Positions 1-26,781 of a stretch of DNA of 26,781 nt are shown in pieces. Location of the stretch: positions 1-26,781 of IMG/VR virus record IMGVR_UViG_3300025652_000440. One strand, 5' to 3'. This stretch comes from a virus. Positions within the stretch are counted from its first letter, which is position 1, and each line of letters begins with the position of its first letter. The position numbers and the translations under genes are program-made. Below the pieces are notes generated by a model, which ran no database searches, was not told the origin of the DNA, and was given only the letters and a program-made list of their open reading frames with translations.

Positions 1-15
1 ATTAACAAAGTTTTA

Positions 16-297
16 TCATTTAAGATTACAACAGCCCCTCCCTTTATTTTTTTTAATTTTTTTTAACTCATACTCCAAATGATCAATTGCTTTACTAATA
101 CATTCAACACCCTCATCATCATGTTTTCTTTTACAACGCAATATATATGTTACAGCATTGCCTAAATCATAAGACAAATCAAACTCATGTATAACGTCAA
201 TTGCTTTCATACCATCCAACCCAATGTAATAACATGGAGTTTTATCAATAGGCTTATTCCTATCGCATTCATAATAATGTTTACTTTTTTCTTTCAT
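16..297 (-). CDS. DUF3310 family phage protein
   Basis: This 93-residue protein fits the DUF3310 family, small phage proteins found near replication and nucleotide-metabolism genes whose biochemical role is not settled. The visible pattern is a YYIGLDGMKAIDVI segment (about residues 23-36), then a GNAVTYILRCKRK segment (about 46-58), then a helix with KAIDHLEYEL. This matches the family layout of an aromatic-rich start, a 'GNaiKYllR' core and a 'KAkwYL' helix. The ATG start overlaps the end of the HNH gene upstream by 17 bases, which suggests translational coupling. It is the last complete gene of the block at the left edge of the window. Confidence 0.75.
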   Translation of the reverse strand: MKEKSKHYYECDRNKPIDKTPCYYIGLDGMKAIDVIHEFDLSYDLGNAVTYILRCKRKHDDEGVECISKAIDHLEYELKKIKKNKGRGCCNLK

Positions 298-616
298 AAT
301 TTTTTATTCCTTTTCTATATTCAACAGATTCTTTAGCTGATTTTTTATTGTGGCAGCTATTACACAATGTTTGTAAGTTAGAATGATGCAGCATTGAGCC
401 ACCTAATGTTATTGGCTTTATATGGTCCACCATTTGCCCTCCAGTTGTTCTACCTTCTCTTGTGCATTGTTCACATAATGGATTAGCTTTTATATAAAAC
501 TTTCTTGTCATCCTCCAACCTCTGCTGTGATAAAATGCAGAGTTATCCATTTGCCTTGCTTGTGTTGGTTTTGATGTTATCCAACTTCTTTTCTTTCCTT
601 TAGGTAATGTTGGCAT
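281..616 (-). CDS. HNH endonuclease
   Basis: This 111-residue protein has a complete HNH nuclease fold signature. A zinc knuckle pair C48-x2-C51 and C85-x2-C88 flanks the catalytic core D64-H65, N80 and H89. The segment MVDHIKPITLGG is typical of small phage HNH enzymes, which nick or cut double-stranded DNA with one metal ion. In many HK97-like phages an HNH protein sits beside the terminase and assists packaging. Here it lies at the far end of the replication/recombination block, so a recombination or mobile-nuclease role is equally possible. The ATG start at 616 overlaps the upstream gene by 17 bases. The specific role is inference. Confidence 0.85.
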   Translation of the reverse strand: MPTLPKGKKRSWITSKPTQARQMDNSAFYHSRGWRMTRKFYIKANPLCEQCTREGRTTGGQMVDHIKPITLGGSMLHHSNLQTLCNSCHNKKSAKESVEYRKGIKNYERKK

Positions 617-866
617 AATATTTAGCTTCTTTAATTATATCTTTATTTTCTTTTATCTTCTTGCCCAGTATTTTAAAAAACATTGTAAGCTCTTCTTTGT
701 ATTCATCATGAGCCAAACAATAACCCAATGTGCTTAACATATAAATATTCCTAATGTATTCATGCTCATTGGTCCACTTGTATTCCTTGCTCAACTCTTT
801 CAATATGTTTACAGTTTGCTCTAAGCATTCTGTTGTTGAATATGTTATCTCTAAATCTTTAGGCAT
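600..866 (-). CDS. Hypothetical protein, 88 residues
   Basis: I do not recognise this small soluble protein. It is predicted to be mostly helical, with no membrane segment, no Cys/His cluster and a lysine-rich C-terminus. Its reality is supported by tight packing: the start overlaps the end of the upstream HNH-like gene by 8 bases, and its end overlaps the start of the downstream HNH gene by 17 bases. That arrangement is typical of translationally coupled phage genes. Confidence 0.6.
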   Translation of the reverse strand: MPKDLEITYSTTECLEQTVNILKELSKEYKWTNEHEYIRNIYMLSTLGYCLAHDEYKEELTMFFKILGKKIKENKDIIKEAKYYANIT

Positions 867-1191
867 TAAGTTCTGTTATTATATAATAATACTCCAAATC
901 AACTTCTTTAATATATGCTAAGTTATGAAAATAATCTAATAGTTTCTCTCTTTCTCTTCCTTCCCACATTTCATGGCAACCTTTTCTTTCACCCATTGAC
1001 AAACAATGTAGTGTTATGTTTCTCCTATCAGTTACCAAATCACCTCTTCTTGATCTTGGTATTATATGTGAAAAACTTAAAGGCACAGCATTGCCATGTT
1101 GCCCACAACCAGAACAACAATTCTTTTCTAATAATATCTCATGATATATTTTTCTCAGCTCTCTTTTTATTTTCTCTTGTTTCTTACTCAC
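859..1191 (-). CDS. HNH-like zinc-binding nuclease, putative
   Basis: The 110-residue product has a C26-x2-C29 knuckle, then S-H42-I-I-P-R-S-R-R, N58 and a C72-H73 pair. This arrangement resembles a degenerate HNH/NinG-type nuclease core, with His42, Asn58 and His73 as the likely metal and catalytic residues. Phage proteins of this kind act in recombination or homing, but the exact family is uncertain. The start is GTG, overlapping the TGA stop of the VRR-NUC gene (GTGA overlap), so translation is probably coupled. It lies in a run of nuclease genes with NinB-like, VRR-NUC and HNH proteins. Confidence 0.6.
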   Translation of the reverse strand: MSKKQEKIKRELRKIYHEILLEKNCCSGCGQHGNAVPLSFSHIIPRSRRGDLVTDRRNITLHCLSMGERKGCHEMWEGREREKLLDYFHNLAYIKEVDLEYYYIITELNA

Positions 1192-1523
1192 ATCAAATAC
1201 TTATCCAGTTCTTCTTTACATTCCATAAATCCTTTGCAAATGACAGCCTTGTAACCTCTTTCATTTAATGCTTTAATCCATTCCTTTTGTGATGCTGTTG
1301 CCCTTCCTTTTTCTGTTTTTAATTCAATAAATAATCCATGATATAAATGATTTGGCTCACATATTTGTAAATCTGGAAAACCAGCCCAATACCCAGTTTT
1401 CTTTGCTTTCTTAGCTTGACTTATAGATGTTCTTATTCCACCAAGAGATGCACAGAATCTTGCTTTAGGATATTGCATTCTAATGTAATTAACCACGTGC
1501 ATCTGTAAATCAGTTTCATTCAT
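1188..1523 (-). CDS. VRR-NUC domain nuclease
   Basis: This 111-residue protein is a stand-alone VRR-NUC domain of the PD-(D/E)xK superfamily. The motif GFPDLQI gives P50-D51, and FIELKTEKG gives E67-x-K69, followed by a conserved glutamine (Q79) in a SQKEW helix. VRR-NUC proteins are structure-selective nucleases, and phage versions are proposed to resolve branched DNA such as Holliday junctions or replication forks. The neighbours NinB-like and HNH support a recombination/repair module. The ATG at 1523 overlaps the NinB-like gene end by 8 bases. Family assignment is firm; substrate is inference. Confidence 0.85.
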   Translation of the reverse strand: MNETDLQMHVVNYIRMQYPKARFCASLGGIRTSISQAKKAKKTGYWAGFPDLQICEPNHLYHGLFIELKTEKGRATASQKEWIKALNERGYKAVICKGFMECKEELDKYLM

Positions 1524-1926
1524 AAGTTGGTAAATTTATCCCTAATGTATCGCTGCTCCAATAACTAACATGATTCATTAAATCACTAAACTCTTGCTTT
1601 GTCAATGTTGATGTGCCTTTTATATATGCTTCTTGATAACCCTCTGCATCAACTCTTTCTCTACTTAAAAACTTATAAGATATAAGTTCTTTTGTTTCTT
1701 CTTTTGTGTAGCCAGTATGATTGCTTATTATCTCAATCCATTTCCAAAACAAACTGTTCTGATCAGCTGTTCTATTATTATTCCTTTCTGTTATTTTTAT
1801 AACAACATCTTTTCCCTCAAACTGTAATAATTGTTCTTGGAATTGTTCTTTGTTATTCAATATCAGCTTCGCCTTCTTTATTTTTCCGTAATTTTTCATT
1901 GTTCCATATTGTTGTATGAATAGCAT
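1516..1926 (-). CDS. NinB-like recombination protein
   Basis: The 136-residue frame (127 residues if the inner ATG at 1899 is used) resembles lambda NinB/Orf, a mediator that binds single-stranded DNA and helps load recombination proteins. Visible family traits are an R-x-A-D-Q-N-x-L-F-W segment after a basic stretch, a helical 'H-x-G-Y-T-K-E-E' region, and a late S-T-x-x-L-T-K-Q-E-F helix. The 5' part overlaps a small membrane-protein frame. The ATG at 1926 has a GGGAG nine bases upstream, while the inner ATG at 1899 has none. VRR-NUC directly downstream fits a recombination unit. Confidence 0.7.
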   Translation of the reverse strand: MLFIQQYGTMKNYGKIKKAKLILNNKEQFQEQLLQFEGKDVVIKITERNNNRTADQNSLFWKWIEIISNHTGYTKEETKELISYKFLSRERVDAEGYQEAYIKGTSTLTKQEFSDLMNHVSYWSSDTLGINLPTYE

Positions 1927-2005
1927 AAATTACAACTCCCAAACCTAAAACCATAAGTATTGGAGTTAGTAAAATTGATATTATTATTTTAAGTAAATCT
2001 ATCAT
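1853..2005 (-). CDS. Small single-span membrane protein, 50 residues
   Basis: A 50-codon frame starts with ATG at 2005 and fills the gap in front of the NinB-like gene. The product has one hydrophobic segment (about residues 5-29, rich in Ile, Leu and Val) followed by a charged tail with RKNKEGE. The layout suggests a short inner-membrane protein with a cytoplasmic C-terminus. It overlaps the NinB-like frame by 74 bases if the outer NinB start is used, or 47 bases if the inner start is used, which is long for this genome. I infer that it is real because it otherwise fills an empty spacer and encodes a clean transmembrane profile. Function unknown. Confidence 0.45.
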   Translation of the reverse strand: MIDLLKIIISILLTPILMVLGLGVVIYAIHTTIWNNEKLRKNKEGEADIE

Positions 2006-2032
2006 GTTTAAATATATATATTATTTTTTAAA

Positions 2033-2320
2033 TTAAACTAAACGAATAACCACAATGTTTTTTTTGTTTCTTTCATAAAGTTTTTTATGTTCCTCAGTAA
2101 GCTCTGTTTTCCAACTGTCTTTTATTTCAACACCAGTTTCTCTAAACCATTCCAATAATTGTTGTTTAGTGCCAATTAACCGAATATCTCTGCCAATGCT
2201 ATCATAATCAGCTATGTAGCCCCCATTAACACCTTTCTCGTAACTCCATGCCTTTGTAGGCAAAAGAGATGGCTTTAGCCACCAATCTTTTGCAACTAAT
2301 TGATCTTCTTGATTATTCAT
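2033..2320 (-). CDS. Hypothetical protein, 95 residues
   Basis: I do not recognise this protein. I chose the ATG at 2320 because it overlaps the upstream coiled-coil gene by only 8 bases; an in-frame start at 2350 would add ten residues. The sequence is rich in Trp (a DWWLKP stretch near the N-terminus) and charged residues, with an LLEWFRETGVE helix in the middle. There is no membrane segment and no metal motif. It sits in a string of small genes downstream of the initiator and is probably cotranscribed with them. Confidence 0.6.
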   Translation of the reverse strand: MNNQEDQLVAKDWWLKPSLLPTKAWSYEKGVNGGYIADYDSIGRDIRLIGTKQQLLEWFRETGVEIKDSWKTELTEEHKKLYERNKKNIVVIRLV

Positions 2321-2558
2321 CTTTTTGTGGTATTTCAGACAATTCGCCATTGTCTATGTTAATGCTTACTTTTCCATAAGTTTTTTCAAGTTCCTTTTGC
2401 ATATCATCAAACTCCTTTTCAATCTCATTCATTTGATGCAATATCTTATGCTTTTGATTTTCAAGTTTTCCAAGTTCCATATGTACTTCATTTAGTTTGC
2501 TTACATTTTCTTGTAATGCTTTTAATTCATCTTCTGTTAAATTTGTTGGTTTTGCCAT
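2313..2558 (-). CDS. Coiled-coil hypothetical protein, 81 residues
   Basis: The product is almost entirely one charged helix (about residues 8-65) with heptad-spaced Leu, Met and Ile, consistent with a short coiled coil that could dimerise. A short beta-like tail (KVSINIDNGELSEIP) follows. I cannot assign a function. The leader is A- and T-rich with no Shine-Dalgarno box, as for most genes here. Similar short coiled-coil proteins are common accessory genes in Bacteroidetes phages, but that comparison is from general knowledge only. Confidence 0.65.
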   Translation of the reverse strand: MAKPTNLTEDELKALQENVSKLNEVHMELGKLENQKHKILHQMNEIEKEFDDMQKELEKTYGKVSINIDNGELSEIPQKDE

Positions 2559-2584
2559 TTTTATTTATTTAATTATTAGTTTTA

Positions 2585-2767
2585 TTAGTTTTCTTTATTT
2601 TCATTTTTTGTTATAGAATTTATTATAAAATCATTTGTTTCATGCCATTCTATATCACATTCATTGCTACAAAATATTTCTGTATTATTAATATATGCAT
2701 AGCAATTTATGCATTCATCATCTTCTAATTCAATTATTTTTTTGGGATATAATTCTATAATTCTCAT
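2585..2767 (-). CDS. Small Cys-rich zinc-binding-like protein
   Basis: The 60-residue product carries C19-x2-C22 and C33-x3-C37, in the order CINC and FCSNEC, followed by a histidine three residues beyond a Trp-containing segment. This is compatible with a treble-clef or zinc-ribbon fold of the 'FCS-x-EC' type. The N-terminus MRIIELYPKKIIELEDDEC is acidic. Such small zinc proteins in phages are often transcription or nuclease modulators, but nothing here fixes the role. ATG start at 2767; it lies 4 bases from the end of the next gene upstream. Confidence 0.6.
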   Translation of the reverse strand: MRIIELYPKKIIELEDDECINCYAYINNTEIFCSNECDIEWHETNDFIINSITKNENKEN

Positions 2768-2771
2768 AATA

Positions 2772-3119
2772 TTAATTTAATAATTTAGTTTCTTGTCTGT
2801 AATTTAATCTTTTATCTTTTTGTTGTTCTGGAATATCCTCATTGTTCCATATAATAGACCTCCAGATTTTAATCCATTTATAATAAGTTTTTGCATTTAT
2901 ACTAAAATCATCTGTGTTTCTTACTCCATTCCAAAAGGCTTGTTGTATATCTATCCACAATAAGTTTTTAAAAGATTTCTTTAAATCATAAGCTAAACTC
3001 TGAGCCATTAATACTTTAGTTTTAGCATCAACATTATGCTGTCCAAGATCAAGATATGTTTTAGATAATAATTCAACACACATCTTAGTTAATTCTGATT
3101 CACTTATTTTTTTTATCAT
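2772..3119 (-). CDS. Hypothetical protein next to replication initiator
   Basis: I chose the ATG at 3119 over a TTG two codons upstream, giving 115 residues. The protein is helical and Trp-rich, with a QSLAYDLKKSFKNLLW segment, an 'AFWNGVRN' turn and a 'TYYKWIKIWRSIIW' helix. It overlaps the initiator gene end by 20 bases, so the two are probably translationally coupled. Genes directly downstream of phage initiators often encode helicase loaders, but I see no Walker A motif here, so that label is not supported. Confidence 0.6.
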   Translation of the reverse strand: MIKKISESELTKMCVELLSKTYLDLGQHNVDAKTKVLMAQSLAYDLKKSFKNLLWIDIQQAFWNGVRNTDDFSINAKTYYKWIKIWRSIIWNNEDIPEQQKDKRLNYRQETKLLN

Positions 3120-3765
3120 TTTCAATTTGTTTTAATATATTCATTGCCTCATTATGTGTTTGCAGATGTTTATCCACTTTACTAATTCCAACACTATTGA
3201 GCATCCATTTAGATTCATTTTTAGCCCAAGTTTTGAGCCTTCTTGATGTTGCCCAAGTTTTCATGGTGTCTTTTTTCATTATGCCTTTTTTTGTTGGCTC
3301 ACTCCAATATTCAAAAAAATCATTAAGCATCTCTTTTGTAAAATTATCAAAAGCCATAACCTCATTAAAAAATTCAATTTTACTGTTATCTTTATTAGAT
3401 TGATTATTTATTATATTATTACTTACTTGTGTTTGATTATCCGATGTCGGAAAAACCGATTTCCGATAATCGCACTTCGGTGATTCAAAAACAGTATAAT
3501 CAACTCCCAAAAACATTCCGTCTTCTCTAATTTGTTCTCTTTCAACATATCCACATTTTATAAGCTCATTCATTGTTGTTCTTATAGATGCTTTGCCTTC
3601 TTTTAAAATGGCTTCTAATCCACTAATAGATAATTTCCAAGAATCACTAAAGCTCAACAGCATAGCCAATAAGCCTTTAGCTTTTAAAGACAATCTTCTA
3701 TCCTTAAAAATACGATTACAGATAGTTGTGTAATCTTTGCTTTTTATTACTCTAACTATGTCCAT
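3100..3765 (-). CDS. Replication initiator / DnaD-like winged-helix protein
   Basis: This 221-residue protein has an N-terminal winged helix-turn-helix (about residues 10-95). The helix LSLKAKGLLAMLLSF is followed by a recognition region (LSISGLEAILKEGKASIRTTMNELIKCGYV) and a wing ending in GVDYTVFE. This is the layout of phage replication initiators and replisome organisers. A polar, Asn-rich linker (about 98-125) and a helical C-terminal domain (about 128-215) follow. By analogy the winged helix binds the origin and the C-terminus recruits host helicase. Its own gene contains an iteron-like cluster at the linker, as in several phages with origins inside the initiator gene. It overlaps the methyltransferase end by 14 bases. 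Confidence 0.75.
   Translation of the reverse strand: MDIVRVIKSKDYTTICNRIFKDRRLSLKAKGLLAMLLSFSDSWKLSISGLEAILKEGKASIRTTMNELIKCGYVEREQIREDGMFLGVDYTVFESPKCDYRKSVFPTSDNQTQVSNNIINNQSNKDNSKIEFFNEVMAFDNFTKEMLNDFFEYWSEPTKKGIMKKDTMKTWATSRRLKTWAKNESKWMLNSVGISKVDKHLQTHNEAMNILKQIENDKKNK
3435..3471 (+). repeat. CpG-rich inverted repeat with ATCGG iterons, candidate origin
   Basis: Two 7-bp arms, GATTATC and GATAATC, bracket a 37-bp element inside the initiator gene. Within it the pentamer CCGAT (ATCGG on the coding strand) occurs three times, with a further TCGG in inverted orientation, and CGC and TCGG follow just outside. Six CpG steps fall within about 40 bases of otherwise CpG-poor DNA. An AT-rich run lies next to it at about 3340-3430. 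The element corresponds to the linker of the initiator (residues about 99-110). That it acts as a replication origin is inference. Confidence 0.4.
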
Positions 3766-4831
3766 TTAGTAAGTTTTTTAATATCGCCTCCATTACATTT
3801 ACAGTTATTGAATTGCCACATTGTTTATATCTTTGTGTATCACTAACTCCTTCTGTATGATTATCTGGAAACCCTTGTAATCTCTCACATTCTATTGGAG
3901 TTAATCTTCTAATTTTATCTTGTTTTAATATAGGAGGCATTCTGGATAGTTCAGTTTCTGAATTTTTAGATGCTGTTAAACAAGGAGTTGTTTTGTCTTT
4001 TCTTTTTCTTAAACCCTCATCATTTCTATAATCTGCAACCCATTCTATTATTGTGTTATCAGTTGGACATAAATCTGCATTAGCCCTTAAACAATTTGCA
4101 ATATTATCTTTTTTTAAATCTTTTGGATTCCATTGAAAACCATTACCTTTTACCTCATGTTTGTTTTTATGATTTTTAAATCCTTCAATCATTTTATCAC
4201 TTAAATAATACTTATCATTTACATTAATTTGTAATAAATCTTTTAATTTTAATTTTAATGGTATTTCTTTTGGAAATCTAAAATTATTATCAGCATCATC
4301 TCTTATGCCTACAATAAAAATTCTCTCTCTGTTTTGTGGAATACCAAAATCTTTTGTGTTTAATACTTTGTAATATATATGATAACCTAAATTGTTAAAA
4401 GGCATTAAAGACATTTGAGTATTTGTAGTCAAGGCAAGGCAATCAATTATTGTTTGAAAAGTTTTACCATTATCATGAGAAAGTAATCCTTTTACATTTT
4501 CAGCAATAAAATATCTTGGTTTATGTTCTTTTAAATATCTTAATGCATCATAAAACAATGTTCCTCTTGTATCTTCAAAACCTCCTCTTTTACCAGCCAT
4601 AGAAAATGCTTGACAAGGAAATCCAAAAACTAAAAGATCAACATAAGATAAATCTTTCATATCTAAAGCAGTTACATCTACATACATATTTTTACAATTA
4701 AAGTTTTTTAAATATGTTTCTCTTGCATATTTATCAATATCACAAGCAAATTCTATTTCATGATTAACACCAAGATTTAATAATGCTTGTTCTGGGCTAC
4801 CTATACCACTAAAAAATGTTCCTACTTTCAT
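3752..4831 (-). CDS. C5-cytosine-specific DNA methyltransferase
   Basis: The 359-residue enzyme shows the full motif set of C5-cytosine methyltransferases. Motif I is FFSGIGSPEQAL (residues 6-17, S-adenosylmethionine binding), motif IV is GFPCQAFS with catalytic C73, motif VI is AENVKG with E111, motif VIII is QNRERIFIVG, and motif X is QCGNSITVNV near the end. The variable target-recognition region lies at about residues 190-300. Phage orphan methyltransferases commonly shield phage DNA from host restriction, and no cognate endonuclease is recognisable next to it. The ATG overlaps the previous stop as TAATG, so translation is coupled. Target sequence cannot be read from the protein. Confidence 0.95.
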   Translation of the reverse strand: MKVGTFFSGIGSPEQALLNLGVNHEIEFACDIDKYARETYLKNFNCKNMYVDVTALDMKDLSYVDLLVFGFPCQAFSMAGKRGGFEDTRGTLFYDALRYLKEHKPRYFIAENVKGLLSHDNGKTFQTIIDCLALTTNTQMSLMPFNNLGYHIYYKVLNTKDFGIPQNRERIFIVGIRDDADNNFRFPKEIPLKLKLKDLLQINVNDKYYLSDKMIEGFKNHKNKHEVKGNGFQWNPKDLKKDNIANCLRANADLCPTDNTIIEWVADYRNDEGLRKRKDKTTPCLTASKNSETELSRMPPILKQDKIRRLTPIECERLQGFPDNHTEGVSDTQRYKQCGNSITVNVMEAILKNLLNGHS

Positions 4832-5202
4832 TATTCAAATAAACTTAATTGTCCACTACCACCCCACAAAACTGTTTGTCTTTCAATACTATTTAAAACC
4901 TCAACTTGGCTTTTTATTCTTTGTTTAAGGCTTGTTATATAATCATCTATTTCACCAATATTTTCAGCAACAAAATAACCTTTGCTTGAACTACATAATC
5001 CAGGCAATTGATTTGTTATTCTTATAAAATTAATTAGCTTTCGTAATCTTGGACCAACAATGTTTAATGACTTACAAATTACTGTTGAGGTTACAGCCTT
5101 GTTTCTTCCTATTTTTGGACTCAATCCCTTAATCAACTTTTCTACTAAATCAGTTTCATAATTTGTCAATTCATAAGTATATTCCTCAAAGCCTTTAATC
5201 AT
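4831..5202 (-). CDS. Winged-helix-like replication-block protein with C-terminal beta-clamp motif
   Basis: The 123-residue protein has a helix-turn-helix-like middle (about residues 36-78, with 'AVTSTVICKSLNIVGPRLRKLINFIR') followed by a strand-like SSSKGYFVAE wing and an ITSLKQRIKSQ helix. This matches a winged-helix type seen in phage replication modules. Its last residues are GGSG followed by QLSLF (118-122) and a final Glu, a match to the bacterial beta-clamp-binding consensus QL[S/D]LF at the end of a flexible tail. I infer that it tethers a phage DNA-binding protein to the host sliding clamp (DnaN). It lies between the DnaA domain IV-like gene and the methyltransferase, and both junctions overlap. 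Confidence 0.6.
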   Translation of the reverse strand: MIKGFEEYTYELTNYETDLVEKLIKGLSPKIGRNKAVTSTVICKSLNIVGPRLRKLINFIRITNQLPGLCSSSKGYFVAENIGEIDDYITSLKQRIKSQVEVLNSIERQTVLWGGSGQLSLFE

Positions 5203-5593
5203 TTTTTATAGTGTTTAAGCCATCATTAATTTCATTTAATAATCTTTTTAACTCTTTTCTTTTTTCATAAAAACCAGCTCCATAAACATTGAATTTTTGC
5301 ATTTCTGCAATAAATTTGTCAAAATTTTGTTTTACTTCTGCATAATTGTCCATTTCAAATCTAAATTTATGAACATGGTGAACTGATGTTGCATGATTAA
5401 GATTCTTGATATATAATCTCATGTCTTTATGTTTTATTTCAATGTAATTATATAAATAATACAAAAACATTCTTTTAGCTTTTATTGTTGGTCCTTGTCT
5501 ATTATTATTATTTGTAATATCTCTGCTTTTAGCCTTGTATATCTTACAACAAGTTTTTAAAGCAAAATAAACTATTCTATCTCTTGTATTCAT
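5195..5593 (-). CDS. Orphan DnaA domain IV-like DNA-binding protein
   Basis: The 132-residue protein resembles only the C-terminal DNA-binding domain of DnaA. A helix with KSRD leads into 'IKAKRMFLYYLYNYIEIK', as in the DnaA pattern of a basic residue followed by 'R-x-x-A-MYLxRxLT'. Then comes a turn and N66-H67-A68-T69-S70-V71-H72-H73, which parallels the DnaA signature 'DHTTVLHA'. There is no AAA+ domain, so it cannot hydrolyse ATP. A helical extension (about 80-132) follows. Proteins of this type occur in Bacteroidetes phages and presumably bind DnaA-box-like sites at the phage origin. Family likeness is good; function is inference. Confidence 0.7.
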   Translation of the reverse strand: MNTRDRIVYFALKTCCKIYKAKSRDITNNNNRQGPTIKAKRMFLYYLYNYIEIKHKDMRLYIKNLNHATSVHHVHKFRFEMDNYAEVKQNFDKFIAEMQKFNVYGAGFYEKRKELKRLLNEINDGLNTIKND

Positions 5594-5594
5594 T

Positions 5595-5969
5595 TTATTG
5601 ATGGTCTAATTCATCTTTTCCATAAGTATTAAATAAGCCTATGGTTTTAATAATAACTCTTGCTAAAGCCCTTTTTTCTGCAATCTCAACTTTAAAATTT
5701 TGTCTGCAATTTTCTGTTGATGCACTTCCAAATGTTTCCATTTGCTTTAACCATTCACCATCTTGATCTTGTAAATATGAGGATGCTTTTATCACTACAT
5801 TTTCCAAAGAACAACAAATGACTTCATATTCCACTTGTATGTTTTTTTGTAATTGAATGGATTCAACTCCACTTCTTGTAATAATTACAAATCCTCTTTT
5901 ATCTTTATAAATATCCTTTTCAGATAAATTATAATCCTTATATATTTTTGTTAATTCGTTTCTATTCAT
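5595..5969 (-). CDS. Conserved phage protein with AEKRA motif, recombination-associated?
   Basis: I use the ATG at 5969 (124 residues), which forms an ATGA overlap with the upstream gene; the in-frame TTG at 6014 is less likely. The pattern METFGSAS, then VEIAEKRALARVIIKTIGL, then YGKDE is a conserved block in a common phage protein group located next to replication or recombination genes. The N-terminal half reads as alternating strands (GFVIITRSGVESIQLQKNIQVEYEVICC). A role in single-strand DNA annealing or recombination would fit the NinB-like and VRR-NUC genes nearby, but I cannot assign a named family. Confidence 0.6.
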   Translation of the reverse strand: MNRNELTKIYKDYNLSEKDIYKDKRGFVIITRSGVESIQLQKNIQVEYEVICCSLENVVIKASSYLQDQDGEWLKQMETFGSASTENCRQNFKVEIAEKRALARVIIKTIGLFNTYGKDELDHQ

Positions 5970-6184
5970 AATCTGTCTAATAAAGCCCCGAGCATTAATA
6001 ATCCAACAGAGCAAATTGATACTATTACAAAAGAGATAATATTTCCAATAATCTCTTGCTTTGTAAGTTTGTCTTTTATTGTATAGTTAACAATATCTTG
6101 TTTTTTAAAGAATTCAGTCATTTCAACTGTATTCAATAAATATTGTTTTTTATTTTGTTTGTGAGTTATAATATGTTGTTTCAT
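5966..6184 (-). CDS. Small membrane protein, C-terminal anchor
   Basis: The 72-residue product has a basic, polar N-terminal part (about 1-45) and one hydrophobic segment at residues 47-68 (IIGNIISFVIVSICSVGLLMLGALL) near the C-terminus. This is a tail-anchored topology with the soluble part probably in the cytoplasm. No known phage family is recognisable. It precedes the AEKRA-motif gene, whose ATG overlaps this stop codon as ATGA. Function unknown. Confidence 0.6.
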   Translation of the reverse strand: MKQHIITHKQNKKQYLLNTVEMTEFFKKQDIVNYTIKDKLTKQEIIGNIISFVIVSICSVGLLMLGALLDRL

Positions 6185-6195
6185 AATAATATTTA

Positions 6196-6408
6196 TTAAT
6201 TAATATATTTAAAAAATTCATTTAGATTTTTACAATTAAAAAATAAATCTATTTCATCAAAACCTAAAAACCCAATTTCATTAATTTCTATATTATCTGC
6301 ATTAGTATTTGGATTTTGTTTTATGTAATTGTTAAGCATATTTTGACTTTTTAAATTTGCTATTGTATTAAATTTATTATCATATATAACAATATTATAA
6401 TTTTTCAT
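6196..6408 (-). CDS. Hypothetical protein, first gene of the replication block
   Basis: I chose the ATG at 6408 (70 residues, MKNYNIVIYDN). A longer in-frame start at 6486 would run the coding region through a putative promoter and palindrome. The product is small and acidic, with Asn-rich stretches and a hydrophobic FLGFDEIDLFF segment. No domain is recognisable. It is the first gene after the terminator and the candidate promoter, so it may be expressed early, but that is inference. Confidence 0.5.
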   Translation of the reverse strand: MKNYNIVIYDNKFNTIANLKSQNMLNNYIKQNPNTNADNIEINEIGFLGFDEIDLFFNCKNLNEFFKYIN

Positions 6409-6480
6409 AATTTTTATTTTAGTTATTGATTTTATTTGTATTGCTAAATTACATAAACTTTTTAACATAAAAGCATAAAA

Positions 6481-6500
6481 TGTCAATAAACTTTAGTTTA
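6481..6500 (-). promoter_or_regulatory. Candidate promoter with palindromic operator
   Basis: On the minus strand a perfect 14-bp palindrome, TAAACT-AA-AGTTTA (6487-6500), abuts a TTGACA hexamer (6481-6486). The 72-base AT-rich leader down to the ATG at 6408 lacks an open coding role. A clear Bacteroidetes-type TAnnTTTG box at the expected spacing is not obvious, so the promoter call is weak. The position, just after the terminator of the late block and before the replication block, supports it. Confidence 0.35.
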
Positions 6501-6516
6501 CATGATATAAAGACAT

Positions 6517-6546
6517 AAAAAAAAGCCCTCAAATGAGAGCCTTTTT
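6517..6546 (-). terminator. Rho-independent terminator of the late block
   Basis: The minus-strand transcript forms GCUCUC-AUUU-GAGGGC (6540 down to 6525), extended by A-U pairs and followed by eight U residues. Read in this direction the stem contains one G-U wobble, whereas the plus-strand version has a C-A mismatch, so the hairpin favours minus-strand termination. It lies 60 bases downstream of the metallophosphoesterase stop codon and separates the structural/lysis genes from the replication block. Confidence 0.8.
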
Positions 6547-6607
6547 CTAACAAATATCAAATACTATGCTACATATTATATACAAAAACAGCTACAAATA
6601 TATAAAA

Positions 6608-7834
6608 TTATATTACAATTTTGAAAACTGTTTGTTTTTTTAGTGTTTTATCAAGGCTTTTTGCATTGTAAGATGATAACTCTTTGTTTATAGGATAACC
6701 ATTAAATCCTTTAGTATGTTGTAAATCAATCCTTATGTCATGCCTTTCCTTGTCTTTCATAATATATATGTTCTGAGCTGCTCTGGAGCTTAATAATAAT
6801 GCATTTTCACTATAAGAATTTGCTCCAACTAATGAACTTGATCTTGCAAATAAATCTGTTATCTTAGTTTCATGAAGATGCCCACACATCATAAAATCAA
6901 GTATTATTCCATTCCTTGCATATTTACTCATAACCTTTGCTATTTTGTCCGATTGCATATTTTTAAGCTGGTGACCATGTATTAAAAGGCAATTATGTCC
7001 ATTAACCTCAACAACTAATTCTAAGCCTCCAGATGTAATAAAATTAATATCTGGCAATAATAACCTCAACACCTCAAATATTGTAAAATCATAATTATCT
7101 GTTGCAACAATATCAACCCAACCAAGTTCATAAGCTCTTGATTCATTTCCACTAACACAACCAACACTAATATTTGCAACACTGTTTAAATCTAAAATAA
7201 AATGCTTTAATAAGTGAACACCTAAAAATGTTGCTTTTGCTCTATTTGTTGACATTGCCAATTTTTCATCTAATCTTCTATCTGAGTTTAGTAAATCACC
7301 AGTTATTGCAATAAATATCTCATTGACATTATAAAACTTGGCATATTCTTTAATATGATGTGCAAACTTCTGTAATCTCTTAGATGCAACCTCAAAATCA
7401 TATTTGTTATTTTTTAAATCTACCAGCTCATTAAAATGAGTATCTGCTATTTGGACAATGATTGCTTGTTTACCTTTACTTGTATGCTGCTTTATTGTTG
7501 TTTTAAGGCTCTCTGCTTTAAGCAAATCAATCAATGCCTTGTTGTACTCAACTAATGCATTTTCAAGCCTTGAATGTTCTCTAAATGCTTTATTTTTTAT
7601 TCTATTAAGATCAGCTTGTTTCTGGCTTCTCTTTTGTAATAAAATATTGTGTTGGATTATTTCCTTATCAGCAATGACATATTGAATTATGTCTTTTATT
7701 CTATGCCTTAATGTGTGTTTTTTTACTTTAAAATGATATTTATCAATAAGATGTTGAGCAATGGCTTGATAACCATTTCCATTCCAAAATAAAGAAACTA
7801 TTTCATCTTTATATTCTAAATATTTTGATTCCAT
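6608..7834 (-). CDS. Calcineurin-like metallophosphoesterase with N-terminal helix-turn-helix-like region
   Basis: The 408-residue protein carries the complete metal-binding motif series of calcineurin-like phosphoesterases: D131-T-H133, G179-D180, G229-N230-E231, H286-G-H288 and G318-H319-L-H321. The first 60 residues (YQAIAQHLIDKYHFKVKKHTLRHRI) look like a helix-turn-helix, followed by a basic coiled stretch (about 60-118). The combination suggests a nuclease or phosphodiesterase that acts on DNA, similar in core to SbcD/Mre11-type enzymes but without an SbcC partner. It is the last gene of the late block, right after the endolysin, which is an unusual place for a DNA enzyme. Catalysis is firm by motifs; substrate unknown. 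Confidence 0.85.
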   Translation of the reverse strand: MESKYLEYKDEIVSLFWNGNGYQAIAQHLIDKYHFKVKKHTLRHRIKDIIQYVIADKEIIQHNILLQKRSQKQADLNRIKNKAFREHSRLENALVEYNKALIDLLKAESLKTTIKQHTSKGKQAIIVQIADTHFNELVDLKNNKYDFEVASKRLQKFAHHIKEYAKFYNVNEIFIAITGDLLNSDRRLDEKLAMSTNRAKATFLGVHLLKHFILDLNSVANISVGCVSGNESRAYELGWVDIVATDNYDFTIFEVLRLLLPDINFITSGGLELVVEVNGHNCLLIHGHQLKNMQSDKIAKVMSKYARNGIILDFMMCGHLHETKITDLFARSSSLVGANSYSENALLLSSRAAQNIYIMKDKERHDIRIDLQHTKGFNGYPINKELSSYNAKSLDKTLKKQTVFKIVI

Positions 7835-8197
7835 TTAGTATGTCCAAATTACACCTTGTATTTTATCCTCATCAATATCAACATGAATAAAATTATGTCC
7901 TATCCCAAACCTTGTAAATCCAGCTTCCATTAATGCTCCTAATATTACAGCTCTTTCTCTGCTATTTTTAACAAGAATGTCAGCTGCTAATCCTTTAATA
8001 TGTGAGCTTGTAGGGTTTTTAATTGATTCTGCATGATTCTCACATCTCCAGCCACTTGTTATAATAAAAGGTATATCAGAGCCATCTTCGTTCTTAGAAT
8101 GCTCTCTTGCAGCTGATAATATTCTTACAAATGTTCTGTTAATTTTATTCTTACCACAACAATTACAAGCAAATTCTCTTAATTTAAAGTATTTCAT
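7835..8197 (-). CDS. Endolysin, peptidase M15 family
   Basis: The 120-residue protein is a compact M15 (D-Ala-D-Ala carboxypeptidase-like) zinc peptidase. The zinc ligands are H66 and D73 in S-S-H-I-K-G-L-A-A-D, and H105 in F-I-H-V-D-I-D, with D107 beside it. An arginine in SGWRCENH and an N-terminal FACNCCGKN segment are also family traits. Phage M15 enzymes cleave peptide cross-links of peptidoglycan to release progeny. No signal peptide is visible, so export needs the holin encoded three genes upstream. The start overlaps a 43-residue frame by 14 bases. Confidence 0.9.
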   Translation of the reverse strand: MKYFKLREFACNCCGKNKINRTFVRILSAAREHSKNEDGSDIPFIITSGWRCENHAESIKNPTSSHIKGLAADILVKNSRERAVILGALMEAGFTRFGIGHNFIHVDIDEDKIQGVIWTY

Positions 8198-8315
8198 ATA
8201 AATGATAAATTTTACAACCTTTTACTTCTTTAACAAATACCCTTTTATACTTAGTTTTCTCCTCAACCTTATTATATTTAGGATTTAAACTGTTTAATTT
8301 ACGTTTCTTAGCCAT
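8184..8315 (-). CDS. Very small basic protein, 43 residues
   Basis: A 43-codon frame starts with ATG at 8315 and fills the gap between the 58-residue gene and the endolysin. The product is strongly basic (MAKKRKLNS at the start, many Lys and Tyr) and has no membrane segment, so it is not an obvious spanin. Its end overlaps the endolysin start by 14 bases, and it begins directly after the upstream stop codon. It resembles short ribosomal-like or nucleic-acid-binding peptides often found in phage late operons. Function unknown. Confidence 0.5.
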   Translation of the reverse strand: MAKKRKLNSLNPKYNKVEEKTKYKRVFVKEVKGCKIYHLYEIL

Positions 8316-8492
8316 TTAATTATATTTACCCATTTCACCCTTATGCTTTCTTTGATTGCCATATTTTTTTGTTCTTGTATCAATACGTTTTGCGTAAACA
8401 TATTTTTTTTCAATTACTATTTTTTTACAAACAAGACTACCAAATTGCATCTCTAATGAGTTTCTTGTTTCTGCATTATAAAATTTAGTCAT
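8316..8492 (-). CDS. Small basic hypothetical protein, 58 residues
   Basis: I use the ATG at 8492 (MTKFYNAETR), which overlaps the holin stop by 8 bases; a longer in-frame start inside the holin gene is unlikely. The product is basic, with a KKIVIEKKYVYAKR strand-like segment and a Lys/Arg/Gly-rich end. No domain is recognised. It lies between the holin-like gene and a 43-residue gene in the lysis cluster. Confidence 0.5.
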   Translation of the reverse strand: MTKFYNAETRNSLEMQFGSLVCKKIVIEKKYVYAKRIDTRTKKYGNQRKHKGEMGKYN

Positions 8493-8880
8493 TTCTTTTA
8501 TTCTTAATCTTTTCAAAACTACGACCACCAAAATAAGCTGTATAAATAACAATTAAAAGTGTTTGATAAACTGGCACAAACTCTTCTTGAATTTCAAATG
8601 TTCCTATATTCCCACTAAAAACAGATATTATTACAAACATAAAAGTTAAAAAAGCCAAAGCAATTGGTCTAATATTTTTTGTAAGTAAACTCCCATTATT
8701 ATCACTAAGCCATCTGCTTGTAACTTGTTCTTGCATTGATTTCTCATAATCAAGCAACACTTCTTTTATTTCTTTTTTAGCTTGTAACCTTTCTTGATCA
8801 GATGTTGTTAGCTTATCAATTGTGTTTCCAACCTCTTTAACTAATTCACCAGAATTAAATAATTTATTAAAAAATCCCAT
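8485..8880 (-). CDS. Holin-like protein (3TM holin family)
   Basis: The 131-residue protein has a helical, charged N-terminal region (about 1-58), the family-like transition WLSDNNGSLLTKNIRP, a hydrophobic segment at about 71-90, and a second at about 104-120 ending in a charged tail. This matches the 'holin of 3TMs' family of gene-transfer agents and phages, where the protein forms membrane lesions that let the endolysin reach the cell wall. Its place upstream of the M15 endolysin supports this. The stop of the gene before it overlaps this ATG as TAATG. Confidence 0.75.
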   Translation of the reverse strand: MGFFNKLFNSGELVKEVGNTIDKLTTSDQERLQAKKEIKEVLLDYEKSMQEQVTSRWLSDNNGSLLTKNIRPIALAFLTFMFVIISVFSGNIGTFEIQEEFVPVYQTLLIVIYTAYFGGRSFEKIKNKRND

Positions 8881-9044
8881 TATTTCTTTTTAAAGTTCCA
8901 ATAGTAAAGTTTATACATAGAAATACTTATTGCTAAAACTAAGGAAATAAACGTCAATATTTCATTGCACTCACTCAAACTAATACCAATTGCAGATGCG
9001 TTTGGGATAACTATTTCCAAAGTATCTTTTAAATCACTATTCAT
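8880..9044 (-). CDS. Single-span membrane protein, possible second holin
   Basis: I use the ATG at 9044 (54 residues, MNSDLKDTLE), which overlaps the preceding gene by 8 bases. The product has a weakly hydrophobic segment (about 10-22), one clear transmembrane segment (about 28-47, ILTFISLVLAISISMY) and a basic end (FKKK). Small proteins with this profile next to holins act as second holins or antiholins, but that is inference from position and topology. Confidence 0.55.
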   Translation of the reverse strand: MNSDLKDTLEIVIPNASAIGISLSECNEILTFISLVLAISISMYKLYYWNFKKK

Positions 9045-9393
9045 TGTCCCAAGGTAAAGGCAAAGTTTCCTCAGTTGGATTCTTTTGCAGTTCAATATTT
9101 GCAGCTAATTGTGCATCCATTTCAGCTGGAGTTGGCTCAGTCATTTCATTTAACCAAGCATCAACATCAGCTTCTGTTAAATTTTCGTAAAGCACAAAAT
9201 CATTTGGATCTGGTGATGTCAAAGGCATAGCCCCATATACATCAGCATAATAATAATCAGCTTGACCTTCTGTTCCTTCTGATGCTGAACGCCTCCAGTG
9301 AATTTGATTGACCACATTTTTAAGTTCTTGTCCCTCAACAGTTTCTTGTATTACACAATCCATTGAAGATATTATCCATTTATAAGTTATCAT
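9037..9393 (-). CDS. Conserved phage tail-region protein
   Basis: This 118-residue acidic protein follows a pattern I recognise from small proteins beside tail fibre genes in marine phages: an N-terminal 'TYKWIISSMDC', a 'VVNQIHWRR' strand, a 'YYADVYGAMPL' strand, then 'LYENLTEADVDAWL' and an acidic C-terminal tail ending in PLPWDNE. No enzymatic motif is seen. It could be a fibre assembly factor or a minor tail component. An A-rich leader without a Shine-Dalgarno box precedes the ATG. Family likeness is from memory, so moderate confidence. Confidence 0.55.
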   Translation of the reverse strand: MITYKWIISSMDCVIQETVEGQELKNVVNQIHWRRSASEGTEGQADYYYADVYGAMPLTSPDPNDFVLYENLTEADVDAWLNEMTEPTPAEMDAQLAANIELQKNPTEETLPLPWDNE

Positions 9394-9411
9394 TTTTTTT
9401 TATTTATTTAA

Positions 9412-12400
9412 TTATTCAAAACTTGCAATAGTACGAGTTACCACTGTACCACCCACATTTATTTTACATTTTATTGCTCCATCAGCTGAATCCATATATA
9501 TTGATGATTTACCAGATGCTGGATCAGCTGGAGTTGATATTGCATTTAAAGTTAATACATCATCTAATTCTAATACACTTTGAACTCTTGCCTTTCCAAC
9601 AACGTCAAATTTATATACAGCTCCAGGTGTGCCTCCAATAGCTAAATTTCCAGATTGCAAAATCATACTTGCTGAGCCTCCTTCTAAAAATTTAATTCTA
9701 TTATTGGTAGTGTTTAAAAGTAAACCACCACCAGAAATAAAACCACCAGTTCCATCCATAATTATACTACCAGTATGTGTTGAACTTTTTAAATCTAATT
9801 TAGAAAAATGAACTGTGTTTTCTATTGTTGCATAACCACTACCAGCAGATGTACTTTTAATGTGTAAATCTGTTGATGGATTAGTTAAGCCAATACCTAA
9901 TCGACCAGCAGATGTCAAACGCATTCTTTCAGTATTAGTATCAACAAATAAAATATTTGCATTTATACCAGTATTTAATGTAAGGTTTTGTGTGCTTGAA
10001 AAATAGTCAGAAAAAATACTTTTTAATCTAATAGATGTATTTGCACTAAAAATTGATGTTGCACTAAAATTTACACTTGTTCCAGCTAATGAGCCAGTTA
10101 ATGTAGTTGCTCCAGCAGAATCTATTGTTGCTCTTGTAGTGTTGTTTGTTTTTAAAGTTAAACTACCAGCTTCTCTGTTATTGATTGTAAAACCAGTTCC
10201 AGAAGAAACAAAAGCTGTACCATCAGTAGAGGCTGTTCCAGTTGTTGAGTTAGTAAACTTTATCTCTGAATGATTAGATGCGTTTATATGCAAACCAGTA
10301 CCGCCAGATTGCAAAGCTGGGCTTGTAACACCTATGCCAAGATTACCTCCAGATGTTAAACGCATTTTTTCTGAGCCATTTGTTGAAAAAGTTGTTGAGT
10401 AAGCCCCAGATTTTATAATACTTAAATCTTGACTACCAGCAGAAACAATTGTATTAGTAACCAATGAATCATCAGCATAAACATAGCCAGTTGCTCTAAT
10501 GTTTCCAGTTGTATCTAAAGCATAAGCTGGATTTGATGTCCCAATTCCAAAATTAGCTCCAGAATTAAAGTATGTTGGATTAACTGGATTTGCATTTATA
10601 CTTATTACTTGTGATTCATTTTTATCATAAATTTTTAACTCTGGATGTGCAGAAGCAACACCAGTTTCAAATAAAAATCTATCTTCATTATTTGTTTGTG
10701 AAGCAAACCTAACATTTCCACCAGTTACATTTAATATTGAGCCAGAATGATTAGTTGTTGTTCCAATAAGTACGCTTCCATTAAACAATGCATTACCATC
10801 ACCATTTAACTTTAAAACATTAGTAGCATAGGAAGAGCCATTGGATGTGCTGCCATCATCTATGTTGAACGATATAAAGTTATTACTCGCCCCGTCACTT
10901 ACTTTTGCCGTTAAATAATGCTGTCTATCTCCAGTACCTGTATTTCTATTATATCTACCTATACGCATAAACTTTTGTTCTGACTGCCACATATCAGCTT
11001 CAGTTCTAAGCATTGAAACACCATTTACATCTAAAGGAAATTGAGGAGTGTTGCTTCCCATTGATACACCTAATCTATCGGTAAATATTCCTTTTCCAAC
11101 AACATGGAGCTTTTCACTTGCTGTTGTTGTGCCAATACCAATATTCCCATTTCCCCTAACACTTAAAACTTTAGTTGCTGTAGCACTATATTCAAGAAAC
11201 ATTGAATCATAACTACCATCCCAAACAGTTCCAAACGAAAAAGTTTGTGCTATATTTGAGCCTAAATATAATCTTGAATCACTATTACCTTCAATTAAAA
11301 TACTCCCAACCACTTCTAACTTTTCGCTCGGACTTGTAGTTCCAATTCCCAAATTCCCTCCAGATGTCAAACGCATTTTTTCAGCACTTGCATTTGTCCA
11401 TTTATGAGTAACTGCATTTGATTCTATTTGAATCCAATACAAAGAAGGATTTCCAAAATACATGTTTTTAGAATTAGCAGATGTTGGTCTTAAATAAGAA
11501 TCTGTCCTATTAAATTCTATACCATAACCTTTTACATTTACAAAATCAGACACATTAGAATAATAAACTTTTAATTGCCTATCTGTTGAGCCATCTCCTA
11601 AAGTAATGTTTTCACCAGTTATATCACCAGTTGATGTTCCCCCAGCAAATGTTATTGAATTAGTCGTTGTGTTTCCATTATCTGTAACCTCTTGCAATGT
11701 ATCAGCACTACCAACTTGAGCATCAACGTAATTTTTCACACTTAATGCTGTTGGAACATTTGTAACAGCTGCTCCACTCATTGTATCACTATTAAGCCAG
11801 TCAGTAATATTTATAGAACTTTTTGCAATACCAGTTGCAGTAATATCAAATCCAGCAACAGTTCCTTTTGTTTTGTTTTGGTATTGTGCAGCTAAGTCAT
11901 TTTGATTTACTAATATTATTGAGCCTTCTAATATATCCTCAGTAATTAATTTACTTGTAACAGAAATACTTGTGTCACTTGCTCCTTGATCTGAACTAAC
12001 AGTAAATTCAATAACATCATCACCATCAACATCTGCTACGTTTAAAACATCATTTGTTTTAAATACAGCTGTGCCAATAGCATTTATATTTATGCTTGTA
12101 ACTGGCACTTGTTGTTGAACTACAACCTTTTCAATATAACCTTCAAAAGCTGCACTTGCTTCAAATATAACATCAGTTGATCCAGCACAAGTTGAAAAAA
12201 CTTCATAAGTTCCAGATGCACTTAAAACAGTTGAGTTGCCAGAGCTACCTGCTTTTACTGATAATCCACCAGCACTTAATGTTAATGTAACAATTATTTT
12301 ATATGTTAAAGCATTGGTTAAGGTATCTTGTTTAATATCACTTGTTGAGCCAGTTGGTGAAAAAACTGCTTTATTACTTGAGATGCTCCAGCCAGTTCCT

Positions 12401-14820
12401 TTTGTCCAACCAGAATCACTTGCAAATATTCCATTTACAGCAACATCATTTCCATAGGCACTTTTAATTGCAGAAACAGTTGTTATATAACTATTTTGAG
12501 TTAGCTTATTTACTAATGTATTTGTTTGTGGAGTTTTTTGCCCTATTTTATTAGTCTTATCTTGTAAAATATCTGGACCAATTATTATGTCATCAGTTTT
12601 TGTTAGTGATTGTGTATCTCTTATAATTTGATATCCTTGATAATCAACCTCATCTTTTAACAAATGAAATGATCCACTTTTAAATATATAATAAGGAGTT
12701 GTCCCAGTTGCACTATAACCTCTTAATCTACCAATTGGATTAATGTAATTTGGTCTTGAGCCACTACCATCATTTTGATTTTTATTTGTTTCACCAATTA
12801 CAAGCCTCATTGATGGACTTTCAATGACTTTAGTTTGTCCATAAAGATATTCAGACAATAGCATTTCTGTATAACTATTACTTCCACTTGTTGAGCCTAA
12901 CCCCCAAGTTCCAATAACATTAGATTTTACAAATGAACTACCATTCCACACTTTTAAACTACCTTCCGAACTTGCAAGTAATGTATCACCCCAAATTAAA
13001 TCACCAAAATCAACTATTTCAGAATCTTTAGTTATTGGATTTGGACTAACAGAAACAAAACTACCATACAAAGCTCCAGATGAACTTGCATTTACAATAA
13101 GCAATTTACCTTCAAATGGATTAGTATTTAGTTGTGATGTATAAGAAACTATGCTATTTGATGTTGTTGGATTTAAAGAATAATTAGGATTGTATGATGT
13201 TGGCTGATTAGTTTGCCCAATAACAGATGGATTTAAAGGAGTTTGATAATTTGGATTTAATGTATTTGTCCAATATATAGTTGATGAGCTTGGTGTGTGA
13301 ATTACTTGTGTATTAAATAATCCATTTTGTGCATATAGAAATTTAAAACTACCACTATTACTTCCCCAATTATCTATGTCGGTATAAATATCCCAATCAC
13401 CAGTTAATGTTAATGCTGAGCCACTAACATCTTTAAATTCAATTTGCTGATGAAAACCAACCTTTGTTTGTGTGCCAACAATGTTATCTAAATTAGACCT
13501 CCAAATTGTCTTTTTAAAATTTAGATTTGCTGTTGTTGCATTTTCCCAGTAATATTTAGGAGTATTAGATGCATCATATCTTAAATAATAAGTTGTTGAG
13601 CCATCAGTTATATACATTCTAAATGTTAATGTCATGGCTAATGTTCCACTATATGCAACATCCATTGTTACATCTAATGGTATTATTAAAATCATGCTTC
13701 CATCAACAGAAACATCACTAATTGTATCTTGATAAATTACATCAGTTTGTCCAGTTGTTAAATCATATGGCAAACCACCAAAATAATTTTTATTTCCATA
13801 ATCAATAAATTTAGCTTGTGTCCTTTTTAATTGTGGTAAGTAATTAAAATCTGTGCCAGTTAATTTTTGGATGCCACCCTCAACACTATCTATTAATAAA
13901 TTATATCTTGTCCAATATGAATCACCTAAGTTATCAGATGAACCATCAAATGCTCCAGTTTTTGTATATGTTCTTGTGTCAATATTATCTGGATTTGCAT
14001 AAGTTCCAGATTCGGCTGTGTTATATTCTTGTATTTGTACTATATAATAAATGTGTTTCCAATATATAATTCTTGCCCCCCAATGTTTTAATAAATTTTT
14101 GAGTACATCATAACAATTAACAACTGTAAAATTTTCATCCGAATCCTTACTAAAAAACATTTTAGTATTACACTTGGTTTGATAAAATGGATCAGTTGAT
14201 TGTGTTATTGTAGGCATAACACTATTAAACCAGTTAATTGCAGTTGTGAATTTATAATCTTGTGTAGAGCCTTGAGTTGTTGTTGATGCTCCAGATTTAA
14301 GCAGTATTTCTTTTAACCAATATGTAAATCTTCCATTGTTTGAATACATATCAGAATCTGTATAACTTCCAGCAGTTCCAGATTTTGAGAAATCAATTTC
14401 TTTAAGCAATGATAAGCCATCAACAGCTGTTAATGTTACTGGATAAGGATAATATAAATCTGGTGATGCACTTAAATCCATAAGCACAAAACCACTCCAC
14501 AATGGAGCTACTGAACTATAATCACTTGAACTTGCCCTATATAAATGAATATAAACATCTTGCTCATTAAATTGTTCTCTTATATTTTTTATAAAAGCAT
14601 CTTGAGTTGTATTTGTTACCATAAATGGTAACTCTAACTTACTTGATAATATTGGGCTGAATCTATCTTGTTCATCAGTTCCGTAAGTTATAACTGGTCC
14701 TCCAGCTCCTATTGAAATTTGTGATGCACTTCCACTATAACCTTCAACCCAAATTTCTAAGTAATAATCCCAATCATTATAACTTTTAAAACTGCTATAA
14801 AACTGTTTTGCTAATGCCAT
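9412..14820 (-). CDS. Giant tail hub / tail fibre protein, 1802 residues
   Basis: This is the largest gene here and directly follows the tape measure. The N-terminal part (about 1-330) has strand-rich, aromatic sequence like siphovirus baseplate-hub proteins and would attach to the tail tip. A long Ser/Thr/Asn/Gly-rich beta region follows. The C-terminal third holds repeats of the type 'MRLTSGGNLGIGxTSP...L.V.G' at about residues 1150, 1225, 1425, 1495, 1645 and 1725, plus a weaker copy near 1255. Such repeats occur in fibres that bind host surface glycans. The last 50 residues (ASGKSSIYMDSADGAIKCKINVGG) resemble a fibre tip motif. There is no intramolecular-chaperone peptidase domain at the end. 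Role in host recognition is inference from family traits. Confidence 0.8.
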   Translation of the reverse strand: MALAKQFYSSFKSYNDWDYYLEIWVEGYSGSASQISIGAGGPVITYGTDEQDRFSPILSSKLELPFMVTNTTQDAFIKNIREQFNEQDVYIHLYRASSSDYSSVAPLWSGFVLMDLSASPDLYYPYPVTLTAVDGLSLLKEIDFSKSGTAGSYTDSDMYSNNGRFTYWLKEILLKSGASTTTQGSTQDYKFTTAINWFNSVMPTITQSTDPFYQTKCNTKMFFSKDSDENFTVVNCYDVLKNLLKHWGARIIYWKHIYYIVQIQEYNTAESGTYANPDNIDTRTYTKTGAFDGSSDNLGDSYWTRYNLLIDSVEGGIQKLTGTDFNYLPQLKRTQAKFIDYGNKNYFGGLPYDLTTGQTDVIYQDTISDVSVDGSMILIIPLDVTMDVAYSGTLAMTLTFRMYITDGSTTYYLRYDASNTPKYYWENATTANLNFKKTIWRSNLDNIVGTQTKVGFHQQIEFKDVSGSALTLTGDWDIYTDIDNWGSNSGSFKFLYAQNGLFNTQVIHTPSSSTIYWTNTLNPNYQTPLNPSVIGQTNQPTSYNPNYSLNPTTSNSIVSYTSQLNTNPFEGKLLIVNASSSGALYGSFVSVSPNPITKDSEIVDFGDLIWGDTLLASSEGSLKVWNGSSFVKSNVIGTWGLGSTSGSNSYTEMLLSEYLYGQTKVIESPSMRLVIGETNKNQNDGSGSRPNYINPIGRLRGYSATGTTPYYIFKSGSFHLLKDEVDYQGYQIIRDTQSLTKTDDIIIGPDILQDKTNKIGQKTPQTNTLVNKLTQNSYITTVSAIKSAYGNDVAVNGIFASDSGWTKGTGWSISSNKAVFSPTGSTSDIKQDTLTNALTYKIIVTLTLSAGGLSVKAGSSGNSTVLSASGTYEVFSTCAGSTDVIFEASAAFEGYIEKVVVQQQVPVTSININAIGTAVFKTNDVLNVADVDGDDVIEFTVSSDQGASDTSISVTSKLITEDILEGSIILVNQNDLAAQYQNKTKGTVAGFDITATGIAKSSINITDWLNSDTMSGAAVTNVPTALSVKNYVDAQVGSADTLQEVTDNGNTTTNSITFAGGTSTGDITGENITLGDGSTDRQLKVYYSNVSDFVNVKGYGIEFNRTDSYLRPTSANSKNMYFGNPSLYWIQIESNAVTHKWTNASAEKMRLTSGGNLGIGTTSPSEKLEVVGSILIEGNSDSRLYLGSNIAQTFSFGTVWDGSYDSMFLEYSATATKVLSVRGNGNIGIGTTTASEKLHVVGKGIFTDRLGVSMGSNTPQFPLDVNGVSMLRTEADMWQSEQKFMRIGRYNRNTGTGDRQHYLTAKVSDGASNNFISFNIDDGSTSNGSSYATNVLKLNGDGNALFNGSVLIGTTTNHSGSILNVTGGNVRFASQTNNEDRFLFETGVASAHPELKIYDKNESQVISINANPVNPTYFNSGANFGIGTSNPAYALDTTGNIRATGYVYADDSLVTNTIVSAGSQDLSIIKSGAYSTTFSTNGSEKMRLTSGGNLGIGVTSPALQSGGTGLHINASNHSEIKFTNSTTGTASTDGTAFVSSGTGFTINNREAGSLTLKTNNTTRATIDSAGATTLTGSLAGTSVNFSATSIFSANTSIRLKSIFSDYFSSTQNLTLNTGINANILFVDTNTERMRLTSAGRLGIGLTNPSTDLHIKSTSAGSGYATIENTVHFSKLDLKSSTHTGSIIMDGTGGFISGGGLLLNTTNNRIKFLEGGSASMILQSGNLAIGGTPGAVYKFDVVGKARVQSVLELDDVLTLNAISTPADPASGKSSIYMDSADGAIKCKINVGGTVVTRTIASFE
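9590..11390 (-). repeat. GIGT-type fibre repeats in the tail protein gene
   Basis: The coding DNA repeats the motif ATGCG-TTT/TTTGAC-ATCTGGAGG... at about 11388-11327, 10375-10312 and 9935-9870, where the + strand reads 'gatgtcaaacgcat' or 'gatgttaaacgcat'. More diverged copies lie at about 11150-11085, 10570-10515 and 9660-9590. Each encodes a (N/R)LGIG-type turn followed by a hydrophobic 'KLEVVG' strand. The closest copies are near-identical at the DNA level, so recombination between them could change fibre length or combine modules. Confidence 0.6.
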
Positions 14821-14823
14821 AAA

Positions 14824-16512
14824 TTAAACTGATCTAAATCTGTTTATACTCCCTCTTTGATTTGCTAAAAAAATATCGTTTCCACTTATTCTACCATAAA
14901 CCTCAACTTGCTGAACACCTCCACCATTTATCATTCCTTTTAATTTATCTAATGGAGCTACGACCTCCGGATTTGATGCTGTTGTTCCAGCTCCCTCACC
15001 AACCAAAGCCATTGTTGGACCAGTAACCAAACCACCACTTGCTAAGCCTAAAATTGATGTTTTTGCAGCTGTAAATGCTTTTCCAATTGTCATATCTTTT
15101 CCTCCTAATAATATGTTAATTGCTGTCAATACTGCTAATTGCATCAATAGTTGTTTTATTGCTTTTTTCATGTTTTCTATAAACGAACTGAAAAATCCTT
15201 CTTGACTATTTGCAGCACTCATCATTGCACTAAACATTACATCACCAAATAATTGAGTTGCAGCGTTTAATTGTTTTTGAGCTTCGGCTGCCATTGTAGA
15301 GCTTTCTTCTCTTTCCTCATAGTATGTTCTCCATGCTCTTCCAGTATCTAATAAAACTGGCTTTAAAGATTCTATTTTTTTTGTTATACCAGCAATTCTT
15401 GTTTCTACTTTTTTCTCTTCGTCATCATCACCAGTTACTTTAATATTTCCAAAAGTTGAGAATTTTTTTAGTTTTTTTCCACTTGGATCAAATAATAAAG
15501 ATGGCTCACCCAATTCATCAGTTATTTTTTTTAACTCTTTTACACTACTTGTAAAGTCATCAACATGTTTTTTTGAATTTTTAAACTCTCTGAATTTATC
15601 AGTAACAAACATAGCTGCAACACCAATTGCAGACAAAACAACAGCAATTGTTGATGCTGACATTGCAGCAAAAAATCCTATAATAGCCGAAAGAGATGCA
15701 GCCAATATTCCTAAAATTGTAATTACTGGACCAACAGCTGCCAATATTTTTGCGTAAAAAACTATATTTTCTTTTTGTTCTTTAGTTAATCCAGAAATTA
15801 TTTTTGTTAGCTTTTCAAAACCCTCAGTTAATGGCTGTAATTGTTCTGTTATTATTTCACCAAACTCTTCACCAACATCACCAATTGCATTTCCTAAAGC
15901 CTTAAATGCTCCCAACCCTTTATCTCTAATTGCTTCAGCTTGTCCCTCAAATTTTTCTGATAATGATTGAGTTAATACAATTGCTCTTTCTTGCTGACCA
16001 GTTACTCCTTTTAATCCAGTATTAAAATATCTTGCTAATGCATCAGTAGTTGTTGAAACTGATTTACTTACTAATGATGTTGCGCCTACCAAATCCATGC
16101 TTAAGCCAGTAGCCATGTTTTGAATCTGAGGAATTAACATAGTGATTTGATCTTCTGTTAATCCTAATGAGGCTAACAATGCTTGTGCTTTTATTGTTTC
16201 CTCATCACCAAATAAAGTTTTTGTTTGTAATTCTTTAGCTTGTGCAATTAATCTTTGCTGTATATCTTCACGACCTTTTAAGGCTGTAAGTAATTTTGTT
16301 TCTGCAACTATTTGTTCATCAAATGCTTTTACAGATGCAGCTGCAAATGCAGCCAATGGCAATGTTAAACTTCTGGTTAAGTTTTTACCAGTTCTCTGCA
16401 TAGATGTACCAAATTTTTTGATACTTCTTTGAGCTTTTTTCATTGCTTTGTCAAAGCCTCTTAAATCAGCTCCAAATGCAATAGTTAATAAACCAACACT
16501 CTTATTTGCCAT
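14824..16512 (-). CDS. Tail tape measure protein
   Basis: I use the ATG at 16512 (562 residues); a GTG two codons upstream is possible. The protein starts with the 'SVGLLTIAFGADLRGFDKAMKKAQRSIKKFG' helix of tape measure proteins, continues with long amphipathic helices, and has a hydrophobic block near residues 250-305 (ILAAVGPVITILGILAASLSAIIGFFAA). The C-terminus has the classic GGLVTGPTMALVGEGAG...EVVAPLDKL signature. The length sets tail length; at the usual ~1.5 angstrom per residue it implies a tail of roughly 80-90 nm. The start overlaps the upstream chaperone frame by 11 bases. Confidence 0.9.
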   Translation of the reverse strand: MANKSVGLLTIAFGADLRGFDKAMKKAQRSIKKFGTSMQRTGKNLTRSLTLPLAAFAAASVKAFDEQIVAETKLLTALKGREDIQQRLIAQAKELQTKTLFGDEETIKAQALLASLGLTEDQITMLIPQIQNMATGLSMDLVGATSLVSKSVSTTTDALARYFNTGLKGVTGQQERAIVLTQSLSEKFEGQAEAIRDKGLGAFKALGNAIGDVGEEFGEIITEQLQPLTEGFEKLTKIISGLTKEQKENIVFYAKILAAVGPVITILGILAASLSAIIGFFAAMSASTIAVVLSAIGVAAMFVTDKFREFKNSKKHVDDFTSSVKELKKITDELGEPSLLFDPSGKKLKKFSTFGNIKVTGDDDEEKKVETRIAGITKKIESLKPVLLDTGRAWRTYYEEREESSTMAAEAQKQLNAATQLFGDVMFSAMMSAANSQEGFFSSFIENMKKAIKQLLMQLAVLTAINILLGGKDMTIGKAFTAAKTSILGLASGGLVTGPTMALVGEGAGTTASNPEVVAPLDKLKGMINGGGVQQVEVYGRISGNDIFLANQRGSINRFRSV

Positions 16513-16849
16513 GCTCACTCATTTTTTTAATATATTCAGCTTTTGCTTTCAATTTCTCGTAATCTATTTTCTTATCCTTTTTATCCCACTCAAACTCAAT
16601 CAAATCAGTTGGCTTTATTTTTTTACCTTTTGCTATTTGAATATTTAGTAACAAAGTAGTTTGCCATCTTGTTCTTTCCCACTTACTTCTTTCCCTTATA
16701 TTCTCAAGCTCATAAAAGCCATCCAACTTATTCCAAAAATGTTTAGGCAAGTAATCATAAAACTCTTTTACTCCCATGCCTAACTGTCCAAAAGCAATTC
16801 TCTCTAATCTCTGCCAAGTAAGAGCCTCTATTTCTTCTTGGCTTTCTGC
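16502..16849 (-). CDS. Tail assembly chaperone, C-terminal part made by -1 frameshift
   Basis: This frame is open from the slippery site and would be translated only as an extension of the preceding chaperone. After the shift it reads AESQEEIEALTWQRLERIAFGQLGMGVKEFYDYLP, the GT-type pattern of siphovirus chaperones in which a 'R.AFGQLGM...EFY' helix leads to a conserved C-terminal domain. The shifted product would be 218 residues (103 from the first frame plus 115). A stand-alone start at 16777 (91 residues) is possible but has no convincing ribosome binding site. The protein binds the tape measure, whose gene starts within its last codons. Confidence 0.8.
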   Translation of the reverse strand, partial: AESQEEIEALTWQRLERIAFGQLGMGVKEFYDYLPKHFWNKLDGFYELENIRERSKWERTRWQTTLLLNIQIAKGKKIKPTDLIEFEWDKKDKKIDYEKLKAKAEYIKKMSEHGK

Positions 16850-16855
16850 TTTTTT
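16813..16855 (-). promoter_or_regulatory. Programmed -1 ribosomal frameshift signal
   Basis: On the minus strand the heptamer A AAA AAG (16855-16849) sits in frame at codons Lys102-Lys103 of the first chaperone. It is followed by a 6-base spacer (CAGAAA) and a hairpin with GCCAAG and CTTGGC arms (16842-16837 and 16818-16813), plus an inner AAGA/TCTT stem with one bulged A. The zero-frame stop TAG lies inside the hairpin. After a -1 shift the frame is open through 16502 with no stop. Heptamer, spacer length and stem match the requirements for efficient -1 slippage. Confidence 0.85.
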
Positions 16856-17157
16856 CCAGTATTACCGCCCATTTGTTCAGCCAATATTTCCATAGCCTTT
16901 CCAATACTATCAAAATCACCATCAATTAAATCAGCTAAATCATCAACACTTAAATCACAATCTTGCTTTGCAGCTCTATGTCCATCTTCTATGCCACAAT
17001 ATATTAAAGTTAATGCATCATCTAATGTCATGTCCACACCAAGTTTATCTAAATCTTGTAATGATGTATTTGTTTTAGATGAATATTTTCTCAATGCATT
17101 AAAACCAAACTTAATTGGCAGTTTTTCTTTATTTATTTCTATAAAAGTATAATTCAT
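16828..17157 (-). CDS. Tail assembly chaperone, short form (G-like)
   Basis: The 109-residue product has a helical pattern, 'LPIKFGFNALRKYSSKTNTSLQDLDKLG' then 'TLDDALTLIYCGIEDGHRAAKQDCDLSVDDLADLIDGDFDSIGKAMEILAEQM', typical of the first tail assembly chaperone in siphoviruses. It ends in a Lys-rich tail read from the slippery region. In lambda-like systems the short form is made in excess and the long form by frameshift, and both coat the tape measure during tail assembly. It follows the major tail protein across a hairpin. The bases directly before the ATG are complementary to that hairpin's loop. Confidence 0.85.
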   Translation of the reverse strand: MNYTFIEINKEKLPIKFGFNALRKYSSKTNTSLQDLDKLGVDMTLDDALTLIYCGIEDGHRAAKQDCDLSVDDLADLIDGDFDSIGKAMEILAEQMGGNTGKKQKAKKK

Positions 17158-17217
17158 TTTTTGTTTAGTTTAGTAAGGATTGGAGCAATGGTACTAAACA
17201 AAAAGTACCAAAGCTCC
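17158..17217 (-). promoter_or_regulatory. Hairpin and RBS-complementary loop between tail protein and chaperone
   Basis: The transcript forms GGAGC/GCTCC and GGTAC/GTACC stems (17217-17182) around a 10-nt loop TTTTTGTTTA (17204-17195). The twelve bases directly before the chaperone ATG, ACTAAACAAAAA (17169-17158), are perfectly complementary to TTTTTGTTTAGT (17204-17193), which is the loop plus two stem bases. Either a pseudoknot or an alternative stem could therefore cover the chaperone's ribosome-binding area. No U-run follows, so it is not a standard terminator. Confidence 0.6.
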
Positions 17218-17229
17218 TCACCTAAGTTT

Positions 17230-17661
17230 TTAGTTTATTGTCTGAGTTAATACCCCAGTTCCTTCAATACTCATTGAATAAGTTGCAGTATCTTCCGTTC
17301 CACCAGTTAAACTTACAGATGTAATAAAACCAGATCCAGAGTAACTTATATCACTTGTTGATGCAGTATCACCAAAAATAAATGTTACAGCTTGTCTTGC
17401 GTTTAAAACATTAGTTTCTAAAACATCATCAACACCATCAGTTAAAGCTGATCCACCAGCATTAGTCCAAGCATAAGCTCCATCAATATCAATTGAGAAA
17501 TCTCTTAATCCTTCTAAAATTTCTTTATAACCTCCAGATTCTTTGTTTGTGATTTCTCTTGGTGAATGATTAACATTCAAAGTACAGTTTTGAGCAAATG
17601 CAACAAGATTAGTTGTTCCAGTGCTATAAACTTTTATTTCAGTTCCATTTAAAATAGCCAT
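17230..17661 (-). CDS. Major tail protein (tail tube)
   Basis: The 143-residue protein has the layout of TP901-1/lambda-V-like tube subunits: an N-terminal strand MAILNGTEIKVY, a loop 'NVNHSPREITNKESGGYKEILEGLRDFSIDIDG' typical of tube monomers, and C-terminal beta strands 'GFITSVSLTGGTEDTATYSMSIEGTGVLT'. Subunits stack into hexameric rings that form the tail tube around the tape measure. It sits between the tail-terminator group and the chaperones, in the standard siphovirus order. The leader is AATATAAAAAAGAAAAAAA, with no Shine-Dalgarno box but A-rich, as expected for strong Bacteroidetes genes. Confidence 0.9.
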   Translation of the reverse strand: MAILNGTEIKVYSTGTTNLVAFAQNCTLNVNHSPREITNKESGGYKEILEGLRDFSIDIDGAYAWTNAGGSALTDGVDDVLETNVLNARQAVTFIFGDTASTSDISYSGSGFITSVSLTGGTEDTATYSMSIEGTGVLTQTIN

Positions 17662-17682
17662 TTTTTTTCTTTTTTATATTAA

Positions 17683-17853
17683 TTAATTATTTTCTTCGGC
17701 AACTTTTTGTTTTGCCTTTTTTTCTTTTTTTTCTTTTAAGTAACCATTATCTTTTAAAAAAGCAATAGTTTCTTCATTTCTTATTTCCATTTCAGTTCCA
17801 GCCATTATTACTTGACCAGCATACCTCCAATTTTTACTTAATTTTATTTTCAT
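17683..17853 (-). CDS. Small phage protein, 56 residues
   Basis: A 56-codon frame starts with ATG at 17853 in the gap between the tail terminator and the major tail protein. The product reads MKIKLSKNWRYAGQVIMAG, then an acidic strand, then 'TIAFLKDNGYLKEKKEKK' and a basic Lys-rich tail. The layout 'LSxxWxYxGxxxxxGxxxEIxxExxxxFLxxxGY' is typical of small phage proteins located among neck or tail genes. Exact role unknown. Codon use and position support a real gene. Confidence 0.65.
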   Translation of the reverse strand: MKIKLSKNWRYAGQVIMAGTEMEIRNEETIAFLKDNGYLKEKKEKKAKQKVAEENN

Positions 17854-17864
17854 ATTATTTTCTT

Positions 17865-18275
17865 TTAACTTGTCGGATTAATTTGTCTAATTTCAAAATC
17901 TAAAGCCTTTCTATAAATTCCAGCATCACCACTTGTATCATCAAAAATATCATTATAGCTTTGAAATTGACTTGATTGTATTTGTTCACCTCCATATGTT
18001 CCCTCATTAATTCTATCCATTGCAACCCTAATCTTCTGAGCTAAATCAGAGGCTTGTGAATATGTTTCACTATAACAAGAAATCATTACATCATTTGTAT
18101 CTAATGTTGATGCTCCATCTTTTGTATCATTTGGCTGAACTCCAGTAACATCATAAATAATAAAAGGAAATGTAGTAGTCTGAGGAGCAACATTTGGAAA
18201 TATTCTTGTGCCTACCAATGTGCTAACATCACTATTAGTTGATAAAATATTATATATTGCTTTTCCTATTTCCAT
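17865..18275 (-). CDS. Tail terminator protein, DUF3168 family
   Basis: The 136-residue protein matches the DUF3168 pattern: an N-terminal 'IGKAIYNILSTNSDVSTLVGTRIFPNVAPQTTTFPFIIYDV' in which the FP-hydrophobic-YDV segment is diagnostic, a 'VMISCYSETYSQASDLAQKIRVAMDR' helix, and a C-terminal strand 'YRKALDFEIRQI'. DUF3168 proteins cap the tail tube at the head-proximal end. The gene sits between the HK97 gp10-like gene and the tail tube, exactly the expected place. Its ATG directly follows the previous stop codon. Confidence 0.85.
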   Translation of the reverse strand: MEIGKAIYNILSTNSDVSTLVGTRIFPNVAPQTTTFPFIIYDVTGVQPNDTKDGASTLDTNDVMISCYSETYSQASDLAQKIRVAMDRINEGTYGGEQIQSSQFQSYNDIFDDTSGDAGIYRKALDFEIRQINPTS

Positions 18276-18791
18276 TTAATATCCAAATTTACCATATTTC
18301 TGCAACTTTCTTTCATGGCTTTTTATTGCTTTTGCCATTACAAACTCAGCATCATTCATTGAGTTTTGTGTTACTTTTAAATATGCACTTTGCCAAGCTG
18401 GCTTTATAAATGGCTGGTCTGTTCCATAACCTCTTCCACCAAATTTAACCTCACTACCATATTCAATCCATGCTCCATAATAACCACTCTTGTCTTTACT
18501 TTTAAATCTCCCTTTTACTCTTGGACCAACAAAACCACCTAAATATTTCCTACTTGCTCTTGTTGTAAAATATCCAATACTCTTTTTTAATTGTTCAGTT
18601 CTTTTTTTATCCTTTTGATTCTGTTGTCCAGTCAAGCCATTAAGATTTGATTTTGCGCCTTCAATAAATGGCTTACTGTTTTTTCTCCAAAACTTTTGCC
18701 AAATAGAATTTTTCTTAACTTGTTTAGGTAATTGCATAAACAAATCATTTAATTCTTTTGTTCCTAAAACTGTTATGTTTGACTTAGCCAT
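18276..18791 (-). CDS. HK97 gp10-like neck/tail completion protein
   Basis: The 171-residue protein fits the HK97 gp10-like family: 'GTKELNDLFMQLPKQVKKNSIWQKFWRKNSKPFIEGAK', a basic loop region, and the characteristic C-terminal 'YGAWIEYGSEVKFGGRGYGTDQPFIKPAWQSA', where 'E(Y/F)G' and 'PFIKPAW' are the hallmark pieces. These proteins help join the tail to the head connector. The product is strongly basic, as usual for the family. The ATG overlaps the stop of the head-tail adaptor by one base. Confidence 0.9.
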   Translation of the reverse strand: MAKSNITVLGTKELNDLFMQLPKQVKKNSIWQKFWRKNSKPFIEGAKSNLNGLTGQQNQKDKKRTEQLKKSIGYFTTRASRKYLGGFVGPRVKGRFKSKDKSGYYGAWIEYGSEVKFGGRGYGTDQPFIKPAWQSAYLKVTQNSMNDAEFVMAKAIKSHERKLQKYGKFGY

Positions 18792-19117
18792 TAATCTTTA
18801 TTCTCACAAATTATTTCTAAAAAAGCTTCTCTTCCATCAATTTGATTTATAACTTTTGGAAAGTAATATTTATTATCGTAAGTTAATCTTGATTGTAAAG
18901 ATAAATTACTCATGTCTAAATTTCTAATATAAACATGTAGCTTTGTCATTCCAGTTATTTTTTCACTTTGATCTGTTACTTCACTTCCCCCCTTCCAATC
19001 TATTGCAGCCCAAACTGTACGGAAAGCAGAATAACTTCTTGTCAATTCACCATAGCTATTAGCAGATGTGCTTACTGTTTCAATTATTACTCTTCTGTCA
19101 AGTTCTCCTATTGTCAT
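18791..19117 (-). CDS. Head-tail adaptor, SPP1 gp16-like
   Basis: The 108-residue protein starts with 'IGELDRRVIIETVSTSANSYGELTRSYSAFRTVWAAID', the classic beginning of the phage head-tail joining family (SPP1 gp16/HK97 gp7-type, with 'LDRRVxIE' and 'VWAxI'). It continues with strands 'TKLHVYIRN' and 'LTYDNKYYFPKVINQIDGREAFLEIICE'. The protein forms the stopper ring beneath the connector. It overlaps the connector gene end by 4 bases. Confidence 0.9.
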   Translation of the reverse strand: MTIGELDRRVIIETVSTSANSYGELTRSYSAFRTVWAAIDWKGGSEVTDQSEKITGMTKLHVYIRNLDMSNLSLQSRLTYDNKYYFPKVINQIDGREAFLEIICENKD

Positions 19118-19692
19118 CCTACTATCTGAACTTTATATGTATCTAATAACCATTTAACATTCATTGGTAATTCAGTTGCAGTTTTACCAGTAATAACACT
19201 TGCTCTATTTTGATAAAAATTTCCTATTGTCAAAAGAATAGCTTGTTTTATAATCTCTGGCACATCACTTGCAGCACTACCATAACCAACTGTATATCTT
19301 GTTAAAACAGCATCATTTCTTTTTGTTATACTTGGAAAGTTTTGATTGTTAGCTAATTGTATTTGTGATGGCTCATAATTTAACTGAGTATCATAAACAC
19401 TTGCACTTAATGTTTGCAAACTATTATTACTATCATAATATTTAACATAAGCAACAGCACTTACTTTACTTTTAAATAAAGTTTGTAAATCACCAAAATT
19501 ACTTGCATATTGTTCAATAACAGTATCAATAAAAAATCTATTTGTATACTCTTCACTCAATTGTGTTGCAGCTTTTATAATAGATGTGATATAAGTATCA
19601 TCGGCAGTTGTATCAACTTTTAAATGAGATTTAGCCTCAGTTAAAGAAACTGGATAAGTAGATGCTGGAGTAATTACTTGATATGTTTTCAT
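19114..19692 (-). CDS. Head-tail connector protein, gp6-like
   Basis: The 192-residue protein opens with 'PVSLTEAKSHLKVDTTADDTYITSIIKAATQLSEEYTNRFF', the typical pattern of HK97 gp6-like/phiE125 gp8-like connectors: an N-terminal 'SLxEAKxHLRVD..dD.yI..li.aA...aE.yt.r' stretch. A central beta part and a C-terminal helix 'EIIKQAILLTIGNFYQNRASV' follow. It docks on the portal after DNA packaging. A terminator sits between this gene and the major capsid gene upstream, so its expression may be lower than that of the capsid protein. Confidence 0.9.
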   Translation of the reverse strand: MKTYQVITPASTYPVSLTEAKSHLKVDTTADDTYITSIIKAATQLSEEYTNRFFIDTVIEQYASNFGDLQTLFKSKVSAVAYVKYYDSNNSLQTLSASVYDTQLNYEPSQIQLANNQNFPSITKRNDAVLTRYTVGYGSAASDVPEIIKQAILLTIGNFYQNRASVITGKTATELPMNVKWLLDTYKVQIVG

Positions 19693-19705
19693 ATTATTTA
19701 GTTAT

Positions 19706-19742
19706 AAAAAAAGGAGTGATGGTAATTCCACCACCCCTTTTT
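19706..19742 (-). terminator. Terminator behind the major capsid gene
   Basis: On the minus strand, GGGGUGGUGG pairs with CCAUCACUCC around an AAUUA loop, with two G-U wobbles, flanked upstream by five A and downstream by seven U residues. On the plus strand the wobbles become A-C mismatches, so the structure is directional for the gene order here. It lies 20 bases after the capsid stop codon and before the connector gene. Partial read-through would set a high capsid-to-connector ratio. Confidence 0.85.
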
Positions 19743-19761
19743 AAAAATTAATTATTATCTA

Positions 19762-20979
19762 CTATGCTTCCAAGTTTTTGTGGAATGTAGAAGATTGAAC
19801 AGCTCCAGCATCAACAAGAGATGTTAATACATATCTTGGCTCACCAGTTCCAGCTCCAGAGTAAATGTCATAAATCACATCTAATCCACCAAACTGTGCG
19901 ATGTGTACTTTAGAGAAATCTCCAAATAAAGCAGCAGTTTTTGAAGCAGTTCCACCAGAGTTTAAGTTAGATGTAATAAATGAAAAATATCCATTTAATC
20001 TCTTATCAGCATTATCATATAAAGCAGAAACAGAAGCAACTTGAGCTAAAGATTTAACATCAGCATAAGCAGCTGGATTTAGAATATAAGCCATTCTTGA
20101 TCCTTCTAAATTAACATCAGCAGCTAATGTGTCAGTTTCCATTTTCTCAACGTTAGCAACAGAAATAACAGATGTTGCAGAAGATGTAGCATCTAAAAAT
20201 AAAGAATTTGGAGCATTAGAAACATCAGCATTTCCTAAGAATGCAGATTCCATTGTTGAAGCAACTGATTGTGCCATGTTTCTTCTTAATGCAGCTTCAA
20301 TAGATGCATTTTGAGTTACAGCCTCAGCTGATACGTTTACAATAGAAATACATTTCTTTGGACTTAAAGTTAAAGATGTTGCAGTTCCATTTGCAGCTGG
20401 AGCAGAGCCTCCAGTTTCAGCAACGAATCCAGAATTGATTGATGAAAATACTGGGAATTTCATGTTGTTTACTCCAGAATAAAAATTAGCTCCAGCAGAT
20501 GCCATTACTAAGTTTGCTTCTAATTGATCAGTCCATGCCATAACTTGAGTTGCATTACCAGCAGCAGTTCCAACAGCAGCTCTTGTTAATATGCTTGAAG
20601 GAATACCAATTCCCTTGTAAGATTGTCCAGTATATCTTGACTCATTTCTTGCTTCTTGGTCCATTTCTTTTACAAGCCCTTCAATTCTACCAGTTGCAGC
20701 TTGTGCTAAAGCATCTTGAAAAGAATAATCTCTTATTTCTTTTTCTTCTTTTGTGCTTGTAACTCCAGAAATAACAGCAGCATTTCTTTTTATTGTTTCC
20801 ATTTTTTCAGCTCTTTCTATTTTAGCATCTAAATTGTCAACTTCTGTTAACAATCCATCTACTTGATTATTTTCTTCAGAAGATAAATCTCTTTCCTCAG
20901 TTGTAGCAACATCTTTAATGCTTTCCAACTGAGAAATAATATCAGATCTTTCCTCTTTTAATACGATTGATGTTTTCAT
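19762..20979 (-). CDS. Major capsid protein, HK97 family
   Basis: The 405-residue protein has a charged coiled-coil N-terminal region (about 1-95) that would serve as the internal scaffold (delta domain) and be removed by the prohead protease. The HK97-fold body follows, with 'TDQLEANLVMASAGANFY', 'MKFPVFSSINSGFVAETGGSAPAANGTATSLTLSPKKCISIVNVSAEAV', and C-terminal strands 'LTSLVDAGAVQSSTFHKN'. The gene follows the protease, as in HK97. Codons are Ala/Ser/Val-rich compared with neighbours, consistent with high expression. The leader is AT-rich with an A-run before the ATG. Confidence 0.95.
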   Translation of the reverse strand: MKTSIVLKEERSDIISQLESIKDVATTEERDLSSEENNQVDGLLTEVDNLDAKIERAEKMETIKRNAAVISGVTSTKEEKEIRDYSFQDALAQAATGRIEGLVKEMDQEARNESRYTGQSYKGIGIPSSILTRAAVGTAAGNATQVMAWTDQLEANLVMASAGANFYSGVNNMKFPVFSSINSGFVAETGGSAPAANGTATSLTLSPKKCISIVNVSAEAVTQNASIEAALRRNMAQSVASTMESAFLGNADVSNAPNSLFLDATSSATSVISVANVEKMETDTLAADVNLEGSRMAYILNPAAYADVKSLAQVASVSALYDNADKRLNGYFSFITSNLNSGGTASKTAALFGDFSKVHIAQFGGLDVIYDIYSGAGTGEPRYVLTSLVDAGAVQSSTFHKNLEA

Positions 20980-20996
20980 TTTTTAATTATTTTAAT

Positions 20997-21773
20997 TTAT
21001 TTTCTCTTTTTTAATTCAATATTTAATGAGATAAGAGAACCTCTCACTAAATTGTTTTCTTTTTCTTCAATTATTTCTTCTTTAGTTTCCTCAACTAAAC
21101 TTTCTTGATATTCTTTTAAGCCTCTTTTTGCAACTACTAAATCACTTTCAGCCATGTTATAAGCTGGGTAAGTCACGGGGCTAACATCATAAAGTCTATC
21201 TATTTTTTTTATTGTTCTAATGTTGTTTCCTTCATCATCTGTAGACCATTCATCTTCTGCAACAGTAAAAGCAAAAGAGCTTTGTGTAATATCACCTCGC
21301 TTCATTGAAATAGCTAAATCTTTTCCATATGATGTTTCTGGCATTTCAAATTCATACTTTAATCCTCTTTCATCAGCTGATAATTTTAATGTTCCAGATG
21401 TACTTCTTGCAAGAATAAGATTTGGATCATGATTTATTAAACTACGAACATCAGAAGAATTAATTAAATCTTCATTAAACACTCCTCTTTCCACAAACTC
21501 ATAGAATCCACCAAGATTATTTGATCTTGAATCATAAACACTTGCATAGCCAACAACAACATCTTTACCATCATCTGTTGAATCAACTCTTGTTTCTACG
21601 TTAAAAATTCTTTTTTCCATATTATTATTATTTTTTTTATTTTCTAATTGAGTATTACAAACAGCTAATCTTTGCTTTTCATCTTCAAAATCCTCAACCA
21701 TGATTTCATCTGACATACATCTGTCAATAAAATCTTTATTAGTTTCATCTATATTAGGAGTTGGAATCGGCAT
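20997..21773 (-). CDS. HK97-family prohead protease with N-terminal extension
   Basis: I use the ATG at 21773 (258 residues), preceded by GGAGAGG; a TTG three codons upstream also fits. The protease core begins about residue 52 (MEKRIFNVE) and has the family pair H115 in SLINHDP and S165-S166 in ITQSSFAF, with 'LYDVSPVTYPAYN' after it. Residues 1-45, MPIPTPNIDETNKDFIDRCM followed by 'DEKQRLAVC', form a separate motif seen near phage head genes, here fused to the protease. The enzyme cleaves the capsid delta domain. The start overlaps the portal end by 20 bases. Confidence 0.9.
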   Translation of the reverse strand: MPIPTPNIDETNKDFIDRCMSDEIMVEDFEDEKQRLAVCNTQLENKKNNNNMEKRIFNVETRVDSTDDGKDVVVGYASVYDSRSNNLGGFYEFVERGVFNEDLINSSDVRSLINHDPNLILARSTSGTLKLSADERGLKYEFEMPETSYGKDLAISMKRGDITQSSFAFTVAEDEWSTDDEGNNIRTIKKIDRLYDVSPVTYPAYNMAESDLVVAKRGLKEYQESLVEETKEEIIEEKENNLVRGSLISLNIELKKRK

Positions 21774-22944
21774 CCTCTCCAATTTTGTCTATTGTAGTCA
21801 TGTTCATTTGCATAAAATGTTTATCACCACCCTCAATAGAATTTAAATTTTCTTTTTGTCTTACTTCATTTATTGACATATAACCATTTGTGATTGCTGT
21901 TTTATATGCCTCAGTTCTTGACTTTACATCACCTCTTAACAATCCGTTTACATTAAACTCAATAAATGTTTTGCCTAACTCATTAGTTCTGAATAATTTT
22001 AGATTCATCTCTTGCTCTATTCTTGTAATATAAGGCATCAATGTATATGTTACAAACTCTCGTGATTGCATTTCAATATTATTAAAACTTGATTTGCTTA
22101 AATCTTTAAGCATGTGAGGTGGCACATTAAATATTCTTGCAACCTCTTCAATACTAAATTGTCTTGAACTTAAAAACTGAGCTTGTTCTGGACTAATAGA
22201 AATTGGCTTAAATGTTAACCCTTCCTCTAAAACAATTGTAGAATTACTATTTTTTAATTTACCATAGTTATTATTAAAACTTGTTTTTAGTCTTTGCAAT
22301 GCTGTATCACTTAAAGCTCTATCAGTTTGTAAAATAGAACTTGGCTTTGCTCCATTAGAAAAGAATGTTGAGCCAAACTCTTCTAAACTAACACCCCAGT
22401 TTAAAGCCTTTGCACATTGGTCAATTGGACTTAATCCAGTCACACCATCATCAGTTATTGTTTTAAAATGTAAAACATCGGATGAATCTAAAACACTTCC
22501 ACCATCTACTTGATAAAACAACTCATTATTATTTACAACTACAGTTACACTGCTTGGGCTTAAACATATTAATTGAACTGGTGTACCAGAATTATTTCTT
22601 ACTATTTGCACATAACTATTTCCCTCAGTACAAATACTAAGCATTATAAACTCAAAAAATGTTATTTTATTTTGGTAATAGTTAGGCTTAAATTTTACAA
22701 GATTATAAATTGGACTTTTAGAATCCTCTAATTTATCACCATTAGCTTGTTTAGTAAAAACAGAAATAGGCAATGAAGAAACAGATTCAGCAAGTAATCT
22801 TATTGCACACCAAACAGCTGTAAGAGTTAAAGCCTTATCAGTATCAAAAACATTTGCATCTGGAAAAATTGTGTTAAGAGATAAATCTCTTTTTTGAGTT
22901 TTAGGAGGAATGAATACGTTTGTTATTCTTTCAAGTAAAGTCAA
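21754..22944 (-). CDS. Portal protein, HK97 family
   Basis: The 396-residue protein matches HK97-type portals: an N-terminal 'TLTAVWCAIRLLAESVSSLPISVF' helix, 'FFEFIMLSICTEGNSYVQIVRNNSGTPVQLICLSPSSVTV', and 'VARIFNVPPHML' near residue 270, which is the family hallmark. Twelve copies form the DNA channel at one capsid vertex. The start is most likely TTG at 22944 (product MTLLERITNVF), since no ATG or GTG is available upstream in frame and the first internal ATG is far inside. A 21-bp inverted repeat ends at the base before this start codon. Confidence 0.95.
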   Translation of the reverse strand: MTLLERITNVFIPPKTQKRDLSLNTIFPDANVFDTDKALTLTAVWCAIRLLAESVSSLPISVFTKQANGDKLEDSKSPIYNLVKFKPNYYQNKITFFEFIMLSICTEGNSYVQIVRNNSGTPVQLICLSPSSVTVVVNNNELFYQVDGGSVLDSSDVLHFKTITDDGVTGLSPIDQCAKALNWGVSLEEFGSTFFSNGAKPSSILQTDRALSDTALQRLKTSFNNNYGKLKNSNSTIVLEEGLTFKPISISPEQAQFLSSRQFSIEEVARIFNVPPHMLKDLSKSSFNNIEMQSREFVTYTLMPYITRIEQEMNLKLFRTNELGKTFIEFNVNGLLRGDVKSRTEAYKTAITNGYMSINEVRQKENLNSIEGGDKHFMQMNMTTIDKIGEDADSNS

Positions 22945-22965
22945 TGTGAAATTTTTATTTTCACA
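22945..22965. repeat. Inverted repeat at the portal start
   Basis: Two perfect 7-bp arms, TGTGAAA and TTTCACA, are separated by seven A/T bases. The element ends directly at the TTG start codon of the portal gene on the minus strand. It could act as an operator, a transcript hairpin shielding the start, or be chance in AT-rich DNA. The spacer upstream (22966-23022) holds a TATAAT hexamer on the minus strand but no well-spaced upstream box, so I do not call a promoter there. Confidence 0.4.
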
Positions 22966-23022
22966 ATAATACGATTATAAAAAGCTATAAAAAAACAATG
23001 TGTGTGTTATTTATTAACATAA

Positions 23023-24567
23023 TTATAAAACTATAACCTCTCTTGTATCATAAACACTATCACCACTTTCAGTTGTAAGATGACAACCTAAAGCCATGAC
23101 TAAACTAACAACTGGATCAACTTTTTCTTTAGATTTATTTTTAGAAATCTTAATGTTTCCAGCTGGATCTTCTTGCAAAGCTACATTGCTAATACACCAA
23201 TTCATGCAAGGATTATTATTATGTATAATATTTTTAGAAAGTATTTCAGCTTCTAAAGTTTTTGTTGGCATAGACATTGAAACAAATCCTTGTCCAAATG
23301 GATCCATGTTAGCCCCATCATTTTGCAAATCAATTACTAATTGTGATGCATTCCATCTGTCATAACATATTGACTGAATACGATATTTTTTAGATAGCTC
23401 ATTTATCTTAGATTTTATAAAACTATAATCAGCAACATCTCCACTTGTTGCATAAATATGCTTATCTCTTAACCAAGAAACATAATCAACACCATCTCTT
23501 TCGCTTCTTTTCTTTGCGTTTTCTTCTGGGATAAATATATAAGGTATAAAAACAAACTTGCCATCTACATTAAACAGTAATACAAAAGCAGTTAAATCTC
23601 TTGTTGATGCTAAATCTAATCCACCCCAACATTCTTTGCCTTCTAATATTGAGTAATCAAAATCTTGATGACAAGCATCCCACTCACCAGATGTGAGCCA
23701 TGCACTATGTGAATCTGTCCATTGATTAAGCATTAGCCTCCTAAATGTGTTTTGATATGATGGAACGTCAACAGCTCTTTGGCTTTCTCTTTCCATGTAT
23801 TCTTTTCTTAGACTAACACCATAATTTGGATTTGCTTTTTTCCATGTAGATTCCAAAGTAATATCATCATCATTTTCTGCTTCATATATTACAGTATAAA
23901 AAGAATCATCTTTTATAGTTCCTTCATTTACTTTTTTAGCATAAGAATATATTTCATAACAAATAGATTGCTTATCATAACCAGCTGTTGTAATTGCAAT
24001 TGTCAATGGCTGCCTTCTTGATCCAGTTGATGTTGTTAATGTATCCCACAAATCTCTATTTGGCTGTGTGTGTAATTCGTCAAAAACAATGCACTGGGCG
24101 TTAAATCCATGCTTAGTTTTAGAATCAGAACTTATTGCTTGATAATAATTTCCTTTAGATTCATTGACAATTGAGTTTCTAAATACCTTGCCTCTTTCAG
24201 ATAATTCTGGACTTTGCAAAATCATTCCTTTGGCTATCTCAAAAACTATTCCAGCTTGTTGTCTATCACCAGCAGCACTATAAACTTCACTCCCTCTTTC
24301 CTCATCAGCAAATAACATATACAAACCAATGGCTGCACACAAAGTTGATTTACCATTTTTTCTTGGAACTTCAATAAATACTGTTCTATATTTTCTGAGA
24401 TTTGTTTCTTTATTTTTCCAGCCAAATATGTCGCCAACAATTTTACTTTGCCACTCTTCTAATTTTAATGGCTTACCAGTAAGCTCTCCTTTTGTATGTG
24501 TTATGAATTGCTCAATAAAACCAATGGCTCTATTTGCTGCCTTGTCATCAAAGTAGAACTTAGTCAA
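23023..24567 (-). CDS. terL: Terminase large subunit
   Basis: The 514-residue protein has the two-domain terminase layout. The ATPase domain has Walker A PRKNGKST (68-75), Walker B CIVFDELH (159-166, catalytic Glu164) and a coupling-type TTAGYDK (about 193-199). The nuclease domain has the first acidic motif GGLDLASTRDLTAF with D318. A later Asp in 'SICYDRWNA' and the C-terminal 'KVDPVVSLVMALG' segment complete the RNase H-like site. It cuts and pumps DNA into the prohead. The start is a TTG at 24567 that overlaps the small subunit gene by 8 bases; in-frame sequence upstream is closed by a stop, leaving TTG as the best start. Confidence 0.95.
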   Translation of the reverse strand: MTKFYFDDKAANRAIGFIEQFITHTKGELTGKPLKLEEWQSKIVGDIFGWKNKETNLRKYRTVFIEVPRKNGKSTLCAAIGLYMLFADEERGSEVYSAAGDRQQAGIVFEIAKGMILQSPELSERGKVFRNSIVNESKGNYYQAISSDSKTKHGFNAQCIVFDELHTQPNRDLWDTLTTSTGSRRQPLTIAITTAGYDKQSICYEIYSYAKKVNEGTIKDDSFYTVIYEAENDDDITLESTWKKANPNYGVSLRKEYMERESQRAVDVPSYQNTFRRLMLNQWTDSHSAWLTSGEWDACHQDFDYSILEGKECWGGLDLASTRDLTAFVLLFNVDGKFVFIPYIFIPEENAKKRSERDGVDYVSWLRDKHIYATSGDVADYSFIKSKINELSKKYRIQSICYDRWNASQLVIDLQNDGANMDPFGQGFVSMSMPTKTLEAEILSKNIIHNNNPCMNWCISNVALQEDPAGNIKISKNKSKEKVDPVVSLVMALGCHLTTESGDSVYDTREVIVL

Positions 24568-25036
24568 AATAATTATTTATTTGTGTGTTGTTAGTTGTTA
24601 CTGGAGCTGATATGTTTGCCCTTGCAACTGGAGTTAAGCCAAATTGTGTTGCTAATTTTAAAGCTGTATTTAAAGCATCTTTAGCAATCTTTTGATAAGG
24701 AACAGCTTGAGCATGTTTTATAGTTCCATCAGAATTTTTAAATACTTGTATCCTTCCTTTTTCTCTTAACATTGTTTCTGTTTCTATATACAAAGCCATC
24801 TCATTGCAGTAAGCTAATATTAAATTGAGATCAACATTATGTAACATGTTTAAATTAAAAAGTTGTGATGTTACTTTATACCATTCCTCAGCTCCAATTG
24901 TAGATAATAAATCTGGAGCATCTGGTAACTGACTAACCAAATCAACTTGCATTTCATTTTCTATTGTTCTGCTTTTCTCAAGTGTGCCTTGCATCTGTTT
25001 AATAGCTGTTGGTAATTTTTTTCTTCCTTTACCCAT
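24560..25036 (-). CDS. terS: Terminase small subunit, P27 family
   Basis: The 158-residue protein matches the P27-family terminase small subunit. It opens 'GKGRKKLPTAIKQMQGTLEKSR', continues with 'LPDAPDLLSTIGAEEWYKVTSQLFNLNMLHNVDLNLILAYCNEMALYIETE', where 'A.e.W......L.....l...D...l..yc......' is the family pattern, and ends with 'KLATQFGLTPVARANI'. It recognises the packaging site and delivers DNA to the large subunit. It lies directly before terL, and its own start overlaps the methyltransferase end by 8 bases. Confidence 0.9.
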   Translation of the reverse strand: MGKGRKKLPTAIKQMQGTLEKSRTIENEMQVDLVSQLPDAPDLLSTIGAEEWYKVTSQLFNLNMLHNVDLNLILAYCNEMALYIETETMLREKGRIQVFKNSDGTIKHAQAVPYQKIAKDALNTALKLATQFGLTPVARANISAPVTTNNTQINNYFD

Positions 25037-26516
25037 TTATCTTTTTAGCTTTTGATCCAGTAAACTGTTCCCATCTTTCAATTATAACATCACAATACTT
25101 TTCATCTAACTCCATGCCATAACATTTTTTATTTAACTTTTCAGCTGCTATTAATGTTGAGCCACTACCAAGAAACATATCTAAAACTAAACCATTATCA
25201 GAACAACTACTTTTAATTGCTCTTTCACAAAGAGGAATTGGTTTTAAAGTAGCATGTCCACCTTCATTTCCTTGTCTTTTATGTCTATCAAAATGCCATA
25301 CATTATTAAAATTATCATGTGTATTATTAAAAAATGCTCTTGTGCTGTAAAATTCTTTTTTTAATTCTTCGTATTCTTTTTTTAATTCTTCGTATTCTTT
25401 TTTAAAAGCATTTGTGTTATTTTCTTTGCACCATTTTTGAAACGAAACATAAACTTTTTTAGTTGGCATATTCCATTGAGATTTACATGTCCAATGATCT
25501 CTTGACAAATCTGAATGCCCAGCAATTCTTTTCATCATAGGAACATCCCATCCAGCTTTTTTTCTTTCAGATAAAAGATAATCTCTTATAGGCTCCCATC
25601 CATCAAAATAATTATCAGCATTGTTATTAAAACCTTGAACACCACACATTACAAATAAGCATTTTTCGTCTGCAATTGCATAGCTTCTTGTATTGTCTGA
25701 ATTTTGCCCTTGACCATTTCCTTTGTCCCAAGTAATAAGATTTCTAAAAGTTGCTTTCTGTTCTTTTATAAATGGTTTAAGTATTTCTGAATAAATATCC
25801 ATAAGAGGCTCATCTATACCCCAACAGTAAAAACTTCCGTTATCTTTTAAATATGAAAACTGTAAAGGAATCCACTCTTTGTTAAAATTTAATAAGTCAG
25901 AATAATTAAGATTGTCATTTAAAACTCCATCATTTTCTTTTTTCATACCATAAGGAGGATCATTGTGTGCCATATCAGCTTTTTCTCCATTCATTAATTT
26001 AGCAACATCATCTGAGCTTGTGCTATCACCACACATGATTTTGTGTTTTCCAAGTTGCCAAATATCTCCTCGCTTTACTTTGCTTTCTTTTGCCTCTGGT
26101 ATTTCATCATCATCAATTAACCCATCAGCTGTTGTTTCTTCTTTATCAAATAATTCATCTGGAGTAAATCCCCACTCAGTCAATTCCTCATAATCAAAAT
26201 ATTCTTTTACTAATTCATCATCAAAACTTCCACCATTTTTATTTAACCTAATATTTAATTCTCTTTCTTTGTTTAAAGTTAAATCTAATTCATTACAATC
26301 AATTTCTGTATTTCCTAAGTCAGCCCAAACCCTTAATCTTTGATGGCCACCAATAACAATATTTTTTCTTTCTTCATTTATATTTATTATAATTGGATCA
26401 ACCAAACCAAATCTTGTGAGGCTATCTTTTAAATCTTGCTCTTGTACTTTGTTTATTTTTCTTGGATTGTATTCAGCTGCAATCAATTCTGTGATTTTTC
26501 TTTTTACTATTTTCAT
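25029..26516 (-). CDS. ParB-like domain / DNA methyltransferase fusion
   Basis: The 495-residue protein joins an N-terminal ParB/sulfiredoxin-type domain (about 1-95: EYNPRKI, GLVDPIIIN, IGGHQR at 55-60) to an amino-methyltransferase. The latter has motif IV DPPYG (186-190) and, later, motif I LDMFLGSGST (445-454), the order of beta-class N6-adenine or N4-cytosine enzymes. The linker (about 124-145) is acidic. A 7-residue unit EYEELKK is tandemly repeated near residues 374-387. Fusions of this type are common beside phage terminases and probably modify phage DNA before packaging; the ParB-like part may bind or nick DNA. The target base cannot be read from sequence. Confidence 0.9.
   Translation of the reverse strand: MKIVKRKITELIAAEYNPRKINKVQEQDLKDSLTRFGLVDPIIININEERKNIVIGGHQRLRVWADLGNTEIDCNELDLTLNKERELNIRLNKNGGSFDDELVKEYFDYEELTEWGFTPDELFDKEETTADGLIDDDEIPEAKESKVKRGDIWQLGKHKIMCGDSTSSDDVAKLMNGEKADMAHNDPPYGMKKENDGVLNDNLNYSDLLNFNKEWIPLQFSYLKDNGSFYCWGIDEPLMDIYSEILKPFIKEQKATFRNLITWDKGNGQGQNSDNTRSYAIADEKCLFVMCGVQGFNNNADNYFDGWEPIRDYLLSERKKAGWDVPMMKRIAGHSDLSRDHWTCKSQWNMPTKKVYVSFQKWCKENNTNAFKKEYEELKKEYEELKKEFYSTRAFFNNTHDNFNNVWHFDRHKRQGNEGGHATLKPIPLCERAIKSSCSDNGLVLDMFLGSGSTLIAAEKLNKKCYGMELDEKYCDVIIERWEQFTGSKAKKING
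25353..25400 (-). repeat. Tandem 21-bp repeat in the methyltransferase gene
   Basis: Two exact 21-bp copies (25353-25373 and 25374-25394) and the start of a third lie in the coding region. They encode two consecutive EYEELKK heptads, probably a short coiled coil between the conserved methyltransferase motifs. The unit is a multiple of three, so copy changes by slippage would keep the frame. Confidence 0.85.
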
Positions 26517-26707
26517 TATTTCTTTGTTAGTGTTGGCTCAGTTCTTATTAATGTAGGAAAGCCACCAAATTCCTTTTCAACCTCAACCATGTATTTTCCA
26601 CAATTACATTTGGCCTCTCTTGTTCTGACTTTTGAATCGACAATTTCTAAAGTTGCTTTTTCAATTTTTTTTTCAATTTTACATTTTTTACAATAATATA
26701 TAAACAT
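26516..26707 (-). CDS. Small zinc-ribbon protein
   Basis: The 63-residue protein has two cysteine knuckles, C6-x2-C9 (YYCKKCKIEKK) and C34-x-C36-G (AKCNCGKYM), with a basic helix between them and a Gly/Pro-rich tail. This is a compact zinc ribbon. Proteins of this kind often sit ahead of phage terminase genes, but their role is not established. Its stop overlaps the methyltransferase ATG as TAATG. The 74 bases upstream to the window edge contain no recognisable promoter. Confidence 0.65.
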   Translation of the reverse strand: MFIYYCKKCKIEKKIEKATLEIVDSKVRTREAKCNCGKYMVEVEKEFGGFPTLIRTEPTLTKK

Positions 26708-26781
26708 AATATTTGGTTTTAGTTTGAACTTAAACTGTTAATATACCCATATCTCCAATTTTGCGTATGATATCGATAAAC

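Follow-up and report, generated by a model that had tools for sequence, protein, structure and literature searches.

A conserved clamp-binding-like tail on a phage winged-helix-like protein suggests docking on the host sliding clamp

How a phage that encodes no recognisable polymerase, helicase or clamp might gain access to the replisome of its host is the question raised by a small gene in the window, by which we mean the whole 26,781 nt of the IMG/VR record IMGVR_UViG_3300025652_000440 (positions 1-26,781). The gene lies on the minus strand at 4831..5202 and encodes a protein of 123 aa whose C-terminus reads WGGSGQLSLFE, which leads us to ask whether this tail is a ligand of the sliding clamp and, if so, which process it would serve.

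A clamp-binding-like peptide behind a predicted winged helix

The pentamer QLSLF (Q118–F122, encoded at 4837..4851 on the minus strand) is an exact match to the clamp-binding consensus QL[S/D]LF. It is preceded by a GGSG linker (residues 114–117; 4852..4863, minus strand), which is probably flexible, and followed by a single acidic residue, E123 (4834..4836, minus strand), and the stop codon at 4831-4833. The initial annotation had placed the codons of the motif and numbered Q118 and F122 correctly; the protein that it described as ending in QLSLF does carry the motif but runs on for one further residue, E123. The six reading frames of the window contain the consensus QL[S/D]LF only once, one residue before a stop codon. 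According to shuffled window proteins, 0.010 occurrences per proteome would be expected by chance at any position, i.e., about 0.01 against the one found, and none of 2000 shuffles of these proteins placed the consensus at a C-terminus. Residues 118–122 combine the features that define a clamp motif (Q at position 1, L, M or I at position 4 and F at position 5), and the AlphaFold2 prediction locates them in a probably flexible terminus that follows the helix 82–113.

The core of the protein aligns with the profile of phrog_2113, a phage family with no assigned function, with E=1.2e-20 over profile positions 13–104 of 113. Neither Pfam nor NCBIfam provided a family above cut-off for this core, a search of PDB sequences with the family profile gave no relevant match at E≤1, and no paper that mentions phrog_2113 by name was found in the open-licence literature. 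The AlphaFold2 model, computed from an input alignment of 66 sequences, reached a mean pLDDT of 87.4 and comprises helices at residues 14–27, 39–46, 50–62 and 82–113 and strands at 69–72 and 75–78, with the pLDDT dropping to about 50–70 across residues 111–123. Both the three-helix bundle and the beta wing that characterize winged helices are present in the predicted model, for which the closest structural match was the wHTH of NiaR (Z 10.1, rmsd 1.4 over 63 residues), with the wHTH of BirA as a further match (Z 8–9). The winged-helix fold, previously a guess, is thus backed by the model and by its structural neighbors, and we regard the core as a predicted winged helix, bearing in mind that fold likeness alone is no proof of DNA binding.

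Conservation of the tail among relatives

Relatives were gathered from viral contigs, genomes and phage records, resulting in 156 family proteins after the removal of duplicates. Scanning genome contigs with the single protein returned no relatives and the alignment-based scan returned 13; the family-wide alignment that includes distant members was too diverse to be used as a scanning profile. Among the 132 distinct tails of the family, 38 exhibit Q..[LIM]F within the last eight residues, versus 24 of 1848 tails of other genes in the same loci and a mean of 1.5 in shuffled family tails, and since these counts are inflated by near relatives and do not constitute independent samples they are taken as enrichment rather than as exact probabilities. 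When each cluster is reduced to a single representative, Q..[LIM]F is carried by 21% at 70% identity and by 10–15% at 40–60%, against a background of approximately 1.4%; both the choice of clades and the regular-expression matching depend on the motif itself.

On a tree of the core comprising 98 rows, from which the tail was excluded, the motif is distributed over the group of the window (16 rows), a second group (11 rows) and two lone rows. The 16 rows of the window's group, which are non-redundant and divergent, conserve Q118 and F122 without exception. Position 4 is occupied by L in 11 of them and by I in the other 5, position 2 by T, L or I, and position 3 by S or T, while the F is always followed by E or D (16/16) and the linker glycines G114, G115 and G117 are invariant. 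In the second group only the Q, the hydrophobic position 4 and the F are retained (Q..[LIM]F), in combination with a linker that lacks those glycines. It has been reported that clamp binding depends most on positions 1, 4 and 5 of the motif (PMC12309361; PMC11139829) and that clamp-binding motifs are usually flanked by acidic residues (PMC11139829). The invariance of Q and F, the L/I alternation at position 4 and the drift at positions 2 and 3 are what one would expect from the known demands of the clamp pocket (PMC12309361; PMC11139829).

Of the 98 rows in the tree, about two thirds are devoid of the pentamer, as are the isolated Flavobacterium phages Fpv5 and tant8-1. The core thus works without the tail, which, being absent from the more distant phrog_2113 members, is an addition to the winged-helix core that is specific to certain clades. 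The initial annotation had made its proposal depend on the QLSLF end being kept by homologs, which holds for the near relatives, fully at Q118 and F122 in the first group and as Q..[LIM]F in the 11 members of the second, and fails in the distant ones. The tree requires at least four changes of the motif, three of them forced by starred branches, and a reduced tree places the 16 rows of the window's group on one side of a branch with low support. An independent gain in the two main clades was considered and set aside: the AU test does not reject a single clade (p 0.24) and so permits the two groups to be one, for which reason independent origins are not claimed here.

A distant gut-phage relative (L011:2285-2623) ends in GQLSLPLDGGDAP, which contains QLSLPL, a peptide of the hexamer type that binds the E. 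coli DnaN tightly (PMC12309361).

On the host side, the nearest genome-borne relative was found in a Flavobacteriales MAG, and the Y-family polymerases of genomes related to this MAG (L103) exhibit QLSLF, QMSLF, QTSLF, QINLF and similar peptides near the C-terminus. The same kind of peptide is therefore used in the presumed host group.

These observations also bear on the possibility that the tail is no clamp ligand but a chance or structural C-terminus, or a site for some other partner. Short motifs do arise by chance, 1.3% of the other genes in the same loci end likewise, and many family members dispense with the tail. Against this, exactly those positions that contact the clamp are invariant in two clades with different linkers, the tail has low confidence in the AlphaFold2 model, and most of the background matches to Q..[LIM]F belong to DNA methyltransferases and RecT-like proteins. 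We consider such a non-ligand tail quite improbable and, judging from the sequence, we regard it as likely that the protein docks on the host DnaN.

Clamp-like tails were also observed on other genes of the related phage loci. DPPY-type DNA methyltransferases end in Q..[LIM]F in 11 of 35 cases, compared with 17 of 1804 other genes (among the examples are L024:5041-6027, L029:5451-6077, L041:4369-5016, L183:5991-6656 and L152:1190-1879), and a few small proteins resembling other DNA methyltransferases bear such tails as well (L021, L027 and L073). Upstream of second-clade members, two proteins that are RecT-like by sequence appearance end in QTTLFDENV (L129:1-990) and QPTLFDENV (L099:2-991). 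Docking on the clamp via C-terminal peptides may be common in phage proteins of DNA metabolism, methyltransferases included.

The replication module around the clamp-tail gene

The gene located upstream of the clamp-tail gene, at 5195..5593 on the minus strand, overlaps its start by 8 bp and encodes a stand-alone DnaA domain IV-like protein of 132 aa. All 13 of the 13 relatives of this protein match PF08299, with the window's own copy falling below the curated cut-off; its profile finds domain IV of the E. coli DnaA (1j1v, E=2.3e-6), and its model agrees with 1j1v at a TM of 0.88 on the target and an rmsd of 1.4. Two invariant residues, R32 and H67, correspond in the 1j1v alignment to R399 and H434, which in DnaA make contacts with the DnaA box. 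Within the window's group, 14 of 16 loci contain the gene; it is absent from all 11 loci of the second group and occurs in 1 of the remaining 71. In nine of the second-clade loci, which lack the DnaA-IV-like partner, a coiled-coil-like protein of 53–71 aa is encoded directly upstream of the clamp-tail gene (e.g., L145:2995-3162 and L134:3828-4004).

Downstream, the stop of the clamp-tail gene and the start of a C5-cytosine DNA methyltransferase gene (3752..4831, minus strand; PF00145, E=7.7e-85) overlap as TAATG. In the window the methyltransferase gene is interposed between the clamp-tail gene and a DnaD-like gene, and it is not a constant neighbor in the relatives. The DnaD-like/HTH_36 protein (3100..3765, minus strand; PF13730 over cut-off; phrog_4707/428/186) resembles replication initiators or helicase loaders and is a conserved neighbor, as is the module gene located after it (2772..3125, minus strand). 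A further conserved module gene, possibly recombination-related, lies at 5595..6014 on the minus strand and has a relative in 14 of the 16 clade loci, with no confident family; E..GSA...NC and AEKR form an invariant pattern in it. In the window's group, the usual order comprises a relative of the 5595..6014 gene, a nuclease-like gene, the DnaA-IV-like gene, sometimes an SSB gene, the clamp-tail gene, the DnaD/HTH_36-like gene, sometimes a methyltransferase gene, and a relative of the 2772..3125 gene. SSB is often part of the module in this clade, and in other phages members of phrog_2113 are found near DnaD/DnaC-like, RecT, SSB or Gam genes. The vicinity of DnaA-IV-like, SSB, DnaD-like initiator and recombination genes points to a service of the clamp-tail protein in phage replication.

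The same neighborhoods allow for an adaptor of a different kind, in which the protein would couple phage annealing and recombination proteins to host forks via the clamp instead of acting at the start of replication. SSB and nuclease-like neighbors, the NinB encoded in the window, the RecT, Gam or SSB genes near relatives and the clamp-like peptides that terminate RecT-like proteins in two related loci would all suit this role; the immediate partners in the window's clade, however, are DnaA-IV-like and DnaD-like proteins of the initiation type, and we judge a recombination role unlikely.

The constant DnaA-IV-like partner of the clade, with its invariant equivalents of R399 and H434, also brings to mind Hda, which regulates DnaA, binds the clamp and has a clamp motif at a terminus (PMC11139829), and the QLSLPL of the distant relative, which is of a type known to bind the E. 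coli DnaN tightly (PMC12309361), could be cited in the same sense. A clamp-bound protein of this sort would tune host or phage initiation by way of either DnaA or the DnaA-IV-like partner. Yet Hda is an AAA+ protein, and the 123 aa of the window's protein yield a winged-helix model and no Pfam match above cut-off; with no AAA+ domain, it is unable to stimulate the hydrolysis of DnaA-ATP in the manner of Hda. Moreover, the DnaA-IV-like partner occurs in 0 of the 11 loci of the second motif-bearing clade, and the window is not enriched in DnaA boxes. Such a regulatory role therefore seems very unlikely. A scan of the window for DnaA boxes that allowed at most one mismatch gave 6 matches where 10.5 were expected and hence indicates no origin, and short repeats within positions 1-9400 formed no convincing iteron array.

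The replication enzymes encoded by these phages were surveyed by record. Pol A was found in 0 of 40 motif-bearing records, and the clamp, DnaB_C and DnaE in 0 of 27, the window included, many of the motif-bearing contigs being 23–27 kb long and, like the window record itself, possibly fragments. The initial annotation had stated that no polymerase or helicase is encoded in the window; this stands for DnaE and DnaB_C, and extends to the clamp family, whereas the Pol A result refers to the 40 relatives. That the searched records yielded no Pol A, DnaE, DnaB or clamp gene fits with use of the host DnaN. Among motif-less relatives, Pol A was found in 1 of 40, and DnaB exceeded the cut-off in 8 of 40. 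Enzyme content was also considered as a means of telling members with the motif from those without it, and was discarded since the differences (0/27 versus 8/40 for DnaB, 0/40 versus 1/40 for Pol A) are too weak and confounded by relatedness. Given that tail-less members are also mostly devoid of Pol A and DnaB, the tail does not closely track host dependence.

Candidate role and likeness to known systems

Together, these observations are best explained by a protein that serves as an adaptor of the phage replication module, and we assign a probability of roughly 0.55 to this explanation as a whole. The C-terminal QLSLFE tail would occupy the peptide-binding pocket of DnaN, the sliding clamp of the host, while the predicted winged-helix core may bind either DNA or an initiation protein of the phage. 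Phage DNA that the neighboring DnaA-IV-like and DnaD-like proteins may have marked or prepared would thus acquire or retain the clamp and polymerase of the host, to the benefit of a phage without recognisable polymerase, helicase or clamp. In a more specific version, which is possible but doubtful, the stand-alone DnaA domain IV would mark the phage origin and the winged-helix protein would recruit or retain the host clamp there via QLSLF, and a phage of about 25 kb without those enzymes would in this manner take over the host replisome clamp-first.

The opposite purpose has also to be weighed, namely that the protein fills the clamp pocket, displaces the host polymerases and shuts off host replication. 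DnaN-targeting phage proteins that stop host replication do exist (PMC3594737), and a peptide of consensus strength would compete against the host polymerases. Nevertheless, gp168 targets the DNA channel of the clamp instead of inserting a peptide into the pocket (PMC11139829), the gene sits within a conserved module of replication and recombination genes, and a phage that lacks a recognisable polymerase would appear to need the host clamp to be free. Shut-off of the host is accordingly an improbable function in our view, and recruitment of the host replisome to phage DNA the likeliest one, although we infer this purpose with less certainty than the docking. The earlier suggestion that the protein would either capture the host replisome or block host replication is thereby narrowed, given that the context favors a service in replication and nothing was found for the block.

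Host-replisome capture by small polymerase-less phages is usually attributed to helicase loading, as with lambda P and DnaD/DnaC-like proteins. If the adaptor explanation is true, the clamp itself would be a second handle, gripped by a conserved docking tail from within the same module. It would also provide phrog_2113 with a directly testable role. The open-licence literature searched offered no precedent for a phage winged-helix protein that bears such a tail and is encoded next to a DnaA-IV-like protein.

Several known systems exhibit parts of this arrangement. The core belongs to the same family as phrog_2113 (E=1e-20), the tail being an addition in some clades only, and the protein encoded at 5195-5593 shares with DnaA domain IV the fold and the box-contact positions, yet it stands alone, without AAA+ and domain I. 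With the clamp motifs of Pol II, Pol IV, Pol V, PolC and Hda (QL[S/D]LF or, more generally, QxxLF), the tail has in common the consensus, the terminal site, a probably flexible linker and a trailing acidic residue; here, however, the motif is carried by a phage winged-helix protein instead of a polymerase, a repair protein or an AAA+ regulator, and its binding is predicted. C-terminal beta-clamp motifs have also been reported in transposases (IS1634 and others; PMC4549789), which likewise are proteins of mobile elements that keep a terminal QLxLF-type motif amid variable sequence, although the protein described here belongs to a phage, bears no transposase domain and is encoded in a replication module. 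Finally, gp168 of Twort and gp240 of G1, both from staphylococcal phages, shut off host replication through DnaN (PMC3594737), and they resemble the window's protein as small phage proteins that engage the host DnaN, shown in their case and proposed in ours. The resemblance ends with the mode of action, in which gp168 combines the DNA channel with host shut-off and the window's protein a pocket-type peptide with a replication module.

Follow-up and report, generated by a model that had tools for sequence, protein, structure and literature searches.

A putative -1 ribosomal frameshift cassette with a covarying 3' stem in the tail-assembly chaperone genes of uncultured phages

The window, that is, the whole stretch of DNA analysed, was a 26,781-base IMG/VR virus record with a GC content of 30%. 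Its minus strand carried an HK97-like structural module: terminase, portal region, capsid, connectors, tail terminator, tail tube, a pair of ORFs and tape measure. The two ORFs of the pair overlapped and lay between the tail tube and tape measure genes, which is the G/GT layout (Table 1). A small ORF of about 55 codons (MKIKLSKNWRYAGQVIMAGTEMEIRNEE..., 17684-17853, minus strand), under the usual annotation size limits, was found between the tail terminator and tail tube genes. No tRNA genes were found within the window.

At the overlap, the heptamer A_AAA_AAG was in phase, the second ORF was in the -1 frame with respect to the first, and the overlap contained no start codon: the -1 frame held no ATG, GTG or TTG before the ATG at 16777. 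A TAA at 16864-16862 closes this frame further upstream, which confines the shift to a stretch of about 12 codons. A previous sequence-only reading of this DNA had described the heptamer in the correct phase, a 6-base spacer, a stem (GCCAAG/CTTGGC plus AAGA/TCTT) covering the zero-frame stop, and a -1 frame open for 115 codons. All of these elements were confirmed, with the UAG located in the hairpin loop. A shift at the heptamer would join 103 zero-frame residues to 115 residues of the -1 frame, giving a fusion of 218 amino acids with its junction at Lys103-Ala104.

Table 1. Position of the genes and RNA features around the chaperone ORFs of the window.
Feature	Position	Strand	Basis or remark
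Tail tube gene	17230-17661	-	Upstream neighbour of the chaperone ORFs
Chaperone leader RNA element, three-part hairpin	17158-17223	-	Fold and covariation
Leader helix 1, AGG/CCT	17223-17221/17178-17176	-	
Leader helix 2, GGAGC/GCTCC	17217-17213/17186-17182	-	
Leader helix 3, TGGTAC/GTACCA	17210-17205/17194-17189	-	
Zero-frame ORF, putative gpG-like tail assembly chaperone, 109 aa	16828-17157	-	ATG 17157 to TAG 16828
Slippery heptamer A_AAA_AAG	16849-16855	-	X_XXY_YYZ phase; zero-frame codons 101-103 are GGA AAA AAG
Spacer CAGAAA, 6 nt	16843-16848	-	Length invariant in 119 of 122 junctions
5' arm GCCAAG of the putative 3' stimulator stem	16837-16842	-	Fold and relatives
Inner stem, 5' strand AAGA	16833-16836	-	MFE; inner helix sequence variable among relatives
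Zero-frame stop TAG, in hairpin loop	16828-16830	-	Sequence
Inner stem, 3' strand TCTT	16820-16823	-	MFE; A16819 bulged
3' arm CTTGGC	16813-16818	-	Three pairs covary with the 5' arm
-1 frame, putative T domain of the GT fusion, 115 codons plus stop	16502-16849	-	GCA 16849 to 16505; stop 16504-16502
Internal ATG, expected automated start of the second gene	16775-16777	-	First ATG in the -1 frame
Tape measure gene	14824-16518	-	Downstream neighbour of the chaperone ORFs

The signal within the window alone was weak, and neither the heptamer nor the stem was distinct from chance: AAAAAAG was present 32 times (31.5 expected), and the stem-loop had a minimum free energy of -11.4 kcal/mol (z -1.78), with 11 of 200 shuffles folding equally well. 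The significance of the cassette therefore comes from its conservation in relatives and not from the window sequence.

Relatives were collected in four protein-based IMG/VR searches, which used the -1-frame protein as the query, alone or in alignments, and were blind to the signal. Merging and removal of duplicates gave 122 distinct junctions among the matches listed; one of the searches yielded at least 549 confirmed relatives, uncultured and mostly environmental phages. To align the junctions, the 5' arm was placed 6 nt past the heptamer and the 3' arm was set by the position of the conserved Trp codon; pairing came into play only in junctions with several in-phase heptamers, where it helped to decide which one to use. 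Matches to the pattern alone were not counted, since about 7 of 80 IMG/VR pattern loci lacked the two-ORF layout and were attributed to chance.

In the first set of relatives, AAAAAAG was in phase directly at the homologous -1 frame in all 80 loci. Among the matches listed, the -1 relation was present in 121 of the 122 distinct junctions (the exception being Cellulophaga phage phi39:1), and 119 of them combined an in-phase heptamer (A_AAA_AAG in 104, G_GGA_AAG in 15), a spacer of exactly 6 nt and a fully paired 6-bp stem; none of the alternative spacers from 0 to 12 nt gave more than three fully paired junctions. The usual spacer to a 3' stimulator is 5-9 nt (PMC5009743). The zero-frame stop of these 119 junctions was in the loop in 116 cases and in the spacer in 3. 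Loss of the heptamer and stem in close relatives keeping both frames, which the sequence-only reading had named as the observation that would speak against it, was looked for: 119 of the 122 junctions kept all the elements, another (L269) kept them in a 5-nt-spacer form with a CCCAGC/GCTGGG stem, and the two without the cassette, phi39:1 and L087, were distant (36% and 35% identical, respectively, to the window T protein). The heptamer, spacer and stem of the relatives thus strongly support a -1 frameshift. A DNA-level search of the junction against annotated phages gave no match, and tblastn of the G domain found none in phages.

A second chaperone branch (L101 and L208), detected first by pattern and afterwards by protein, showed the same heptamer, the same 6-nt spacer and the same GCCAAG/CTTGGC arms, together with the same gene order and matches to phrog_16333 and phrog_183. 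In this branch CTTGGC encodes Leu-Gly and is not read around Trp.

The arms of the stem varied in a coordinated manner: GCCAAG/CTTGGC was present in 100 junctions, GCCAAC/GTTGGC in 11, CCCAAG/CTTGGG in 6, and GCCAGC/GCTGGC and GCCAAG/CTTGGU in one each, that is, with double compensatory changes in three of the six pairs (pairs 1, 5 and 6). For 26 representatives, 98.1% of the cells were paired (86.0% in shuffles; 0 of 500 shuffles as high) and 13 cells showed double changes (3.5 in shuffles). The covariation score was 0.278 compared with 0.081 in shuffles and 0.027 or less in slid registers, and RNAalifold, unprompted, predicted exactly the six-pair stem. When mapped on a signal-free T-domain tree, pairs 1 and 6 each showed three changes and the heptamer type six; with about three independent events per varying pair a phylogenetic sign test is powerless, and the case is that every change was matched.

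The stem might alternatively be a by-product of dual coding and of the conserved Trp, with the heptamer acting alone as in lambda; both frames are coding at the 5' arm, the invariant TGG is inside the 3' arm, and three of the six pairs never showed a double change. We consider this improbable, given the compensatory changes in pairs 1, 5 and 6, the conservation of CTTGGC in another codon phase in L101 and L208, and the choice of Arg and Ser codons, which tracked pairing. The codon after Trp began with C (encoding Q, R, P, H or L) when the 5' arm started with G, the sole exception being a Cys TGT with a G-U pair, and was GAT (Asp) in 6 of 6 cases when the arm started with C. Arg after Trp was encoded by CGN in 38 of 38 cases, whereas later in the same ORFs CGN accounted for 44 and AGR for 592 of 636 Arg codons; Ser before Trp was TCT with GCCAAG and AGT with GCCAAC. 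The codon after Trp thus follows pairing and not the amino acid, so protein coding does not explain the 3' arm. The stem-loop, located 6 nt from the heptamer in 119 of 122 junctions, is under structural selection, and probably acts as the stimulator. A pseudoknot between its loop and downstream sequence was unsupported (longest helix 5.4, compared with 4.9 in shuffled sequences), and no Rfam family matched the stem.

The stretch between the stem and the internal ATG was coding in the -1 frame: site entropy by -1-frame codon position was 0.58, 0.19 and 1.24 bits, a pattern resembling that past the ATG, and residues W12, E16, A19 and G21, all before the ATG, were conserved. This constraint stands against translation of the downstream ORF as a separate protein from ATG 16777, with no frameshift and an incidental overlap. 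Such a separate start agrees with the presence of a start codon at this site in 117 of 120 relatives (ATG in 113, TTG in 4) and with the public annotation of the second gene of phi39:1 (gp20) from an internal ATG. Nevertheless, the site was TTA, not a start codon, in the other 3 relatives, and the heptamer, fixed spacer and covarying stem would be left unexplained, making this alternative very improbable. The sequence-only reading had anticipated that an automated start at ATG 16777 would lose 24 residues, and 24 codons were indeed counted; phi39:1 gp20 was truncated in the same way, as was PHROG 16333, whose profile starts at residue 18 of the -1-frame product, consistent with a family built from truncated annotations. 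Annotation pipelines truncate the T domain.

Equally improbable is a change of frame by RNA polymerase slippage on the A-run, giving mRNA with an extra A: runs of 6 to 8 A were present in 104 of 120 junctions, and A9 in distant Bacteroides phage relatives, but the run of the window is only A6, a stem at a fixed 6 nt would have no role, and in 16 relatives the same position and frame are occupied by G_GGA_AAG, whose A-run is only 3 long (the spacer being 6 nt in 15 of them and 5 nt in one). For these G_GGA_AAG members, lacking an A-run beyond those three bases, polymerase slippage can be excluded, and this points to ribosomal slippage as the common mechanism.

A -1 programmed ribosomal frameshift producing a tail-assembly chaperone pair of the lambda G/GT type is therefore, from the comparison of sequences, by far the most probable interpretation of the locus. 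Most ribosomes would translate the first ORF to the UAG, giving the 109-amino acid G protein. With tRNA-Lys in the P- and A-sites on AAA AAG, the stem-loop 6 nt downstream would meet the mRNA entry and slow translocation; a fraction of the ribosomes would re-pair one base back (AAA AAA) and read on from GCA, giving the GT fusion as a minority product. By analogy with lambda, G would coat the tape measure protein and the T part of GT would recruit the tail tube protein.

The first ORF belongs to tail chaperone families according to profile and model matches. The G part of the window matched phrog_2115 “tail protein” (E 2.7e-6) and phrog_183 “tail chaperone” (E 0.024); among the G parts of 48 relatives, phrog_2115 was matched in 47, phrog_183 in 11, and Phage_TAC_11 and Phage_TAC_12 in 2 each. 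The G-part model (pLDDT 83) resembled viral models in BFVD named tail assembly chaperone, and its best PDB match was the HK97 tail assembly chaperone (2ob9; Z 4.1 over 82 residues, rmsd 4.1, 7% identity), a weak fold likeness which is supportive only. The T part matched phrog_16333 (E 5.4e-28), a family without assigned function that was also matched by 47 of 47 relatives, three of which matched Phage_TAC_6; its model had a pTM of 0.47. The sequence-only reading had proposed that the start of the -1 frame matches a chaperone C-domain: a similarity to PF06223 was indeed seen, but with an E-value of 0.05, below the cut-off, and no other similarity to lambda G or T was detected. Foldseek against PDB gave no significant fold for G or T. 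The putative chaperone identity is based on gene order, the family matches of relatives and the modest fold match.

The lambda gpG/gpGT frameshift (Levin 1993; Xu, Hendrix and Duda 2004, 2013, 2014, as cited in PMC5009743) uses G_GGA_AAG, a heptamer shared by some of the relatives described here, whereas the window has A_AAA_AAG. The shift in certain tailed phages seems to lack stimulatory signals (PMC5009743); in contrast, the 3' stem-loop found here was at a fixed 6 nt, conserved and covarying. In Escherichia coli dnaX and the IS3-family cassettes, A_AAA_AAG is likewise followed after a short spacer by a 3' stem-loop; gene and purpose are different. The description of the cassette as “near-textbook” suits the dnaX/IS3 type but not the lambda site. 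dnaX also has a 5' Shine-Dalgarno-like stimulator, which was unsupported here: a Shine-Dalgarno-like motif was present in 67 of 120 relatives and the third bases of the upstream GGN GGN varied freely.

The chaperone pairs of phi39:1 (gp19/gp20) and Bacteroides phage Bacuni_F1 (gp5/gp4) share this gene order and have T domains homologous to that of the window (36% and 28% identical, respectively); the GCCAAG/CTTGGC stem is absent from both. In phi39:1 (L083 2985-3064, KC821626.1), the pair was related by +1/-2 at an A8 run (ATA AAA AAA AGA), and the direction of the frame change has altered within the T-domain family. Two gut relatives, Bacuni_F1 (L085 2954-2971) and L084 (1860-1868), had A9 at the G/T junction and a -1 relation, to be expected from ribosomal and polymerase slippage alike. 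According to the public record of phi39:1, mass spectrometry detected the virion proteins encoded nearby, a remark missing for gp19 and gp20; tail assembly chaperones are absent from the virion (PMC5009743), and this annotation fits, as a weak indication, chaperones missing from the phi39:1 virion.

A second structured RNA preceded the first chaperone ORF. The 72 nt that separate the tail tube gene from the chaperone ATG folded into a three-part hairpin (-23.7 kcal/mol, z -5.5; 0 of 200 shuffles as good), whose 10-nt loop TTTTTGTTTA (17204-17195) was complementary to TAAACAAAAA (17167-17158), abutting the ATG. All 100 distinct relatives with enough flank had a leader fold with z below -2 (median -4.1, mononucleotide shuffles). 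Other clades had different sets of loop and partner (CTTTTCTGA/TCAGAAAAG, TTTTTTCAGGT/ACTTGAAAAAA, TTTGTTAG/CTAACAAA and TTTAGTTTGA/TCAAACTAAA), and in several clades the loop matched its own partner better than those of other clades, clade E being an exception, as its loop also fitted clade A. In 17 distinct members (the window clade and near kin), double changes were present in 12 of the 24 pairs of hairpin and loop helix, with 42 double-change cells compared with 14.8 in shuffles. No Rfam family matched the leader; a sub-threshold hit to Phe_leader (E 0.18), on the other strand, was taken as chance. The element was not seen in phi39:1, whose two genes lie only about 26 nt apart, and L208 had an ordinary terminator-like hairpin at this position.

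The leader may act by occluding the start site, as a leaky terminator or by stabilising the mRNA. Occlusion is not the sole reading, because in one clade the loop pairing ended about 15 nt before the ATG and a U-rich tail followed the hairpin; the tail was U-rich in some relatives, and the window hairpin was not predicted to be an intrinsic terminator. A strong hairpin followed by seven T (AAAAAGGGGTGGTGG...CCATCACTCCTTTTTTT, around 19704-19743, minus strand; -20.6 kcal/mol, z -4.9), probably an intrinsic terminator, separates the major capsid gene from the connector gene that comes next; with the chaperone leader counted in, a structured gap thus lies behind each of the two major virion genes.

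The hosts of the window phage are likely Bacteroidota, given that just 2 of the 26 window gene starts examined carried a Shine-Dalgarno-like motif, that the GC content is 30% and that the nearest annotated phages by T domain infect Cellulophaga and Bacteroides. The ribosomes of Bacteroidota, as stated in PMC9976891, do not recognise the Shine-Dalgarno sequence. Searches of genome contigs with the T-domain profile and with the terminase found no relatives and no host genome.

Leader and cassette might together form one dosage device, in which the pseudoknotted leader would limit chaperone synthesis with respect to the tail tube protein and the frameshift stem would divide the product between G and GT; the leader would then be a cis-regulatory RNA family absent from Rfam, in hosts without Shine-Dalgarno use. 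This is a tentative proposal, with somewhat less in its favour than against it. The leader is apparently undescribed and a more novel lead than the frameshift cassette. If regulatory, it would offer a new handle on how phages set the stoichiometry of their tail proteins.

This kind of frameshift was already known from phages; what appears to be new is its occurrence in this group and the unusually strong comparative evidence for a 3' stem-loop stimulator. A large and diverse group of uncultured phages, with at least 549 relatives in IMG/VR, would thereby join the G/GT frameshift story. The stem under structural selection and the approximately six switches between A_AAA_AAG and G_GGA_AAG provide a natural data set on the co-tuning of slip site and stem, probably in hosts whose ribosomes ignore the Shine-Dalgarno sequence.
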